Of a stretch of 64,000 bases of DNA, positions 1 to 64,000 are shown in pieces (within the stretch, counting starts at the first letter, position 1; the number at the start of each line of letters is the position of its first letter). This DNA comes from an uncultured Cytophagales bacterium. GTDB taxonomy: Bacteria; Bacteroidota; Bacteroidia; Cytophagales; Thermonemataceae. Under the pieces are notes generated by a model. That model was not told the DNA's origin. It worked only from the letters and a program-made list of their open reading frames with translations, and did no database searches. The position numbers and the translations under genes were made by a program. The stretch covers positions 186,001-250,000 of the forward strand of contig CALLAC010000001.1 in the NCBI GenBank assembly GCA_938002655.1. The letters run 5' to 3'.

Positions 1-813
1 TTTTTGTGCTTCACGCAAGTTCTTGCATGTAAGATTTTTTTGCATAAGGTCTTGGTCGAGCCCAGTCATGGCAATAGCAATAAACATTCCTGCCAAAAAT
101 TGCTTGATGAAGTGTTGTTTGCTTTCGGCGAAATTGTCCCAAAAAAATATTTTAGATAATGGACTTTGGCTTACGGCAGTAGCTAAATTTTCCAAATTCC
201 AACGTAAATCTTGCTTGATAGCCCCAATGGCGGAAAAAAGAGCCAGCAAGAGAAAAAAAGTTTGAAAAGTATCTGTCCAGACAATGGTTTTAATGCCTCC
301 GCGAAACGTATAAAGCCAAATCAGAGCGATACTGATAGCAGTTGTCAGCCAAAAAGGGAAATCCCATTTGCCAAAGAGGCCAATTTGTAAGGCTTCAACA
401 GCTAAAAATAAACGAAAAGCTGTGCCTATGGTACGTGAAAGTAAGAAAAAAGAAGCTCCTGTTTTGTAGGCATACTTGCCAAAACGTTTTTCTAAATAGG
501 TATAAATGGAAATCAGGTTTAGACGGTAATATAAAGGCATAAGTATAAGAGCAATTACCAAATAACCTGCCACATACCCCAAAACTATCTGAAAATAACT
601 GAACGAACGCACCAGTACTGCCCCAGGAATTGAAATAAACGTAACACCTGAAAGTGAAGCCCCAATCATTCCGAAAGCTACTAAATACCAAGGCGATTGC
701 CTATCGGCATTAAAAAAAGTACTACTTCGAGCATTACGAGAAGTGAAATACGCTATTGTAAGTAAAGAGAGGAAATAGGCTGAAAGAACAGATGCAATCA
801 GTAAGGGTGGCAT
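1..813 (-). CDS. Sodium:solute symporter family protein (3' part cut off by window edge)
   Basis: An open minus-strand frame begins at the ATG at 811-813 and runs 271 codons without a stop to the window edge, so only the N-terminal part is present. It is strongly hydrophobic, with an initial helix, a motif like FNADRQSPWYLVAFGM near residue 34 followed by GASLSGVTFISIPGA, and several further helices. This matches the first helices of the SSS (solute:sodium symporter) family, including the Gly/Ser-rich unwound TM1. The family couples Na+ entry to uptake of sugars, amino acids or other solutes at the inner membrane; the substrate cannot be read here. A possible minus-strand promoter (CAAAAGTA at 826-833, CAAA at 857-860) lies just upstream. 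Confidence 0.85.
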   Translation of the reverse strand, partial: MPPLLIASVLSAYFLSLLTIAYFTSRNARSSTFFNADRQSPWYLVAFGMIGASLSGVTFISIPGAVLVRSFSYFQIVLGYVAGYLVIALILMPLYYRLNLISIYTYLEKRFGKYAYKTGASFFLLSRTIGTAFRLFLAVEALQIGLFGKWDFPFWLTTAISIALIWLYTFRGGIKTIVWTDTFQTFFLLLALFSAIGAIKQDLRWNLENLATAVSQSPLSKIFFWDNFAESKQHFIKQFLAGMFIAIAMTGLDQDLMQKNLTCKNLREAQK

Positions 814-901
814 AAATTTTTTTCGCAAAAGTAAAATAAATTTTAAGAAACTTTTGCAAATTCTATAATTTTAGCAATTTTGCTTTGAAAAGCAAGCGTT
901 T

Positions 902-2077
902 ATGATTTTGGCTGAAAGCAGTCTGAAAAGCGAAAAAGGCTTACAAAACCCTTTCAATCAGGACTATGTGTTGGAGTTTTCGTGCTCGCAGGGGCATTTG
1001 TGGCTTGTAGCCGATGGTGAAGGTGAAAACTTGCGTGGTGTACAAGCCTCGCGTCTTTTGGCAGACACTATTCGCAGTTTTATTGAAGACAACAAAATCT
1101 CCAATAGCCACGATTTGCTTCGGAAAGCAATTATCAGAGCAAATGAAATTTTACACAAGAAAATGCTTTTTGCCGAAGGAGCAATGGTTTTTCAGCAAGG
1201 AAATCAGGTTTTGATAGCTACTTTTGGCAAAAACAAAGCTTTACTGTGGAAGAATAGAAATTTACAAGAAATCCAAAATACCAATCCTGTTTTGGGACAA
1301 CAGGCGGTTATTCAACCCAATATTACGGCTCTACCTATACAGAAAAATACACAAATTTTACTTTTGAGCAAAGGAGCCTTTTTAGGCTTGAATTTTGAAC
1401 TCATCAAAAATATTTTACAAGGTAAACAAAATCTTCAAGAAAAAGTAGAAAATTTGATAAAGGCTTCCTTGCAGTCGCAAAACAAAGAAAATAGCAGTAT
1501 TGCTCTCATTTACTTCCCCCAAGAGCGTTTCTTGCAAATTGTCCGGAGAATTTGGAAACCTATTCAGCCTTTTGCAGTGCCTGTATTATTTTTGGCAATG
1601 GTTGCTACTTTTGTGATTATTACACAAAAAAGCCACCTGCAAGGAGTAGAGCAAGTAGAAAATGAGCAAATTCAGTTTCAGAGGGCAAAAGAAAAGAAAC
1701 GCCGCATGGAAGATAGTCTTGCCCAAGTAGATAAAGCCAAAGATGTAATTATTAAGCACAAAGTACAAAAAGGTGAAACAATTGGCATCATTGCACGCAA
1801 ATACAACTCTACCGTAGAAGCTCTAATTTCTTTGAATAATTTAGACAATAAGGCAAATATTGCCGTAGGACAAGAAATAAAAGTAAACGTAAAAATGATT
1901 TACACACTTTCCAAAGCTCAGACCCTGGAAAGTTTGTACAATGAACGATTCAAACGTTGGGAAAAATTGGGGGTTACCATAGAAAGTATACAGAAAGCAA
2001 ACAAGCCCAAAGAACTCAAAGGGCTTTTGCCACAAGGTACGCAAATTATTATTCCTGCTCTCAACAAAAAAAAGTAG
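902..2077 (+). CDS. Membrane-anchored degenerate PP2C-like protein with C-terminal LysM domain
   Basis: The 391-residue protein has three parts. Residues 1-205 resemble a PP2C (PPM) phosphatase fold: NQD at 19-21 sits where the NED motif is expected, VADG at 36-39 matches the first metal-binding Asp motif, and a strand ending near 204 closes the fold. One membrane helix lies at about 222-241, followed by a charged linker. A LysM domain covers about 285-328 (KVQKGETIGIIARKYN), with a possible second degenerate copy to the end. The second metal Asp of PP2C enzymes is replaced (SKG at 156-158 instead of SDG) and the final DN is SS at 198-199, so it is probably not an active phosphatase. LysM outside and pseudo-phosphatase inside suggests a peptidoglycan-linked scaffold or sensor. 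The PorP/SprF-like gene follows after 19 bases. Confidence 0.72.
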   Translation: MILAESSLKSEKGLQNPFNQDYVLEFSCSQGHLWLVADGEGENLRGVQASRLLADTIRSFIEDNKISNSHDLLRKAIIRANEILHKKMLFAEGAMVFQQGNQVLIATFGKNKALLWKNRNLQEIQNTNPVLGQQAVIQPNITALPIQKNTQILLLSKGAFLGLNFELIKNILQGKQNLQEKVENLIKASLQSQNKENSSIALIYFPQERFLQIVRRIWKPIQPFAVPVLFLAMVATFVIITQKSHLQGVEQVENEQIQFQRAKEKKRRMEDSLAQVDKAKDVIIKHKVQKGETIGIIARKYNSTVEALISLNNLDNKANIAVGQEIKVNVKMIYTLSKAQTLESLYNERFKRWEKLGVTIESIQKANKPKELKGLLPQGTQIIIPALNKKK

Positions 2078-2096
2078 ATAGTTATTTATTTGTTTT

Positions 2097-3044
2097 ATGT
2101 TAGACAGACGAATTTTTATATTTTTCTTGCTTTTTGCTTTTACTCAAAAAAGTAGAGGGCAAGATTTTCGATATAATCTGTATCAGTATAATCCCATAGG
2201 CATGAATCCTGCTTGGGCAGGAATGCAAGAGCAAGCAAGCCTTTCGTACCATAGCCGAAAGCAAAATTTGGCGGTAAGTAGTCATAGAACGCTGATGCTT
2301 TCTGCATTTTATCCTGTAATTCGTAACGAAAGACATTTTGGAACGATGGGCATTAGTCTTTTTCAAGATAGGCAAGGTTTTTTAGGAGAAGTAAATGCAT
2401 TTGAATTGCTTGCCGCTTGTAATATTTCTTTGCTAAAAGCAGAAGAAATTTCGATGGCAATTGGTTTGCAAGGCGGTTCGAGGCAAATTTATGATGAACT
2501 TAAAGGTACAGATTATTTTCCTGCTTGGTCAGGAGGGATAATATTTTATCAGCGTAAAAATTCTTACCAAAATCGTTGGTTTGCGGGAATTTCGCAATCC
2601 AATTGGCTTAGAAATGAACGCTATTTGGAGAATTATCAGTTTTATGGAAAATTACGTACCATCTTGACAGCAGGTTTTGAAATAGCCCAAATCGGAAATT
2701 TGGCAATTATTCCGAATATTAGAAGTATTTTGCAAAGAGACGTAAACTTTACGAATTGGGGTATAAGTGTGCGAAAGAGCTTTTCGGATAATTCGGGAAC
2801 TTGGTTTCGGTATGGTTCATGGGGAGTTTCGGGCTGGTATGTACCTCGACAGGGTTTTGTAGGGGCAATAGATATAGATACACCTGCCCTTACTATGGGG
2901 CTATCTTTGGGTTTTTCTAATAGAGAACACTTTTTGAGTTATGGGAATAGTCAGGAGTTTGTTTTATCTTTGAAAAGAACGGTTGGGAAGAAGCCCAAAG
3001 AAGATAAGCCTTTTATCAGTGATAATGAACCCACACTAGACTAA
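2097..3044 (+). CDS. PorP/SprF family type IX secretion system membrane protein
   Basis: This 315-residue protein has a signal peptide at about residues 1-22. Right after it comes the family hallmark of an aromatic-rich stretch with NPIGMNPAWAGMQEQ, equivalent to the NPAYAG motif of PorP/SprF proteins. The rest is an alternation of beta strands rich in Gly, aromatic and Asn residues, as in an outer-membrane barrel. PorP/SprF proteins work with T9SS-secreted adhesins such as SprB, or anchor them. No giant adhesin gene is adjacent, so the partner is unknown. It lies 19 bases after the LysM gene and is probably co-transcribed with it; a strong hairpin follows the stop. Confidence 0.9.
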   Translation: MLDRRIFIFFLLFAFTQKSRGQDFRYNLYQYNPIGMNPAWAGMQEQASLSYHSRKQNLAVSSHRTLMLSAFYPVIRNERHFGTMGISLFQDRQGFLGEVNAFELLAACNISLLKAEEISMAIGLQGGSRQIYDELKGTDYFPAWSGGIIFYQRKNSYQNRWFAGISQSNWLRNERYLENYQFYGKLRTILTAGFEIAQIGNLAIIPNIRSILQRDVNFTNWGISVRKSFSDNSGTWFRYGSWGVSGWYVPRQGFVGAIDIDTPALTMGLSLGFSNREHFLSYGNSQEFVLSLKRTVGKKPKEDKPFISDNEPTLD

Positions 3045-3047
3045 AAA

Positions 3048-3072
3048 ACAAGGACATTCCAAATGTCCTTGT
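3048..3072. terminator. Bidirectional hairpin between convergent genes
   Basis: A perfect 11-base stem (3048-3058 with 3062-3072) has a three-base loop. It separates the plus-strand PorP/SprF gene (stop at 3044) from the minus-strand acidic protein gene (stop at 3084). An A-run before the stem gives a T-run for minus-strand transcripts. Confidence 0.75.
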
Positions 3073-3083
3073 TGAATATATGG

Positions 3084-3407
3084 TTAAAATTCGTCTTCGT
3101 CTTCATCTTCATAATCGTAATCATCCTCTTCAAAGTCTTCTTCATCGTCCCAGTTTTGGTCTTCGTCGTCAAAGGCTTCTTCATCGTCATAATCATCATC
3201 AAAGTTGTCGTAATCTTCATCGCGAAGCTCTTCTAGGTCTTCATCGTCATAGTCGTCTTCATATTCATCGTCATAGTCGTCTTCGTATTCATCGTCATAG
3301 TCGTCTTCGTAATAGTCATCTTCATTGGCTAAAAAAATTTGGTAGTCAATGAATTGTGGATATGACCAAGATAACAATTCAAGGGGAGTTTGTTGTAGTA
3401 GTAACAT
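3084..3407 (-). CDS. Extremely acidic low-complexity protein with octapeptide repeats
   Basis: The 107-residue protein has an ordinary hydrophobic N-terminus (residues 1-28, including ELLSWSYPQFIDYQIF). After that it is almost entirely Asp, Glu and Tyr. I count 58 acidic residues against one Arg and no Lys. Three perfect-length copies of an eight-residue unit of the form EDDYDDEY lie in the middle. A two-box Bacteroidota promoter ends about 20 bases before the ATG and a hairpin follows the stop, so this looks like a genuine, separately transcribed gene rather than a shadow. I do not recognise the family. Possible roles are cation or basic-protein binding, or DNA mimicry; none is supported beyond charge. 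The antisense His/Arg-rich frame is a by-product of the Asp codons. Confidence 0.7.
   Translation of the reverse strand: MLLLQQTPLELLSWSYPQFIDYQIFLANEDDYYEDDYDDEYEDDYDDEYEDDYDDEDLEELRDEDYDNFDDDYDDEEAFDDEDQNWDDEEDFEEDDYDYEDEDEDEF
3241..3312. repeat. Three tandem 24-base units inside the acidic protein gene
   Basis: Units at 3241-3264, 3265-3288 and 3289-3312 differ from each other at only one or two bases. They encode the eight-residue acidic repeat, so copy-number change by slippage would keep frame. Confidence 0.9.
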
Positions 3408-3427
3408 AACTTATTTGTTTTTCTGCT

Positions 3428-3456
3428 CAAATATAGCAAAAAGATTAAATTCCAAA
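3428..3456 (-). promoter_or_regulatory. Promoter of the acidic protein gene
   Basis: Reading the minus strand, TTTG (3453-3456) is followed after 17 bases by TATATTTG (3428-3435), matching the Bacteroidota -33/-7 form TTTG...TAnnTTTG. The start codon at 3407 lies about 20 bases further on. Confidence 0.65.
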
Positions 3457-3536
3457 TAAAATTGCAATTTTTTTTTCAAAAAACTTTTTCTCAAAAGATT
3501 TACTCAAAAGATTTTTAGAAAAATGCTTTTTTCTCG

Positions 3537-3544
3537 TAACTTTG
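3537..3544 (+). promoter_or_regulatory. Probable -7 box upstream of yidC
   Basis: TAACTTTG fits the -7 form TAnnTTTG. No clear -33 TTTG is seen at the right distance. It would give yidC a leader of roughly 120 bases. Confidence 0.45.
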
Positions 3545-3670
3545 CGAGCCATTTGATGGCAAGATGAAATAATTGTCAAAATTAACAAAAATCAGTTTTT
3601 GAAAGAGAAACATTTACAGGAAAACAAAAACCAATTAGTATAGTTTACTAAACATATCAAAAAAGTTATT

Positions 3671-5473
3671 ATGGATAGAAACCAAGCCATTGGGATGATA
3701 CTAATTTCGGTGATGGTGTTTGTATATTTTTTCTTTATAGCCTCACCGCCCATCGAAAATCCTAAAAAAAATCAGCAAGAAACTAAAAAAGACACTTCGC
3801 AGAGCAAGTTTTTTCAGAAAACACCTCAAAATGCTGTTGTTTTAGATAGTGCTTTTTTGCGGGGTAAAGCTGAAAAGGTAGTTTTGGAAAACAAGGTTCT
3901 CAAAATTATTTTTAGCTCGCAAGGTGGTAAAATTCAGCAAGTTTTGCTAAAAAAATATAAAACTTACGATCAAAAGCCGCTCTATCTGCTTGATGAAACT
4001 TTTTCGCAAATGAGTTACTTTGTGCCTACGCAGGCAGGTAAGGTGGATTTGTATCAAATTTTTTACGAAGTAGAGCAGAAAGAAAAATCTATTATTTTTA
4101 GAGCAAAAGCAGATGAGAAAACCATTGAGCAGACTTACCGATTAGCAGGAGAAGAGAGCTATCAAGTAGATTACAGTGTAAAAATAAATGGAATAACTTT
4201 AAGTAAAGAAAATGCTCAATTGGAATGGTCGGCTAATATGCCTCTTACAGAAAAAGATGCCGTACCAAGCCGTATTAAATCTACAATTAGCTATTACGAA
4301 ATAAATGACGGGTACGATTATCTCTCGGAAAGCAATAGCTTGCAAGATAAAATCATAGATAAACCTTTGCGTTGGGTAGCTTTCAAGCAACAATTCTTCA
4401 TTGCTTCTATTTGGGCAACGCAAGAAAATCAGTTTAGCAAAGCACATTTGGTGAGCTATGCCGATGAAAATAATCCGCAGATTGTAAAAAGTTATAAAGC
4501 AGTATTAGAGGTGCCCACCGAAAAATTGCAAAATGGAAAAGCTACTTTTCAATTCTATTTAGGACCCAACCAGTACAGTATCCTGAAAAATTTGGATTAT
4601 GATTTTAGCCGAAATGTAGGTTTAGGTTGGGGCATTTTTGGTTGGGTGAATAAGTTTTTGATTATTCCTATCATCAATTTTTTAGAAAGTTTTATTGATA
4701 GCTATGGATTGCTGATAATAGTGCTAGGAATTATTATTCGGCTTATTCTTTTCCCACTGAATTATAAGTCTTACATTGGAATGGCAAAGATGCGAGTGCT
4801 CAAGCCCGAATTGGACGAAATCAAAGCTCGCAATGAAGGTGATATGAAAAAAATTCAGCTTGAGCAAATGGAACTCTACAAGCAAGTGGGTATCAATCCA
4901 TTAGCAGGCTGTATTCCGATGCTTTTGCAAATGCCCATTGTAATAGCAGTATTTACCTACTTCCCCAATGCCATAGAGCTACGTCAGGAGGCTTTTTTAT
5001 GGGCAGAAGACCTTTCTACATATGATTCTATTCTTACTTTACCATTTCATATTCCTTTTTATGGCAATCATGTCAGCCTTTTTACTATTCTGATGACGGC
5101 TTCTACCATTTTGTATACCTACTATGCTAATCAAACCTCGTCAGTTGAAGGACCGATGAAAATGGCAGGCTACATCATGCCGCTTGTATTCATGTTTATG
5201 CTGAATTCTTATCCTGCGGGTTTGAGTTATTACTATTTGGTAACTAACTTGCTTTCTGTTTTGCAACAAATTGGTATCAAAAAACTAGTAAATGAAGATA
5301 AAATCAAGGCAATTTTGGAGGCAAACCGTTTGAAAAACAAAGACAAGAAAAAATCTGGCTTTCAACTTCGTCTAGAAGAGGCTATGAAAAAACAACAAGA
5401 ACGCCTAGAAGAAAAAAGAAAAGCTCTTGAACAAAAACGTCTACAAAGTTCTGTAAAAAAACGTAAAAAATAA
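3671..5473 (+). CDS. yidC: Membrane protein insertase YidC
   Basis: YidC inserts and folds inner-membrane proteins, alone or with SecYEG. The 600-residue length fits the Gram-negative form. An N-terminal helix (about 7-26, MILISVMVFVYFFFIA) is followed by a large periplasmic beta domain to about residue 315. The conserved insertase core comes next, starting near FLIIPIINFLESFIDSYGLLIIVLGIIIR (given in part), with the cytoplasmic charged hairpin, GINPLAGCIPMLLQMPIVIAVF in part, and the last helices around GLSYYYLVTNLLSVLQQ. The C-terminus is a long Lys-rich tail typical of ribosome binding. A strong palindrome follows the stop. Confidence 0.97.
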   Translation: MDRNQAIGMILISVMVFVYFFFIASPPIENPKKNQQETKKDTSQSKFFQKTPQNAVVLDSAFLRGKAEKVVLENKVLKIIFSSQGGKIQQVLLKKYKTYDQKPLYLLDETFSQMSYFVPTQAGKVDLYQIFYEVEQKEKSIIFRAKADEKTIEQTYRLAGEESYQVDYSVKINGITLSKENAQLEWSANMPLTEKDAVPSRIKSTISYYEINDGYDYLSESNSLQDKIIDKPLRWVAFKQQFFIASIWATQENQFSKAHLVSYADENNPQIVKSYKAVLEVPTEKLQNGKATFQFYLGPNQYSILKNLDYDFSRNVGLGWGIFGWVNKFLIIPIINFLESFIDSYGLLIIVLGIIIRLILFPLNYKSYIGMAKMRVLKPELDEIKARNEGDMKKIQLEQMELYKQVGINPLAGCIPMLLQMPIVIAVFTYFPNAIELRQEAFLWAEDLSTYDSILTLPFHIPFYGNHVSLFTILMTASTILYTYYANQTSSVEGPMKMAGYIMPLVFMFMLNSYPAGLSYYYLVTNLLSVLQQIGIKKLVNEDKIKAILEANRLKNKDKKKSGFQLRLEEAMKKQQERLEEKRKALEQKRLQSSVKKRKK

Positions 5474-5479
5474 TTTATA

Positions 5480-5517
5480 CTCAGACCTGATAGGTTTTGA
5501 AACCTATCAGGTCTGAG
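5480..5517. repeat. Nested palindromic element, copy A (also likely terminator of yidC)
   Basis: An 18-base perfect stem (5480-5497 with 5500-5517) has a two-base loop. Each arm contains ACCTGATAGGT, itself nearly palindromic. Closely related sequence occurs at 19580-19612, and variants occur at five other intergenic sites in this window. Confidence 0.85.
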
Positions 5518-5544
5518 GCATTAGCTTTCAGATTATTGCAGATG

Positions 5545-5552
5545 TATTTTTG
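5545..5552 (+). promoter_or_regulatory. Possible -7 box for the M42 peptidase gene
   Basis: TATTTTTG fits TAnnTTTG and lies 33 bases before the start at 5586. A -33 box is not clear. Confidence 0.35.
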
Positions 5553-5585
5553 TAAAAACTAGTTCGAGTATAAATAGAATGTCGT

Positions 5586-6686
5586 ATGGCAAAAAAGAAA
5601 GATGTAAAATCGACCTTGCTCTCTCCGTCCGAGTTTTTGTACAAATATCTTAACAACGCTTCACCTACGGGCTTTGAAGCAAGTGGCCAACAAATTTGGC
5701 TAGCATATGTAAAACCTTTTATTGACGATTATTACATTGATGCCTATGGTAGTGTAGTAGGTATTATCAACCCTGAGGCAGAGTATAAAGTTGTAATAGA
5801 GGCTCATTCAGACGAAATTTCTTGGTTTGTCAATTACATTACTGATAATGGTTACATTTATGTCAGACGCAACGGTGGCTCAGACCCTGTAATAGCTCCT
5901 TCTATGCGTGTGAACATACATGGCGATAAAGGTATAGTGAAAGGAATTTTTGGGTGGCCGGCTATTCATGTTCGGCATGAAAAAGACCGCGACCCCATGC
6001 CTGATATGAAAAATATTTACATTGACATCGGCTGTTCGTCGAAGCAAGAAGTTATAGAAAAGGGGGTTAATGTAGGTTCGGTAATTACCTTTGCCGACGA
6101 AATGTTTGAATTAAATGACCGCTACTACGTAGGCAGAGGTCTGGATAATCGTATCGGCGGATATATCATTGCTCAAGTAGTTCGCTTACTTGCCGAAAAT
6201 AAAAAGAAACTACCTTTTGGATTGTACGTAGCTAATTGTGTGCAAGAAGAAATTGGTTTGCGAGGTGCAGAGATGGTAGCCAATGCTATCAAGCCGAATG
6301 TAGCCATTGTTACAGATGTTTGCCACGATACACAAGCTCCACTTTACAACAAAATTATAGATGGCGATTTTATAGCAGGTAAAGGACCTGTGCTCACTTT
6401 CGGACCTGCCGTACAATTAAACGTACTAAAAATGCTTTTTGAAGTAGCAGAAAAAAACAAGATTCCTTATCAAAGGGCGGCGGTTTCTCGTTCTACTGGT
6501 ACAGATACCGATTCTTTTGCTTATTCAAATAGTGGCGTACCTTCGGCTCTTATTTCTTTGCCACTCAAATATATGCACACTACCGTAGAAACTGTACACA
6601 AAGAAGATATAGAAAATATCATCAGGTTGATATACGAGTTTTTACTGCAACTTAAAAGCGGCCATGATTTCAAATACTTCAGCTAA
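5586..6686 (+). CDS. M42 family metallopeptidase (aminopeptidase/endoglucanase-like)
   Basis: This 366-residue protein matches cytosolic M42 di-metal aminopeptidases, which trim peptides from the N-terminus and often form large tetrahedral particles. Visible motifs are EAHSDEIS near residue 74 (metal His and the following catalytic Asp), GRGLDNRIGG near 183 (bridging Asp), VQEEIGLRGAEM near 220 (catalytic Glu pair), VTDVCHD near 244 (metal Asp), and a late MHTTVETVHKED that supplies the last metal His. All catalytic positions appear intact. The start at 5586 gives a Lys-rich N-terminus without a signal peptide. The polyprenyl synthase gene follows after 23 bases and may be co-transcribed. Confidence 0.9.
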   Translation: MAKKKDVKSTLLSPSEFLYKYLNNASPTGFEASGQQIWLAYVKPFIDDYYIDAYGSVVGIINPEAEYKVVIEAHSDEISWFVNYITDNGYIYVRRNGGSDPVIAPSMRVNIHGDKGIVKGIFGWPAIHVRHEKDRDPMPDMKNIYIDIGCSSKQEVIEKGVNVGSVITFADEMFELNDRYYVGRGLDNRIGGYIIAQVVRLLAENKKKLPFGLYVANCVQEEIGLRGAEMVANAIKPNVAIVTDVCHDTQAPLYNKIIDGDFIAGKGPVLTFGPAVQLNVLKMLFEVAEKNKIPYQRAAVSRSTGTDTDSFAYSNSGVPSALISLPLKYMHTTVETVHKEDIENIIRLIYEFLLQLKSGHDFKYFS

Positions 6687-6709
6687 AATAACTTCCTTCG
6701 AGTTTTTTG

Positions 6710-7687
6710 ATGCCAATACGTATTGAAGAAATACAAGCACCTATCCAAAACGAAATGATGCTCTTTGAGCAGAAGTTTCGTTCTTTTATGCAAAGCAAAG
6801 TATTTTTGCTCGATGCTATCACGCATTATATCGTAAAACGCAAAGGAAAGCAAATACGTCCGATGTTTGTCTTTCTGGTAGCGGGAGCTTGCGGAGCAAT
6901 TAACGAAAAAACCTATCGAGGAGCCGCTCTCATAGAGCTCTTGCACACAGCTACTCTTGTACACGATGATGTCGTTGATGATTCTATGTACCGAAGAGGC
7001 TTCTTTTCTATCAATGCTCTTTGGAAAAATAAAATTGCTGTGCTGGTAGGTGATTATCTGCTTTCAAGGGGCTTACTGCTTTCTGTGGATAATCAAGATT
7101 TTGATTTATTACAAATTGTTTCTACAGCAGTACGCGAAATGAGCGAAGGAGAGCTCCTGCAAATTGCCAAAGCACGCAAGTTAGATATTACCGAAGAAGT
7201 TTATTTTGAGGTTATTCGGCAGAAAACGGCTTCTTTGATAGCTTCTTGTTGTGCCGTAGGGGCTTGCTCGGCAGGGGTAAGCTCCGAAATACAAGAAAAA
7301 GCTAAACTTTTTGGTGAAAAAGTAGGCATTGCCTTTCAAATTAAAGATGATTTGTTTGACTATGGCGATGCTGAAATCGGAAAACCCGTAGGTATTGATA
7401 TTAAAGAGAAAAAAATGACTTTGCCCTTGATTTATGCTCTTTCAAAAGCCTCTTGGCTTGAAAAGCGAGAAATTATTTTTCTTATCAAAAATGCAAGCTA
7501 CAAAAATAGCACTGTACGAAGAGTTGTTGATTTCGTAAAACGCAAAGGAGGCATTGAATATGCCCAAGAAAAAATGCAAAAATACTATCAAGAATCTATT
7601 ATGCTATTGAATAGCTTTTTGCCTCAAAATGAGTATAGCCTAGCCTTGCAAAAACTCTTGCAATTTACAATTGAACGCACCCGCTAA
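6710..7687 (+). CDS. Polyprenyl diphosphate synthase
   Basis: The 325-residue protein is an all-helical trans-isoprenyl diphosphate synthase. It adds isopentenyl diphosphate to an allylic primer to make the side chain of quinones (menaquinone in this phylum). The first Asp-rich motif is HDDVVDD at about residues 85-91 and the second is FQIKDDLFDYGD near 210, both intact. KGKQIRP at 45-51 provides diphosphate contacts. I use the ATG at 6710 rather than the TTG three bases upstream. Product length depends on residues before the first motif and is not settled here. The gene overlaps the convergent OmpA-family gene by four bases. Confidence 0.92.
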   Translation: MPIRIEEIQAPIQNEMMLFEQKFRSFMQSKVFLLDAITHYIVKRKGKQIRPMFVFLVAGACGAINEKTYRGAALIELLHTATLVHDDVVDDSMYRRGFFSINALWKNKIAVLVGDYLLSRGLLLSVDNQDFDLLQIVSTAVREMSEGELLQIAKARKLDITEEVYFEVIRQKTASLIASCCAVGACSAGVSSEIQEKAKLFGEKVGIAFQIKDDLFDYGDAEIGKPVGIDIKEKKMTLPLIYALSKASWLEKREIIFLIKNASYKNSTVRRVVDFVKRKGGIEYAQEKMQKYYQESIMLLNSFLPQNEYSLALQKLLQFTIERTR

Positions 7688-9675
7688 TCTACACTTAAAA
7701 TTTCGCATTCTGTACGACGATTAAGTTGCCTGCCCTCTTCGGTATCATTAGGAGCAATCGGACGTAATTCACCGTAGCCCTTGGCTACCAAACGCCTTGC
7801 ATCAATACCTTTTTCTACTAAATAACGCACAACTGATTGAGCCCTACGTTCTGAAAGTCCTTGATTTTTCGCTTCTGTACCAATAGCATCGGTATGACCC
7901 GAAATTTCTACTTTTACCTTGGGGTAGCGTTGTAAAAATGCTATCAACTTTTCTAATTCTATAATGGATTCTTGCCTGAGGAAATCTTTATCAAAGTCGT
8001 AAAATACTTTCAGCCTGATTTTCGCTCCTTTTTCAACCTTGACAAGGTCGATATCTACGATAATTTCTTGGTTTTTATCTTTGGGTTGTGGTGGTACAGT
8101 AAATTCTTCTGAATGAAACATATAGCCTTCCTTGTCTACACTTATCAAGAAATGTTTATCGGCAGGGATAATGGTTTCATATTTTCCCGATTCTTCTTCT
8201 GATATCATTTCTTCTTCAAGATGGTTATCTTTCAAGTCATAAAGTGTTATAGTGGCAGAGAGTCTTTGTTTGGTTTTAGCATCGCGAATCGTGCCTTTAA
8301 GAATAGTGATAAATTTTTTTTCTTCTTGGGTAGGAGTTTGGGGCATTGGGATATTGATAGCAACTTGCTTATCAGGGATTTGAGTACTTTTCTCTACTTT
8401 TACATATTCCAACTTCCTTTCGGGCAGATAGATAACATACAAATCTTTATCACCCAAGCCACCAGCTCTACCCGATGAAAAATACCCCCGTTTATTATCA
8501 GCCGAAACTACAAAATAAATATCGTCATCGGCTGTATTGATGGGAAAGCCCATATTGAGAGGGGTTGTCCATTTGCCATCTTTCCATTCGCTGACAAAGA
8601 TATCGAAGCCTCCCATAGAGGTGTGCCCTTGCGAGCTGAAGTATAGGGTAGTTTCATTATGAATAAAAGGAGCGTCTTCATCGTAGGGGGTATTGATAGT
8701 GGGTCCTAAGTTTATGGGTTCGCCCCATTCGCCTTTTTCGTTTTTGACAGATTTGTAAATATCTAATCCTCCGAAGCCACCAGGTCTATCGCTGGAAAAA
8801 TACACCGTATTACCGTCGTGAGTGATAGAAATAGAGGGTTCTCGGTATTTGGTATTGATTTTACTACCCATAGATTTAGGTTCAGTCCAAGAGCCATCAG
8901 ATTTTTTTTCAGAAATGTAAATATCTCCCATTTTTTCTCTACCCAAGCCAGTTTTATAGACAAAAAGTTTCGTACCATCAGGAGAAAGAGCGATGCAGGC
9001 GTCATGTGAATTTCCATTGATAGGAGGAGGAAGATTTTTAGGTTCTGTCCATTTGCCATTGATATACTCAGAAATATAGATATCTTCGAAGTACTCTTGG
9101 TCGTAGTCTTTTCCACCACCAGTGGTGTTGGGTCGGCGAGCGGTGAAAAGCATTACTTTTTCATCTTCGGAAATAACAGGTACATATTCGGGATAAGGAG
9201 AATTGAGTACATCTCCTAGGTTTTCAATGATCACCCTTGAAGGGTTTTTTGTATATTCTCTGCCATATTTACATTCCTGCAAATGTTTGGGGATATCTTT
9301 GGCAAATTCGCTTTCATTCAGGGCTATTTGGTAGAATTTTTCGGCTTTATCCCAGTTATGCAAGAAATGATAAGTTTGTGCAAGATAATAAGTAAGGTTT
9401 CTATGGTGTTTGGGAGCATATTGATATACAAATTCTAAATGAGGTAGTGCTTTACCTTTATGGGCAGTTTGTAGATAGGAAATGCCAAGTTTGTATCTGG
9501 CATCAACAATTTTTTCAAGTTTTACTTCTTCGTTGATGTACGCTTCATAATAGGGGATAGCAAGGCTGTATTCTTGGTAGCTAAAATGATATTCGGCTTG
9601 CTTTAAGGATTTTTTTTGGGCAAAAATAGCACCTGTAACCCAAAATAGCCACCAAAAGCAGTATAGTTTTTTCAT
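7684..9675 (-). CDS. OmpA family protein with TPR and WD40-like (PD40) repeats
   Basis: This 663-residue protein begins with a signal peptide (about 1-19). TPR-like helices follow to about 140 (SYQEYSLAIPYYEAY and similar). Then come several PD40 beta-propeller blades with repeated FSSDRPGGFGG and YFSSQGHTSMGG type motifs (about 150-430). A carboxypeptidase-regulatory-like beta domain covers about 450-540, and a C-terminal OmpA domain covers about 550-663 with KVEISGHTDAIGTEA, NQGLSERRAQSV and LNRRTECEIL. OmpA domains bind peptidoglycan, so the protein probably sits at the outer membrane anchored to the wall. This architecture is common in Bacteroidota, often near gliding or T9SS genes. Its precise role is unknown. 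Confidence 0.92.
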   Translation of the reverse strand: MKKLYCFWWLFWVTGAIFAQKKSLKQAEYHFSYQEYSLAIPYYEAYINEEVKLEKIVDARYKLGISYLQTAHKGKALPHLEFVYQYAPKHHRNLTYYLAQTYHFLHNWDKAEKFYQIALNESEFAKDIPKHLQECKYGREYTKNPSRVIIENLGDVLNSPYPEYVPVISEDEKVMLFTARRPNTTGGGKDYDQEYFEDIYISEYINGKWTEPKNLPPPINGNSHDACIALSPDGTKLFVYKTGLGREKMGDIYISEKKSDGSWTEPKSMGSKINTKYREPSISITHDGNTVYFSSDRPGGFGGLDIYKSVKNEKGEWGEPINLGPTINTPYDEDAPFIHNETTLYFSSQGHTSMGGFDIFVSEWKDGKWTTPLNMGFPINTADDDIYFVVSADNKRGYFSSGRAGGLGDKDLYVIYLPERKLEYVKVEKSTQIPDKQVAINIPMPQTPTQEEKKFITILKGTIRDAKTKQRLSATITLYDLKDNHLEEEMISEEESGKYETIIPADKHFLISVDKEGYMFHSEEFTVPPQPKDKNQEIIVDIDLVKVEKGAKIRLKVFYDFDKDFLRQESIIELEKLIAFLQRYPKVKVEISGHTDAIGTEAKNQGLSERRAQSVVRYLVEKGIDARRLVAKGYGELRPIAPNDTEEGRQLNRRTECEILSVD

Positions 9676-9731
9676 AGAAAACTAATTTTTGTGGCAATAA
9701 AGTTAAAAATTTTGAGCGAAAAAGGAAAAGA

Positions 9732-10520
9732 TTATGAGAAAAAATCTTGTTTAGCTTCACTCAATCCAAAAAGAGCAAAATCGTATTTTACGGGGTCTTG
9801 GGGGCAAAAATAGCGTAAGTTTTCGGTAAGTTCCAGAGCGGCAAGCCAATCTGTTTGTTTACGGGTGATAAGTCGGAGCTCTCGGGCAGTGCGTTCGGTA
9901 TGTACATCACAAGGGCAAACTAATTGGGAAGGTTGTATTTTTTCCCACAGTCCAAAATCAATGCTTTTTTTATCTTTACGCACCATCCAACGCAAAAACA
10001 TACAAAGTCGCTTACAAGTAGATTTTCGGGTAGGAGTGGCTATATGCTTGCGTGTACGTTCAAGGGCAAAAGAGAGTGAAAAAAATAATTTTTCAAAATG
10101 TATGAGAGCTTTTTCAATGGTTTTTTCTTGCAAAGAAAAATTCTGTACAAAAGCATTTTCTAAACTCTCTTCGTGTTGGTACCAATATTGCAGAAAATGT
10201 AGAAAATAAAGGGTATCGTCAGCATTGAAAGTGCGATGTTTGAACTGTAAAAAGGGTTTTAAATCCTTTTGAGTAAAATGTTTAATGAATTCATAAGGGC
10301 TATTGTCCATTAGTGTTAGAAGTTCTTTGCATTTGCGAATAATTACTTTTCTTTGCCCCCAAGCCAGTGTGGCGGCAAAAAAGCCTGCAATTTCTATATC
10401 TTGCTTTTTGCTAAAACTATGAGGTATGCAAATTGGGTCATTTTCGATAAAGGCCAGTTGATGATAATGTCGGTAAGCTTTTTCTAAAATTTCTTCAACT
10501 TGCTTTGGAGAGAAAGACAT
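9732..10520 (-). CDS. TIGR02757 family conserved protein
   Basis: The 262-residue protein matches a conserved family known mainly in Bacteroidota and some Firmicutes and named only by its family number. Recognisable stretches are EIAGFFAATLAWGQRKVII near residue 44, MFLRWMVRKD near 174, and LVCPCDVHTERTARELRL near 202. It is soluble and mostly helical, with no signal peptide. The conserved His/Asp/Cys residues suggest, but do not prove, a nucleic-acid-related or enzymatic role. It is downstream of the ABC1 kinase gene on the same strand, separated by a palindromic element. Confidence 0.82.
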   Translation of the reverse strand: MSFSPKQVEEILEKAYRHYHQLAFIENDPICIPHSFSKKQDIEIAGFFAATLAWGQRKVIIRKCKELLTLMDNSPYEFIKHFTQKDLKPFLQFKHRTFNADDTLYFLHFLQYWYQHEESLENAFVQNFSLQEKTIEKALIHFEKLFFSLSFALERTRKHIATPTRKSTCKRLCMFLRWMVRKDKKSIDFGLWEKIQPSQLVCPCDVHTERTARELRLITRKQTDWLAALELTENLRYFCPQDPVKYDFALFGLSEAKQDFFS

Positions 10521-10546
10521 CGGACTTCGGTTTTTTTAGTGGCCAG

Positions 10547-10577
10547 CCCCTACGAGGTTTTCAAAACCTCATAGGGG
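10547..10577. repeat. Nested palindromic element, copy B
   Basis: Fifteen-base arms (10547-10561 and 10563-10577) pair with one mismatch. The arms carry CCTACGAGGTTTT and AAAACCTCATAGG. The element lies between two minus-strand genes, after the ABC1 kinase gene. Confidence 0.8.
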
Positions 10578-10633
10578 TTTTATGAGTAGCAAAACTACGA
10601 GTTTTTTGAAAACTTTATGCCTTTTTAGTTTTT

Positions 10634-11956
10634 TTATGAGTTAATCGGTTTACTCAAAAATTCAGGTTTACTAGTCCGAATATTTGCTTTCAGTTGGTTG
10701 AGTATGGAATATAAGCCAAAATAAGTTCTATTGATATACAAGCCGTGCCTTGAGCCACGGGCCTGATTGGCTTTGCGAAGTTCTTCGGTGCGAGCCAAAT
10801 TTTCGGCGTATTGGTAAATTTCTTGGAAATAAGCATCATTACCAAAGTCAAAAGTTTCTTGATGAAAAGGCTTGCCGAGCAGTTCTATCATACCTTTGAA
10901 AAGTCCTGCAAAAAGTTTTTGCTGTTCGGGTGTATCCTGTGGTAAAATAAAGCCTAAATTTTTGAATGTTTGCAAAAGAGTAGCTTCATCTTTAAGCAGA
11001 TACGGATTGATGACAATGAAATAATTGTCGTAATATTCTTGCGGAATTTCCTTGATGCAGCCAAAATCAATTACACCTACTTTTCCTTCGTGGGTAAACA
11101 AGAAATTACCAGGGTGGGGGTCGGCATGTACGGCTCGGAGTGTATGAATTTGATAATCGTAAAAATCCCAAAGGGCTTGGCCGATGCGGTTACGTACTGC
11201 TTGCGGAGGGTTTGTCTTTAAAAATTCGGACAAGTGTTTACCTTCGAGCCAATCCATTGTCAGGATTTTTTTTGAGGAATATTCAGGGTAGTAGGTCGCA
11301 AAAAAAAGGTCGGGCAGATGTGAACAAGCCTTTGAAATTTCTATTGAACGTTTGAGTTCCAACTCATAGTCTGCTTCTTCTAAAAGTTTGCTTTCTACTT
11401 CTTGCATGTACAGTTCGATATCTTTTTCGTTCATATTCAAGATGCGAATAGCAAAAGGTTTAACCATTCGCAAGTCTGATTTGATACTTTCGGCTACTCC
11501 TGGATATTGGATTTTTACAGCCAACTTTTTACCGTTAAGTGTTGCCTGATGAACTTGCCCGATAGAAGCGGCATTGACAGCATCTTTGCTGAATGTATCA
11601 AAAATTTCGGTGGGAGCTTTCCCGAAGGATTGCCTGAAGGTCTTGACTACCAGCGGATACGAAAGAGGAGGAGCAGAATACTGAGCCATCGTAAATCTAT
11701 CTACATAGGCTTTGGGAAGTACGTTTTTATCCATGCTCATCATTTGAGCAACTTTGAGGGCACTGCCTTTCAGTTGGCTTAGGGTTTTGTAGATATCTTC
11801 GGCATTACTTTCGTGGAGTTCGTCTTTACTAGTTTCAGGATTGATGAGCTTTTTGGCATAGTGTTTCAGATAGTTTCCGCCTACTTTTACACCTGTTTGA
11901 ATGAATTTAGTAGCACGAGCAACTTTAGAAGTGGGAATACTTTCTTGTTTTTTCAT
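10634..11956 (-). CDS. ABC1/AarF-type atypical kinase (UbiB family)
   Basis: This 440-residue protein belongs to the ABC1/ADCK/UbiB family of kinase-like ATPases linked to quinone and lipid metabolism. Seen in order: LKGSALKVAQMMSMD near residue 57 (the family KxGQ region, here K-V-A-Q), the Ala-rich loop NAASIGQVHQATL near 129, the invariant Lys of LAVKIQYPG near 147, HADPHPGNFLF near 281 (catalytic loop), and VIDFGCIKEI near 298 (metal-binding DFG). There are no clear C-terminal membrane helices. The Gly to Ala change in KxGQ is notable because this motif occludes the substrate site in characterised members. A weak promoter box (CAAAACTA, 11976-11983) precedes it. Confidence 0.9.
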   Translation of the reverse strand: MKKQESIPTSKVARATKFIQTGVKVGGNYLKHYAKKLINPETSKDELHESNAEDIYKTLSQLKGSALKVAQMMSMDKNVLPKAYVDRFTMAQYSAPPLSYPLVVKTFRQSFGKAPTEIFDTFSKDAVNAASIGQVHQATLNGKKLAVKIQYPGVAESIKSDLRMVKPFAIRILNMNEKDIELYMQEVESKLLEEADYELELKRSIEISKACSHLPDLFFATYYPEYSSKKILTMDWLEGKHLSEFLKTNPPQAVRNRIGQALWDFYDYQIHTLRAVHADPHPGNFLFTHEGKVGVIDFGCIKEIPQEYYDNYFIVINPYLLKDEATLLQTFKNLGFILPQDTPEQQKLFAGLFKGMIELLGKPFHQETFDFGNDAYFQEIYQYAENLARTEELRKANQARGSRHGLYINRTYFGLYSILNQLKANIRTSKPEFLSKPINS

Positions 11957-12089
11957 GGAAAAAAGTCTTTTTTTGCAAAACTAAATTTTGGCAGGCAAAG
12001 TTTCGTGAAAGGCAGATTAAATTTCTGCAAAATATTCTAAAGCTAAACTCCTTATGCCTTTAATGGTCTGAATATTAAAAAAATAATAA

Positions 12090-12965
12090 ATGAAAGCAGG
12101 TTTTGTAAATATTGTCGGAAAGCCCAATGCGGGTAAATCTACTTTGCTGAATGTACTTGTAGGCGAAAAGTTGGCTATTGTTACACCCAAAGCTCAAACT
12201 ACTCGGCATCGCATCAAAGGAATTCTCACAACGGATAGCTATCAAGTTGTATTCTCTGATACACCTGGCTTCATTGAAGCTAAATATGCTTTGCACAAAG
12301 TGATGATGAAGTTTGTAGAAGAGTGCCTCGAAGATGCCGATATTTTGCTTTGGGTAATAGATGTAAACGATGAAGAAAAAGATGAAAAACTTATCCAACT
12401 GCTGAAAACACATCAAGAAAAACTTTTATTAGTTTTGAATAAAGTTGATTTGGTAAATCAAACAACTTTGGAAAAAAAAGTTAGTGAATGGAAAACTTAC
12501 TTTCCTGACACTCCTATCGTTCCAATTTCGGCTCATACCAATTTTCAGATAGATGTACTTTGGAAGTATATTTTAGATAAACTTCCCGAACACCCCCCTT
12601 ACTTTGATGAAGATGCTCTTACTGATAAACCCGAACGTTTTTTTGCGGCAGAGATTCTACGGGAAAAGATCTTTCTTCACTATCAAAAAGAAATACCGTA
12701 TAGTACTGATGTACAAATAGTTGCTTTCAAGGAAAGTGAAGAAATTTTACATATTCAGGCGGAAATTATTGTAGAAAGAGATAGCCAGAAAGGTATTTTA
12801 ATAGGCAAAGGTGGCAAAGATTTAAAGAAAGTAGGTACGGAAGCTCGCAAAGAAATGGAGCAATTTTTTGGCAAGAAAGTGCATTTGGAGCAGTTTGTGA
12901 AAGTAGAAAAAAATTGGCGTAAGCAAGAAAAATGCCTCAAAAGATTGGGCTATAGAGCAGACTAA
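12090..12965 (+). CDS. era: GTPase Era
   Basis: Era is a ribosome-assembly GTPase that binds the 3' end of 16S rRNA. The 291-residue protein has the usual length. G1 is GKPNAGKSTLL near residue 9, the switch I Thr region is QTTRHRIKGI, G3 is DTPGF near 59, and G4 is NKVDLV near 118. A C-terminal KH domain holds GILIGKGGKDLKKVG near 231. All nucleotide-binding motifs are intact. The gene stands alone on the plus strand between two minus-strand genes, with a hairpin after the stop. Confidence 0.97.
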   Translation: MKAGFVNIVGKPNAGKSTLLNVLVGEKLAIVTPKAQTTRHRIKGILTTDSYQVVFSDTPGFIEAKYALHKVMMKFVEECLEDADILLWVIDVNDEEKDEKLIQLLKTHQEKLLLVLNKVDLVNQTTLEKKVSEWKTYFPDTPIVPISAHTNFQIDVLWKYILDKLPEHPPYFDEDALTDKPERFFAAEILREKIFLHYQKEIPYSTDVQIVAFKESEEILHIQAEIIVERDSQKGILIGKGGKDLKKVGTEARKEMEQFFGKKVHLEQFVKVEKNWRKQEKCLKRLGYRAD

Positions 12966-12967
12966 AA

Positions 12968-12998
12968 AATCCCCTTTCGTTTTACAAGAAAGGGGATT
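12968..12998. terminator. Hairpin between era and the convergent subtilase gene
   Basis: An 11-base perfect stem (12968-12978 with 12988-12998) has a nine-base loop. The A-run before it gives a T-tail for minus-strand transcripts of the subtilase gene; it can also end era. Confidence 0.8.
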
Positions 12999-13014
12999 GA
13001 GTTGAAGCAGTATT

Positions 13015-16000
13015 TTACTGCTTAGCAACTTTCCGAATGGCTCGGTGGGTAGCATTTTTGATTTCTAAAATGTACAAACCTTTCGGCAACTTGCTTACAT
13101 GAATAGTCTGATTTTCTTGCAAAGAGCCTTCCATCAATTTTCTGCCTTTTGCATCTATGAGCATGAATTGGGCATTATTTTGCAAGTTTTTGGGCAAAAT
13201 GATGCTGATTGCATTTTCTGTGGGGTTGGGAGCAATTAGCAGTTCGCTTGAAACATCTTGCAAAGAAAGTATCGTAATTACTACTTCATTAGACATTCGT
13301 TTGCAAGTATTGGTATAAGATTGGGCTTCTACTTGGTAAGTTCCTAGGGCGTTGGGTATCCATTCGTGGTTAGTACCTGTGGTAGCTACAAAGTTACCGT
13401 CTTTAAACCATCTGTAGTTTCGGTATCCTTGGGTTGCTTTCAAAATTCCATTTTCATAACTGAGCGAAAGATTAATACTTACATTTTTGGCATTGACACT
13501 CTTCTGGTTATTGGCAGTGTTCATATCACCTGCAACGCTTACAGTAGCTGAAATTTGGTAAGTTTCGTCAATAGTTCCTAAATTGGCGTTAAATGTTACA
13601 TCTTGCAAAGCATTAGGAGCTAGCGAAGTAATGTTAGCAGAGCCTGTCATAACGATGCTGTTATCCGACTTACGAACTTCACAATTTACAGTGAGGTTGG
13701 TAAGTGTGGAAGTACCTACATTGTGCACGGTAACTTTTACCTCAGTATTTTCCGTCATTACACAAGAATTGCCCGAAGGGCTAATATTACTAATTGCGGC
13801 ATCGGTAGCACATACTGCTGAGGTATAGTTGAATGAAATTGCATTACATCTTCGACTTACTGCTCCATTAGAACCCAAAGCTCGGATAGCATACCAGTAG
13901 GTTTCGCCTGTGGCTACGTTGTCGGTGAAAGTGGTGGCGGTAGTCGTTCCTACTGATTCCATGTATTTTGTGCCTAAACGGAAAACTTCGTAGCTAGTAG
14001 CTCCTGCAACGGCTGTCCAAGAAAGATTTACCCCTGTACAACCCGCAGAAGCAGTCAAGCCACTCGGAAAGGGCATAATAGAGAAATTAGCAATGCTTTG
14101 CGATTGCAAAGAGCCTTTACTTACACGCACACGTACTTGCCCGCTTTGCACGTTAGGAACGTTCCAATCGAAAGAGCGTGAAGAGCCTGAAATCCCTGTG
14201 GTGATGTTTGTCCAGGTAGTTCCACCATCTGTTGAATACTCTAAATTGAAAGTACCTGAACTGCCCCATGCATCCCAACGAATTTTTTCGACGGTACCAG
14301 GGGTGAAACTTTCTCCGCCGATAGGGAAAGTAAGTACCACATCGTCTTGTATAAACTCATAACATACTACGTATTGCTGAGGACCTTGCGGTACAGCAAA
14401 ACCATTTACCGAAATGGTATACGAACCTGAGACAGGGTTATCTATGGTTACTTGTTCGGAGTTGTTGATGTTATCTACACCTCTGACGGCATTGTTAGCA
14501 GGGTTGTTGAAGTCAAGTATCCAAGGGTTTACGGGAGGAGAAGAAGGAGGGGTAACAGTGAGGTTGAGGTTATTGACAAGAGGTATGCTGGCGCTGGCGG
14601 CACCTTCGTAGTCATTCCAATAAAGCATTACTTTAAGTTGTTTTGTTCCTGCGGGAACAGAAATAGTTTGTGTTTGGGTTTGCCCTTGTGAGATGCTATT
14701 TACGTAATAGCGATTTTGCTCCAAAGTCAGTACTGCTCTTCGAGCATTGATACGCCCATAGCCGAAAGTAAAATCAGGACCTGGATTGCCCAAATCATCG
14801 GCAGTATTCATAACAATAGCTTTAATAATATCAGAGGTAGGCATGGCATTGCTGTTCAGGGCTCGGTAAGCATGATACAGAGCGGCTAATGTTCCTGAAA
14901 CAGCTGGACAAGCCATTGAGGTACCTGAATTTGAACCATAAGTATTGTTTTCAAGGGTAGAATTTACATTTGTACCGACAGCGGCGACTTCGGGTTTCAA
15001 TCTACCATCAGCGGCAGGACCGCGGCTACTGCTATTAGCAATCACATCAGTTTTGGATAAGTTTGCAACAGCTATTACATTTTTTCCTGCTTTTCTACCC
15101 CCTGTGATAGTAAAAAAGCTTGAACCACTATTACCTGCCGAAAAAACGTGCATCAGTTCGGGTAGTTGTCTGATTTGCTGGTCAACTTGGCGAGCTCCTG
15201 TATTGTAGCCTGCGTTTAGTCCTTCGCCCAAAGAATGCGAGGTAATGCGAACATTCTTGGTATTGTAAGGCGTAGGCATTTGGTCGATATCATCGTGCCA
15301 AGAATATACTTCCAGGTGAGCCCCGGGTGCTTGTCCTTTCATCAGAGGGTTAAGATTTCCTGCACCCATAATAATGCCTGAAACGTGGTCGCCGTGGCTG
15401 CCGCTATTGGAAGTAACATTGTTGGTAATTCTGCCTTTTTTATCAATGTGCGTATCGGCAGTGCCGTCATCTCCCATTGAAACCACAATGCCAGTGCCAT
15501 CATACTTTCTTCCGCCAACATATTCAGAATTTACAAAATTGATACGATGATTGCTCGTAGCCTCTCGGTTTTCGAGTTGGGCAGGTGGGAAAATAGGTTC
15601 AATAAAATATATGAATGGTATTTGAGCTAAATCTTGCAATTTGGAGATAGGCACTCGCAAAATACTCACATCTGAAAGAAATTTTTCTTGTATAACTTTT
15701 ACCCAACCCAATGTTTCTAAACGTAAATGAGCTTCTGATAAACGAATGTTCGGATAGAATTGCACAAGTAAGTCAACTTTCCCTGTTTCTTTAATTGCCC
15801 ACTGGGGAATACCTTTTTCTGTAATAAGTCTTGCAATTTTATTTTCGGCATTGTAGGGATAGATGTTTTTTATTCCCAAGTTTTGTAATATTTCTGCCGA
15901 GAGGTTATCAGGTAGGTAAGCCCAAAACGATAGGTAAGGCAGATAATCAAAAAGTTGAATACCTACTCTTTGAATTTGTTCTTTTTGAGTTTGTGTAGGA

Positions 16001-16194
16001 ATTTGCTGAAATTGTAAAATTACGTAGTAGCCTTGTCCCATTTTGCAGTGCGAAAGAGCTATTTTTCGTGTAGTGTACTCATCTGAACGAATTGGGTTAG
16101 GCTTTTTACCTGATTGTAGCATTAGGTGAATATCTTGTCCCAGAGATAGTATGTTTGTGCTAATAAGCAAAGTAAGTAAAAAGAACTTTTGCAT
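13015..16194 (-). CDS. Secreted S8 subtilase with T9SS C-terminal sorting domain
   Basis: The 1059-residue protein is a predicted secreted serine protease exported by the type IX system. A signal peptide covers about 1-20. A long propeptide-like region runs to about 230. The S8 catalytic domain holds the Asp in VVSMGDDG (about 238-244), His in GSHGDHVSG (His267), the oxyanion Asn in SAGNSG (Asn355), and Ser in NSGTSMACP (Ser426). The His motif reads HGDH instead of the common HGTH. Beta-sandwich domains follow: a P-domain-like region, an Ig-like domain (about 625-705), a fibronectin type III domain (about 710-795) and a CARDB-like domain. The last 80 residues form a type A sorting domain (APNPTENAISI and KGLYILEIKN). 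The gene is monocistronic. Confidence 0.93.
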   Translation of the reverse strand: MQKFFLLTLLISTNILSLGQDIHLMLQSGKKPNPIRSDEYTTRKIALSHCKMGQGYYVILQFQQIPTQTQKEQIQRVGIQLFDYLPYLSFWAYLPDNLSAEILQNLGIKNIYPYNAENKIARLITEKGIPQWAIKETGKVDLLVQFYPNIRLSEAHLRLETLGWVKVIQEKFLSDVSILRVPISKLQDLAQIPFIYFIEPIFPPAQLENREATSNHRINFVNSEYVGGRKYDGTGIVVSMGDDGTADTHIDKKGRITNNVTSNSGSHGDHVSGIIMGAGNLNPLMKGQAPGAHLEVYSWHDDIDQMPTPYNTKNVRITSHSLGEGLNAGYNTGARQVDQQIRQLPELMHVFSAGNSGSSFFTITGGRKAGKNVIAVANLSKTDVIANSSSRGPAADGRLKPEVAAVGTNVNSTLENNTYGSNSGTSMACPAVSGTLAALYHAYRALNSNAMPTSDIIKAIVMNTADDLGNPGPDFTFGYGRINARRAVLTLEQNRYYVNSISQGQTQTQTISVPAGTKQLKVMLYWNDYEGAASASIPLVNNLNLTVTPPSSPPVNPWILDFNNPANNAVRGVDNINNSEQVTIDNPVSGSYTISVNGFAVPQGPQQYVVCYEFIQDDVVLTFPIGGESFTPGTVEKIRWDAWGSSGTFNLEYSTDGGTTWTNITTGISGSSRSFDWNVPNVQSGQVRVRVSKGSLQSQSIANFSIMPFPSGLTASAGCTGVNLSWTAVAGATSYEVFRLGTKYMESVGTTTATTFTDNVATGETYWYAIRALGSNGAVSRRCNAISFNYTSAVCATDAAISNISPSGNSCVMTENTEVKVTVHNVGTSTLTNLTVNCEVRKSDNSIVMTGSANITSLAPNALQDVTFNANLGTIDETYQISATVSVAGDMNTANNQKSVNAKNVSINLSLSYENGILKATQGYRNYRWFKDGNFVATTGTNHEWIPNALGTYQVEAQSYTNTCKRMSNEVVITILSLQDVSSELLIAPNPTENAISIILPKNLQNNAQFMLIDAKGRKLMEGSLQENQTIHVSKLPKGLYILEIKNATHRAIRKVAKQ

Positions 16195-16365
16195 AATACT
16201 ATTTTTTTAGTATGAAACTTTTTGGCAATCTAATAAATGCTGACCGAATTATCAAAAATTAGTTTTACGAAGAAATATTTTTTTGAAAATAATTTTGCTT
16301 ACAAATGATTTTCTGAACTTTTTGTAGAGAAAAATGATTTTTTTTACGTAACAAAACTAAAAACA

Positions 16366-17325
16366 ATGGAAATAAAAGAACGAGTAAAAGTTTTAATTAT
16401 TGGCTCGGGACCAGCAGGCTATACAGCGGCAATTTATGCGGCTCGTGCAGGCTTAAATCCTGTGCTTTATACAGGTAGCCAACCAGGCGGTCAGCTTACA
16501 ATTACAAGCGAGGTAGAAAACTATCCGGGCTATCCCGATGGCATTATGGGTCCGCAAATGATGATGGATTTTCAGCGGCAAGCAGAGCGTTTTGGTACGC
16601 AAGTTCGAAATGGAATGATTACACAAGTAAAGTTTCAATCAGGAGCTATACATCAAGCAGTAGTAGACGATAGCTACATTATTGAAGCTGAAGCGGTAAT
16701 TATTGCAACAGGAGCTTCTGCCAAATGGCTTGGTTTAGAATCGGAGCAACGCCTCAATGGTAAAGGTGTTTCGGCTTGTGCAGTGTGTGATGGCTTTTTC
16801 TTTCGGGGCAAAGATGTAGCCGTAGTAGGAGCAGGAGATACAGCTTGCGAAGAGGCAAGTTATCTTTCTAAACTATGCAATAAAGTGTATATGATTGTCA
16901 GACGCAATGAAATGCGAGCTTCTAAAATTATGCAAAAACGCGTAATGTCTGCTCCTAATATTGAAATTATTTGGAACTCGGTTACTCAAGAGATTTTAGG
17001 CTCTGAACAAGTAGAGGGGATACGCATTAAAAATACTCAGACAGGCGAATTGAGAGAAATTCCTATCCAAGGTTTTTTTGTAGCCATTGGTCATAAACCC
17101 AATACCGATATATTCAAAGGCATTTTGGATATGGACGAAAACGGCTATCTGATTACAGAAAAAGGTTCTACCCGTACTAATATTGCAGGAGTATTTGCTT
17201 GTGGCGATGCCCAAGACCATATTTATCGGCAAGCGGTTACGGCAGCAGGAACAGGTTGTATGGCGGCTCTCGATGCCGAAAGATACCTGGCTCAAAGAGA
17301 AGTAGAAGCAGAGGCAAGTGCATAA
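16366..17325 (+). CDS. trxB: Thioredoxin-disulfide reductase
   Basis: TrxB passes electrons from NADPH through FAD to thioredoxin. The 319-residue protein has the FAD-binding motif IIGSGPAGYTAAIYAARAG at about 11-29, the redox-active CAVC at Cys138-Cys141 followed by DGFFF, the NADPH-binding GAGDTACEEA near 155, and the late FAD motif GVFACGDAQDHIYRQAVTAAG in part near 283. All are intact. A strong hairpin begins at the stop codon, and no thioredoxin gene is next to it. Confidence 0.97.
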   Translation: MEIKERVKVLIIGSGPAGYTAAIYAARAGLNPVLYTGSQPGGQLTITSEVENYPGYPDGIMGPQMMMDFQRQAERFGTQVRNGMITQVKFQSGAIHQAVVDDSYIIEAEAVIIATGASAKWLGLESEQRLNGKGVSACAVCDGFFFRGKDVAVVGAGDTACEEASYLSKLCNKVYMIVRRNEMRASKIMQKRVMSAPNIEIIWNSVTQEILGSEQVEGIRIKNTQTGELREIPIQGFFVAIGHKPNTDIFKGILDMDENGYLITEKGSTRTNIAGVFACGDAQDHIYRQAVTAAGTGCMAALDAERYLAQREVEAEASA

Positions 17326-17358
17326 AAGAAAGTCCCTTTTCAAAGAGGGACTTTCTTT
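17325..17358. terminator. Bidirectional terminator between trxB and the YfiR-like gene
   Basis: A 13-base stem (17325-17337 with 17346-17358) is followed by GTTTTCC. It lies between convergent genes ending at 17325 and 17365. Confidence 0.85.
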
Positions 17359-17364
17359 GTTTTC

Positions 17365-17874
17365 CTATCTTACAGGAATAGCAATTCTGGAAAGTTGGGC
17401 AGATACTTTCAGTCCGGCAGTTTCTACGGCTGGATTGTTGAGCTCTATCTTCCATTTTCCTTCACGTAAAATAAAATTGATATGGCTTTGCGGACCTAAT
17501 CCCGGCTTTTCTGTAACAATAAGTGTAGATTTACCTTCTAGCTTTTTCTTAATAGCTTCTAAATTCTTGCTTTGTTGGAGTGTAACGAATAAAATATGAG
17601 GGGTTTCAATAGCATTAAGACTAAGATACTGCTTTACTACAATTTTTTGTGTACCAACACTTTTATTAGCAGTAGCGGCACGAAGTTGGGCTGTAAGGGG
17701 GGAAAGACCATAAACAGCTATTACAAAATCGCCACTTTGATAGGTGGCGGGCCATTGAATATATTTGGTGAAGTTGTAAATGTACACCGTATGCGATTTG
17801 TAATCTCCAATTTGGGCTTTTGCAAAAAATGCAAAAATAAAAAGTATAAGCGTTAGGTTAATTGTTTTTCTCAT
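17365..17874 (-). CDS. YfiR family periplasmic protein
   Basis: The 169-residue protein has a signal peptide (about 1-20). The body matches the YfiR (DUF4154) family: VYIYNFTKYIQWP near residue 31 corresponds to the family's conserved start, and NFILREGKWKIELNN near 132 to its conserved end. In Pseudomonas, YfiR is a periplasmic repressor of the diguanylate cyclase YfiN. Here no YfiN-like gene is adjacent and the YfiR cysteines are missing, so a stand-alone binding role is more likely. A clear two-box promoter precedes it. Confidence 0.82.
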   Translation of the reverse strand: MRKTINLTLILFIFAFFAKAQIGDYKSHTVYIYNFTKYIQWPATYQSGDFVIAVYGLSPLTAQLRAATANKSVGTQKIVVKQYLSLNAIETPHILFVTLQQSKNLEAIKKKLEGKSTLIVTEKPGLGPQSHINFILREGKWKIELNNPAVETAGLKVSAQLSRIAIPVR

Positions 17875-17893
17875 TGTTAGTAGAGTTTTGGGG

Positions 17894-17924
17894 CAAATAT
17901 AAGTTTTTTTAGAAAATACACAAA
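17894..17924 (-). promoter_or_regulatory. Promoter of the YfiR-like gene
   Basis: On the minus strand, TTTG (17921-17924) is followed after 19 bases by TATATTTG (17894-17901), 20 bases before the start codon at 17874. Confidence 0.7.
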
Positions 17925-17983
17925 TATTTTTTGTTTTTGTGGCTGTTTTTCTGTCAAAATAATTACGAAATTTCTGCTGAAAT

Positions 17984-18017
17984 ATTGTGTTATTGCAAAA
18001 ATTTCACTCTAAATTTG
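17984..18017 (+). promoter_or_regulatory. Promoter of the M61 peptidase gene
   Basis: ATTG (17984-17987) and TAAATTTG (18010-18017) are 22 bases apart, placing the start site about 20 bases before the ATG at 18044. Confidence 0.6.
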
Positions 18018-18043
18018 AGTGCAAACTAAAAACTTGTTAAAAA

Positions 18044-19546
18044 ATGAAAAAAGTATTTTCTCTGCTTTTGGTTTGGGTATTTTGTAGCAACGTATTTGCT
18101 CAAAAAGTCCTGGAATATATTGTCAATTTGAACGATAGGGCTGATGACCTCTTCAAAGTAGAACTAAAAGTAAAAGGTCTTGGCAAAGAAAACAAAATTT
18201 ATCAATTTGCCGCTACAGCTCCAGGTACCTACCAAGTAATGGATATAGGGCGTTTTGTAAGAAAATTTGAAGCTCTGGACAGCAAAGGTAAGAAAATTAC
18301 TACCAAACAAATCGGTACAAATCAGTGGGAAATAGCAAATCCTGAAAAAGTAGCTACTATTCGCTACCATATCGCCGAAACTTTTGATACCCCCGTAACA
18401 GAAAATAAAATCTATGAAATGTGTGGCAGTTCGCTTGAAAAAGACCACGCTCTTATCAATGGGCAAACGGTTTTTGGCTATCCACAAGGTATGCAATCTA
18501 CGCCATTAAAAATTAAATTTTTGTATCCTGACGAGTGGCAGTATGGAACAGCCCTAGAAATGAAAGATGGCTACTTTTTAGCAAATAATTACGACCATAT
18601 CGTAGATTCGCCTATTCTGTTTGCTAATCTTTCTAAAGCTACTACCCAAATTCGCAACACCCAAGTTGAGCTTTATACTTATTCTAAAACAGGCAAAATT
18701 ACTTCTGAAAAACTGCTTTCTTCAATGACTAATATGCTTGTTGCCGCTGATTCTTTCCTCAATGGCTTGCCAGTGCCTCGTTATACGTTTTTATTTTTCT
18801 TTGAAGACAGAAACGCAGGAGCTTGGGAACATTCGTACAGCTCTGAATACATTATCAAAGAACAAGAATGGACTGAAGAGTTTGGCAAAAGAATGACAGA
18901 TATTGCCGCCCATGAGTTTTTCCATATTGTAACTCCTTTGAATATTCATAGCGAAATTATTGAAAAGTTTAATTTTGTTACTCCTACTCCCTCCGAACAT
19001 CTGTGGCTATACGAAGGTACTACTGAATGGGCTTCGCACAAAATGCAACTTTGTTACAGCATCAAAACATTAGACGACTATTTCAAAGACTTACGCCGCA
19101 AAGTAATGGTTGATGAGCGTTTCTATGATAAAAATTATAGTTTAAGCCAAATCAGTCTTACTTCTTATACGCCTGAAGGGCAGAAACAATACGGTAATAT
19201 TTACAATCGTGGTGCTTTGGTAGCAGGGCTTCTAGATATTCGTCTCCTAGAACTTTCGAAAGGTAAGCGTGGTTTGCGTGAGGTTATCAATGAGCTTGCC
19301 AAAGAATACGGACCCAACAAAAGTTTTCCTGAAAAAGAATGGTTTGATATTTTTGTAAAACGTACTTATCCTGAAATTGCAGACTTTTTTAATCGTTATG
19401 TAAAAAACGCCGAGCCTTTGCCTTTGAAAGAATATTACGACAAAATCGGCATTATTTTTGACGAAAAAGAAAAAACTTTTTCTATCAATCCGCAAGCTAC
19501 TTTGGAGCAGATTCGTTTGCGTGAGCGATGGATGAGAAACAACTAG
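18044..19546 (+). CDS. M61 family metallopeptidase (glycyl aminopeptidase-like)
   Basis: The 500-residue protein has a signal peptide (about 1-20) and is probably periplasmic or outer-membrane associated. An N-terminal beta domain (about 22-170) precedes a gluzincin catalytic domain. Zinc ligands and the catalytic Glu are in AAHEFFHIVTPLNIHSE near residue 290 (HExxH). The downstream Glu ligand is in LWLYEGTTEWASH near 321. Most M61 proteins are about 600 residues with a PDZ domain; this one ends soon after the catalytic domain and appears to lack PDZ. It is transcribed alone and ends at a palindromic element. Confidence 0.9.
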   Translation: MKKVFSLLLVWVFCSNVFAQKVLEYIVNLNDRADDLFKVELKVKGLGKENKIYQFAATAPGTYQVMDIGRFVRKFEALDSKGKKITTKQIGTNQWEIANPEKVATIRYHIAETFDTPVTENKIYEMCGSSLEKDHALINGQTVFGYPQGMQSTPLKIKFLYPDEWQYGTALEMKDGYFLANNYDHIVDSPILFANLSKATTQIRNTQVELYTYSKTGKITSEKLLSSMTNMLVAADSFLNGLPVPRYTFLFFFEDRNAGAWEHSYSSEYIIKEQEWTEEFGKRMTDIAAHEFFHIVTPLNIHSEIIEKFNFVTPTPSEHLWLYEGTTEWASHKMQLCYSIKTLDDYFKDLRRKVMVDERFYDKNYSLSQISLTSYTPEGQKQYGNIYNRGALVAGLLDIRLLELSKGKRGLREVINELAKEYGPNKSFPEKEWFDIFVKRTYPEIADFFNRYVKNAEPLPLKEYYDKIGIIFDEKEKTFSINPQATLEQIRLRERWMRNN

Positions 19547-19561
19547 TTATCAAATCCTGAT

Positions 19562-19585
19562 ACACATAGACCTACACATAGACCT
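19562..19585. repeat. Two tandem 12-base units
   Basis: ACACATAGACCT occurs twice in a row at 19562-19573 and 19574-19585, running directly into palindromic copy C. It looks like a small duplication at the edge of the element. Confidence 0.8.
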
Positions 19586-19612
19586 GATAGGTTTTTAAAA
19601 CCTATCAGGTCT
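19580..19612. repeat. Nested palindromic element, copy C (bidirectional terminator position)
   Basis: A 16-base perfect stem (19580-19595 with 19597-19612) closes around one base. It lies between the convergent M61 peptidase and gyrA genes. The arm shares AGACCTGATAGGTTT with copy A 14 kb away. Confidence 0.85.
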
Positions 19613-19634
19613 GAATATAAATCATTTGAGTGTG

Positions 19635-22163
19635 TTATGCTTCAGCGGGTAATTCAGGGTTATTGTCAGGAATTGGGATATTTTCGTTTTCTTCTTCCAT
19701 TTTTTCAATTTTTGCTACTGACGAAATTTCATCATCTTTGTTGAGTGTAATGAGCTTTACCCCTTGTGTAGCACGCCCTTGCAGGCGTAAATCGCTTACG
19801 CGTATGCGTATGGTAATGCCCGATTTGTTGATAATCATCAGGTCATCATTATCCGAAACTTCTTTGATAGCAACCAGTTTGCCTGTTTTTTCGGTGAGGT
19901 TCATTGCTTTTACGCCTTTACCTCCGCGAGCTGTGATTCGGTATTCTCTTACTTCGGAGCGTTTGCCGAAACCTCTTTCCGAAACTACCAAAAGATGCTG
20001 ATTTTGGTTCTGTACGCAAACCATCCCAATTACAACATCATCGGGGTTGTTTTCATCAAGCCAAATACCTCTTACGCCAGTGGCATTACGCCCCATAGGG
20101 CGTACATTTTCTTCGTGAAAATGGATTGCTCTGCCTGATTGAGTGGCTATGATGATATGGTCGTTGCCTGTTGTCATTCGGACTTCAATGAGCTTGTCGC
20201 CTTCATTGATATTGATAGCATTGATACCCGTAGCTCTTGGGCGAGAGTAGGCTTCCAAAGTGGTTTTCTTGATAATACCTTTTTCGGTGCACATCACCAA
20301 ATAATGGTTATTGATATAGTCTTCGTCTTCCAAAGTTTCTACATTGATAACGGCTCGTACTTTATCGCCATTTTCAATTTGTATAAGGTTTTGAATGGCA
20401 CGCCCTTGGGCGGTTTTGCTTCCTTCGGGAATTTCATACACTTTTATCCAAAATACTTTTCCACTTTCTGTAAAAATGAGCAGATAGTTGTGATTGGTGG
20501 CTACGAAGAGATGCTCGGTAAAATCATCTTCTTTGGTAGTTACACCACGGGAACCTACACCACCACGACCTTGCACACGATACTCAGAAAGAAGAGTACG
20601 TTTGATATACCCCTTGTGAGAAATAGTAATTACAACTTGTTCGTCGGCTATCATATCTTCTTCCTGAAACTCTTCTGCTGAGTATACAATCTCAGTTTTA
20701 CGCTTATCGCCATAGCGTTCTTTGATTTCGGTGAGTTCTTGCTTGATAATTTCCATTCGGCGTTTTTCATCAGCCAAGATATTTTCCAAATTAGCAATGA
20801 GAGCGGTAATTTCTTGGTTTTCGGTAACAATTTTTTCTCTTTCCAGCCCTGTAAGTCTTTGCAAACGCATATCCAAGATAGCTTTTGCCTGAACTTCGGT
20901 AAGAGAAAAATTATTCATCAAGGCAAGTTTTGCTTCATCGGGGTGTTGGGCATTGCGAATAAGGGCAATTACAGCGTCTAAATTATCCAGCGATATCAAT
21001 AAACCTGCCAAAATATGAGCTCTTTTTTGAGCCTCGTTCAAATCGAATTTTGTACGGCGTACTACTACTTCGTGTCGGTGCTCTACGTAGTGTTTGATGA
21101 GTTCTTTCAGATTCAGTGTAGTAGGTCTTCCTTTTACAAGAGCTACATTATTGACACTGAAGGCTGTTTGCAGTTGGGTGTATTTGAACAAATTATTGAG
21201 TACAATGGCAGGAATAGCATCTTTTTTGAGTTCATAGACAATCCGCAAGCCGTCTCGGTCCGATTCATCGCGTATGTCAGAAATTCCTTCAATTTTCTTT
21301 TCATTGATGAGTTGGGCAGTTTTTTCAATCATTGCGGCTTTATTGACCATATACGGGATTTCCGTCACAACAATCAAATCTTTACCTGATTTGCTTTGTT
21401 CAAAATTGGCTTTGGCACGGATAATAATTCTACCTCTACCTGTTTTGTAAGCGTTTCTTACACCTTCGTAGCCGTAGATGATACCGCCTGTGGGGAAATC
21501 GGGGGCAAGAATGTACTTCATTAGTTCGTTGATACTGATGTCGGGCTTATCGATATATGCCAAAATTCCTTCAATTACTTCCGAAAGGTTATGCGGAGCC
21601 ATATTGGTTGCCATACCTACGGCAATGCCTGAAGTACCATTGATAAGCAAGTTGGGAATTTTTGCGGGCAATACAGTAGGTTCGGTTAGTGAATCATCAA
21701 AATTAGGTTGGAAATTAACGGTGTCTTTATTGATTTCACCGATAAGCTCTTCGGCAATACGATGCAGGCGAGCTTCGGTATAACGCATAGCGGCTGGGCT
21801 ATCGCCATCAATAGAGCCGAAATTGCCTTGCCCATCTACAAGCGGGTAACGTAATGACCATTCTTGAGCCATTCGTACCATTGTTTCATAGACGGAAGAG
21901 TCGCCGTGAGGGTGATATTTACCAAGAATTTCTCCTACAATACGAGCCGATTTTTTGTAAGGTTTGTTATGTAAAACGCCCAATTCCATCATTCCGTAGA
22001 GTACGCGTCTGTGAACAGGTTTTAAGCCATCGCGTACATCGGGCAAGGCACGCGAAACAATCACCGACATAGAGTAATCTATGTAGGCGGTTCGCATTTC
22101 GTCTTCAATATTGACAGGGAATATATTGGAGGGGCTTTCAAGGGTTTTGTTGTTGTCTAACAT
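19635..22163 (-). CDS. gyrA: DNA gyrase subunit A
   Basis: GyrA is the breakage-reunion subunit of gyrase. The 842-residue length is normal. The catalytic Tyr128 lies in [10 protein letters not shown]. The quinolone-resistance region [11 protein letters not shown] has Ser89 at the E. coli Ser83 position and Glu93 at the Asp87 position, which is the sensitive-type Ser. The C-terminal half has pinwheel blades; the GyrA-box position reads [10 protein letters not shown] near 530, with Gly replacing the second basic residue of the classic QRRGGKG. A two-box promoter lies upstream. No gyrB is nearby. Confidence 0.97.
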
Positions 22164-22224
22164 TTTTTAAGAGATTTTGTTTTTAAGCAGGCTAAATTAC
22201 GAAATTTTCATCATACCGAAAAAA

Positions 22225-22258
22225 CAAAGGTAGTTATTTTCAAAAAATAGTTTTCAAA
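22225..22258 (-). promoter_or_regulatory. Promoter of gyrA
   Basis: On the minus strand, TTTG (22255-22258) precedes TACCTTTG (22225-22232) by 22 bases. The leader to the ATG at 22163 is about 55 bases. Confidence 0.55.
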
Positions 22259-22271
22259 AACTTACTTCATC

Positions 22272-22310
22272 AAAAACCTATGAGGTTTTGAAAAAACTCA
22301 CAGATTTTTT
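22272..22310. repeat. Nested palindromic element, degraded copy D
   Basis: The left arm (AACCTATGAGGTTTT) is intact but the right arm (AAAACTCACAGATTTT) has several mismatches. It follows the menC gene's position upstream of gyrA and reads as an eroded copy of the family. Confidence 0.55.
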
Positions 22311-22327
22311 TAGTTTAGGTTTTTTAG

Positions 22328-23350
22328 TTATACTTTAAACCACAATTTTTCTCCTTCTAAATAAAGTTGGCTAGGTAAATTATTTTCATAGATTTGCCCT
22401 GTTCCCAAGCCTTGATGCCCTGAGAAAGGCAGTGTAGCTGTCCATTGAGCGATGGCATTTAAGCCAATATTACTTTCTAAGGCAGAGGTTATCCACCAAC
22501 CAATTTGCCTATTTTGAGCTTCTTGTATCCAAGCCTCACTTTCGGCCATCCCCCCCAAAAGAGCGGGTTTCAGCACTATAAAGTGAGGGTTTATGCTTTG
22601 CAAAAGTTGACTTTTCTGGTGATTTTTGCCGATAAGTTCTTCGTCCAAGGCGATAGGTACAGGCGATTTTTTGCAGAGTTGGGCAAGTTCTTCAATTTGG
22701 TTAGGGGCAATGGGTTGCTCAATAGAGTGAATTTGGTAATGAGAAAGCTTCTCTAATTTTTTCAAAGCCTCTTGGGCAGAAAAAGCACCATTGGCATCTA
22801 CGCGTAAAATCATTTCTTGGGGCGAAGGAAATTCTTTGCGGATAGAATGTAGAATGCTCATTTCCGTTTCAAAATCCAAAGCTCCGATTTTCATTTTTAG
22901 GCAAGTAAAGCCTTTTTCAACTTTTTGGCGAATTTGAGAAAGCATCCATTCTTTGCTCCCCATCCAAATCAAGCCGTTGATAGGAATAAAAGTTTTGCCT
23001 TCGGTGAAAGCACTTGGAAAGATGAGTTTTTTTCCGCCATTTGCTAAATCTTTTTCGGCAATTTCCAACGCAAAACGAATAGCAGGGAAAGCCTCTAAAT
23101 CTGTGTTTTGAAGGGTTTGATTTTGATATTTTTGCAGAATTTCGGCTATTTTTTCTTCTAAATCTGCTCTATCGTCCAAACTTAAACCTTTGAGTACATT
23201 TACTTCGCCTACGCCTTGTATGTGCGGATTAGATTGGTCCCAAATTCTGATGAAATAATTTTTCTTTTCTCGCAAAATACCCCTTGAAGTACCTGCTTGA
23301 AAACGGAAATAAAGTACATAAGGCTCAAAAGTTGCTTGTAGATTTTGCAT
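22328..23350 (-). CDS. menC: o-Succinylbenzoate synthase (enolase superfamily)
   Basis: MenC dehydrates SHCHC to o-succinylbenzoate in menaquinone synthesis. The 340-residue protein has the muconate-lactonizing-type fold. Catalytic Lys is in LKMKIG near residue 152, metal ligands are Asp in LRVDANGAF near 184, Glu in HSIEQPI near 209 and Asp in ALDEELIG near 234, and the second catalytic Lys is in IVLKPALLGG near 258. The end WITSALESNIGLNAIAQW (about 277-294) and GLGTGQIYENN are typical of Bacteroidota MenC. A dipeptide epimerase is the main alternative, but these end motifs favour MenC. No other men gene is next to it. Confidence 0.88.
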   Translation of the reverse strand: MQNLQATFEPYVLYFRFQAGTSRGILREKKNYFIRIWDQSNPHIQGVGEVNVLKGLSLDDRADLEEKIAEILQKYQNQTLQNTDLEAFPAIRFALEIAEKDLANGGKKLIFPSAFTEGKTFIPINGLIWMGSKEWMLSQIRQKVEKGFTCLKMKIGALDFETEMSILHSIRKEFPSPQEMILRVDANGAFSAQEALKKLEKLSHYQIHSIEQPIAPNQIEELAQLCKKSPVPIALDEELIGKNHQKSQLLQSINPHFIVLKPALLGGMAESEAWIQEAQNRQIGWWITSALESNIGLNAIAQWTATLPFSGHQGLGTGQIYENNLPSQLYLEGEKLWFKV

Positions 23351-23376
23351 TTTCAGATTTTTTTGCGTTAAATTTG
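23344..23376 (+). promoter_or_regulatory. Promoter of tpiA
   Basis: TTTG (23344-23347) and TAAATTTG (23369-23376) are 21 bases apart. The ATG of tpiA is at 23415. The -33 box overlaps the first codons of the divergent menC gene. Confidence 0.55.
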
Positions 23377-23414
23377 GGCAAATTTCCTAATTTTCAATCA
23401 AAAATGAAAAAACG

Positions 23415-24176
23415 ATGCCTCAAAAAATTGTAGCCGCCAACTGGAAAATGAACCTTAACTTTCAAGAAGCAAATGCTTTAATTTCTGAAGTTACCAATAT
23501 TCTAAAAGATGAAAAGCGAAATAATTCGGAAGTGATTTTTGCTGTTCCGTTTGTTTACATCCACTATTTAAGTAATTTTCTGAAAAATTCTTCTTTTGCA
23601 ATAGGTGCTCAGAATTGTTCAGAATACGAAAAAGGGGCTTATACAGGGGAAATTTCGGCTCAAATGCTTGCTTCGGTAGGAGCAAAATGGGTAATTGTGG
23701 GGCATAGCGAAAGGCGTTTGTATTATCTTGAAACCCATCGTATGATAGCCGAAAAAATCCAAAGAGCCTTGCAGGCGGGCTTGAAAGTGATTTTTTGTTG
23801 TGGTGAATCTTTGGAAATTCGTAATAAAAACGAGCACATTGTATATGTGCAAAATCAGTTGGAGGGAAGTTTATCGGAACTTTCTGCCGAACAAATCAGA
23901 AACCTAGTCATTGCTTACGAGCCTGTATGGGCAATTGGAACAGGTAGAAATGCAACCGCCGACCAAGCCCAGGAAATGCATGCTCTTATTCGGATTTATT
24001 TGAAAAAGAAATTTGGAGACGAGATAGCTCAAAATACAAGTATTTTGTATGGAGGCAGTGTAAATGCTCAAAATGCACAGTCTCTCTTTGCTTGTCCTGA
24101 TGTAGATGGCGGACTAGTGGGTGGGGCTTCGCTGAAAGCAAGAGAGTTTGCAGAAATTGTAAAAACTTACAATTAA
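23415..24176 (+). CDS. tpiA: Triose-phosphate isomerase
   Basis: TpiA interconverts dihydroxyacetone phosphate and glyceraldehyde 3-phosphate. The 253-residue TIM barrel has all catalytic residues: Asn9 and Lys11 in AANWKMN, His97 in VIVGHSERR, Glu169 in AYEPVWAIGTG, and the phosphate-binding GGLVGGASLK near 234. It heads a run of plus-strand genes (YqeY-like, CvpA, PRPP synthetase) spaced 1 to 56 bases apart, so the four may form one operon. Confidence 0.97.
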   Translation: MPQKIVAANWKMNLNFQEANALISEVTNILKDEKRNNSEVIFAVPFVYIHYLSNFLKNSSFAIGAQNCSEYEKGAYTGEISAQMLASVGAKWVIVGHSERRLYYLETHRMIAEKIQRALQAGLKVIFCCGESLEIRNKNEHIVYVQNQLEGSLSELSAEQIRNLVIAYEPVWAIGTGRNATADQAQEMHALIRIYLKKKFGDEIAQNTSILYGGSVNAQNAQSLFACPDVDGGLVGGASLKAREFAEIVKTYN

Positions 24177-24232
24177 AAATTTTCAACCTCAAAAACTTGA
24201 ACTTTCCTATCAAACTTAAAAATTTTTTGCCT

Positions 24233-24682
24233 ATGACACTCAAAGAACGTATCAACCAAGATATCAAAGAAGCAATGAAAGCCAAAAATCAAGCGGCTCT
24301 GACGGCTTTGCGTGAGCTAAAATCGATGATTCTTTTAGAAGAAACCAAAGAAGGCGGTACAGGCAACCTTACAGAAGCCGATGAAATAGCCATTATCAAT
24401 AAGGCATTGAAACAGCGAAAAGAGTCTTATGAAATGTTTGCCTCACAAGGCAGAACGGAGCAAGCCGCCGAACAACAAGCAGTAATTGCGATTATGGAAA
24501 AGTATTTGCCACAGCAACTCTCATTTGAAGAGGCAGAAGCTAAAATCCGTGAAATTATTGCCAGTGTAGGGGCTACTTCTGCCAAAGATATGGGTAAAGT
24601 AATGGGGCAAGCTACCAAAACTCTTGCAGGAAAGGTAGATAACAAAACCCTTGCCGAACTTGTCAAAAAGTTATTGAGTTAA
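24233..24682 (+). CDS. GatB/YqeY domain-containing protein
   Basis: The 149-residue protein matches the stand-alone YqeY family, related to the C-terminal tail domain of GatB (the tRNA amidotransferase subunit). Typical stretches are LKERINQDIKEAMKAKN at the start and AKDMGKVMGQATKTLAGK near 120. I place the start at the ATG at 24233, because the family begins with this Lys-rich helix; an upstream in-frame ATG would add 12 unrelated residues. The family's function is not firmly known. CvpA begins eight bases after the stop. Confidence 0.92.
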   Translation: MTLKERINQDIKEAMKAKNQAALTALRELKSMILLEETKEGGTGNLTEADEIAIINKALKQRKESYEMFASQGRTEQAAEQQAVIAIMEKYLPQQLSFEEAEAKIREIIASVGATSAKDMGKVMGQATKTLAGKVDNKTLAELVKKLLS

Positions 24683-24689
24683 AATTGTT

Positions 24690-25256
24690 ATGAACAGCCT
24701 TGATCTTTTCATTCTCATTCCTATTTTGTGGGGGGCTCATCGGGGTTACCAATCGGGCTTGCTGATGAATGTGTTGTCGCTATTTTCTTTTATTGTAGCG
24801 ATTGTTTTGGGTTTTAAATTTTGGACAGTTGCCCTTAAAATCTTAAAACCTCTGATGGGCGATATGTCGGAAAGTATCATACCTTATGTGGCTTTTGTGG
24901 TTACGTTTGCTTTGTTTTTCTTTCTTGCCAATCGTTTTGCTCGTTATCTGAAAAAAAGTATAGATACTACACTTTTAGGTAGTTTTGATAATTTGCTGGG
25001 TGCAGGTTTAGGAGGCTTGAAATTCGCTTTTATCGTAAGTCTGTTTCTAATGATTTTTCATAAAATAGCAAATGAAACCACTTCTAACAAAGAATTGTTA
25101 CGGGGCAGTTTGCTTTATCCCGTAGTAGAGCCCCTTGCTCCCTATGCAGTAAAAAATATCTCTTCGGTAGTAGCTTTTGGTGAAGATATAATCAAAGAAG
25201 CAAAAGAAATGATTAACGAAAAGCCCGAAGAGGTGACTAAAACGAGAAATAAGTAA
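24690..25256 (+). CDS. CvpA family membrane protein
   Basis: The 188-residue protein has four predicted inner-membrane helices (about 3-20, 24-45, 62-84 and 98-124) and a charged tail. It starts LDLFILIPILWGAHRGYQSGL, the CvpA opening with the conserved G-x-x-x-G pattern (given in part). CvpA proteins are linked to colicin V production and to envelope stress resistance in proteobacteria; the biochemical role is unknown. It is eight bases after the YqeY-like gene and one base before the PRPP synthetase gene, so translation is probably coupled. Confidence 0.9.
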   Translation: MNSLDLFILIPILWGAHRGYQSGLLMNVLSLFSFIVAIVLGFKFWTVALKILKPLMGDMSESIIPYVAFVVTFALFFFLANRFARYLKKSIDTTLLGSFDNLLGAGLGGLKFAFIVSLFLMIFHKIANETTSNKELLRGSLLYPVVEPLAPYAVKNISSVVAFGEDIIKEAKEMINEKPEEVTKTRNK

Positions 25257-25257
25257 G

Positions 25258-26175
25258 ATGAACGAACCGTTGCTGTTTTCTATTCAATCTTACCAGTATT
25301 TACAAGAAAAACTGTTGGCACTTGGAGGAGTTCGTAAAGCAGAAGTAGAAGTGAAAGTTTTTCCTGATGGAGAGCGTTACCAACGTATACTTACCGAAGT
25401 AGAAGGGGAAAATGTTATTCTTTTAGGTGGAACGCCCACCGATGCCGATACTTTAGAACTTTATGACTTAGCTTCGGCAATAGGAAAATATGGAGCTAAA
25501 AACTTGACCATAGTCATCCCCTACTTTGGTTATTCTACGATGGAAAGAGCTGTAAAAAAAGGAGAAGTGGTTACGGCTAAAACTCGGGCAAAATTACTTT
25601 CCTCTATCCCCAAAACAGGAAGTAGAATAACCTTTGTGCTAATGGATTTGCATACCGAAGGCTTGCCGCATTATTTTGAAGGAGATGTACAGTCGGTTCA
25701 TCTATATTGCAAAGAGGTAATTATGCAGGCTTGTACAGAAATAGCAGGAAAAAACTTTATTTTAGCTTGTACAGATGCAGGGCGAGCCAAGTGGGTAGAA
25801 TCGCTTGCCAATGATATGGGGGTAAATGCGGCATTTGTGTTCAAAAGGCGATTGAGCGATAAGGAAACTATCGTTACGGGTATTAGTGCTGATGTTACGG
25901 GGAAAGTGGTAATTATCTATGACGACATGATACGTACAGGTGGTTCGCTTATCAATGCGGCAAGGTCGTACAAAGAAGCAGGAGCAAACAAAATTTATGC
26001 AATTACTACACACGGCTTGTTTAATAACAATGCTTTGCAAAAATTGCAAGAAAGCGGTCTTTTTGAAAAAATCTACTGCACCGATACACACCCCAATAGC
26101 CAAAAGGAAGCCCAAAATCCATTTTTAGTGATAAAAAGTGTAGTAGAAATTATCAAGAAAAGGGTTTTAGGGTAA
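25258..26175 (+). CDS. Divergent ribose-phosphate pyrophosphokinase (PRPP synthetase)
   Basis: PRPP synthetase makes phosphoribosyl pyrophosphate for nucleotide, His and Trp synthesis. The 305-residue protein has the family fold: FPDGERYQRI near 36, VLMDLHTEGLP near 136 (catalytic His), TDAGRAKWVESLANDMG near 170, FKRR near 193, and the PRPP loop VVIIYDDMIRTGGSLI near 218. Some canonical elements differ: the YxRQDRK segment reads YSTMERA near 97, and the sequence after DLH lacks the usual Q-I-Q-G-F-F pattern. It may be the main enzyme of this organism or a divergent relative. It overlaps the convergent glycosyltransferase gene by nine bases. Confidence 0.85.
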   Translation: MNEPLLFSIQSYQYLQEKLLALGGVRKAEVEVKVFPDGERYQRILTEVEGENVILLGGTPTDADTLELYDLASAIGKYGAKNLTIVIPYFGYSTMERAVKKGEVVTAKTRAKLLSSIPKTGSRITFVLMDLHTEGLPHYFEGDVQSVHLYCKEVIMQACTEIAGKNFILACTDAGRAKWVESLANDMGVNAAFVFKRRLSDKETIVTGISADVTGKVVIIYDDMIRTGGSLINAARSYKEAGANKIYAITTHGLFNNNALQKLQESGLFEKIYCTDTHPNSQKEAQNPFLVIKSVVEIIKKRVLG

Positions 26176-27651
26176 TTTCTTGAGTGCCAATTGCCACTTT
26201 TGTTTTTGCAAATTCTCGCTTATTTCAAAAGCCTTTCGGAAACTGGTACGGTTGTATTCAACAAGTTCCAAACTTAAAAGCGGATTGCAAAGGCTTTTTT
26301 CCTCAAAATAGTAGTCATATTTGAGTTCTTTAAGTTTTACCAAAGAATGGTGCAAAGAAATTTGGCCATAACTATCGTAAAGTAAAAATTTTTTACCTGC
26401 ATAGTTTTGAAATTTGCTTGTATCAGAGGCTTGACGTAAAACTTCTAATTTGATGCTTTTATCTAAAAATGGATAAATGCCTATACCCAAAGTAGTAAAA
26501 ACTACTTCTGCTTGCTCTTTTTTGAGTATAGAGGCTACTTGTGGGTAATTGGTTTGGCTGTAAGGATAAACTTTTTCCCAAATGGTTTTTGTTTGCCAAA
26601 AAAGAAAACCTATTGCGACTGTAAGATAAAGAACAGGTTTATTCCATTTGTCGAGAAAAAAGTGATGCAGTTGTTTTATACCGAGCAGATATAAAAAAGG
26701 AAGAACGAAAATCAAGCCACGAGGAGCTTTGGGCAAAAAGAGCATCACTGTAAACGTAAGTAGGGCAGTCCAAGCCAGCAGACGCCAAAAGATAGTATCA
26801 TTAGACGGAAATCTTAAAACAGTTTTCATCTGCCAAATAGCTAAAAGCATTAGTGCTGTGTTTTCAAACTCTGCCAAATACTGAAAGTAAAAACGACCAT
26901 TGAAAGGATGAGCAGTAGCTTCTTTGGCATTGGCTACTATACTTACAATAGTAGCAGGATACCGATACCAAGGCAAACCCACAGATATCCCTATAAGCAT
27001 AAATAAGGCTATTGTGCTACAAAAACTTATCACAATTTTCTTGAAAAACTGCCAAGTAAAAGGTGGGGTAGGGCAGTTTTTTTTGCTGAAAAAAATGATA
27101 AATGCTATCAATACAAGTGGCACAATGGCTTTGTAGTTGCTAAGAAGCAATAAACCCGCTACTATACCTACTTGCCAAGCAGAAGCCCAAAAGGTTTTTC
27201 TTTGTTCTAAAAAACTTTGTATTTGTATCCAAAGCAAGGCAGAAAAAAATAAACTAAGTATTTCTATACTTAAAGTTCGGCTGTACGATACTGCAAAAAA
27301 GGAAGTGCCTAATAAAAGATACGTAGTAGCAATGTAAGGCTCTTTGGTAAGGTCTTTCCGTAGTAATCTAACCCAAAGCCAAGAAGTAAAAACGCCCAGT
27401 AAGGTATTAATAGAAAGCAGAAACCAAAAATTAGGATAAATGAGGTAAAAAGGCAAAAAAAATACGTACAACACAGGGGAGGCATGGTGGAAAAAGTTGT
27501 GAAAATTTCCTTCTGAAAGTTCTTCAAGAATTTGGAAACTTTTGACAGCATCGTAATCAAAAGGAGCAGAAAAAACTATCAGATAGTTCTTGATAAAAAT
27601 TAAAAACACTGATATGAAGTAAATTAAAATACTTTTGAAGTTTTGAGACAT
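26167..27651 (-). CDS. GT-C type membrane glycosyltransferase (GT39/ArnT-like)
   Basis: The 494-residue protein has about ten predicted membrane helices followed by a soluble tail of roughly 150 residues. The first outside loop carries APFDYDAVKSFQ near residue 29, the position of the acidic catalytic residues in GT-C enzymes that use lipid-linked sugars. The helix pattern (LLLGTSFFAVSYSRTL near 113) fits dolichyl-phosphate-mannose/ArnT-like transferases. The acceptor could be lipid A, a glycan or a protein; nothing nearby tells. No glycan cluster surrounds it. Confidence 0.75.
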   Translation of the reverse strand: MSQNFKSILIYFISVFLIFIKNYLIVFSAPFDYDAVKSFQILEELSEGNFHNFFHHASPVLYVFFLPFYLIYPNFWFLLSINTLLGVFTSWLWVRLLRKDLTKEPYIATTYLLLGTSFFAVSYSRTLSIEILSLFFSALLWIQIQSFLEQRKTFWASAWQVGIVAGLLLLSNYKAIVPLVLIAFIIFFSKKNCPTPPFTWQFFKKIVISFCSTIALFMLIGISVGLPWYRYPATIVSIVANAKEATAHPFNGRFYFQYLAEFENTALMLLAIWQMKTVLRFPSNDTIFWRLLAWTALLTFTVMLFLPKAPRGLIFVLPFLYLLGIKQLHHFFLDKWNKPVLYLTVAIGFLFWQTKTIWEKVYPYSQTNYPQVASILKKEQAEVVFTTLGIGIYPFLDKSIKLEVLRQASDTSKFQNYAGKKFLLYDSYGQISLHHSLVKLKELKYDYYFEEKSLCNPLLSLELVEYNRTSFRKAFEISENLQKQKWQLALKKLP

Positions 27652-27801
27652 AATTAGAATATGTTGAGCTAAGGCTGATGAAAAAAATTTTTATTTAATG
27701 CATTCTTCTATCAGCAATAATTCGGGTAAGTAACAAGAAGTATTCTTGCCCCTTTGTGAATGTTCATTTATACTCAAAAATTTTCAATGTATCAATTCAT
27801 C

Positions 27802-27824
27802 TTTTAAAACCTATCAGGTTTGAG
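27802..27824. repeat. Nested palindromic element, half copy E
   Basis: TTTTAAAACCTATCAGGTTTGAG matches the right half of copy C (19595-19614) with a single difference in the core; the left arm is missing. The surrounding 27652-27833 stretch holds nothing else I can identify. Confidence 0.65.
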
Positions 27825-27833
27825 TACATCAAT

Positions 27834-27869
27834 ACAAAAGCCTTCAAAAGAAATTTTGAAGGCTTTTGT
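27834..27869. terminator. Strong hairpin downstream of tRNA-Glu
   Basis: A 16-base perfect stem (27834-27849 with 27854-27869) closes with a GAAA loop. On the minus strand it follows the 3' end of tRNA-Glu by 12 bases and is the likely terminator. Confidence 0.85.
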
Positions 27870-27881
27870 TTGATATTTTTG

Positions 27882-27953
27882 TACTCCGTACGGGAATCGA
27901 ACCCGTGTTTCATCCGTGAAAGGGATGCGTCCTAACCCCTAGACGAACGGAGC
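27882..27953 (-). tRNA. tRNA-Glu (anticodon TTC)
   Basis: A full cloverleaf reads on the minus strand. The acceptor GCTCCGT pairs with ACGGAGT (G1 opposite U72), and D, anticodon and T arms are complete. The anticodon TTC is at 27918-27920. The 3' CCA is not encoded. A promoter-like pair of boxes lies upstream and a terminator downstream. Confidence 0.96.
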
Positions 27954-27975
27954 GTCTTTTGCTCAAAACGTGGTG

Positions 27976-28007
27976 CAAAGTTGCAACTATTTTTTGTAAC
28001 TGCCAAA
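27976..28007 (-). promoter_or_regulatory. Probable promoter of tRNA-Glu
   Basis: On the minus strand, TTTG (28004-28007) precedes CAACTTTG (27976-27983, one mismatch to TAnnTTTG) by 20 bases. The tRNA begins at 27953. Confidence 0.5.
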
Positions 28008-28071
28008 TAATTCTGCAAAAAAATTTATTTTTTTCTAAAAAAAAACAATTTGCTTTATAAAACATTGATTT

Positions 28072-28902
28072 TTAGAGTTTTTCTACTTCAATTGTTTCTC
28101 CCATTCGGATACCTTTTTCGGTTTGTGTGAGTAAGCAAGCAGGAATTTGGGCATCGTGTTCAAAGAACAAAATCCAATTTTCTTGCAGTGCTTTGGGTAA
28201 AATTTGCTCTTTTTCCTGCATTGTGAGCAGAGGACGAACATCATACCCCATCACATAAGGCACAGGGATATGTGCCGAAGAAGGTATTAAATCGGCACAA
28301 TACAAGATTTTTCTGTCCTTGTAGTGGATTAGCGGTAGTATCATTTTATCCGTATGCCCATCTACTTTCAAAATCTCAATACCTTCAAAAGGGCTTTCAT
28401 TTTCTATAAAATTCAACTGTGCACTTTCTTGCAAAGGCAAGATGTTTTCTTTCAAAAAAGAAGCCTTTTCCCTTGCATTCGGACGCACGGTTGCCAGTTG
28501 CCAATGTGTTTTTTCACTCCAGTAGCGAGCATTCGGAAAGGTAGGTACAAGTTTTTCTCCTGCTCGTTTGATAGCTCCGCCTGCGTGGTCAAAATGTAAA
28601 TGTGTAAGCAAGACGTCTGTAATCTCTTCGGCACGGAAGCCAGCTTTTTCAATTGAATTGATGAGAGTGTCGCCAGTGGGTTCGTAATAACTGAAAAATT
28701 TTGCATCTTGCTTGTTACCCATTCCTGTATCTATGAGAATAAGTTGTTTACCGTTTTCTACTAATAAGCAACGCATTGCCCAGGTACAAAGGTTTTTCTC
28801 GTCAGCAGGAACAAGCTTTTGCCAAATTGTTTTCGGAACAACGCCAAACATAGCTCCGCCGTCTAGTTTGAAGTAGCCCGCGTCTATAATGTGTAATTGC
28901 AT
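28072..28902 (-). CDS. MBL-fold metallohydrolase
   Basis: The 276-residue protein is a metallo-beta-lactamase-fold hydrolase. Its metal site is LLTHLHFDHAGG near residue 93 (HxHxDH), with later ligands in KVDGHTDKM near 183 and ILYCADLIPSSAHIP near 201. The fold begins IDTGMGNKQDAKFF near 60. It most resembles lactonase-type or uncharacterised hydrolases, and the substrate is not evident. The start is set at the ATG at 28902 (MQLHIIDAG), because the longer frame runs into the upstream gene. It follows the next gene by 28 bases and is probably co-transcribed. Confidence 0.88.
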   Translation of the reverse strand: MQLHIIDAGYFKLDGGAMFGVVPKTIWQKLVPADEKNLCTWAMRCLLVENGKQLILIDTGMGNKQDAKFFSYYEPTGDTLINSIEKAGFRAEEITDVLLTHLHFDHAGGAIKRAGEKLVPTFPNARYWSEKTHWQLATVRPNAREKASFLKENILPLQESAQLNFIENESPFEGIEILKVDGHTDKMILPLIHYKDRKILYCADLIPSSAHIPVPYVMGYDVRPLLTMQEKEQILPKALQENWILFFEHDAQIPACLLTQTEKGIRMGETIEVEKL

Positions 28903-28930
28903 AGCTTTTTTTAGGAAATTTTTTAAAAAT

Positions 28931-29422
28931 TTAAGCCGTTGCAAAATAGCGTTTTAGCCAACTATTTTCAACAGTTTGTATCCAATTTTTTTCTAGTTCT
29001 TGTTTTTGTGTGAGGCTATTGTTGAAAACATAGGTTTCAGGAGTGATTATGCCTGCCTGAATGGCTCTTTCAAGTTCTTGGAAAGGTATAGTAAAAATTT
29101 GTTCTTGGTGCAAAAAAGCAATTTGAGAGCGGTCAAGTAAAGAAATTTGATATTTTTGCTCCAAAAATTTTACAAAATTTACTTGCTTATCAATAGAACA
29201 ACCCGAGGCGGCATTGAGATTTTCATCAACTCCAACCACCCAAAAACGATTGTAGAAGCATTTTACAGCGGCTTTCAGATCTTGCTTGTGAGCTTGCCAA
29301 GTCTGCAAAAATGTTTCCCAATCAGTTTGCATAGCGGCAATTTGTTCTGAATTCAATGCTTGATTGGCTTGATAAATCCAAATTCGGGCAGAAGAGGGTA
29401 GTTGTTTAAAATCAGTTAGCAT
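28931..29422 (-). CDS. Small conserved Bacteroidota protein often misnamed 'ABC transporter ATPase'
   Basis: The 163-residue protein begins MLTDFKQLPSSARIWIYQAN and contains FYNRFWVVGVDE near 68 and ASGCSIDKQVNF near 83. These are the conserved blocks of a small soluble family that I recall as widespread in this phylum. The family is frequently labelled as an ABC ATPase, yet there is no Walker A, signature or Walker B motif here. The conserved Cys in SGCSID may be functional. The ATG at 29422 is chosen because the family starts there; an in-frame ATG 30 bases upstream is less likely. It lies between recN and the MBL gene on the same strand. Confidence 0.75.
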   Translation of the reverse strand: MLTDFKQLPSSARIWIYQANQALNSEQIAAMQTDWETFLQTWQAHKQDLKAAVKCFYNRFWVVGVDENLNAASGCSIDKQVNFVKFLEQKYQISLLDRSQIAFLHQEQIFTIPFQELERAIQAGIITPETYVFNNSLTQKQELEKNWIQTVENSWLKRYFATA

Positions 29423-29474
29423 AGATAGATGTTTTGGTTTACTGAAAAACATTACTTGTGAAAAAATAGTTTAA

Positions 29475-31130
29475 TCAGCTATTTTGTAAAAGTTCTTTTG
29501 CACTTTGTAAAGCGGCGGCAGAGTTTTTGGTTCCGCTTATCATTTGAGCAATTTCTTGCAGGCGTTCTTCATACGAAAGTTCTTTGATACGGCTTATGGT
29601 GCGAGTTTCGGTATCTTCTTTGAAGACAAAATAATGCTTTTCGGCTTTGGCGGCAATCTGATGCAAATGCGTAATAGTGATAATTTGATGATTTTTTGCC
29701 ATTTCTTTCATCATGAGTGCCATTTTAAGGGCTGTTTCACCTGAAATACCTGTGTCAATTTCGTCAAAAATAAGTGTAGGCATAGCGGTTTTTCCTGCCA
29801 AAATATATTTGATAGCCAGCATAAGCCTTGAAAACTCACCGCCTGAGGCAACATTTCTGATTTCTTGGGGAGCAATGCCTTTGTTGGCACTGAACAAGAA
29901 AGCGACTTTTTCTAACCCTGCCGCATGTAATTCTGTGGGTAAAATTTGAATTTGTAGGCGAGCATTAGGCATACCGAGTTCAAAAAGCAGTTTTTGAAGT
30001 TCCTTTTCTAGGATAGCAACTATCTTTTTACGTTTTTCAGAAAGTAGTTGGGCTTTTTGGCTTGCTTTTTGCAGGGCTATTTGCTTTTCTTTTTCAGCTT
30101 TTTCTAAAATTTCATCGAAATTTAGTACGCTTTCTACTTTATTTTGCAAATCTTGCTGAATTTGCAAAAGTTCTTTTACTGATTTTACACGATGCTTCTT
30201 CTGCAAGCGTTCAATTTCGTCAAGGCGTTTTTGAACGCAAGCTAGCCTTTCAGGATTGTATTCGGTGCGTTGAAAAAGTTTTTCTACCTCGCGGGCAATA
30301 TCTTTGAGCTCGGCAAGTGTATTTTCTATCCTTTCGGCGAGTTCTTCATAAATGCTTGAAAACTCGCTCATTTTTTCGAAATCTCTGCAAATAGCTTTCA
30401 GGCTGGATAGCACCGAATTTTCGTTTTCTTGGAGCTTGTAAAGGCTTTCTGCAAGTTTGGTTTTGATTTCTTCGGCATTTTCCAAAATACCAAGTTCTGC
30501 CTCTAATTCTTCTTGTTCGTTTTCTTGCAAAGATGCCTTGAAGAGTTCGTCAAGTAAAAATTTATGATAATCGAGTTCATCTTGTGCCTGATTTTTTTCG
30601 GCAAGTAAATTTTGATAAAACTTACTTTTTTGTAAATAATCTTGAAAAAGTGCTTGATACTCTGTCAAAAGGGGGAGATTTTCAGCGAAAATGTCAATAA
30701 TATTGCGTTGATAGCTTTCGGCAGAAAGCATCAAATTATCGTGTTGGGAGTGAATATCAATAAGTTGAGAGCTCACTTGGGAAAGTGTCTCTAAATTTAC
30801 GGGTGTATCATTGATAAATGCTCTTGATTTGCCTGATGATGAAATTTCTCGGCGAATAGTAGCGATATTTTCGTAGTCTAAATCATTTTCTGCAAAGATA
30901 TTTTGCAAACGATAAGCCGAGATATCGAAATTAGCTTCAATAATACATTTTTCGTTTTCGTTGAATAAAACTTTTTTATCTACTCTTCCACCCAAAAGTA
31001 ACCCTAGGGCTCCGAGTATAATAGATTTTCCTGCTCCTGTTTCGCCTGTAATTACATTAAAAGCCTTGTGAGGCTTAAGATCTAGCTTTTCAATGAGTGC
31101 GTAATTTCGTATGTGTAGCGAAAGAAGCAT
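29475..31130 (-). CDS. recN: DNA repair protein RecN
   Basis: RecN is an SMC-like ATPase acting early in double-strand-break repair. The 551-residue length is normal. Walker A is GETGAGKSIILGAL near residue 30, a coiled-coil middle runs about 150-380, the ABC signature is ASGGEFSRLMLAIKYILAG (in part) near 428, and Walker B is LIFDEIDTGISGE near 456. All are intact. It is followed on the same strand by the small conserved protein and the MBL gene. Confidence 0.97.
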   Translation of the reverse strand: MLLSLHIRNYALIEKLDLKPHKAFNVITGETGAGKSIILGALGLLLGGRVDKKVLFNENEKCIIEANFDISAYRLQNIFAENDLDYENIATIRREISSSGKSRAFINDTPVNLETLSQVSSQLIDIHSQHDNLMLSAESYQRNIIDIFAENLPLLTEYQALFQDYLQKSKFYQNLLAEKNQAQDELDYHKFLLDELFKASLQENEQEELEAELGILENAEEIKTKLAESLYKLQENENSVLSSLKAICRDFEKMSEFSSIYEELAERIENTLAELKDIAREVEKLFQRTEYNPERLACVQKRLDEIERLQKKHRVKSVKELLQIQQDLQNKVESVLNFDEILEKAEKEKQIALQKASQKAQLLSEKRKKIVAILEKELQKLLFELGMPNARLQIQILPTELHAAGLEKVAFLFSANKGIAPQEIRNVASGGEFSRLMLAIKYILAGKTAMPTLIFDEIDTGISGETALKMALMMKEMAKNHQIITITHLHQIAAKAEKHYFVFKEDTETRTISRIKELSYEERLQEIAQMISGTKNSAAALQSAKELLQNS

Positions 31131-31216
31131 TTACAAGTAAAAATTTGATGTTTTGTATAAATGTAACTTTGTGGTGCTTGCAGTTGTTTGGATTGAAGAA
31201 GCGGAAAAAAATTGTT

Positions 31217-32065
31217 TTAATAATCGCCAATGGTTTCAGGTAGCTGTGCGAGGGCTTTTTGCAGTTCCTCGTCGTTAGGGGCAATGCCATGCCACTTGTG
31301 CGAATGCATCATAAAATCTACTCCAAAGCCCATTTCGGTTTTCATTAAAATTAGAATAGGTTGCTTGTTGCCTGTGAGTTTTTTGGCTTGAGCCAAAATT
31401 TCTAAAACATTTTGCATGTTGTTGCCATTCATGGTAAGGACTTTCCATCCGAAAGCCTCCCATTTAGCTTGCAAATTTTTCAAAGACATTACTTGCTCTA
31501 CGGGTCCATCAATCTGCTGACCGTTGTAATCTACAATGCCAATAAGGTTATCTATTTGATGATGAGCGGCATACATAGCGGCTTCCCAGATTTGCCCTTC
31601 TTGTTGCTCGCCATCGCCCATAAGCACATACACAAGGTTAGTATCGCCATTGAGCTTTTTACCTTGTGCCGCTCCAATAGCTACGGAAAGCCCTTGTCCC
31701 AAAGAACCAGAGGCTATTCGTACGCCGGGCAAGCCTTCGTGTGTAGCAGGATGCCCTTGCAAACGAGAGTTGATTTTACGAAAGGTTTTCAGTTCAGTTG
31801 TTTCAAAATAGCCACTCCGAGCTAGCACACTGTACCATAGCGGTGAAATGTGTCCGTTGGAAAGGAAAAATAAATCTTGGTTTTTCCCTTGCATATCAAA
31901 GGGCTGTGCTGTGTGGTGCATCACTTCAAAATAAAGAGCAACAAGCAAATCGGCACAGCCCAGAGAGCCACCTGGGTGCCCTGATTGTGCCGAATGTACC
32001 ATTCGGAGAATATCTCGGCGAACTTGCGTTGCAAGGGCTTCAAGTTCTTGTAAAGATTTTTTCAT
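31217..32065 (-). CDS. Transketolase, N-terminal (thiamine-diphosphate-binding) subunit
   Basis: The 282-residue protein corresponds to the first domain of transketolase. It has SGHPGGSLGCADLLVALYF near residue 26 and the TPP motif GDGEQQEGQIWEAAMYA near 150, closing with IVDYNGQQIDG near 180. Split transketolases need a partner carrying the Pyr and C-terminal domains. No such gene is adjacent; the next gene downstream is recN and upstream is proline dehydrogenase. The partner must be elsewhere in the genome or upstream of this window. Confidence 0.93.
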   Translation of the reverse strand: MKKSLQELEALATQVRRDILRMVHSAQSGHPGGSLGCADLLVALYFEVMHHTAQPFDMQGKNQDLFFLSNGHISPLWYSVLARSGYFETTELKTFRKINSRLQGHPATHEGLPGVRIASGSLGQGLSVAIGAAQGKKLNGDTNLVYVLMGDGEQQEGQIWEAAMYAAHHQIDNLIGIVDYNGQQIDGPVEQVMSLKNLQAKWEAFGWKVLTMNGNNMQNVLEILAQAKKLTGNKQPILILMKTEMGFGVDFMMHSHKWHGIAPNDEELQKALAQLPETIGDY

Positions 32066-32115
32066 ATTTAGATATCAGATATTTTCAGAACTCAACTTTT
32101 CTAAATTTTAAGGCT

Positions 32116-33324
32116 TCAAAATTTATTCATTTTGCATTTTCTCCTCCTTTCACGCTCTTTTTTCACAAGCATAAATTCACGACTGCTCTGCCCTGCAATA
32201 GAAGTATTTTCAGCGGCACGACGAAATAAATAAGGCATTACAGCTTCAACTGGTCCGTACGGAACATATTTTACTACATTGTAGCCTGCTTTGGCAAGAG
32301 CATACGAGATTTGGTCGCTCATACCAAAGAGTTGTGCAAAGTAAATGCGTTTATCATCTTTGGCGATGCCTTTTTCTTGCATGAGTTGCGTAAGTAAAAG
32401 ATTGCTGTATTCGTTGTGTGTACCCAGACAGAGGGCGATTTTGTCTAAATTTTCTACACAAAAACGAGTAGCTTCATTGAAATCTTCGTCGCAACTTTCT
32501 TTGCTTGGCTGAATAGGGTTTTTGTAGCCCATTTTTTCGGCACGCTCGGCTTCTTTTTCCATATAAGCCCCACGTACTAATTTTGCACCTAAAAAATAAC
32601 CTTTATTTTCTGCTTCGGCAAAGGCTTTTTTTAGGTTATCCAGCATATCCCAGCGGTAAAGTTGATAAGTATTGTAAATTACAGCTCGCTTACGATTGTA
32701 TTTTTCCATTGCCTTGTAAGTAAGCCCATCGATAACGTCTTGAATCCAAGTTTCTTCGCCATCTACAAGTAAATTGACATCAAGCTCATAAGCCTTTCGG
32801 CAAATGCTATCAAAACGCTTTTGTACGCGTTCCCATTCTGCTTTTTCTGCCTCTGAAAGTAGCTGGCCTGCTTGAATTTTTTCTAAAAGAGCAAAACGAG
32901 CAATGCCTGTTACTTTAAAGACAGAAAAGGGAATATTGGGGTTGTGGTCGGCTTTCATAATGGTATGCAAAATTTCTTGGCAAGTGGCATCAAAACTTTT
33001 TTCGTTTTTTTCACCTTCTACCGAATAGTCTAAAATAGCTCCGATATGGTATTTGGCTAGCTTTTGAATAGTTTTTTCGCATTCTTCAATAGTTTCACCA
33101 CCACAAAAATGTTCAAAAATAGTATGGCGAACAAGGTTTTTCACCAAAGGCAAATGATACTTGAAAGCAAATTTCAGAAAAGAAGTACCATATTTGACTA
33201 AAAAGTTGCTATTCATTGCCCAAAAGAGCCAATATGTTTTAGTAAGTTGTCTGTTGCTTTGGGCTTCAAAAGCCGTAGCAGTATCTTCAAAGGAAATCGG
33301 AGCAGATTGCGTGAGAACATCCAT
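32116..33324 (-). CDS. Proline dehydrogenase
   Basis: The 402-residue FAD enzyme oxidises proline to pyrroline-5-carboxylate. It has the beta-alpha barrel of the PutA catalytic domain but not the P5C dehydrogenase part, so it is the monofunctional form. Diagnostic stretches are LVDGEETWIQ near 185, KLVRGAYMEKE near 247, LGTHNEYS near 299, and the end YVPYGPVEAVMPYLFRRAAEN near 355 (in part), which binds the substrate carboxylate through its Arg pair. A possible -7 box (CAAAAGTA, 33359-33366) lies upstream. Confidence 0.94.
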   Translation of the reverse strand: MDVLTQSAPISFEDTATAFEAQSNRQLTKTYWLFWAMNSNFLVKYGTSFLKFAFKYHLPLVKNLVRHTIFEHFCGGETIEECEKTIQKLAKYHIGAILDYSVEGEKNEKSFDATCQEILHTIMKADHNPNIPFSVFKVTGIARFALLEKIQAGQLLSEAEKAEWERVQKRFDSICRKAYELDVNLLVDGEETWIQDVIDGLTYKAMEKYNRKRAVIYNTYQLYRWDMLDNLKKAFAEAENKGYFLGAKLVRGAYMEKEAERAEKMGYKNPIQPSKESCDEDFNEATRFCVENLDKIALCLGTHNEYSNLLLTQLMQEKGIAKDDKRIYFAQLFGMSDQISYALAKAGYNVVKYVPYGPVEAVMPYLFRRAAENTSIAGQSSREFMLVKKERERRRKCKMNKF

Positions 33325-33395
33325 TGTACACTTTTTATTTTTTCAATGAAAAATCAGGCAAAAGTAGCAAAATAATTTTAAAGCATCCAACAATA

Positions 33396-33425
33396 CCTAT
33401 GAGGTTTTCAAGAACCTCGTAGGTG
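33396..33425. repeat. Nested palindromic element, copy F
   Basis: Twelve-base arms (33396-33407 and 33414-33425) pair with one G-T position around a six-base loop. It lies between proline dehydrogenase and the GAF sensor gene, both on the minus strand. Confidence 0.8.
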
Positions 33426-33452
33426 TGTTTAACCAAAAATGAACTACAAAAG

Positions 33453-34568
33453 TTATGATTGCAAAGATTTTTTCAGAGAATTGATTTCGGCGTTTTTGCT
33501 GAGCAGGTCTGTTTCTAAAAGTTTTAATTTGTTTTGATACTCTTGCAGCATTTTTTCTTTCTTTTCAAGTTCCTGACGAATTTCATTGGCTTTTGTGGAA
33601 AGTTCACGAGTTTGTTTATTGATTTGAGCGTTGGCTACGGTACTGCCCAAGTCTTCACTTACTTCTTTGACAAAATCAATTTCGTGTTTGGCAAATTTTT
33701 TCATAGCGGCAAGCTCTACAACGCCATAAGTGATTTCATTGACGCGTATTGGGGCAAGAATAATAGAGCGTGGCAAGGCTTCGCCCAAACCCGAAGTGAT
33801 TTGAATGTAGTCTTCAGGTACATCATCGATGTAAATAACTTCATTATCCATGATACACCTACCCACCAGTCCTTCTTGTATTTGAAAGGTTCTTTTCAAA
33901 AATTTTCTGCGAGAATATGCATAAGCGGCTACACATTCAACTACGGGACGCGGCTGGGCTTCATTGTTGATAATATACACTGCTCCCTGATTAGCTCCTA
34001 CATGATTTACCAAATCCCGAATGAATAAATATCCAATCTCACTCAATTCGGCATTTTGGTTATCGCGTAGTAAGTCCGAAAATTTTGTGATACCTGTAAC
34101 TGTCCAATTTCTGTTTGCTTCTTCTTCTGAAATATACTGCAACTGCTCACGCATTTCAATCAGCGATTTGCCCAAACCTTCTTGTGGGTTCAGATATTCT
34201 AGCTGCATTGAAAAGTCTTTTTCACCAATTTTTCGGATAAACTGCAATGCTTCCTGAATTTCTAGGGATAGCCTCTGCAAAATTTGTAAAGTGCGTTTTT
34301 GTTCGGGGATAGCTTTTTCAATAACTTCGTTACTTAAAACCTCTCCTGATAATAGCTGTTCAGAAATTAAACGCATGTCATTAAATGTATTAAAAACCTT
34401 TTTTTCAACAAGATAAGCCAACAGACCTATCACAATGAGTGTAGCCAAGAGTAAAGAGATTTCAAAAAATAAATTGATTTCGTTGTAAAGAGCAACATAC
34501 ACTACATCGCCTCCTACAAGCACAAAAAGAACTAAAAGTAAAAGAAAAAACTGATTACGAAAACTCAT
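33453..34568 (-). CDS. Membrane-anchored GAF-domain sensor protein
   Basis: The 371-residue protein has two N-terminal membrane helices (about 6-27 and 33-53), a HAMP-like/coiled region, a GAF domain at about 155-315 (GANQGAVYII, VGRCIMDNEV, YGVVELAAM), and a C-terminal coiled coil to the end. There is no kinase, cyclase or phosphatase output domain. Its linker and GAF domain resemble the corresponding part of the SpoIIE phosphatase at 60255-63920, for example EDYIQITSGLGE here and DDYVTITSGLLGE there. It may pass signals through partners. Divergent promoters with serS are likely (CAAAAATA, 34605-34612). Confidence 0.8.
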   Translation of the reverse strand: MSFRNQFFLLLLVLFVLVGGDVVYVALYNEINLFFEISLLLATLIVIGLLAYLVEKKVFNTFNDMRLISEQLLSGEVLSNEVIEKAIPEQKRTLQILQRLSLEIQEALQFIRKIGEKDFSMQLEYLNPQEGLGKSLIEMREQLQYISEEEANRNWTVTGITKFSDLLRDNQNAELSEIGYLFIRDLVNHVGANQGAVYIINNEAQPRPVVECVAAYAYSRRKFLKRTFQIQEGLVGRCIMDNEVIYIDDVPEDYIQITSGLGEALPRSIILAPIRVNEITYGVVELAAMKKFAKHEIDFVKEVSEDLGSTVANAQINKQTRELSTKANEIRQELEKKEKMLQEYQNKLKLLETDLLSKNAEINSLKKSLQS

Positions 34569-34631
34569 GGGTGTATACGTTTTTTTGCTTGATTTTGAGC
34601 TTTACAAAAATAAAGATTTTGCAGAAAAAAT

Positions 34632-34660
34632 ATTGCTTTTGTAGATTTTTTTTAGCTTTG
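34632..34660 (+). promoter_or_regulatory. Promoter of serS
   Basis: ATTG (34632-34635) and TAGCTTTG (34653-34660) are 17 bases apart. The box sits just before the ATG at 34679, so the in-frame start at 34571 would be upstream of transcription; this fixes the start. Confidence 0.55.
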
Positions 34661-34678
34661 CAGATAAAATTTTTGCTT

Positions 34679-35953
34679 ATGTTGCAGATTTCAGCTATTC
34701 GCGAGAACCCTGAAAAAATTATTCAAGGATTACAAAAAAAGCATTTTGCCAATGCGGAAAATATCATAAAGCAACTACTAGAAATTGATATACAAAGAAG
34801 ACAAGCTCAAAAAGAGCAGGATGACACTCTGGCAGAAGCCAATCGGCTTTCCAAACAGATTGGCATTTTGATGAAAGAGGGCAAAAGAGAAGAAGCCGAG
34901 CAAATAAAAATTCAGGCAAAAAACCTTGCCGATGAAGCCAAAAAACTAGTGGAAAAAGCCTCTGAGCTAGAAAATAAACTCTACGAACTTTTGGTAACTA
35001 TTCCTAATGTACCCAGCGAGCAAGTTCCCGAAGGGAAAACAGCAGAGCAAAATGTAGTAGTGTATCAGCACGGCGAAATACCCACTTTGCCCGAAAATGC
35101 TTTGCCTCATTGGGAACTTATCGTAAAACACAACATCATTGATTTTGAACTGGGCAACAAAGTTACAGGGGCAGGATTTCCATTTTACAAAGGTAAAGGG
35201 GCAAAATTGCAACGTGCTTTGATAAACTTTTTCCTTGACGAAGCTGAAAAAGCAGGCTACTACGAAGTGCAACCGCCTATTTTGGTGAATAAAGACTCAG
35301 GCTTTGGTACAGGGCAACTGCCTGATAAAGACGGACAAATGTATTTTATCAACGCTGATGAGTTGTACCTGATTCCTACTGCCGAAGTGCCCATTACGAA
35401 CATTTATCGTGATATGATTTTAGAAATTAAGGATTTGCCCATCAAAAATGTAGGCTATACACCTTGCTTTCGGCGTGAGGCGGGCAGTTGGGGGGCAGAT
35501 GTAAGAGGGCTGAATCGTTTGCATCAGTTTGATAAGGTGGAAATTGTACAAATCCAACACCCTGAAAAATCATATCAGGCTCTGGAAGAAATGCGTTTGT
35601 ACGTGCAAGGGCTTTTAGAAAAATTGGAATTGCCTTATCGAGTGCTAAAGCTCTGCGGCGGGGATATGAGTTTTACTTCGGCTCTTACTTATGATATGGA
35701 GGTATATTCGGCGGCACAAAAAAAGTGGCTTGAAGTAAGTTCGGTGAGCAATTTTGAAAGCTATCAGGCAAATAGGCTCAAATTACGTTTCAGAGATGAA
35801 AACAAAAAAACTCAACTCTTGCATACACTCAATGGTAGTGCTTTGGCTTTACCAAGAATTGTAGCGGCAATGTTAGAAAACAACCAAACCTTGCAAGGTA
35901 TCCGTATTCCGAAAGTTTTGCACACTTACACAGGCTTTGAAATGATTGATTAA
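34679..35953 (+). CDS. serS: Serine--tRNA ligase
   Basis: SerRS charges tRNA-Ser. The 424-residue protein starts MLQISAIRENPEKI, the usual beginning. A long antiparallel coiled coil (about 28-100) grips the tRNA's variable arm. The class II core contains motif 1 region GAGFPFYKGKGAKLQ, motif 2 CFRREAGSWGADVRGLNRLHQF (in part) near 265, and motif 3 LNGSALALPRIVAAMLEN near 384. The start at 34679 is supported by the family start and by the promoter position. Confidence 0.97.
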   Translation: MLQISAIRENPEKIIQGLQKKHFANAENIIKQLLEIDIQRRQAQKEQDDTLAEANRLSKQIGILMKEGKREEAEQIKIQAKNLADEAKKLVEKASELENKLYELLVTIPNVPSEQVPEGKTAEQNVVVYQHGEIPTLPENALPHWELIVKHNIIDFELGNKVTGAGFPFYKGKGAKLQRALINFFLDEAEKAGYYEVQPPILVNKDSGFGTGQLPDKDGQMYFINADELYLIPTAEVPITNIYRDMILEIKDLPIKNVGYTPCFRREAGSWGADVRGLNRLHQFDKVEIVQIQHPEKSYQALEEMRLYVQGLLEKLELPYRVLKLCGGDMSFTSALTYDMEVYSAAQKKWLEVSSVSNFESYQANRLKLRFRDENKKTQLLHTLNGSALALPRIVAAMLENNQTLQGIRIPKVLHTYTGFEMID

Positions 35954-36030
35954 ACTATTATCAGCGGTACTTTTGTCGTTTATTCTTCTTTGTAGTATCG
36001 CAAAAGAAAATGCTCTTGTAGAAATCTTTT

Positions 36031-37410
36031 TCACAGTACTTCTGCCAATTTGCTTGCTATTTCGCTATCTATATTTTTAGCGGCTTTTTGGTAAGCATCG
36101 ATGCCTGCTCTTTCAAAAGAGGTATGTCCACCTTTGATCTCAGGTAAAGTTTGGTTAAAAATTTCCTCTTTGCTCAAATTGTCCAGAGCTCTTAAATTTA
36201 TTGAAAGGAAGGCAAAATAAATGCCACCACTTTCTATGCCTTGGCGAGTGTTGGATTCTAGTTCTAAAACAACTTCTGCTTTATCGGCACTGTTTACAAA
36301 CACATAACCTCGTTTGGTAAGAGCATTTTTGAGCTGATTGGCAAGCAGAGCTGTTTTTTGAAGATTATCCAAGTTTTTTTCTTCACTTCGTATAAATAAA
36401 GTAGGTTTTGCCAAATGGATAGTGATACTTTGCGAAGGTGAGCGAAAACTCTCTATCAAGAAATTGTAAAATTTATCCTCGCTATTCACACTAATGATTT
36501 TGGTAAGTTCGAGCGAAACTTCTAAACGGAAACTATTACGCAAACCTTCTAATTTTTCCAAAATTACACTAATTTCACCTTTTTCGGTGCTATAGTAAAT
36601 TTGTTTGTGTTGGGCATACCGAGCCAGTACAGGCATACTGCGTTGGGGTGTATTTTTGTAAGTGATTTTGAAATTTATCGAGGGTGTTCGTGTAGTTTGC
36701 TTTTTAAGCTGAACATTTGCCGAAGGTGTTTGAAAAGAGATGTTATCTAGAATTTGCTGAATACGTGTATAACTTTCGTTGGAAAGCATTACGGAGCGTC
36801 CCTGCAAATCAGCTTGTAGATTTTCGCCCCAATAATCTTTGAGAGCAAGAATTGTTTTGGCATAAAAATCAATAGCAGTGGCGGTTTGTCCTATTTTTTC
36901 ATTTTCTTCGGCTTTTTGGAAAAAATCGATAGCTACTGAAAGCGCATTTTGTTGTTTTCGGCGTTTTTGTTCGGCATATTTGCTTTTAGAAAGTCGGTAA
37001 TATACCCAATAACCCGCTTCTTGTGGATTTTCGTAAGTGTCTACAAGCTCATAATCTTCAATTTCGTTGCGAACCGTACTTTTAATAACAGACTCGTACT
37101 CGTCACGAAAGCTATTTTTTTTATCCATTTGGTAAAGTACCGATGTGCTAGAAATATTGACCTTAATCTCGGAGAGCAAGTCTTCCAAAGCACTATTTTT
37201 AGCTGATTGCTGATAATTGGGCAAACGAGTAGAGCTATAACCGATACCAATATAATATTGAGAGCTAATAGGTTTGGCTATAACCCATTCGGGTTTAGGC
37301 TTGGCTTCTATTTTATTCGTAGTTTGTTTATTTTTTCGCTTTTGCGATTGAGCCGTACAAGCCCACAAGCTAAAAGTTGAGATGAGGAGAATATGTAAAT
37401 AGCTTTTCAT
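36031..37410 (-). CDS. LPP20-like lipoprotein
   Basis: The 459-residue protein has a lipoprotein-type signal (SLWACTAQ; Cys about 18). Residues 40-155 match the LPP20 fold: PEWVIAKPISSQYYIGIGYSS, then NSALEDLLSEIKVNISS, and a regulator-like GYWVYYRLSKSKYAEQKR. After a helical section come two beta domains; the last (about 345-459) contains VVLELESNTRQG and resembles the C-terminal domain of stress-related outer-membrane lipoproteins. Its neighbour on the same strand is CsgG-like, and such pairs recur in Bacteroidota. A role in an outer-membrane assembly is inferred only. Confidence 0.7.
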   Translation of the reverse strand: MKSYLHILLISTFSLWACTAQSQKRKNKQTTNKIEAKPKPEWVIAKPISSQYYIGIGYSSTRLPNYQQSAKNSALEDLLSEIKVNISSTSVLYQMDKKNSFRDEYESVIKSTVRNEIEDYELVDTYENPQEAGYWVYYRLSKSKYAEQKRRKQQNALSVAIDFFQKAEENEKIGQTATAIDFYAKTILALKDYWGENLQADLQGRSVMLSNESYTRIQQILDNISFQTPSANVQLKKQTTRTPSINFKITYKNTPQRSMPVLARYAQHKQIYYSTEKGEISVILEKLEGLRNSFRLEVSLELTKIISVNSEDKFYNFLIESFRSPSQSITIHLAKPTLFIRSEEKNLDNLQKTALLANQLKNALTKRGYVFVNSADKAEVVLELESNTRQGIESGGIYFAFLSINLRALDNLSKEEIFNQTLPEIKGGHTSFERAGIDAYQKAAKNIDSEIASKLAEVL

Positions 37411-37463
37411 AGTTTGGAGAGGTAGTTTGTTAGGTTTTAAGACTTTTTCAATATTTTATGCCT

Positions 37464-38825
37464 TTACTTGCCAATAGCTCTATACACATCAGCAGAAACC
37501 TCGTCAGAGATTTGCCTATAAAGATTTTGCAGAAGCTCGTTGGTAGGTCTGAGTTCTCGGCGTGCTTGAAAAAGCCTATCAAAGCGATTTTTTTCGCCGC
37601 TTCCCCCAAAAACACCATTTGCATCGCCAGGGAACAGATTGCGTGTATCGCCTGGGTAAGTAGCATAGCGAACTTCGTCTTTGAGCGTTTTATTGATAAT
37701 ATTGGAGGCTAAGATACGTCCTGTTTCAGAGGAAATTAGCTGATACTCAAAAGTAAGATTGATGTCCTTGTCATTGTAATACTCGCGGTAAGAAGTACGA
37801 CGATATTTGGTTACATTCTGATATTGGTTAGTAGTAGAATTCCACTCTTTGGCTTGATAGCTTTCGTAAGCGATTTTTTCTTCGCTACGCAACCTACCTA
37901 CATTTTCTGTAAAATTGGTTACTTTGCCAATTAAAACGGCTTTTACACCGAGCAAGTTACCTACTTTGGCGGCAGTAGCTTCATCTACATTGCCCGAAAG
38001 ACCGAATTTTTGCTCATCAAGAATAGTTTGCAGATTTTCTCTATCTACTAAATCAATGAAAGGACTTTTGAGAGCCAAGATAGAAGCTACTACATTGCCC
38101 TGAATGTTTCGTTCTATGCCGTTGTAACGGGTATAGTTCTGAAAAGGAAGCACCGAAACAGTTATAGAGGCTTCTTTGCGGGCTTTTTCACGCAAAATAT
38201 TGACATCTTTGTAAGATTTATCATTTTGATAGATTTGGTCAAAATAGTAGTAGGCTTGTTTGTAATTTTTGGCTTTCATTTCAGCAAGCCCGTTTCGGTA
38301 AAGAGGTTCGTTAGCAGAGGTGCGTTTGAGGGTTTTTACATCTTTGTAATTGGGGTCTAATTTTTTGATTTCAGCTAAAATGGGGTCGGCGGCTTCAAAA
38401 TTTTCTGTAGCAAGCAAATCCACAGCTTGCTTGTAGAGAGCATCCAAATATTTAGCTTTAGATTTTTCGAAATATTCTTCGTATTGAGGAGGGGCAGAAA
38501 GTTCAATATTGTATTTGCGGACTTGGTTGGCAAATTCTTGTGCTTTGAGGTAGGCATATACGGCTCCTTTATGGTTTTCGCTTGAATGAGCTTTAAAAAC
38601 ATCTCCTAAACGATTATCATAGACAATTTGACCTGTTTTTTTGAGAGCAATTTTTGCATCAATATAATCAGGTCTGCGAGAAAGTGACTGTAAGTACATC
38701 TGCGAGGCTTCATCATACATATTGGCTTGCTCCAATTTCAAACCTTTTTTGTAGTAGCTTTTTGCTCCTGAACAAGCGTACAAAAAAGCAGAGAAGATAA
38801 AAATAATAAAACAAAATTTTTTCAT
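37464..38825 (-). CDS. TPR lipoprotein with CsgG/HfaB domain
   Basis: The 453-residue protein has a lipoprotein signal (FLYACSG; Cys about 18). TPR-like helices follow (about 24-205; KGLKLEQANMYDEASQMYLQS and YKQAYYYFDQIYQND), then a CsgG-like domain from about 210. The domain shows ITVSVLPFQNYT, VDRENLQTILDEQKFG and AAKVGNLLGVKAVLIGKV, which are standard CsgG landmarks. CsgG forms the outer-membrane pore for curli export. Here there is no CsgA/B/E/F neighbour, and members with TPR arms are common in this phylum, with unknown cargo. The LPP20-like gene follows after 53 bases. Confidence 0.82.
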   Translation of the reverse strand: MKKFCFIIFIFSAFLYACSGAKSYYKKGLKLEQANMYDEASQMYLQSLSRRPDYIDAKIALKKTGQIVYDNRLGDVFKAHSSENHKGAVYAYLKAQEFANQVRKYNIELSAPPQYEEYFEKSKAKYLDALYKQAVDLLATENFEAADPILAEIKKLDPNYKDVKTLKRTSANEPLYRNGLAEMKAKNYKQAYYYFDQIYQNDKSYKDVNILREKARKEASITVSVLPFQNYTRYNGIERNIQGNVVASILALKSPFIDLVDRENLQTILDEQKFGLSGNVDEATAAKVGNLLGVKAVLIGKVTNFTENVGRLRSEEKIAYESYQAKEWNSTTNQYQNVTKYRRTSYREYYNDKDINLTFEYQLISSETGRILASNIINKTLKDEVRYATYPGDTRNLFPGDANGVFGGSGEKNRFDRLFQARRELRPTNELLQNLYRQISDEVSADVYRAIGK

Positions 38826-38900
38826 ATATTAGCGTATGTTTTCAATAAAAATATAATAAATTATTGTGCCAAAATTGGCAATTTTTTACAAAAACACAAA

Positions 38901-38920
38901 GTTTTGTGCAGTTTTGTGCA
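38901..38920. repeat. Two tandem 10-base units in a promoter region
   Basis: GTTTTGTGCA occurs twice in a row, about 50 bases upstream of the -33 box of the 39028 gene and about 75 bases upstream of the divergent CsgG-like gene. The first copy overlaps CACAAAGTTTTGTG, an inverted sequence. It could be an operator. Confidence 0.5.
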
Positions 38921-38967
38921 GAACTTTCTTAAAAGACTCAAAAAAAACAAAAAATTTATAGATTTTT

Positions 38968-38998
38968 TTTGCAAGTTTACAGGTTTCTCCTATATTTG
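38968..38998 (+). promoter_or_regulatory. Promoter of the first DUF6089 gene
   Basis: TTTG (38968-38971) and TATATTTG (38991-38998) are 19 bases apart, giving a leader of about 25 bases to the ATG at 39028. Confidence 0.7.
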
Positions 38999-39027
38999 TG
39001 CATTGAAACATCGAAAAATAGCCACGT

Positions 39028-40032
39028 ATGAAAAAGCTGTTTTTACCTATATTTTCTTTTTGCTTGATAAGTGGGGCTTTTGCTCAAATGAAAATGGGTT
39101 CTTGGTCTATTGGTGTGGGTCTGGGAGTAGGAAACTATTTTGGTGATATTGTACCTAAAGCCAACGACTTGAGTACAGATTTGCGTTATACACGTCTAAG
39201 TCCATCTATTGATGTAGCTTATCAATTTACAGAACAATTTGCTGTCGAATTCGATGTAGCTTGGATACGGCTGATTTCCTCTGATTTTCAAACAGCAGAC
39301 CCTCGTAACGTTAGACATCGCTATCGTTTCTTGCGTAATCTGAATTTCAGAAATGATGTTTTTGAAGCAAGTATTACAGGAGAGTGGGATTTCAAACCTA
39401 CTATTGGGGGAATCTTCCGCAGACCTACGTGGCGTCCGTATATTTTTGCAGGAATTGCAGGATTCTATCACAACCCCAAAGGGATGACACCTGACGGCAG
39501 GTGGGTAGATTTGCAACCGCTGCGTACCGAAGGGCAAGGTTTACAATCTACGGCTACGCGTCCTGATGGCTCTGTTATTGAATATCCTAAAAAACCTTAT
39601 TCGCTTTTCAGTGTGGCTATTCCATTCGGGGGAGGTATTAAATACAAGTTGAATGATAATTGGGATATAGCTTTTGAGATAGGCTATCGCTTTACTTTTA
39701 CCGATTATCTTGATGATGTAAGTGGAAATTATGCTAGTGCCGCAGATTTAGCCGCTTTCAATCCTTTATCTGTGATTATGGCAAACCGTACTCTTGAGCC
39801 TCGCGATCCTATTACAGGTAACAATAGAGATTTCGACCCTGTGGTGCAAAGTACTAATGGTTATGGTGTTGATGAAATTGGTAGACCAACTGTTAATGGT
39901 TTCGGCAGAGCAGGCGACCAAAGAGGAGACCCTCGTGATAGAGATATTTATGTTGTTACTACTTTCCGTGTGCAATACTTCATGGAACAAAAAGGCGTGA
40001 GATGCCCTAAATTCCGAAGAGTAAGAAGATAA
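39028..40032 (+). CDS. DUF6089 family outer-membrane beta-barrel protein
   Basis: The 334-residue protein has a signal peptide (about 1-19, ending GAFAQ). It then shows alternating strands of a small outer-membrane barrel: SIGVGLGVGNYFGDIVPKAN near 27, PYIFAGIAGFYHNPKG near 140, PFGGGIKYKLNDNWDIAFEIGYR (in part) near 203 and the conserved RFTFTDYLDDVSG near 226. These are DUF6089 landmarks. The C-terminal RCPKFRRVRR is shared in form with the next gene (HCPTLYKVRR). Its function is unknown. Confidence 0.85.
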   Translation: MKKLFLPIFSFCLISGAFAQMKMGSWSIGVGLGVGNYFGDIVPKANDLSTDLRYTRLSPSIDVAYQFTEQFAVEFDVAWIRLISSDFQTADPRNVRHRYRFLRNLNFRNDVFEASITGEWDFKPTIGGIFRRPTWRPYIFAGIAGFYHNPKGMTPDGRWVDLQPLRTEGQGLQSTATRPDGSVIEYPKKPYSLFSVAIPFGGGIKYKLNDNWDIAFEIGYRFTFTDYLDDVSGNYASAADLAAFNPLSVIMANRTLEPRDPITGNNRDFDPVVQSTNGYGVDEIGRPTVNGFGRAGDQRGDPRDRDIYVVTTFRVQYFMEQKGVRCPKFRRVRR

Positions 40033-40058
40033 CAGAACTGTTAAATACAAAAAATTGT

Positions 40059-40090
40059 TCCCTCCCAAAACCTTGTGAGGGATTTATTTT
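40059..40090 (+). terminator. Terminator after the first DUF6089 gene
   Basis: A six-base GC-rich stem (40059-40064 with 40077-40082, TCCCTC/GAGGGA) is followed by a T-rich tail to 40090. Confidence 0.65.
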
Positions 40091-40121
40091 TTGACAAGAT
40101 TTTAGTTCTAGTATATTTTTG
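40090..40121 (+). promoter_or_regulatory. Promoter of the second DUF6089 gene and pyrR
   Basis: TTTG (40090-40093) and TATTTTTG (40114-40121) are 20 bases apart. The ATG is at 40140. The -7 box overlaps the upstream in-frame codons, supporting the 40140 start. Confidence 0.6.
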
Positions 40122-40139
40122 AACTTAAAGATTAGAAAA

Positions 40140-40862
40140 ATGCTAAAAAAAATCATTGGGCTTGTAATTTTTACAAACTTTCAAAGCTATCTACTCAGTG
40201 CTCAAAAATTTGAAATTGGAGCTTTTGCAGGAGGAATGTTTTACAGAGGAGAGATTTCTAAATTTAGTTGGCGTTCGCCTGGAGGAATGGCAGGAGCGAT
40301 GTTTCGCCAAAACTGGAATGAGGCTATCTCAACGCAATTTTCTATATGCAATGGCAATATTCAAGCAAGTGATAAGAATAACCCTGACGATGCAATTGCT
40401 CGACAAAGAGGCTTTTCTTTCAAAACCCGTATTTTTGAAATTGCTTTCGTGGGGCAGTATAATTTTTATAACTTTGGATATTTCACAGAAACTAGCCCCT
40501 GGACACCCTACATTTTTCTAGGAGTAGCGGCTTTTAATATGAGTGTCCAAAATATTGCTGATGGCACGCTTCCGCCTTATAGCCCTCTGCAATTAGCTCT
40601 TCCTTTTGGTGTAGGAACTAAATTTATGGTCAATGAAAATTGGAATATTTCAATAGAATTTGGAGCAAGAAAGACCTTTACAGATTATTTAGATGATGTA
40701 TATGTGCGTTCGGGACGAAATCCTATTCTTTTCTCAGGAAATCCGAATGATAAAGATACTTACTTCGCTCTGAATGTTGGAATTAGCTATGTATTTCAAA
40801 ATTCACATTGCCCTACACTCTACAAAGTAAGACGCAATCGTTTGAACAGATTTCTGCTCTGA
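40140..40862 (+). CDS. DUF6089 family outer-membrane protein, paralogue of the preceding gene
   Basis: The 240-residue protein has a signal peptide ending near SAQKFE. The barrel shares landmarks with the 39028 gene: IGAFAGGMFYRGEISKF, WTPYIFLGVAAFNMS, LPFGVGTKFMVNENWNISIEF (in part) and KTFTDYLDDVYV. The pair looks like an old tandem duplication, the second copy being about 95 residues shorter. The start is the ATG at 40140. The pyrR gene begins one base after the stop, so the two are in one transcript, an odd pairing of envelope and pyrimidine genes. Confidence 0.83.
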   Translation: MLKKIIGLVIFTNFQSYLLSAQKFEIGAFAGGMFYRGEISKFSWRSPGGMAGAMFRQNWNEAISTQFSICNGNIQASDKNNPDDAIARQRGFSFKTRIFEIAFVGQYNFYNFGYFTETSPWTPYIFLGVAAFNMSVQNIADGTLPPYSPLQLALPFGVGTKFMVNENWNISIEFGARKTFTDYLDDVYVRSGRNPILFSGNPNDKDTYFALNVGISYVFQNSHCPTLYKVRRNRLNRFLL

Positions 40863-40863
40863 T

Positions 40864-41406
40864 ATGCAAGCTAGAGTTATTATTCATCAAAGTCTTCTGG
40901 AAGTGATTTTACAACGCCTTTGCCAAGAGCTAATTGAAAACCATAACGATTTTCAGGAAAGCGTCTTGATTGGCGTTCAGCCCAAAGGTATTTTTGTAGC
41001 TCAACGCATAGCCTCTGCTTTGGAAAAAACATTACAAAAGCAGATACCCATAGGCTATCTGGATATTACTTTTTTCAGAGATGATTTTCGCAAGCGTGAA
41101 AAGCCAATTTCGGCAAACACTACTAAAATTGATTTTTTGATTGAGGGCAAGAAAGTTATTCTAATTGATGATGTGCTTTATACAGGGCGAACTATCAGAG
41201 CCGCTCTTGATGCTATGCTTGCCTTCGGCAGACCTCGTCTGGTAGATTTACTGGTTCTTATTGATAGAAAATATGCTCGTGATTTGCCTATTGAGGCTAA
41301 ATATGTAGGTAAGGCTGTACATACTTTCGCAAGCGAACGTGTAAAGGTTCAGCTCAAAGAACAAGGCTTTCAGCAAGATAGCATTTGGCTTGAAAAAAAT
41401 CATTGA
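40864..41406 (+). CDS. pyrR: PyrR-type uracil phosphoribosyltransferase / pyr regulator
   Basis: The 180-residue protein has the PyrR form of the PRTase fold: LIGVQPKGIFVAQRIAS near 35, LDITFFRDDFRKRE near 60, the PRPP loop VILIDDVLYTGRTIRAALDA near 99 and VLIDRKYARDLPIEAKYVGK near 135. In Firmicutes it binds pyr mRNA and also converts uracil to UMP. No pyr operon or attenuator is visible in the flanks, so in this setting salvage activity or control of distant genes is possible. It is co-transcribed with a barrel gene. Confidence 0.92.
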   Translation: MQARVIIHQSLLEVILQRLCQELIENHNDFQESVLIGVQPKGIFVAQRIASALEKTLQKQIPIGYLDITFFRDDFRKREKPISANTTKIDFLIEGKKVILIDDVLYTGRTIRAALDAMLAFGRPRLVDLLVLIDRKYARDLPIEAKYVGKAVHTFASERVKVQLKEQGFQQDSIWLEKNH

Positions 41407-41413
41407 GAAATTC

Positions 41414-41444
41414 TTGACAAGCTCACTTTTTTTGCATAATTTTG
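41414..41444 (+). promoter_or_regulatory. Promoter of tRNA-His
   Basis: TTG (41414-41416) and TAATTTTG (41437-41444) are 20 bases apart, 20 bases before the tRNA. Confidence 0.6.
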
Positions 41445-41463
41445 CACACTCAAAATAAAAAAC

Positions 41464-41538
41464 GGAGAATGTAGCTCAGTCGGTTAGAGCATCGGTTTGT
41501 GGCACCGAGGGTCGTGGGTTCGAGTCCCATCTTTCTCC
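41464..41538 (+). tRNA. tRNA-His (anticodon GTG)
   Basis: The cloverleaf has anticodon GTG at 41499-41501 and the extra G-1 (41464) opposite C73 (41538) that marks tRNA-His. The acceptor stem GAGAATG/CTTTCTC has a T-T opposition at positions 6 and 67 (41470 and 41532). CCA is not encoded. Confidence 0.95.
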
Positions 41539-41556
41539 CTAGAATAAATGGCACTG

Positions 41557-41585
41557 AAAAGATTTATGTACAACATAAATCTTTT
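41557..41585 (+). terminator. Terminator of tRNA-His
   Basis: A 13-base perfect stem (41557-41569 with 41573-41585) closes on three bases and runs into T residues. It separates the tRNA from gldF and argues against gldF frames that start inside the tRNA. Confidence 0.85.
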
Positions 41586-41633
41586 TTCTTTGCAATGATT
41601 CCAAAGCATCAATTTCAACTGCCGCTAAGAGCT

Positions 41634-42401
41634 ATGTGGATTATTTTACAAAAAGAAATTCGTTTGTTTTTTAGCTCCCTTATTGCTTATATGGTTTTGG
41701 GAGCTTTTTTAATTGCTATGGGGCTTATGGTTTGGGTATTAGATATTGGTGGGCTTACGGTGTTAAATTATGGCTATGCCGATTTGAGCAAATTTTTTTT
41801 GGTTTCACCTTTCATTTTTATGTTTTTAGTGCCTGCCATTACGATGCGTAGCTTTGCAGAAGAAAAAAAATCAGGAACAATTGAGCTACTCTATACGCGT
41901 CCGATAGGAGAGTGGAATATACTTTTAGGCAAATATACAGCATCTGTATTGTTACTTTTTTTTGCATTACTTCCTACTTTGCTGTATGTTTATTCGGTGT
42001 ACGACCTCTCTATGGTAGAAATTAAAAATAAACAAACAGGCGAAATAGTATTGAAAAATACAATGGATTTGGCAAGTATCATAGGTTCTTATCTAGCTTT
42101 GTTACTTTTAGGAGCAACTTTTACTGCTATTGGTATACTTGCTTCTTCACTCACAAAAGACCAAATTGTAGCCTTTATTTTAGCGGTTTTTTTGTGTTTT
42201 ATCTTGTATTTTGGTTTTGAAGGTATCAGTCGTATCGATGAAACTGCTGATTTTGCGTATTTTATTAAGCAAATAGGCATAGATTATCATTATACAGCAA
42301 TGAGTAAAGGTTTGATTGACTCACGCAATTTGTTTTATTTTATTGTGCTTATCGGTTTTATTCTTTTTCTTACCAAATTAAACCTTTCAAAAAGAAGTTG
42401 A
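41634..42401 (+). CDS. gldF: Gliding-motility ABC transporter permease GldF
   Basis: GldF is the membrane part of the GldAFG ABC transporter of Bacteroidota gliding motility. The 255-residue protein (from the ATG at 41634; the ATG at 41595 is an alternative) has six predicted helices. It shows the family blocks KEIRLFFSSLIAYMVLGAF, PAITMRSFAEEKKSGTIELL (in part), DQIVAFILAVFLCFILYFGF and IGIDYHYTAMSKGLIDSR. Usually gldG follows directly; here the next gene is a small unrelated secreted protein. GldA and GldG must be elsewhere or absent. Confidence 0.92.
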   Translation: MWIILQKEIRLFFSSLIAYMVLGAFLIAMGLMVWVLDIGGLTVLNYGYADLSKFFLVSPFIFMFLVPAITMRSFAEEKKSGTIELLYTRPIGEWNILLGKYTASVLLLFFALLPTLLYVYSVYDLSMVEIKNKQTGEIVLKNTMDLASIIGSYLALLLLGATFTAIGILASSLTKDQIVAFILAVFLCFILYFGFEGISRIDETADFAYFIKQIGIDYHYTAMSKGLIDSRNLFYFIVLIGFILFLTKLNLSKRS

Positions 42402-42582
42402 CGAATATTATTCAAAAAATTTAATTTTTATTACACAAAAAACTTTGCTTGCCTTTAAACGCTTTATCGTCTAAATTTTTTGTAGCAAATCTAATTCTAG
42501 CAAAAATTATTGCTATTCATCTTACTTAAATAAATTTTTTTTGAAAGTACTTTTGAAGTAAAATAAAATTTTTTAGAAAAAA

Positions 42583-42614
42583 TTTGTAAGATATCCGAAC
42601 AAGTATTACCTTTG
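42583..42614 (+). promoter_or_regulatory. Promoter of the 42.6 kb secreted-protein gene
   Basis: TTTG (42583-42586) and TACCTTTG (42607-42614) are 20 bases apart, an exact match to the Bacteroidota form. The upstream TTG start would lie inside the -7 box, so the ATG at 42636 is the start. The rest of 42402-42582 shows no recognisable feature. Confidence 0.75.
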
Positions 42615-42635
42615 CAAGGTAAATCTGTAAAAAAA

Positions 42636-43109
42636 ATGAAATCGATTTATATACTTGTAGTCGTTACTTTTTTTCTATTCTTTAATGCCCAAAGCGGTGA
42701 AATTCAGTATCAACCTGTAAAAGGTTATACTTTTGTAGGCGACGACCAAGATATGTGCCAGCTTTTTTACATTATTCACAGCGAACAAGAATGGAATATG
42801 CTATTTAAGCCATATCCTGGGCATTATGTAAAAGAAATTACAAACATTGATTGGCAAAAATACAATGCTATCGCTACTGTAAAAACAGGTAAAGATGCTT
42901 GGCGTTTAGAAGCTAAACGCTTGGAGTTGGACGAAGGAGAGTTTATTTTTGAATACGAAGCTCAAAAAACTGACGAAGGTTTGAGCTGGAAAAATGCAAC
43001 TCCCCTTGTAATTATTGCTCCCAAAAAGAACTGCAGAGCAGTACAATTCGTAGAAAATGGACGAATGATTAAAAAGTTACAAAATTTTTCAAGTAAGAGA
43101 GATTTCTAA
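42636..43109 (+). CDS. Small secreted protein of unknown function
   Basis: The 157-residue protein has a signal peptide (about 1-20) and a beta-rich body. HSEQEWNMLF near 47 followed by ITNIDWQKYNAIATVKTGK near 65 weakly resembles the pattern of PrcB-type protease-complex proteins (an EW motif, then a strand with Asp-Trp/Phe), but the match is too thin to name it. Two Cys (in DMCQLF and KNCRAV) could form a disulfide in the periplasm. It has its own promoter and a hairpin after the stop. Confidence 0.75.
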   Translation: MKSIYILVVVTFFLFFNAQSGEIQYQPVKGYTFVGDDQDMCQLFYIIHSEQEWNMLFKPYPGHYVKEITNIDWQKYNAIATVKTGKDAWRLEAKRLELDEGEFIFEYEAQKTDEGLSWKNATPLVIIAPKKNCRAVQFVENGRMIKKLQNFSSKRDF

Positions 43110-43118
43110 AAAATAAAA

Positions 43119-43138
43119 AAGGCAGATTTTTCTGCCTT
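43119..43138. terminator. Bidirectional hairpin
   Basis: An eight-base stem AAGGCAGA/TCTGCCTT with a TTTT loop lies between convergent genes ending at 43109 and 43145, with an A-run on one side and T-rich sequence on the other. Confidence 0.75.
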
Positions 43139-43144
43139 CTTCTT

Positions 43145-43615
43145 TTATGCTATGCTTACAAACACCTCATTCCCTCTGATTTCAATAATTTTAATTTTTT
43201 TTCCTGCATCTATTAGCTCGCCGAAAGTTTGCACTTCGGTGCGTTTACCATCAAATTCTGCGATGCCCGAAGGGCGTAGAGCTGAAATTGTCAAACCTTC
43301 TTGCCCTACTTGCAAGTAAGATACAGTTGATGAAACTATTTTGGCATCATTTTCTGTATGGAGAGCAAACTTCTGCCAAACCTTCTTTTTGTACCCCCAA
43401 TAAAATATTAAAACTAAAAAAACAATAGACCCCGAAGCAGTTAGTATTCCTACTTTACTTCCATACTCGCTGAATGCATACCAAACACCTACCGCCATTA
43501 GCAGAAAGCCAAGCAGACCTACAAAAGTTGTTCCTGGTATAAAAAGCACTTCTATTACAATCAGGGCTATGCCTGACAAGATAAACAGACTGATAATTGC
43601 AATTTCCGAAAGCAT
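43145..43615 (-). CDS. NfeD-like membrane protein
   Basis: The 156-residue protein has three to four membrane helices (about 5-25, 30-48, 55-75) containing LIVIEVLFIPGTTFVGLLGF (in part), the NfeD landmark. A C-terminal OB-fold domain (about 95-156) holds GQEGLTISALRPSGIAEFDG and IKIIEIRGNEVFVSI. NfeD proteins partner with flotillin-type FloA/stomatin proteins in membrane microdomains. No such partner is adjacent, so this is a short stand-alone form. Confidence 0.9.
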   Translation of the reverse strand: MLSEIAIISLFILSGIALIVIEVLFIPGTTFVGLLGFLLMAVGVWYAFSEYGSKVGILTASGSIVFLVLIFYWGYKKKVWQKFALHTENDAKIVSSTVSYLQVGQEGLTISALRPSGIAEFDGKRTEVQTFGELIDAGKKIKIIEIRGNEVFVSIA

Positions 43616-43663
43616 AGTTTTATCTTTTTCCTTGCAAAATAACGCTTTTCACGAAAGATTTTA

Positions 43664-43671
43664 TATCTTTG
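43664..43671 (+). promoter_or_regulatory. -7 box upstream of ftsI
   Basis: TATCTTTG lies 18 bases before the ATG at 43690. The longer frame's TTG at 43669 falls inside the box and is not the start. No clear -33 box is seen. Confidence 0.45.
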
Positions 43672-43689
43672 CTCAAAGATTTTTCGGTG

Positions 43690-45807
43690 ATGAATGTCAA
43701 AAAATCTATACTCTTACGTGTGCGTATTGCTTTTTTGGCAATGCTAGCTGTAGCAGTGTTTGCAGTACTTCGTATGGCATATCTGCAAATAGTGCAGGGG
43801 AAAAGATGGGAAAAACGTTTTGCTGAACGAGATATTCGTTTCCGTAAAATTCCTGCTATGCGAGGCAATATTTACGCCAGTGATGGCAGTTTGCTTGCTA
43901 CTTCTTTACCTTATTATCGCGTAGCCATAGACCCCACCTTGCCAAGTGATGAAGATTTTAGGAAAAATATTGATTCTCTTTCCCGACTGCTTGCTAATTT
44001 TTTTCAAGACCAACCCGCTTCTTATTACAAAAAACTCATTACAGAGGCTCGCAGTGCTAAAAAGCAATTTGTGTATCTCAATAATAAACGCATTGATTAT
44101 CTTGCCAAACAGCAAATAGCTCAATTCCCTCTGTTTAGAATTCAGAGCAAAAATCGTAAGCGAACTACCGTGATTTTTGAGCCTGAATTTCAGCGTTTTC
44201 GTCCTTTTGGTATGCTTGCTTCGCGTACTTTGGGCTATGCTAGCGAAGATTCTAGTAAAATTATAGGAGTGGGTTTAGAGTATAGTTTTCATAAATACTT
44301 GGCAGGAAAATCAGGGCAAGCACTTTTTCAGAGAATAGCAGGGGGGCAATGGATACCCTACCAAGCGGGTTCTTACATTGAAGCTAAAAATGGTTATGAT
44401 TTGCATACTACGCTAGATATCAATATTCAGGATGTTGCCCAAAATGCTCTTTTAGAGGCTTTGCTCGAAAACGATGCTGATTTTGGGTGTGTAATTGTGA
44501 TGGAAGTTGCTACAGGTGAAATTAAAGCTATGGCTAATTTGGGTAAAAATGAAGATGGCTCTTATAGCGAAAATTACAATTATGCTATTGGTGACAAAGG
44601 TAGTACCGACCCTGGCTCGGTATTCAAACTTGCTTCAATGATGGCACTCTTGGAAGATAAAGCCGTAAAAATCACCGATTATGTAGATACCGAAAATGGT
44701 GTCAAAGATTTTTATGGTGTCAAGCTCACAGATGTCAAAAAAGGGGGCTTTGGTACTATTACCGTGCAAAGAATGTTTGAAGTTTCTTCTAGTATTGGCA
44801 TTGCCAAGCTTGTCAATGACCGTTTCAGGCACAATCCTATGCGATTTATCCAATATTTAGAAAAATTTGGCTTGAATACACCGCTAGATTTCCAAATGGC
44901 CGGAGAGGCAAAGCCCTATATCAAAACCCCCAAAGACCCCACTTGGAGTGCTACATCACTTCCTTGGATGTCTATTGGTTATGAAATGAGAATTTCGCCC
45001 TTGCAAATGCTTGCTTTCTATAATGCAGTAGCCAATAATGGTAAAATGGTGCAGCCTATAATTGTGAAAAGCATTCGTCAGGCAGATGAACTTATACAAG
45101 AGTTCAAAACTATTACGCTTAAAGAAAAAATTTGCTCTGATAGTACTATTCAACTGCTCAAGATGCTTCTAGAAGGTGTGGTAGAACGTGGTACAGCTCG
45201 TTCTGTAAGAAATTCGCTCTATAAAATTGCCGGAAAAACCAGTACTTCTCAAAAATTTCGTAATGGTAAGTATGTAAAGGCATATCATACCTCTTTTGCA
45301 GGTTTTTTTCCCGCAGAAAAACCTAAATATAGTTGTATTGTCGTGATTGATAATCCTCGTGGAGATAAGCAGTATGGAGGAGATGTTGCCGCACCCGTAT
45401 TCAGAAAAGTGGCTGATAAACTTTTCTATCAAGATGCCGTTTTGCAACGCTCTTTGGGGCTTGGTGGTATGCCCAACAACAATTTTATAGCAGTACATAA
45501 AAACGGCTATCGAAATGCTTTACACGAAGCGTATCTCAATTTAGGAGTAAATGTAAAAACCGATAGCACTAGCGATTGGGTAAAAAGTGTATTCAGCCCT
45601 GATGCCTCTGTTTTTTTGCAACCTTTTGAGCAACGTAAAGGCTATATGCCCGATTTGAAAGGCTATACGCTTCGCGATGCTTTATTTTTGCTTGAAAATA
45701 GGGGAATACGCGTGCAAACCGAAGGAGCAGGAAAAGTCTATTATCAGTCTGTAAAGCCAGGTAGAGGAATTAACAGAGGCGATAAAGTGCTCTTGAAATT
45801 GCGTTGA
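43690..45807 (+). CDS. ftsI: Penicillin-binding protein transpeptidase FtsI/PBP3 type with PASTA domain
   Basis: The 705-residue protein is a class B PBP that cross-links septal peptidoglycan. One N-terminal membrane helix (about 10-33) precedes the dimerisation domain (AMRGNIYASDGSLLATSLPYY near 57, in part). The transpeptidase domain has STDPGSVFKL with nucleophile Ser310 and Lys313, a second motif SSS at 366-368 where SxN is usual, and KTS in IAGKTSTSQKF near 515. A single C-terminal PASTA domain (about 645-705, MPDLKGYTLRDALFLLENRG in part) ends the protein. It is not flanked by mraW, ftsL or murE, so it lies outside the usual dcw cluster. divIVA follows. Confidence 0.93.
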   Translation: MNVKKSILLRVRIAFLAMLAVAVFAVLRMAYLQIVQGKRWEKRFAERDIRFRKIPAMRGNIYASDGSLLATSLPYYRVAIDPTLPSDEDFRKNIDSLSRLLANFFQDQPASYYKKLITEARSAKKQFVYLNNKRIDYLAKQQIAQFPLFRIQSKNRKRTTVIFEPEFQRFRPFGMLASRTLGYASEDSSKIIGVGLEYSFHKYLAGKSGQALFQRIAGGQWIPYQAGSYIEAKNGYDLHTTLDINIQDVAQNALLEALLENDADFGCVIVMEVATGEIKAMANLGKNEDGSYSENYNYAIGDKGSTDPGSVFKLASMMALLEDKAVKITDYVDTENGVKDFYGVKLTDVKKGGFGTITVQRMFEVSSSIGIAKLVNDRFRHNPMRFIQYLEKFGLNTPLDFQMAGEAKPYIKTPKDPTWSATSLPWMSIGYEMRISPLQMLAFYNAVANNGKMVQPIIVKSIRQADELIQEFKTITLKEKICSDSTIQLLKMLLEGVVERGTARSVRNSLYKIAGKTSTSQKFRNGKYVKAYHTSFAGFFPAEKPKYSCIVVIDNPRGDKQYGGDVAAPVFRKVADKLFYQDAVLQRSLGLGGMPNNNFIAVHKNGYRNALHEAYLNLGVNVKTDSTSDWVKSVFSPDASVFLQPFEQRKGYMPDLKGYTLRDALFLLENRGIRVQTEGAGKVYYQSVKPGRGINRGDKVLLKLR

Positions 45808-45813
45808 AAATTA

Positions 45814-45842
45814 GGTTTTCGAGCAAAAAAGTGTTAAATTTG
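45814..45842 (+). promoter_or_regulatory. Promoter of divIVA
   Basis: TTG (45814-45816) and TAAATTTG (45835-45842) are 18 bases apart, giving the gene at 45890 its own promoter after ftsI. Confidence 0.6.
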
Positions 45843-45889
45843 TAAAAGTTTACTTAAATTACTTTTCTTGAAAAAAAACACACCTGTGT

Positions 45890-46558
45890 ATGAAAATTAC
45901 GCCCATTGAAATTCGTCAGAAAACTTTTGAAAAAAAAGCTTTCGGAGGCTATGATAAAGATGAAGTAACAGCTTTTTTGCAAGCATTATCACAAGAATGG
46001 GAAAAGCTCAATAATGAACTGCGTGAAACAAAGATACGCTTGGAAATAGCAGAAAAAGAAGTTTCACAACTTCGCCAGGTAGAAAGCTCGCTGTTCAAAA
46101 CCCTTAAAACAGCCGAAGACACAGGCAGTCATATCATAGAACAAGCCAAACGTGATGCAGAGCTGAAAATAAAAGAGGCTCAACTCAAAGCAGATGATAT
46201 TTTGAATGATGCTCGCCTGCAAGCAAAAACGATGATTCAGAAAGCTGATGTAAAAGCAAAAAATCTTATGCAAGATGCCATCAATGAAATGAAAAATATT
46301 CGACACGAGTGCTTGATGCTAGATACTTACCGCGATAATCTTATTACCGACCTAAAAAATTGGGCTTACTCTATGTTAGATAAAGTAAGCAAAAGCGAAG
46401 AGCGTAACATTTTGGAAACTTTTGATACGAAAATTAAAGAGGCAGAAACTATTCTGGAAAAACATCAGCAAGAAATTCAACAACTTACTGAAAAGTATAG
46501 CGAATCTTCTAAAACAACAAAAGAACCTCCCAAAGAAAATTTGGCTAAGTTTTTTTAA
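45890..46558 (+). CDS. DivIVA domain protein
   Basis: The 222-residue protein starts with the DivIVA N-terminal fold (ITPIEIRQKTFEKKAFGGYDKDEVTAFLQAL in part, residues 3-33), which in Firmicutes and Actinobacteria binds curved membranes. Coiled coil follows to about 210 (ETKIRLEIAEKEVSQL and ILEKHQQEIQQLTEKY). There are no membrane helices. DivIVA proteins recruit division or growth factors; its place next to ftsI suggests septum-related work, but function in Bacteroidota is little studied. Confidence 0.9.
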   Translation: MKITPIEIRQKTFEKKAFGGYDKDEVTAFLQALSQEWEKLNNELRETKIRLEIAEKEVSQLRQVESSLFKTLKTAEDTGSHIIEQAKRDAELKIKEAQLKADDILNDARLQAKTMIQKADVKAKNLMQDAINEMKNIRHECLMLDTYRDNLITDLKNWAYSMLDKVSKSEERNILETFDTKIKEAETILEKHQQEIQQLTEKYSESSKTTKEPPKENLAKFF

Positions 46559-46605
46559 CAAAGGCTTTCAAACTTAAAATCCTAAAATTTAAAACTTCTC
46601 TATCT

Positions 46606-46965
46606 ATGCTAGAAAACTTGATTTGGGTATTTTTGGGTGGTGGATTGGGCTGTGTAAGCAGGTATGGAATAAGCATATTAGCTACGGCTATTTTATCTTC
46701 GCGTTTCCCTTTCGGAACACTTTTGGTGAATATTTTTGGCTCTTTTTTAATAGGTATTTTTTTTGCCTTGTACAAAGAAAGCGGCGAGCGATTGCGTCTG
46801 CTTATTGTAACAGGCTTTTTAGGAGGTTTTACTACTTTTTCTGCTTTTAGTTATGAAACACTTGCTCTTGCAGAAAAATCTCTGACTTATGCTCTGTGGA
46901 ACATTTTGTTAAATGTCTTAGGTTCTTTGGGAGCAGTTTTCTTGGCTTATCGTTTATTTTCTTGA
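46606..46965 (+). CDS. crcB: Fluoride channel CrcB/Fluc
   Basis: The 119-residue protein has four helices and the Fluc motifs GGGLGCVSRYGIS near 9, FPFGTLLVNIFGSFLIG near 34 (the NxxGS fluoride pore region) and TGFLGGFTTFSAFSYE near 70 (the Thr-Thr-Phe-Ser track). Fluc channels work as antiparallel dimers and let F- leave the cytoplasm. The 47-base gap upstream is too short for a fluoride riboswitch. The gene's last 19 bases overlap the convergent glycosyltransferase. Confidence 0.95.
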   Translation: MLENLIWVFLGGGLGCVSRYGISILATAILSSRFPFGTLLVNIFGSFLIGIFFALYKESGERLRLLIVTGFLGGFTTFSAFSYETLALAEKSLTYALWNILLNVLGSLGAVFLAYRLFS

Positions 46966-47864
46966 AAATCCAAAGGAAAATATACAGCATTTGCCGTGAT
47001 GATAATATCGTAAATTTTATAGCGAATTTTTCTTGGTAAAATCATTAAAAAATTGTATTTATCTACTACTTTTACCCAAAACCACCCTGCAAAAAATCGA
47101 TAAATAAGCCTTTTTATACCTCGGGCAGGTTTGTAAGCATACTGATTGTACGCATAACGTTCAGGGTAAAGTTCTTTGAGCCGTTGGTGAGCTTTCTGAT
47201 ATTGTTGCTGCCTGCGAATATAGCTTCGGCAAGTGATAAAATCATCGTGCCAGGCAATAATTTCAGGATTGAAATAAATAGAAATACCTTGCTCAATAGC
47301 TCTTTTTCCTAAATCATAGTCTTCGGCATCGGTAAGTTTTTCATCAAAGCCATGTAATTGTTCAAATAAAAACTTGCTCAACGAACAATTAGAAGAGGTT
47401 AAAAAAAAATTATCAGCAGGCATTGGAAGATTTCTTACTAATTGATTCATCCATTTCCTGCTCAGAATAGCCTTATATTTTTGTAAATCGCTTTGTAAAA
47501 CTTTCCAATCTTCAATTTGACTGCCCACCAAAATAGCTTTTTCTACATTCTGATGAAATTCCCAATGTTTTTGCAGAGTATTGGGTTCTAAACGCATATC
47601 GTCATCTACAAAAACGAGCCAATCAGCAGAGGCGTTTTTTACCCCTGTATTTCTTGCCCCTGCACGCCCTTTATTAGCTTGATAAATAACCTTTAAAGGG
47701 AAGTTGAACTGCTTTTCAGCAAGGATTGTTTTAGTTTCATCGGTAGAGCCATCAATTACAACAATTACCTCAAATTCTTTGAAAGTTTGTTTTTCCAAAG
47801 AATGAAGCAAGTTCAAAATCTTTTTGGCACCGTTATACGTTGGTATAATTACGGAAACTTGCAT
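46947..47864 (-). CDS. Glycosyltransferase family 2
   Basis: The 305-residue protein starts QVSVIIPTYNGAKKILNLL, the GT2 opening, so the start is the ATG at 47862-47864; the much longer open frame upstream crosses into the divergent gene. The GT-A fold has VIVVIDGSTDETK near 35, NKGRAGARNTGVKNA near 62, the metal-binding VFVDDDMRLEP near 81, and the acceptor-side DAEDYDLGKRA near 187. A C-terminal amphipathic segment may touch the membrane. The sugar and acceptor are unknown. Confidence 0.9.
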   Translation of the reverse strand: MQVSVIIPTYNGAKKILNLLHSLEKQTFKEFEVIVVIDGSTDETKTILAEKQFNFPLKVIYQANKGRAGARNTGVKNASADWLVFVDDDMRLEPNTLQKHWEFHQNVEKAILVGSQIEDWKVLQSDLQKYKAILSRKWMNQLVRNLPMPADNFFLTSSNCSLSKFLFEQLHGFDEKLTDAEDYDLGKRAIEQGISIYFNPEIIAWHDDFITCRSYIRRQQQYQKAHQRLKELYPERYAYNQYAYKPARGIKRLIYRFFAGWFWVKVVDKYNFLMILPRKIRYKIYDIIITANAVYFPLDFQENKR

Positions 47865-47919
47865 AGATTTGTGGATAAACTTTTTTGTTGTTACTTGGCA
47901 TAAGAATTTGCACAAAAAT

Positions 47920-49137
47920 ATGAAATTAGTCTTAAAAGTTTCAGGGAAATATTTTCTTTCCAAAAAACGAAATCTTTTTATCAACATTATTTCTGCTATC
48001 ACGGTTATTGTAATTGCTCTTGCTACGATTGCTTTCATTGTGTTACTTTCTGTTTTTAACGGATTGGAAGCACTGATGCGTAGCCAATACAATATTCTAA
48101 ACCCCGAACTCAAAATTTCTCCTACCAAAGGTAAATTTTTTGTTTATGATGAAAAAATGAAGCAAAAAATCAATTCCGTAGCAGGTATAAAAGTAGTTTC
48201 AGAGGCAATAGAAGATGATGCTGTTTTTCGATACAAAGACCGACAGATGGTAGGAAAAATAAAAGGGGTTAGCGATAATTTTGCAGAACTGGGAGGTATA
48301 GCCAAACAAGTGAGAGCAGGAGAGTTTAAACTTTATGAAGGAGATTATGCTCGGGCGGTGGTGGGTTTGGGAGTGTTTCAGATGCTGACAATGAATATGG
48401 CAGATGATGTGTTGGAAATTTGGTATCCGAACCGCAAGCAAAAAATCTCTATGACCGAAAAAGATATACGCAAGCTGGCTCTTCTACCTTCGGGGGTTTT
48501 TGAGGTGGAATACGAACATGATGGCAAATATATTATTGTACCCATTGAATTTACCGAAGAGCTAATGCAATACGAACACAACGAAAGAAGCTACTTAGAA
48601 CTTTCGGTAAAAGAGAAAAAACAAATTCCAAAAATTCAGAAAGCTTTGCAAAAGGTGTTGGGTGAAGATTTTTTAGTACAGAATCAAGAGGAGCAACAAC
48701 ATGAAATTTTGAGAGCAATTCGTATTGAAAAACTTGTTACGCGTATAGCACTTTCTTTTGTGTTTCTGATAGCTTGCTTCAATATTTTCTTTTTACTTTC
48801 TATGATGGTTATTGAAAAACGTAAAGATATTGCAGTATGGCAAGTTTTGGGAGCTGAAAAGCGTTTTATCCGAAATGTTTTTATGGGGCAAGGTTTAATG
48901 ATTGCCCTTACAGGTGGCATTTTGGGGCTGGTTTTGGGGTATTTGCTCTGCTTTTTCCAAGAAAAATATGGTTTTGTAAAAATGAATATTACTTCTACGC
49001 TTGTTGATGCCTACCCCGTAAAGATGGATTGGGTAGATTTTGTTTTTACATTTTTTACGATAGTAGTTTGCACCTGGATAGTTTCTTTATTTCCTGCTAA
49101 AAATGCCCTGAAAACAGATTTACGTGAAAATTTGTGA
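47920..49137 (+). CDS. FtsX-type ABC permease, LolC/LolE-like
   Basis: The 405-residue protein has the LolCDE permease form: helix 1 at about 20-47 (NIISAITVIVIALATIAFIV in part), a periplasmic domain (about 50-270; PTKGKFFVYDEKM, IKGVSDNFAEL), then three helices from about 278 to 400, ending with SLFPAKNALKTDLRENL. Such permeases release lipoproteins from the inner membrane for transport to the outer membrane, which fits the lipoprotein-rich content of this window. A lolD-type ATPase gene is not adjacent. The start is the ATG at 47920; earlier frame codons overlap the divergent GT2 gene. uvrC follows after five bases. Confidence 0.88.
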   Translation: MKLVLKVSGKYFLSKKRNLFINIISAITVIVIALATIAFIVLLSVFNGLEALMRSQYNILNPELKISPTKGKFFVYDEKMKQKINSVAGIKVVSEAIEDDAVFRYKDRQMVGKIKGVSDNFAELGGIAKQVRAGEFKLYEGDYARAVVGLGVFQMLTMNMADDVLEIWYPNRKQKISMTEKDIRKLALLPSGVFEVEYEHDGKYIIVPIEFTEELMQYEHNERSYLELSVKEKKQIPKIQKALQKVLGEDFLVQNQEEQQHEILRAIRIEKLVTRIALSFVFLIACFNIFFLLSMMVIEKRKDIAVWQVLGAEKRFIRNVFMGQGLMIALTGGILGLVLGYLLCFFQEKYGFVKMNITSTLVDAYPVKMDWVDFVFTFFTIVVCTWIVSLFPAKNALKTDLRENL

Positions 49138-49142
49138 GTTTT

Positions 49143-50942
49143 ATGAACGATTTTAGTGAAATTTTAAGTCAGTTGCCCCAAGAAGCAGGTGTTTATAAAT
49201 TTTTTGATGCCAATGATACTATTATTTATGTGGGCAAGGCGAAAAATCTTAAAAATCGGGTGAGTTCGTATTTTATAGGCTTGCAAAATCATAGTCGTAA
49301 AACGCAAAGACTTGTCTCACAAATTCACCGAATAGAATACGTTGTGCTAAATTCGGAATTAGATGCATTGCTTTTAGAAAATGCTCTTATCAAAGAGTTT
49401 CAGCCCAAATATAATATTTTACTCAAAGACGATAAGACCTACCCTTACATTTGCATTACCAATGAGCCTTTTCCGAAAGTTATCAGCACTCGCCGTTTTG
49501 AAAGAGAAAAAGGCACGTATTTCGGACCTTATGCCAATGTACGTGCTATGAACGAACTGCTGGAGCTTATCCGAAAACTTTACACCATCCGGACTTGCTC
49601 GTATCATCTTTCGCAAGAAAATATCACCCAACGTAAGTTCAAAGCCTGTTTGGAGTTTCATATTCAAAATTGTAAAGCTCCTTGCGAAGGTTTGCAAAGT
49701 GAGGCTAATTATTTAGAAGATATTGAGCAAATCAAGAAAATTTTGAAAGGAAATATCAAAGCAGTCAGAGAGAAATTAGAGCAAGAAATGTATACTTTTG
49801 CCACAGAATTGGCTTTTGAAAAAGCTCAAGCCTGCAAGGAGAAAATAGAACTCTTACAAATTTTTCAAGAAAAATCGCAAGTAGTAAACCCTAATATCAC
49901 AGAGGTAATGGTGCTTACAATAGCTACTGACGAAGAGAGTGCTTTTATCAACTTTTTAGATATACAAAATGGTACTATTTTGCACACAGAAACGCAACAA
50001 ATTGAAAAGAAACTGGACGAATCTCCCGAAGAAATTGCTCTTTTAGCTATTCTCAATTTACGAGAAAAATACAATAGCCCTGCCAAAGAAGTAATCAGCA
50101 ATATATCCATAGCCGAAAACCCTACGGATTTGCGTTTTTTTACGCCCCAAGTGGGTGAAAAAAAGAAACTCTTAGAGCTTTCGCTGAAAAACTTATTCTT
50201 TGCTCAGAAAGAACATTTGCGAAAGCAAGCAGAACACAAACAAAAGTCTTTGGAAAGCACCCAACGCATATTGGAAACTCTACAAAAAGACCTTCGTTTG
50301 CGTGAGTTGCCTACCCATATTGAATGTTTTGATAATTCTAACATTCAAGGCACAACCCCTGTGGCGGCTATGGTTTGCTTTCTGAACGGAAAGCCCTCTA
50401 AACGGAATTATAGGCATTTTAATATCAAAACTGTGGTAGGAGCTAATGATTTTGCTTCAATGTATGAGATAGTTTTCAGGCGTTACAAAAGGCTTTTAGA
50501 TGAAAAACAGCCCTTGCCTCAACTAGTAATTGTAGATGGGGGCAAAGGGCAACTATCTGCCGCTTGCAAGGCTCTGCAAGATTTGGGAATTTATGGTAAG
50601 ATGGCAATTATTGGTATTGCTAAAAAGTTAGAGGAAATTTATTTCCCTGATGATGAGCTACCCCTTCATCTTTCCAAAAAATCGGAATCTTTGAGGCTTA
50701 TTCAGCAAATTCGCAATGAAACGCATCGTTTTGCTATTACATTTCACAGAGAAAAGCGTAGCAAAAAAGTTTTTGAGAGTGAGTTAGAAAATATCAAAGG
50801 CATTGGAGAAAAAACAATTCAGAAATTGTTGGGTCATTTCAAGTCGTTGGCAAATATCAAGCAAGCAAGTTTTGAGGAAATTACTTCGGTGGTGGGCAAA
50901 AAAGTTGCAAAGCTTTTACGGGATAGTTTAGAACAAAAATAA
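49143..50942 (+). CDS. uvrC: Excinuclease ABC subunit UvrC
   Basis: UvrC makes both incisions in nucleotide excision repair. The 599-residue protein starts with a GIY-YIG domain (EAGVYKFFDANDTIIYVGKAKNLKNRVSSYF in part, residues 14-44). A Cys cluster sits near 154-183 (CSYH, CLEFHIQNCKAPC), and a UVR domain follows near 205-240. The RNase H-like nuclease domain has ECFDNSNIQGTTPVAAMV near 393 and VIVDGGKGQLSAA near 460. Helix-hairpin-helix motifs (IKGIGEKTIQKLLGHF, TSVVGKKVAKLL) end it. The in-frame GTG at 49134 overlaps the previous stop codon and is the alternative start. Confidence 0.97.
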   Translation: MNDFSEILSQLPQEAGVYKFFDANDTIIYVGKAKNLKNRVSSYFIGLQNHSRKTQRLVSQIHRIEYVVLNSELDALLLENALIKEFQPKYNILLKDDKTYPYICITNEPFPKVISTRRFEREKGTYFGPYANVRAMNELLELIRKLYTIRTCSYHLSQENITQRKFKACLEFHIQNCKAPCEGLQSEANYLEDIEQIKKILKGNIKAVREKLEQEMYTFATELAFEKAQACKEKIELLQIFQEKSQVVNPNITEVMVLTIATDEESAFINFLDIQNGTILHTETQQIEKKLDESPEEIALLAILNLREKYNSPAKEVISNISIAENPTDLRFFTPQVGEKKKLLELSLKNLFFAQKEHLRKQAEHKQKSLESTQRILETLQKDLRLRELPTHIECFDNSNIQGTTPVAAMVCFLNGKPSKRNYRHFNIKTVVGANDFASMYEIVFRRYKRLLDEKQPLPQLVIVDGGKGQLSAACKALQDLGIYGKMAIIGIAKKLEEIYFPDDELPLHLSKKSESLRLIQQIRNETHRFAITFHREKRSKKVFESELENIKGIGEKTIQKLLGHFKSLANIKQASFEEITSVVGKKVAKLLRDSLEQK

Positions 50943-50993
50943 AATTGATTTTCAGAGTTTTATTGCAAAATTGATATTTTTTTTACTGAAAAA

Positions 50994-51025
50994 TTTGGAA
51001 ATACAAACTGATTGCACTATTATTG
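50994..51025 (+). promoter_or_regulatory. Probable promoter of tRNA-Leu
   Basis: TTTG (50994-50997) and TATTATTG (51018-51025, one mismatch) are 20 bases apart, with the tRNA starting at 51046. Confidence 0.45.
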
Positions 51026-51045
51026 CAATCCCAAAAGTCAAAGAT

Positions 51046-51127
51046 GCCTAGGTGGCGGAACTGGTAGACGCGTACGACTCAAAATCGTATGCCTTCGGGC
51101 GTGCCGGTTCGATTCCGGCCCTGGGTA
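51046..51127 (+). tRNA. tRNA-Leu (anticodon CAA)
   Basis: A class II tRNA with an extended variable arm. The acceptor GCCTAGG pairs with CCTGGGT including G-T positions. The anticodon CAA is at 51080-51082 in a TACGA/TCGTA stem. CCA is not encoded. Confidence 0.95.
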
Positions 51128-51135
51128 CATCAAAG

Positions 51136-51163
51136 AAGAGCCTTCAAAAATTAGAAGGCTTTT
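51136..51163. terminator. Hairpin after tRNA-Leu and the kinase gene
   Basis: A ten-base stem (51136-51145 with 51154-51163, one G-T) is followed by a T-rich stretch. It ends tRNA-Leu and overlaps the stop codon of the convergent kinase gene. Confidence 0.7.
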
Positions 51164-52316
51164 ATGTTTTACCTTTTATTCCAATTTTTAATCCTTTGCC
51201 TCGAAGTTTACTTTCGTTTATTGGCTCGCTTGCTTTCAATTTCGATTTGAGTACTTCAAGTTCTTTTTCAACTACATCCAAGGTAGATTCTTCGGAAATT
51301 TTTTTATCTTTCTTGCTGAAAGTCATTTTGAGCTTAGAACTTTTGCTTTCGTCTTCTTTTTTCTTTTTTTCTTCCCAATAGGCTTCTACAAAAGACTTTC
51401 TTTCAGAAACTTTGACTAGTTCATCCTCTTTGAAATCAAGATTTTTGAGTGTTTCAAAGATTTCTTCTGCGGTCGGGCGTTCGGTAGGAGAGGGGGCAAG
51501 CATAGCATTCACCATTTTTTTTAGCTTTTTGGGCAATTTGGCATCAACGAGTTTAAGTTCTTTACCCTCATTTACAGCAAGGCAAGGATAAGCATATTTT
51601 TTGGGGAACTCGGGAAGTTCGCCTTGTAAAAAAATGCAGTATAGTAAGCCCAAGGCAAAAATATCTGATTGTGTGCTTAAATTTTCAGGATTTTCTTTAC
51701 CTTGAATATAGCGAGCAAGTTCGGGAGAGTAAAAGACCATATCGCCAACCACTTCTTCGCTCAATTCGGGGGGGGCACCCGAAAAGTAGCTGTTATCAAA
51801 ATCAATTAGTTTGGTAGTATAATAATTCAGGCGAGTTTGCTTGATAAGTATATTTTCAGGCTTCAAATCGCCATGAACAATACCTGCTTTGTGTAAAATA
51901 TTGAGACTGTGAGATATAGTTTTGAGTATCAGAATTTTATTTGGTAAAGGAAGGGAATATACTTCTTTGGGAGAAAGAGAGGCTACATCAACTTTTTCAG
52001 TTACTTTGTAGTAAGTACTTCCTACGCGGAAAAAATCAAGGGTAACCACTAAATTTCCACCTACTCCACACCGCTCACTGATTTGCTTCATCAGCATTTT
52101 GTGGTGATTTTCAAACTTTTCACATGCTAATCTTTTGCGTTCTTTAGATTTTGGACTACCTGGTGAGGTTTCGGTGGGATATTTAGGCGAAAGAAATTCC
52201 TTGATGAAATACTCTTTTTCTCCTTTACGAGCGAAAGTCCATTTGCTTAATCCGCCGCCTGCGGTGGTAAAATCCTGTAAAATTTCATAGCCATTGATAA
52301 TTTCTCCTTTGAGCAT
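51162..52316 (-). CDS. Hanks-type serine/threonine protein kinase
   Basis: The 384-residue cytosolic kinase has the ATP Lys39 in EYFIKEF, an unusual Gly-rich loop TTAGGGLSKW (18-26), the catalytic loop VHGDLKPENIL with Asp150, Lys152 and Asn155 (HGD in place of HRD), and the metal motif IDFDNS with Asp172 (DFD in place of DFG). The lobe ends by about 290 (LAPSPTERPTAEEIFETL). The C-terminal 90 residues are charged and coiled, with no membrane helix or sensor domain. It is the last gene of the minus-strand run that begins with the SiaA-like phosphatase, and could phosphorylate the exporter or other products of that locus. Confidence 0.9.
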   Translation of the reverse strand: MLKGEIINGYEILQDFTTAGGGLSKWTFARKGEKEYFIKEFLSPKYPTETSPGSPKSKERKRLACEKFENHHKMLMKQISERCGVGGNLVVTLDFFRVGSTYYKVTEKVDVASLSPKEVYSLPLPNKILILKTISHSLNILHKAGIVHGDLKPENILIKQTRLNYYTTKLIDFDNSYFSGAPPELSEEVVGDMVFYSPELARYIQGKENPENLSTQSDIFALGLLYCIFLQGELPEFPKKYAYPCLAVNEGKELKLVDAKLPKKLKKMVNAMLAPSPTERPTAEEIFETLKNLDFKEDELVKVSERKSFVEAYWEEKKKKEDESKSSKLKMTFSKKDKKISEESTLDVVEKELEVLKSKLKASEPINESKLRGKGLKIGIKGKT

Positions 52317-52326
52317 AACATATGTT

Positions 52327-52737
52327 TTACAATTTTTCCATAACCACCAAAATTCCTAATGTGCCGACAATCAGAGCGTTGGTAACTAAGCCTGATAAGT
52401 TTCTTTGAATAAGAAAAAGTAAAACTCCTGTTCCGATGCAAAGGTAAGGGGTATATTGAAGTTTTTCGAAGTTGGGCCAATTCATAATTTTTGAAAGAAT
52501 AAGCACTGCGGTAGCTGAAATAGCCAGACTTGTTAAAATTACAAAAATTTTATTCTTACCATTGAATAAAAAGCCTTCTAGCAAAGAGACTAACGCCAGT
52601 GCCCCCCAAGCAATAATTGATAGCATTTGGAATGTTTTGAGGGGTAGGCTTTGAAAATTTTTTAAGATAAAACTCAATAATAAAAGAGCAAAAGCAACGC
52701 TAGAAACTACACCCAAGAACTTGGAGAGAGTATTCAT
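52327..52737 (-). CDS. Four-helix membrane protein of unknown function
   Basis: The 136-residue protein has predicted membrane helices at about 8-27, 35-55, 64-84 and 90-134 (the last segment may be two helices). There are no recognisable motifs. It lies ten bases upstream of the kinase gene, so the two are almost certainly co-transcribed. A hairpin separates it from the preceding secreted-protein gene. A membrane partner for the soluble kinase is the simplest inference. Confidence 0.75.
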   Translation of the reverse strand: MNTLSKFLGVVSSVAFALLLLSFILKNFQSLPLKTFQMLSIIAWGALALVSLLEGFLFNGKNKIFVILTSLAISATAVLILSKIMNWPNFEKLQYTPYLCIGTGVLLFLIQRNLSGLVTNALIVGTLGILVVMEKL

Positions 52738-52752
52738 AATCGTAAAAAAAAG

Positions 52753-52782
52753 AATTGTGCTTACTTAAAACCAAGCACAATT
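52753..52782 (-). terminator. Terminator after the second secreted-protein gene
   Basis: A ten-base stem (52753-52762 with 52773-52782) is followed on the minus strand by a run of eight T residues (52744-52751). It may only partly stop transcription into the membrane-protein/kinase pair. Confidence 0.75.
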
Positions 52783-52798
52783 TTGTACAAAAAAGATT

Positions 52799-53221
52799 TT
52801 ATCTTTTAAATCCTATTACGCTTGAGCCGCAATAGTCTTGACCTTCCTTAACTTCGTAGGCTAAATAGTATATGCCTGTACGTGAGCATTTTATATCGAT
52901 AGCAGGCATATATTTTTTTTCTTTTTCCAAATAGCTACTTGCTACGGGCTTTTTCTCAGAATCCATGAGCGTCACGAAAAGTCCTTTGTTGGCACTATTG
53001 GCAAGAGTAATACGATAACTGGTATTATTACTAAAAACGTAAGAATAAATAATCTGCTTTTTGCTGCCATTCATGAAATCTAGTTTATAGCTTTTGAGGT
53101 ATTTGAAACCATCGGGTTTAAGGCGTTCAGCACATTTGTTGGTATACTCTGTAACATCGCACTGGGCATTTGCAAGATATGCAAAGCTGAAAGCGAGGAG
53201 TAAAAACAATACCTTTTTCAT
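52799..53221 (-). CDS. Secreted protein B', paralogue of 54162-54713
   Basis: The 140-residue protein has a signal peptide ending NAQC. The mature part contains GFKYLKSYKLDF near 38, a strand-rich centre (YRITLANSANKGLFVTLMDS, in part, near 71), IDIKCSRTGIYYLAYEV near 108 and the end CGSSVIGFKR. Its paralogue B shares GYKFLRSYKLEG, IEITCTKTGVYKILFE and CGGAVISFKR. Four Cys are kept in both, suggesting disulfides. The beta-sandwich pattern resembles a carbohydrate-binding or pre-peptidase C-terminal type fold, but I cannot name a family. It has its own promoter. Confidence 0.8.
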   Translation of the reverse strand: MKKVLFLLLAFSFAYLANAQCDVTEYTNKCAERLKPDGFKYLKSYKLDFMNGSKKQIIYSYVFSNNTSYRITLANSANKGLFVTLMDSEKKPVASSYLEKEKKYMPAIDIKCSRTGIYYLAYEVKEGQDYCGSSVIGFKR

Positions 53222-53258
53222 ATATATTGTGTTTTTTGAGAGTTTCCAGTTTCGAGTT

Positions 53259-53289
53259 CAAAGGTAATAAAAAACATAATCAATGTCAA
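53259..53289 (-). promoter_or_regulatory. Promoter of the B' gene
   Basis: On the minus strand, ATTG (53286-53289) precedes TACCTTTG (53259-53266) by about 20 bases, with the ATG at 53221. Confidence 0.55.
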
Positions 53290-53307
53290 TATATCAAGCA
53301 ACAATTT

Positions 53308-54150
53308 TTAGCTTGTAATATGTTCTCTGATTTCTTTAAGAGTTTGTGAAAGTTTCTGAAAGTCTTCTTTACTCATATTTACTTTGCTAGATTTACCTTC
53401 TTGGGTTTCTACACTGATATTTTTGTAGCTTTCATTGATTTTCTGTAAATCATTGTAGAGCTTCTCAATATGTTTAGAAACAGACTTATTCGGTTCTAAT
53501 TCTTTCAAAATAACTTCTGCCACGAGCTTTTGGTCAGCGATTTTTTCATTTAGGGCAGGTTTATTGGCTTTTTCAGCAACTTGCGTAGCCAAATACAGAG
53601 ATTCTACCCAGCCTCCAATTACCATCAGGGTTAGCACTTCGCCACGTTTGTCTTCTTCCAATTTCTGACGCATAGCTGTTAGCCCTAAACCTGTGGTAAG
53701 GATAAGTTCGTTCATATCTTTGGTTTCTTGTGTAATTTTTTTGATTTTTTCAAAATCAAAAAATTGAGCAACTTTCAAACCTTCTGCCATTTTACGGGTA
53801 GCATCTAAAAATTTGATAGCATCTTGGGTTTTGTTATGTAAATTGGCGTAGCCTAAATCTACGCTATACACACCCAAATTTAGAGCCATTTGATGTTCGG
53901 TATTGTATTTTTCAATATTTTCAGGTTTGTTGAGCAAGCTATTGTCGTATTCTACTCCGGAGCTTTTGATGAGGTCAGTCATTTCAATAGGATTGGGCAT
54001 TGCATTGAGTAATTGGTAATCTGTTCTGAACTCCGTTTTAGTGTTATTTTGTTTTTGAGTAGTGTCTTGTGTAGGCTTTTGTTGATTGTCGTTTTTGGGA
54101 CAAGCCATCAAGATAATGGCAGACAGAGGAAGCCAAAAGATTTTTCTCAT
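53308..54150 (-). CDS. Lipoprotein A', paralogue of 54790-55686
   Basis: The 280-residue lipoprotein has the lipobox IILMAC (Cys16) and a Gln/Thr-rich linker to about residue 48. The all-helical body has conserved blocks ALNLGVYSVDLGYANLHNKTQDAI (in part, about 90), QFFDFEKIKKI and LMVIGGWVESLYLATQVAEK (in part, about 175). Its paralogue A shares each block. The family is unnamed to me. The gene starts 11 bases after the stop of secreted protein B, so B and A' are translated from one transcript. Confidence 0.8.
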   Translation of the reverse strand: MRKIFWLPLSAIILMACPKNDNQQKPTQDTTQKQNNTKTEFRTDYQLLNAMPNPIEMTDLIKSSGVEYDNSLLNKPENIEKYNTEHQMALNLGVYSVDLGYANLHNKTQDAIKFLDATRKMAEGLKVAQFFDFEKIKKITQETKDMNELILTTGLGLTAMRQKLEEDKRGEVLTLMVIGGWVESLYLATQVAEKANKPALNEKIADQKLVAEVILKELEPNKSVSKHIEKLYNDLQKINESYKNISVETQEGKSSKVNMSKEDFQKLSQTLKEIREHITS

Positions 54151-54161
54151 AAAAGTATTTT

Positions 54162-54713
54162 TTAACGTTTGAAACTTATAACAGCTCCGCCACAGAAATT
54201 TCGTTTATTGAAATAATGTTCAAACAAAATCTTGTAAACACCTGTTTTGGTACAGGTAATTTCTATGGACGAGTAAAACTTTTGCGTATCGGGGTCGTAA
54301 GAAGATGCTATAACTCTGCCTGTAGGATCGTACAAAGTCATTTTCAAATTACTACCTACATAAGATTCAGCTCTGATGAGATAATTTGTTCCTTTACTGA
54401 ATGTATATTCTTGTTGTATAGGATCATTCGAAGGACCTTCAAGTTTATAACTTCTTAAAAACTTGTATCCCGAATTTTTAAGTGCTTCAACAATATCTCT
54501 GATGTAAGCATTAGGATTACAATTTTCAATACGAGGATTAATCTCTTTTTTATTTGTTTGTTTTTTAGGATCGGTTTGGGTTTTGGTATCTTTTTGCGTT
54601 TGTATTTTCTGTTGAGGTTTGGTATTTTGTGGTGGGGTGGTAGTTTTCTGTTGAGCTAAACTTTTCCCTATTATTATCTCCATGAAAATCAGGATTATGC
54701 ACAAATTTTTCAT
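54162..54713 (-). CDS. Secreted protein B with Thr/Gln/Lys-rich linker
   Basis: The 183-residue protein has a signal peptide (about 1-20, ending SLAQ). A low-complexity linker rich in Gln, Thr, Lys and Pro follows (21-58). The B-type domain (about 62-183) is like that of 52799-53221. The linker is absent from B', so the two copies differ mainly there. Four Cys at corresponding positions are kept. A possible -7 box CAAATTTA lies at 54721-54728 on the minus strand just upstream. Confidence 0.8.
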   Translation of the reverse strand: MKNLCIILIFMEIIIGKSLAQQKTTTPPQNTKPQQKIQTQKDTKTQTDPKKQTNKKEINPRIENCNPNAYIRDIVEALKNSGYKFLRSYKLEGPSNDPIQQEYTFSKGTNYLIRAESYVGSNLKMTLYDPTGRVIASSYDPDTQKFYSSIEITCTKTGVYKILFEHYFNKRNFCGGAVISFKR

Positions 54714-54789
54714 AGGTCTTCAAATTTACTGTTGTCGAGGATAAAAGATTCTGCAAATAAGAAAGATTGAGAAACCTTTTAATAAAGTT

Positions 54790-55686
54790 TTAGCTAATAA
54801 CTTTATTACGAATAGCGGCAATCTTAGTAGTAATTTCGTTGAGGGTTTCTTTGCTCATTTCTGCTTGTTCACTACCACCTTGCTGAACAGCTATGGTACC
54901 TTCTTTTTCTTCTTGTTTGGTTTCTCCTTCGCTTTTGGTGAATTTGATTTTTTCGAAAGATTTTTGCAAGTCTACAAGTTCGTCATGTAAATCTCTCATT
55001 TTAGATTGACTAGCGTAATAATCAAGGAGTTGCACGATTTGTTCAAGTACGATTTTTTGGTCGGCAATCATTTGTTCTAGGTCTTTATTCGGCTTTTTTT
55101 GTACTACTTGGGTAGCCAAATACATTACTTCTATCCAACCACCTGCAATGATAAGTACAGTCAAATCGCTTCGGTCTTGTTCATAAAGTTTATTGTTGAT
55201 ATTGATTAAATTTTCTTCGGTAAGTTGTAAAAGTTCATCGAGTTTATCTTTGCTTTTAGAGAGTTGCTTGATTTTTTCAAACTCAAAATATTGACCAATT
55301 TTAAGGTTATCAGCCATATCTTTTACTCCTACAAGCAAATTGATAGCATCTTGTGATTTTTCGTAGATATTGGCATAACCCAAATCTGTACTGAATACAC
55401 CAAGATTAAGAGCTTGCTTAAACTCAATTACATATTTAGATTCGTTATCCACTGAATTTAATAGTCCTTGGTCATAATCAATACCACTATCTTTGATGAT
55501 GGAAGAGATAATCATAGGGCTAGGAATTCTATCTACAAACTCCTTGATAGTCTTTTTATCAATAGCTTCTTTGCCTGATTTTACTTTTTTAGTGGTATCG
55601 CTTGCTACTTTGTTAATATCGCTGTCATTATCACAAGCACTCAGTAAAAACATAAAAGTTAAAAAACTATAAACAATCTTTTTCAT
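54790..55686 (-). CDS. Lipoprotein A
   Basis: The 298-residue lipoprotein has the lipobox FLLSAC (Cys18) followed by acidic residues (DNDSD), a short linker, and the helical A-type body with ALNLGVFSTDLGYANIYEKSQDAI (in part), QYFEFEKIKQL and LIIAGGWIEVMYLATQVVQK (in part). The Asp-rich sequence after the Cys may act as a retention or surface-export signal. It lies directly downstream of the exporter gene (96 bases) and opens the A-B-A'-B' series. Confidence 0.8.
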   Translation of the reverse strand: MKKIVYSFLTFMFLLSACDNDSDINKVASDTTKKVKSGKEAIDKKTIKEFVDRIPSPMIISSIIKDSGIDYDQGLLNSVDNESKYVIEFKQALNLGVFSTDLGYANIYEKSQDAINLLVGVKDMADNLKIGQYFEFEKIKQLSKSKDKLDELLQLTEENLININNKLYEQDRSDLTVLIIAGGWIEVMYLATQVVQKKPNKDLEQMIADQKIVLEQIVQLLDYYASQSKMRDLHDELVDLQKSFEKIKFTKSEGETKQEEKEGTIAVQQGGSEQAEMSKETLNEITTKIAAIRNKVIS

Positions 55687-55782
55687 AAATTTAAAGTTTT
55701 AAGGGACATAAACTTGTAACGTGCAATTTGAGCTCAAATAAAACAGTTTTTTCTAAAATTTCAAACAATCTTTGCAAAATTT

Positions 55783-58700
55783 TCATTTTTTTGTTGCAAG
55801 CTTCTTTTTGAAAAAATTGAAGATCGATAGAGAAAGAGCTTTTTTGAATGTTTCGTAGTACAAAGTAACATACAATATTGCGGAAAAGAACCAGATTATC
55901 ATAATATCAAAATAATAAGTATTGATGAGCATACCTGCAAAATGCTTGGAGGGTGCAAGAAACTGCGTTCTGTAATCTAAGAAATGGGCAGGTAGCAAAG
56001 GTTCTTGGAAAATGGGATCGGCTTGTTGTAAGAGTTTTTCTTTGTAGAGTAAGATTTTGTCTCGTACATTAGCATTCCGAGCCAAATCGGATAGACTTTC
56101 GTTGAAGTAGGTATTTTTATATTTTTCTAAGGAATAGCCTTTGACTTTTTCTTCTAATCTATCTTCCAGATCGTTTTTCTCACGGCTGAAATAATTTCTC
56201 CGAGCTTTGTAATATTCTGATAATTCTTCTAAATAGGCTTTCAGTTCTGCTTCTACTTTTGAATTATAGGCATGGATATTGAGTTGGGAGAGCAAATTAT
56301 CAAAGTTTTTAAAGACAGGACGATTTTCTTTGCCATACTGAGTTTTCAGGTCGAAGGCTTTTTCTTTTTGTAATTCATAAACGATGAGTTTGAGTTCAGC
56401 GATTTTTATATTATTTAAAGAATCGGAGTTTTTATCTAAAATTTTAGAAAGCCTTACACGAGCATTGCCAAGTTCATCGAGCCATAATTGGCGAAAATCT
56501 GCAATACTGATTTCTTTTTCGTACTCAAAGAATGGTTTTTGGAATTTATTATTTTTGAATTGTTCTACGGCAATAGCTTCAAACCCCCAACGCGAAACCA
56601 TGAGGTCAGCCAATAGCGGAACTTGCCCTCTATCACTTACGAATTGATTGAGCTTATCAAAATTAAAAATTACACCGCTCAAAATCATTTGTGGAATAAG
56701 TAGCAAAGGAATAGTGATGTAAATAGTGACTACCGAGTTGAAAGTAGCAGAAATATTCAATCCGAGTATATTGGCAAAGCAAGAGACTGTGAAAAGTACT
56801 GCCCAATACATCATATTCATTCCTTTCACTTCAAGAATAGCATTACCAATAAGTACAAAAGAAAGTGTTTGAATAGCAGAAAGCCCGAAGAGAATAATCA
56901 GTTTGGAGAGTAAATAGCTATGCCTGCTCAAATTAAGAAAAGACTCTCGGCGTTGAATTTTTCGGTCTTTGATAATTTCTTCGGCACTTACGGTTAGACC
57001 CATAAAAAGAGCTACCAGCACACAGATAAGGATGTAAGCAGGGATATTGTCGTTGTAACGATAGCTATACCCCAGAGTAAGCGGGTCGTTATTGAATCGT
57101 ATAATAAAAGCAAGCAAAAAGGCAAGAAGAGGAGCTTCTAAAAGATTGATAATTATGTATTGCGTATTACCTGCTTTGGCTAGAAAATCGCGTATTGTGA
57201 AGAGAATGGTTTGTTTAGTCCAATGGGGTAAATCCAAAGCTTTGGGCGGAACTTCTCTTTGCTCTTCTACGGGGCGAATTTTATCGCTAAAGTTTTTCAA
57301 GAATAGTTCATGCCATTGGATAGGCGTTTTTTTGCGTTGGTTGGTATATTGTCCGCTTTCATCAATAGTACGAGCTTCAATAATATCAAAAATTTGTTCG
57401 GGGTTTACATTACCGCAATTGGGGCATTGCCCTTCTTCGGCTTTGAGTTGGTTGTCTTGTTTTTTGAAATAAATAACGGCATCAACGGGATTGCCATAGA
57501 AAACCTGATAACCTCCGGTATCCAGGATAATGAGTTTGTTAAACATTTTAAAGATATCCGAGGAGGGCTGATGGATTACAACGAAAATGAGTTTTCCTTT
57601 TGCAGAAAGTTCTTTGAGCAAATCAAGAACATTTTCGGAATCTTTCGAAGAAAGTCCAGAAGTGGGTTCATCAAGGAAAAGGACTGCGGGTTCGCGTATG
57701 AGCTCTAAGGCAATATTGAGGCGTTTGCGTTGCCCACCACTAATAGTTTTGTTGAGAACATTTCCTACTTTCAAATCTTTGATATGAGCAAGCCCTAAAT
57801 CTTCTAGGGTTTTCATTACTCGCTCGTGGAGCTCTTTTTCAGAAAAACTTTTAAAGCAAAGTTTGGTGTTGTAGTAAAGGTTTTGATAGACGGTCAGTTC
57901 TTCGATGAGCAAATCATCTTGAGCTACATAGCCGATAACTCCTTGTACTTTGTCTTTTTCTTTATGAATATCAATACCGTTGAGCAAAACTTGCCCTTTG
58001 GAGGGGGTTTCTAAGCCTGCCAATACATTAAGCAGAGTAGTTTTTCCTGCACCACTTGCCCCCATAATGCCAATAAGGTTGCCTGCACTTTCGGCTACGC
58101 TTACACCACGCAATCCTAAATTCCCATTTTTGAACTTGTATTCAATATTTATAGCATTGAAAGAAAGTTTTTGCTTTTTTTGAACATCTGTAAAATTAGC
58201 GATAATATCGCTGAAATAAAAAGAGTTACCTGCTTGTGTTCTGATAATACTGCCCGAAGTAAATTGGTAAATTTTGTTGGGCTTCATTAAAAAGTCGTTG
58301 AGCTTGATATTTTCGTTGCCTGTGTATTTTACAAAGTACATATGGGCTTCGGGCATACGCAAAAATATAAGCTCTCCGTCTAATCTTTCTACCTGAATAT
58401 GTTTGATGGTATTGGTACGAGGAATATACAGCGAACTAATTGTAAGGATATTTTCGTTACCCACGAGCTCATCAGCTTTCTTGAAGACAAAGTTGTAAAT
58501 AACTTTGAAAAGCTTTTCATTTTTGAGCAGGTAATCGGCAGAGGTTTGCACTACCTCCAAGCGTCTTTTAGTTACACGATTATCCGAAGCCAAAAGTTCG
58601 AGCATTCGTACTACAATGAGAATTTTTTGGCTCAGAACTAAACGGCTTTCTTTTTCGGGGGCAATTTCTTTGCGGAAAAGTCCGCCAAGTTTTACAGAAA

Positions 58701-58983
58701 ATTTTTGGAAAGCTCTTTCTTCGTCAGTTACTTTTTTACTACCTGTTTCTTCTTCGTTAGATAAGGTTTCTTTTTCGTTTTCGCTCACTCTTGCACCAAA
58801 ATCATTCCATAATTTGTGATAATATTCTCTGTATTTTTGCATATATGCTGGTATAGAGTCTTGGGCTAAAACTTCTTGGAAATATTCAGCGATGAAATTT
58901 TCTTCTTTGAAAGAAACACCTCCATCTTGTAAGACGGTAATAGCAAAAACTTTTGTGAGGGCTTCAAGTACAGCTTCGCTCAT
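55783..58983 (-). CDS. ABCG-type ABC exporter with extra N-terminal domains and a large predicted ectodomain
   Basis: The 1066-residue protein combines ATPase and permease. Residues 1-170 are helical and look TerB-like (ITVLQDGGVSFKEENFI). Residues about 178-265 are beta-rich (KLNDFLMKPNKIY, LTSG-like turns) and could be a degenerate FHA-like domain. The ATPase has Walker A GASGAGKTT (308-316), signature SGGQ (415-418), Walker B LFLDE (435-439) and switch His471. CPNCGN at 520-525 resembles half of a zinc ribbon. Membrane helices run from about 610 to 780. A roughly 230-residue charged helical segment then lies between the fifth and sixth helices, on the outer face in ABCG topology. The last helix is near 1030. 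Substrate unknown. Confidence 0.87.
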   Translation of the reverse strand: MSEAVLEALTKVFAITVLQDGGVSFKEENFIAEYFQEVLAQDSIPAYMQKYREYYHKLWNDFGARVSENEKETLSNEEETGSKKVTDEERAFQKFSVKLGGLFRKEIAPEKESRLVLSQKILIVVRMLELLASDNRVTKRRLEVVQTSADYLLKNEKLFKVIYNFVFKKADELVGNENILTISSLYIPRTNTIKHIQVERLDGELIFLRMPEAHMYFVKYTGNENIKLNDFLMKPNKIYQFTSGSIIRTQAGNSFYFSDIIANFTDVQKKQKLSFNAINIEYKFKNGNLGLRGVSVAESAGNLIGIMGASGAGKTTLLNVLAGLETPSKGQVLLNGIDIHKEKDKVQGVIGYVAQDDLLIEELTVYQNLYYNTKLCFKSFSEKELHERVMKTLEDLGLAHIKDLKVGNVLNKTISGGQRKRLNIALELIREPAVLFLDEPTSGLSSKDSENVLDLLKELSAKGKLIFVVIHQPSSDIFKMFNKLIILDTGGYQVFYGNPVDAVIYFKKQDNQLKAEEGQCPNCGNVNPEQIFDIIEARTIDESGQYTNQRKKTPIQWHELFLKNFSDKIRPVEEQREVPPKALDLPHWTKQTILFTIRDFLAKAGNTQYIIINLLEAPLLAFLLAFIIRFNNDPLTLGYSYRYNDNIPAYILICVLVALFMGLTVSAEEIIKDRKIQRRESFLNLSRHSYLLSKLIILFGLSAIQTLSFVLIGNAILEVKGMNMMYWAVLFTVSCFANILGLNISATFNSVVTIYITIPLLLIPQMILSGVIFNFDKLNQFVSDRGQVPLLADLMVSRWGFEAIAVEQFKNNKFQKPFFEYEKEISIADFRQLWLDELGNARVRLSKILDKNSDSLNNIKIAELKLIVYELQKEKAFDLKTQYGKENRPVFKNFDNLLSQLNIHAYNSKVEAELKAYLEELSEYYKARRNYFSREKNDLEDRLEEKVKGYSLEKYKNTYFNESLSDLARNANVRDKILLYKEKLLQQADPIFQEPLLPAHFLDYRTQFLAPSKHFAGMLINTYYFDIMIIWFFSAILYVTLYYETFKKALSLSIFNFFKKKLATKK

Positions 58984-59063
58984 ATATGCAGAAAATTATA
59001 ACAAAGTAATAGTGGAATTAAGCATTCACAAGACAAAAAGTAGATTTGTTTTAGAAAAAAAGC

Positions 59064-59089
59064 CTTATAGGCTTTCAAAAGCCTATAAG
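59064..59089. repeat. Nested palindromic element, variant copy G
   Basis: A 12-base perfect stem (59064-59075 with 59078-59089) has a two-base loop. The arm CTTATAGGCTTT is a variant of the family core. It lies within the SiaC-like/exporter gap, inside the presumed operon. Confidence 0.75.
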
Positions 59090-59098
59090 ATAAGAATT

Positions 59099-59464
59099 TT
59101 AGTAAGTTTTGAACTCAAAGGGCAGTCCATCTACAATATCTTGAAATTCTTTGCCAGCTTCTTCCATATCTTCGTCATCATCATGATGATACCAAATTAC
59201 TTTTGCACCATTGATGTTTTCAAGTTTAGTTAGTACATCAAGAATTACTTTGGAAGAGGCTGTGTTGAAATATTCTAGTTTGAAAGTAAAATTAGTTTCG
59301 GGATTGGGTGCGGCGGCGTATTTATCGAGCCAATCTAAAATTTGCTGATAGAAAGTTCTTACATCTTCGGGTAGTGAGCGTCCCGAAATTTCAAATATTC
59401 CATTATCTTTATCCAGAATTACTTTGGGTGTTTCTTCGGTTCCTTCTAAATTGATGATTTCCAT
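59099..59464 (-). CDS. SiaC-like regulatory phosphoprotein (DUF1987)
   Basis: The 121-residue protein matches the DUF1987/SiaC family. It begins with TPKVILDKDNGIFEISGRSLPED (in part, residues 12-34), continues with FTFKLEYFNTASSKVILDVL (in part, 59-78), and has WYHHDDDEDMEEAGKEF near 93. Thr68 in FNTASSK occupies the position that, as I recall, is phosphorylated in Pseudomonas SiaC by SiaB and dephosphorylated by SiaA; unphosphorylated SiaC activates the cyclase SiaD. No SiaD gene is present here. It follows the SiaB-like gene by 50 bases. Confidence 0.9.
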   Translation of the reverse strand: MEIINLEGTEETPKVILDKDNGIFEISGRSLPEDVRTFYQQILDWLDKYAAAPNPETNFTFKLEYFNTASSKVILDVLTKLENINGAKVIWYHHDDDEDMEEAGKEFQDIVDGLPFEFKTY

Positions 59465-59514
59465 AACTATGTAGTAAATTTTTGTATGTTTAACTTTTTG
59501 AGAAAAATAGAAAT

Positions 59515-60066
59515 TTATTCGCTACGAGGAACAACAATTTTCAGAGCAAAAAATGAGTATTCATCATTGATGGGTTCAAAACTATACCCTAGTTTTTCTC
59601 CTGATTTTCGTGCCATATCTACAAATCCTAGGCCAGCTCCTCCTTTATCAGAAATTTCGGTATTTTTGATAATTTCTTTGTAGAGGTCTTTCAAGCCATC
59701 TTTATCCAAGGAATTAACTCTTTCAATTTTAGCTTGTACAGCGGGGATAGCAGTATTACGAATAGGGTTGCCTGAGGTAACAATATATTCGTTGATTTGC
59801 TTTCCGAGCATAAAAATAGCATTGTTTTTTAAGCCGTCTTCGTCTTTTTCATTAAGTTCTTCGGAGTGTTTTACAATATTTTGCAAACATTCTACCATCA
59901 CACTGAAAACTTTTCTTTTTACTCCTCCAAGTTCGCCAATAGCATCCATATTTCGTTCTGCCATTGCCAAAATAGATTTGGTAATATCTTGGGTAAATTC
60001 GCCTTCGTATACCAAAATCAGATTATTGGCAATCATTGTTTTGTGCAGTTCATAAACATATTTCAT
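59515..60066 (-). CDS. SiaB-like protein kinase (HATPase fold, DUF6272)
   Basis: The 183-residue protein has a GHKL/HATPase-like fold: N-box VECLQNIVKHSEE with Glu59 and Asn63, and the ATP-lid glycines DKGGAGLGFVDMARKSG (about 140-155). There is no His-phosphotransfer or dimerisation domain, so it is not an ordinary histidine kinase. By analogy with SiaB it phosphorylates the downstream SiaC-like protein on Thr. All ATP-binding boxes look intact. It lies between the phosphatase and switch-protein genes, the order siaA-siaB-siaC. Confidence 0.9.
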   Translation of the reverse strand: MKYVYELHKTMIANNLILVYEGEFTQDITKSILAMAERNMDAIGELGGVKRKVFSVMVECLQNIVKHSEELNEKDEDGLKNNAIFMLGKQINEYIVTSGNPIRNTAIPAVQAKIERVNSLDKDGLKDLYKEIIKNTEISDKGGAGLGFVDMARKSGEKLGYSFEPINDEYSFFALKIVVPRSE

Positions 60067-60254
60067 ACAAATTAACTATTTTTAGTTTTTGGTTTATATT
60101 ACGCTTGTTTTGAAAATTTTGCTGTAAGTTAAATATTTTTCTGAAAACAAAAAACTTTCCTGAAAATTGTTTGAAAAATGAAAGATTTGGGTATTTGTTT
60201 AATGTTTTGAGTTTGGGATTGAGTTTTTTATATGAAACATTTTATTACCTTTGT

Positions 60255-63200
60255 CTAAAAGCGTATACCAATTACTAAAATATCATCAGTTTGTTTGATT
60301 GCATTTTTTTCATCGTCTGAACGCATCCATATTTTGAGTTCTTTTTCGAGGGCATCATTGAGAACCATCATAGGCTGATTCAGATTTGCTTTGATGATAT
60401 CTCGGATGCGTTTAGGTGAAAACTTGCGGTTATCGGGTCCGCCGAACTGGTCGGGCAAGCCATCCGAGAAAATGACAATCATATCACCCTCTTGGTAAGG
60501 TCTTTCATGATTGGTGAAAGCTCCTCTGTTTTTGTATTGCCCACCACCTACGGGCATTTTGTCGCCTTTGATTTCTTCTAATGGGTCTTCAATTTCGGGT
60601 TTGTGGGTATCTACATAATAAAGGGGTCTGTGAGCACCTGCATATTCTAAGATTTTCGTATCGAAATTGATTTTGCAAAGCGAGACGTCCATACCATCTT
60701 TACTGATAGCATCATCTTCGGTTTGTCTGAGGGTACGTACTACGGATTCATCGAGAATATCCAAAATTTCACTTGGCTTGAGCTTTTTGTTTTCTTCTGT
60801 GCTGAAGATATTGTTCAAGAGGAAATAACCAATGAGTGAAATCAAGGCACCGGGGACGCCGTGTCCTGTGCAGTCTACCACTGCTACAAATATGCCATTA
60901 TCGATTTTAAGCATCCAAGGGAAATCTCCACTTACAATGTCTTTGGGTTTGAACATTATGAAAGAGTCGGGGAATACACTTTGTAGCCAAGTGCTATCAG
61001 GCAAGATTGCACTTTGGATACGTTTGGCATAATTGATAGAGTCTGTAATTTTCTTATTAGCGGCGGCAATGATTTCTTTGTCTTCTTCGCTTTTGGTAAT
61101 ATCGTGAGAAACAAGGAGGAAGGTTTCAATTTCACCCATATCATTTCTTTCGGGAATGGCATTTACACTCATAATTTTACGTCCCTCTATGGTTTCAAAA
61201 TCAACTACACCGCTGGCTTTGGTTTCGCCACGAGTAATATTTCTTATCGAAGTTTCTATAAGTTTGAACCAGGCATTTAATACTTTTTGAGGGATATAAT
61301 CGGAAGTAATTTTTTTCTGCAAGAATTCTTCTTTGGGGTGTCCAGTAAGGCTTTCAATGATGGGATTTACGTAATAAACGGTTCCTTCTTTATCCATACG
61401 CAGGATAAGGTCGGCAGAGTTTTCGGAGAGAGCTTGCATTTGTCCGCGAAGACGTTGCTCACGTTCGGCTTCTTTTCGTGCTGTAATATCGCGGGCATTG
61501 ATAACAATACCCTGAATAGCAGGTTCATGAATTAGGTTACTACCTGTGGCTTCCATCCAAATGGTATGCCCGCTTTCAGTACGATATAGGTATTCAATAG
61601 CGGCGTGTCTTTCATCAGGGTATTCCAATAATTCTTGGAACAGTCTTTCAAAAGCTTCTTTTCCTTGTTCAATATTATCCCAATCGTTTCTGCCGAGCAG
61701 TTCATCGGCTTCAAATCCTAAGATTCTTCTTACAGAAGGGGAAGCATAGCGAATGGTTTTGTCGGGGTCGTAAATAATGATAACCTCCGATGAATTTTCA
61801 AGGAGAGCTTGTGTTTTGCGTTGTTCTTGTTTTACTTTTTCAATTTGCTCTTGGAGTTCTTGGTTGGCTTTTTCTACTTCTTCGTTTTTCTTAGCAAGTT
61901 CTTTGGCATTTTTCTCTAATTCTCTTTGGTTGGCTTGTAGCTCTTCGGTTAGTTTAGTTTGTTCTTTCAAAAGCAAATCGGTACGTTCTTTTACACTAAT
62001 ATTGAAAATGGTACGGGCGATACTATCGCTGATACGTGTAAGCAATTCATCTTCACGAGAGCCTTTGGGAATTTCTTCAAGAGCGGCAATTTCTAGAACA
62101 CCATATACTTCACGCGTATCGGCAGTGATAAAGGGAGATATGTGTAAGAATTTAGGTTTTTTTTCGCCTAAAAGTCCAGACGTAATAGTTACATAATCGT
62201 CAGGGATTTCGGTTCGTCGGATAGCTTCTTTTTCGATAGCGGCTTGCCCTACCAATCCTTCTGCGTAGCGATTTCTAAATACTTTGAAAGAAGCACTCAA
62301 ATATTTTTTCTTATTGTAAGCATGGCTGGCAATCATTACAAGTTCTTCTACGCCGGTAGCTTCGTTGCGTTTCATTTCATAGAAAGCACCTTGAATAGCA
62401 CCTACCTCACGTACTACATAAGCCAAGATTTTTTCAGCCATTACTTCCAGTTTATCGGTAGTACGCAAAATATCGTTGATTACATTGAGGCGTTCGTTCA
62501 CCCAAGCATTGATGTTGGCTTCTTCGGCAGAGCGTATCAAACTATTACGGGCATTTATCAGGGCGTTTCCGAGTACGTCTTTTTCACTCAAAGGTTTGAA
62601 ATCTACATCAAATTTTTGTGAACCAATATTTTGAGCGAAATTAGCGGTTTTTTCGAGGTTTTGCACTAATGCATTGATTTGTTCAGTCATTTCTCCGATT
62701 TCATCTTGGCTATTGGTTGTAACTATAGGGGGCAGTTCACCTCTTCCGAGCAAAGTGATAGTTCTACGCAAAACAGCTAGCGGGCGGGTAAGTAGTTGAG
62801 AAAAAAGTATTCCAATAACTACGGTAATTATAATTACTATGGCTCCAGCGATGAGAAATCTTCGGAGTAGAGCTACGGCAGGGGCATAAATTTCATCTTT
62901 ATCATTTTTCACCACCATTCCCCATTCTACTGCTGGAATGTAGCGAGAAACGGCTAAAAAGTCGGCTTCATCAATAGCTTCGGTATGTTTGGCATTTTTA
63001 TCCAGAGCTCTGCGAATGATGAAAGGTGTGTTTGCATCTTCTTTGTCACCGGCTTTATCTAATGATTTAATTTCTTTATTTTTTGCTTTGAAACTATTTA
63101 GATACACAAAACGACCTTCTTGCTCTTGTAAGAGCCATACTTGCCCTGTTTCGCCCAAGCCTACCTTATCGGAAACGAGCTTTTGTACCTTATCCATATC

Positions 63201-63920
63201 TACTTCGTAGATAAGCAGACCAACAAGCGGGTTTCCTGTGATGTCTTTGTCGCGGATAGGAGCAGATACCCAAAATACGGTTCTTTTTTCTTTGCCGAGT
63301 TGTTGTAAAGAAACTTTGCTAAAATAAGTAGTATCTCTACCTTTTACTACGATATCGGGATCTATGGGTGGAGTTCTAAATTTTTCATTCAAAGCCTGTT
63401 CGGGAGTAGAACGGCCAATATATCTTACTTTGCCATCTTTATCTAGCAAGTAAACGTTATTGAGTTTGTAAGCAAACTGAATAGCGATTACAGCGTTTTC
63501 CAACTCTACATTGATGGCAAAATCAGTAGAAGGCGTAGGATTATTTTGAGCATCTTGTCCTGTCTGTGTGGTATCTAATTGTTGCAGGTCTTGTGCAAAC
63601 AGGTTACCGAGTTCATTATCATCAGTCTTTTTTTCCTCAGTGATTTGAGAGGGCGAGTCAATTTTTTTGAGAAAATCTATAATTGGTTTCAAATCGCTAC
63701 CTACTTTTACGGCGGCATTGATTTCGTTGATAAAAGTTTGGATTTTTTCCACTTTCAAATCTGCAACCCCATTCAAAGATTGCAAGTAACGCTCTTCGAT
63801 GGAGTTTTTACTTTGGTTGTAGGCAAAAAAACTTACCGAAGCTACCGCTAAAAGCACTACCAGTAGCAAGATAAGCGAAATTTTTGCACCAATTTTGAGT
63901 TTTTTGAATAGGTTGAGCAT
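60255..63920 (-). CDS. SiaA-like sensor phosphatase (Cache-HAMP-GAF-PAS-PAS-SpoIIE/PP2C)
   Basis: The 1221-residue protein (ATG at 63918-63920; a GTG two codons earlier is possible) has TM1 at about 13-34. A periplasmic Cache-type sensor domain runs to about 345, TM2 to about 370 (AGAIVIIITVVIGILFS), and HAMP to about 430. A GAF domain covers about 475-640, a coiled coil to about 715, two PAS domains about 715-835 and 840-955, and the SpoIIE/PP2C domain about 960-1221. Metal Asp residues are in VAVVDCTGHG, VIFSDGLPDQ and QTDDILVIG, all present; the usual SGDFYW reads SGDFPW. It should dephosphorylate the SiaC-like protein in response to an outside signal plus cytosolic GAF/PAS inputs. Pseudomonas SiaA is shorter, without GAF/PAS. 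Confidence 0.9.
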   Translation of the reverse strand: MLNLFKKLKIGAKISLILLLVVLLAVASVSFFAYNQSKNSIEERYLQSLNGVADLKVEKIQTFINEINAAVKVGSDLKPIIDFLKKIDSPSQITEEKKTDDNELGNLFAQDLQQLDTTQTGQDAQNNPTPSTDFAINVELENAVIAIQFAYKLNNVYLLDKDGKVRYIGRSTPEQALNEKFRTPPIDPDIVVKGRDTTYFSKVSLQQLGKEKRTVFWVSAPIRDKDITGNPLVGLLIYEVDMDKVQKLVSDKVGLGETGQVWLLQEQEGRFVYLNSFKAKNKEIKSLDKAGDKEDANTPFIIRRALDKNAKHTEAIDEADFLAVSRYIPAVEWGMVVKNDKDEIYAPAVALLRRFLIAGAIVIIITVVIGILFSQLLTRPLAVLRRTITLLGRGELPPIVTTNSQDEIGEMTEQINALVQNLEKTANFAQNIGSQKFDVDFKPLSEKDVLGNALINARNSLIRSAEEANINAWVNERLNVINDILRTTDKLEVMAEKILAYVVREVGAIQGAFYEMKRNEATGVEELVMIASHAYNKKKYLSASFKVFRNRYAEGLVGQAAIEKEAIRRTEIPDDYVTITSGLLGEKKPKFLHISPFITADTREVYGVLEIAALEEIPKGSREDELLTRISDSIARTIFNISVKERTDLLLKEQTKLTEELQANQRELEKNAKELAKKNEEVEKANQELQEQIEKVKQEQRKTQALLENSSEVIIIYDPDKTIRYASPSVRRILGFEADELLGRNDWDNIEQGKEAFERLFQELLEYPDERHAAIEYLYRTESGHTIWMEATGSNLIHEPAIQGIVINARDITARKEAEREQRLRGQMQALSENSADLILRMDKEGTVYYVNPIIESLTGHPKEEFLQKKITSDYIPQKVLNAWFKLIETSIRNITRGETKASGVVDFETIEGRKIMSVNAIPERNDMGEIETFLLVSHDITKSEEDKEIIAAANKKITDSINYAKRIQSAILPDSTWLQSVFPDSFIMFKPKDIVSGDFPWMLKIDNGIFVAVVDCTGHGVPGALISLIGYFLLNNIFSTEENKKLKPSEILDILDESVVRTLRQTEDDAISKDGMDVSLCKINFDTKILEYAGAHRPLYYVDTHKPEIEDPLEEIKGDKMPVGGGQYKNRGAFTNHERPYQEGDMIVIFSDGLPDQFGGPDNRKFSPKRIRDIIKANLNQPMMVLNDALEKELKIWMRSDDEKNAIKQTDDILVIGIRF

Positions 63921-63948
63921 ACGCACCAGATTTTTGAGAAAAACTATT

Positions 63949-63999
63949 TTAAGCCGTAATAATCAAATTTTCTTCCATTTGCTCTGTGAGCAAGGAAGC
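63949..63999 (-). CDS. Possible 3' end of a further minus-strand gene
   Basis: A minus-strand frame of 16 codons (ending MEENLIITA) runs from the window edge to a stop at 63949-63951. It ends 28 bases before the SiaA-like start. The spacing suggests an upstream gene in the same operon, but the piece is too short to identify. Confidence 0.3.
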   Translation of the reverse strand, partial: ASLLTEQMEENLIITA

Positions 64000-64000
64000 T

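Follow-up and report, generated by a model that had tools for sequence, protein, structure and literature searches.

In Pseudomonas aeruginosa, the phosphatase SiaA and the kinase SiaB are described as setting the threonine state of SiaC, and unphosphorylated SiaC as binding and activating SiaD (PMC8457831, PMC7647112); SiaC-family proteins were further suggested to act generally on adjacent proteins (PMC8457831). A second described system with features in common is Rv1747 of Mycobacterium tuberculosis with PknF, where Rv1747 was proposed as a carrier of phosphatidylinositol mannosides (PMC5549992, PMC3908365). Our literature search, which covered open-licence papers, found no study of a SiaC-linked exporter of Bacteroidota.

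The window, i.e., the whole stretch of 64,000 nucleotides analysed here from an uncultured Cytophagales bacterium, carries on its minus strand three genes of the Sia kind: i) a SiaA-like membrane sensor (60255-63926) with HAMP domain, PAS repeats, a weak GAF domain and a C-terminal SpoIIE/PP2C phosphatase (HAMP and SpoIIE above cut-off, GAF sub-threshold); ii) a SiaB-family protein kinase (59515-60066; NF038262 at 179.2 bits vs. a cut-off of 85); and iii) a SiaC-family phosphoprotein (59099-59464; PF09345 at 135.2 bits vs. a cut-off of 24.5), in which an N-T-A-S motif surrounds the expected phospho-threonine. Thus the kinase, phosphoprotein and sensor of a SiaABC-type partner switch were all found. 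In common with SiaABCD of P. aeruginosa, as that system is described (PMC7647112, PMC8457831), are the PP2C sensor, the SiaB-family kinase, the SiaC with threonine motif and the position of the switch genes beside a gene that SiaC may control; however, the neighbour is the diguanylate cyclase SiaD in P. aeruginosa and an ABCG-type exporter with the proteins A and B in the window. No GGDEF domain (diguanylate cyclase SiaD) was matched among the window proteins scanned, and the gene after SiaC is the exporter gene, which places the locus outside the narrow SiaABCD module with its adjacent SiaD. Moreover, the window's SiaB and SiaC both scored below the NCBIfam equivalog models (81.1 bits vs. a cut-off of 225, and 69.5 vs. 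150, respectively).

The exporter (55783-58983, minus strand, 1066 aa) consists of a TerB-related N-terminal part (assigned by family), an ATPase (PF00005 at residues 291-442) and an ABC-2 membrane domain (PF01061 at 591-782), the latter two above cut-off; with the ATPase preceding the membrane domain within one chain, it has the layout of an ABCG-type exporter. TerB (PF05099) was matched in 43 of 45 exporter family members (E up to 0.1, best 1.1e-13), and the window's copy searched on its own gave no match. Like Rv1747, as far as the reports cited above describe it, the protein combines an ABC exporter with a regulatory part at its N terminus and a tie to threonine phosphorylation; in Rv1747 the latter two are FHA domains and a Hanks kinase, whereas in the window they are the TerB-related part and SiaA, SiaB and SiaC. 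A conserved LNG ... GS.I pattern had hinted at an FHA domain ahead of the ATPase in the exporter. Pfam gave no FHA match in the 45 family members at E 0.1, among the families shown; the best PDB match was an FHA-containing kinase at E 0.35; and alignment by hhalign to 10 FHA rows (13 of 24 rows with a stop on both strands and one noise row being left out) was in register at E 0.15, which was no better than decoys (0.076 for B). The suspected domain thus gained no support from the profiles.

Behind the exporter, four open reading frames lie head to tail in the order A'-B'-A-B on the minus strand (52799-55686), exactly where the preliminary description had seen a tandem duplication of a lipoprotein and a secreted protein. 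The lipoproteins A' (54790-55686, 298 aa, of no named family and without significant Pfam or NCBIfam match) and A (53308-54150, 280 aa) are 35% identical (E 3e-61) in an alignment of about their whole length, and the secreted proteins B' (54162-54713, 183 aa) and B (52799-53221, 140 aa) are 36% identical (E 2e-21) over ~120 aligned residues; both similarities are far above chance. The blocks that had been listed as shared were recovered, i.e., ALNLGV, DLGYAN, GGW and YLATQV in A and A' (some with one or two changes) and SYKL, the cysteines and the CG..VI.FKR end in B and B'. A Thr/Gln/Lys-rich linker of ~40 residues precedes the domain of B', and B has no such linker. Judged by eye, A and A' carry a lipobox while B and B' carry an ordinary signal peptide. 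Elsewhere in the host genome (2.64 Mb in 44 contigs, 97.5% complete), two further A homologues were located on contigs C7 and C31, with unrelated neighbours and no B alongside. A profile search for B in the same genome returned two matches, and no third B was found there at a significant E-value (next match at E 0.03).

Two terminator-like hairpins with T runs, both on the minus strand, flank the exporter and the array: one after B (52753-52782; z -3.05), which probably marks the end of a transcription unit, and one between the SiaC and exporter genes (59063-59090; z -3.50). Terminator-like sites numbered 11 in the region against 6.3 in shuffled sequences (sd 2.5), the two hairpins having some of the longest stems. 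Since the hairpins bound them on both sides, the exporter and both A-B pairs probably form one transcription unit (exporter-A'-B'-A-B), which would be read from upstream or from its own start. Sigma-70-like promoter sites stood at the shuffled level (27 vs. 29.3). TANNTTTG sites occur in the A'-B' gap (54721) and the A-B gap (53259), and such sites are common in the window. The genes for a small membrane protein and a Ser/Thr kinase beyond B probably lie outside the transcription unit; they had two and three matches, respectively, in 64 loci, the window's own included. A role in anti-phage defence was considered and rejected: PADLOC matched only the ATPase part of the exporter and the Ser/Thr kinase, with no match for A, A', B, B', SiaB or SiaC.

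The A-B-A-B array was present in all eight genomes examined of the host's family, directly behind the exporter in seven and at the end of another contig in the eighth, a draft. In a tree of 41 A proteins (root drawn at the midpoint; one row with a misplaced start trimmed), first and second copies were separated with support of 99/97, and a separate analysis that did not depend on this root set all 16 family copies apart from 25 outsiders by a single branch (98/95). The tree of B, a protein too short for this purpose, was without resolution, and a single old split was not rejected for it (p-AU 0.41). The proposal that the pair was duplicated as a unit fits the tree of A, with its one old split, and for B the data are compatible with it. 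The simplest reading, which falls short of proof, would be a single duplication of the unit in the ancestor of the family. Copy arrays elsewhere were A-A-A-B (two loci), A-A-B, A-B-B and B-B (one each); A or B was multiplied singly in these other lineages, unlike the paired doubling of the host's family.

Single queries (cut-offs of E 1e-3 for both A and B and of 1e-60 for the exporter) detected A and the exporter in an identical set of 40 of the 59 relatives searched, and B in 36 genomes of that set. At the level of the order, 148 genomes were searched by profile for A and B (E 1e-5) and at E 1e-100 for the exporter; A and the exporter were each present in 92, and these were the identical genomes. 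B was present in 91 of the 148, of which 89 were common with A, leaving three A genomes without B and two B genomes without A; seven of the 91 B assignments were weak (E 1e-10 to 6e-6), all from one genome family. Both A and the exporter were absent from the two genomes with B but no A, one of which is complete. In the families f16 and f20, A and the exporter were both present in some genomes and both missing from others. Farther out, 247 highly complete genomes sampled from the phylum yielded A in five; the A family is thus absent from most of this sample. As the genomes are related and linked genes are co-inherited, these counts are not independent, and co-occurrence overstates the independent evidence.

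A scan of named genomes with A gave at least 580 confirmed relatives, the best 80 of which were used; as these loci were fetched using A as the query, they are uninformative on the frequency of A. They include Flammeovirga, Flexithrix, Fulvivirga, Persicobacter, Marinilabiliaceae and Chitinophagaceae bins. In these best 80 of at least 580 loci, the exporter was found in 70, B in 75, all three (with A) in 65, SiaC in 57 and SiaB in 53, many loci ending at contig ends. SiaC stood directly before the exporter in 54 of the 70 classified neighbourhoods of exporters from these best 80 loci (SiaC-exporter-A in 51, one each with B and with a split exporter among the remainder), and in 21 of 51 neighbourhoods of the relatives' exporters. 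The threonine motif was recognized by pattern in 67 of 70 exporter-adjacent SiaC proteins and by eye in one more, while two were clearly without the threonine. The cluster order is SiaA-like phosphatase sensor, SiaB kinase, SiaC, ABCG-type exporter, lipoprotein A and secreted B, and the order Sia-exporter-A-B recurs in many Bacteroidota. Judged from sequence, the tandem arose within one lineage by doubling of the two genes that close this conserved Bacteroidota cluster.

The 59 relatives gave 97 matches for A, 56 for B and 71 for the exporter (loci were chosen around matches, the relative and named sets overlap in some genomes, and duplicates were kept in the counts of classified neighbourhoods and of gaps). 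An A lay within 1 kb on the same strand of 44 of the 56 B (12 were without) and an exporter within 5 kb of 36. Viewed from A, 43 of the 97 had a B within 1 kb (54 did not), 56 had an exporter within 5 kb, and 34 were near neither. An A was found within 1.5 kb of 43 of the 71 exporters, the other 28 being without. Among 44 close A-exporter pairs, A was downstream in 31 (B near in 30) and upstream in 13; no B was matched by single query in the 13 upstream pairs, although a profile places one between A and exporter at one of these loci. A second exporter type (L080-L090) is adjoined by A, usually without B or Sia genes. Eight of the 40 genomes had no A within 1.5 kb of an exporter match, both being nonetheless present; some of these eight are fragmented drafts and one is a single contig. 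The median A-to-B gap was 21 nt. Terminator-like sites were found in none of 107 A-B gaps vs. 48 of 97 stretches after B, and in 1 of 85 exporter-A gaps and 10 of 74 SiaC-exporter gaps.

The connection of A and B with the exporter is therefore well supported: the view that A and B go together, and both of them with the exporter, is borne out by B's neighbours (44 of 56 near A, 36 of 56 near the exporter), by the short, terminator-free A-B gaps and by the occurrence of A and the exporter in the same 92 of 148 genomes. The expectation that A and B always pair did not hold, given the 54 of 97 A without B and the 12 of 56 B without A. Occurrence of the two families apart, which had been named as the observation that would speak against a joint function, was partly seen, including the two genomes with B and neither A nor exporter. 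As A also adjoins the second exporter type, mostly where B and Sia genes are lacking, A would seem to partner the exporter and B to partner A. Taken together, the observation in the preliminary description is confirmed and its interpretation partly supported.

Protein A was assigned to no family by Pfam and NCBIfam searches, in which the matches were scattered, each confined to one or a few members and several falling on the signal peptide; against PDB sequences nothing fell below E 0.044. Its predicted structure is nearly all helical (pLDDT 87.8, pTM 0.82, 44 rows), and no structural match was convincing, the best being at E 0.31 by Foldseek and at Z 6.8 by VIA, a Z value ordinary for helical models. 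An alignment of 44 A sequences has six invariant columns, i.e., Tyr, Asn, Gly, Asp, Glu and Arg, and that these point to a binding site is a guess. By patterns specific to this analysis, a lipobox was counted in 120 of 130 distinct A proteins (the ten without it include Flammeovirga) and a surface-export-like signal in two of those 120, the window copies being without one. The signal of Bacteroidota surface lipoproteins that follows the lipid cysteine has been described as K-(D/E)2, Q-A-(D/E)2 or SDDDD- or SDDFE-like (PMC5080379). A is thus outside the Bacteroidota surface-exposed lipoproteins as defined by this LES-like signal, though the order's own signal may differ. Because only 2 of 120 have the known surface signal, which may not be the signal of this order, A more likely faces the periplasm than the surface; for the same reason, the earlier proposal of "substrate or receptor" is weakened in so far as a surface receptor was meant. 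Between families, A is ~30-38% identical vs. ~47-57% for the main-type exporter.

Protein B was modelled as a beta-sandwich (pLDDT 89.5, pTM 0.80), to which PliG, PPC/collagen-binding-type and GOLD domains were closest, with VIA Z of 9-10 (best 10.1, only somewhat above the 7 to 8 typical of models without a clear match), rmsd of 2.4-3.9 across ~90-100 residues and Foldseek E down to 2e-4. The B model has the same fold as these domains, but B is a free single domain that stays below the family cut-offs by sequence: no cut-off was reached in the sequence searches, and PPC (PF04151) scored 16.3 bits for B' vs. a cut-off of 25.9 and was matched in 1 of 32 B members at E <= 0.1. The likeness is thus one of predicted fold and does not imply function. 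Among PDB sequences, a C1q chain was best (E 0.005), followed by antibody chains, and these were taken as chance. That B is type IX secretion cargo was not supported either: the cut-off of the T9SS C-terminal sorting domain was not reached, TIGR04183 being weak in 4 of 32 B members (best E 0.0067) and PF18962 matching 3 of 32 (best E 0.0011). In the host, 38 matches to the T9SS sorting domain are above cut-off, and neither B gene is among the 41 matches listed.

The best explanation of these data, in which we place middling confidence, is an ABC exporter under the gating control of SiaC, with A and B as its components on the envelope side. By homology and position, the SiaA-like sensor and the SiaB kinase would set the phosphorylation of SiaC, whose state, by analogy to SiaC and SiaD of P. 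aeruginosa, would switch the exporter on or off, perhaps via the N-terminal part of the exporter. A, lipid-anchored and probably periplasm-facing, would be a dedicated partner of the exporter, receiving its cargo or handing it on, and B may be a soluble beta-sandwich cofactor that assists A, chiefly where Sia genes are linked. The putative chain would thus lead from a signal to the SiaC state, to the exporter being on or off, to cargo reaching A, and on to B or beyond. The ABCG-type exporters that are known transport lipids and small molecules, and by analogy the cargo would more likely be a lipid, glycolipid or similar than a folded protein. As the second A-B pair was kept in all eight family genomes examined, it probably took a second cargo or contact. 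Several lines of evidence argue for A as the exporter's partner: i) the genomes that have one also have the other, both among the relatives (40 of 59) and across the order (92 of 148); ii) in 13 pairs with A upstream, A and the exporter adjoin without Sia genes and B; and iii) both were kept in 8 of 40 genomes although no A lies within 1.5 kb of an exporter there. The exporter as the target of SiaC is suggested by the adjacency of SiaC (54 of 70, from the best 80 of at least 580 loci, and 21 of 51) and by the kept threonine motif. On the other hand, we count against this explanation the hairpin that parts the window's SiaC gene from its exporter gene, the 34 of 97 A near neither exporter nor B, the excess of A over exporters (97 vs. 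71), the 28 of 71 exporters without A within 1.5 kb, the lipid anchor missing from 10 of 130 A, and the FHA tests of the exporter, which could not show such a domain (E 0.35; hhalign at E 0.15, decoy level). A more specific version, with SiaC binding the TerB-containing N-terminal part of the exporter in a phosphorylation-dependent manner and A and B forming a periplasmic relay that receives the cargo, is tentative and rather doubtful as a whole; if true, it would give the SiaC family an output independent of c-di-GMP synthesis.

Alternatively, A and B could themselves be cargo, which the exporter or a route it serves moves outward, the other A being further substrates. We regard this as unlikely: A is indeed commoner than the exporter (97 vs. 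71 matches in 40 genomes), stands alone in 34 of 97 cases, is multiplied in some clusters (A-A-A-B) and is less conserved between families (~30-38%) than the main-type exporter (~47-57%), but with their ordinary Sec-type signals A and B would be transported by the Sec and lipoprotein pathways, the known surface-export signal occurs in just 2 of 120 A, and the substrates of known ABCG-type exporters are lipids and small molecules. Quite improbable is an input role, in which A and B sense an envelope ligand and pass this on to the SiaA-like sensor with the exporter as output; their place in the same cluster as a membrane sensor, a B fold that is also used for binding and the invariant polar residues of A would suit it, but A accompanies the second exporter type where Sia genes are not adjacent, which argues that A follows the exporter and not the sensor. 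That A and B merely sit on the exporter's transcript without common function is hardly probable either: each is also found alone, and unrelated genes surround the host's A copies on C7 and C31, but A and the exporter have identical genome distributions, including f16 and f20 with some genomes lacking both, and the order recurs in named genomes of several Bacteroidota groups.

The locus thus represents a conserved gene system in which a switch of the SiaABC kind probably has an exporter as its output. In Pseudomonas, the worked-out SiaC output is a diguanylate cyclase, while in the window that position belongs to an exporter accompanied by A and B. If the model of a SiaC-gated exporter with A and B as its envelope-side parts holds, it would offer a testable gene set that turns a signal into export in these bacteria, and a likely job for two unnamed protein families, A and B.

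Two further genes stood ahead of the cluster's sensor genes in 14 of the 64 loci, in other families of the order: a CheR methyltransferase gene (for example at 1738-2604 of L045, a relative's locus) together with a CheB methylesterase gene (for example at 15577-16194 of L046). Pfam matched one CheR and one CheB above the cut-off. At the place of CheR/CheB ahead of the sensor genes, the window's genus encodes a GAF protein.

The exporter family also included a second type, which had A directly upstream and neither SiaB nor SiaC adjoining (loci L080-L090), and additional exporters were found without an adjoining A (L075-L078 and L096-L098).

Beyond the cluster, after a small membrane-protein gene, lay a Ser/Thr protein kinase gene (window 51162-52316) that was rare among the relatives (three matches in the 64 loci); with the defence-system kinase models of PADLOC and NCBIfam, this kinase matched either below the cut-off or as a generic kinase. 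Between uvrC and the kinase gene lay tRNA-Leu (caa) (window 51046-51128), and the 109-aa ORF listed at window 51052-51381 reads through this tRNA and is no gene.

TANNTTTG, the Bacteroidota -7 promoter motif, was enriched in the window, counted over both strands (152 observed versus 92 expected), and its occurrences with TTTG 17-23 bases upstream numbered 17, versus 6.5 expected.

B genes were found in genomes G366 (complete; locus L195, 8814-9218) and G331 (locus L196, 3269-3724), and neither A nor the exporter had a match anywhere in these two genomes, of which G331 is an incomplete draft (83%). B may have a separate role of its own in G366 and G331.
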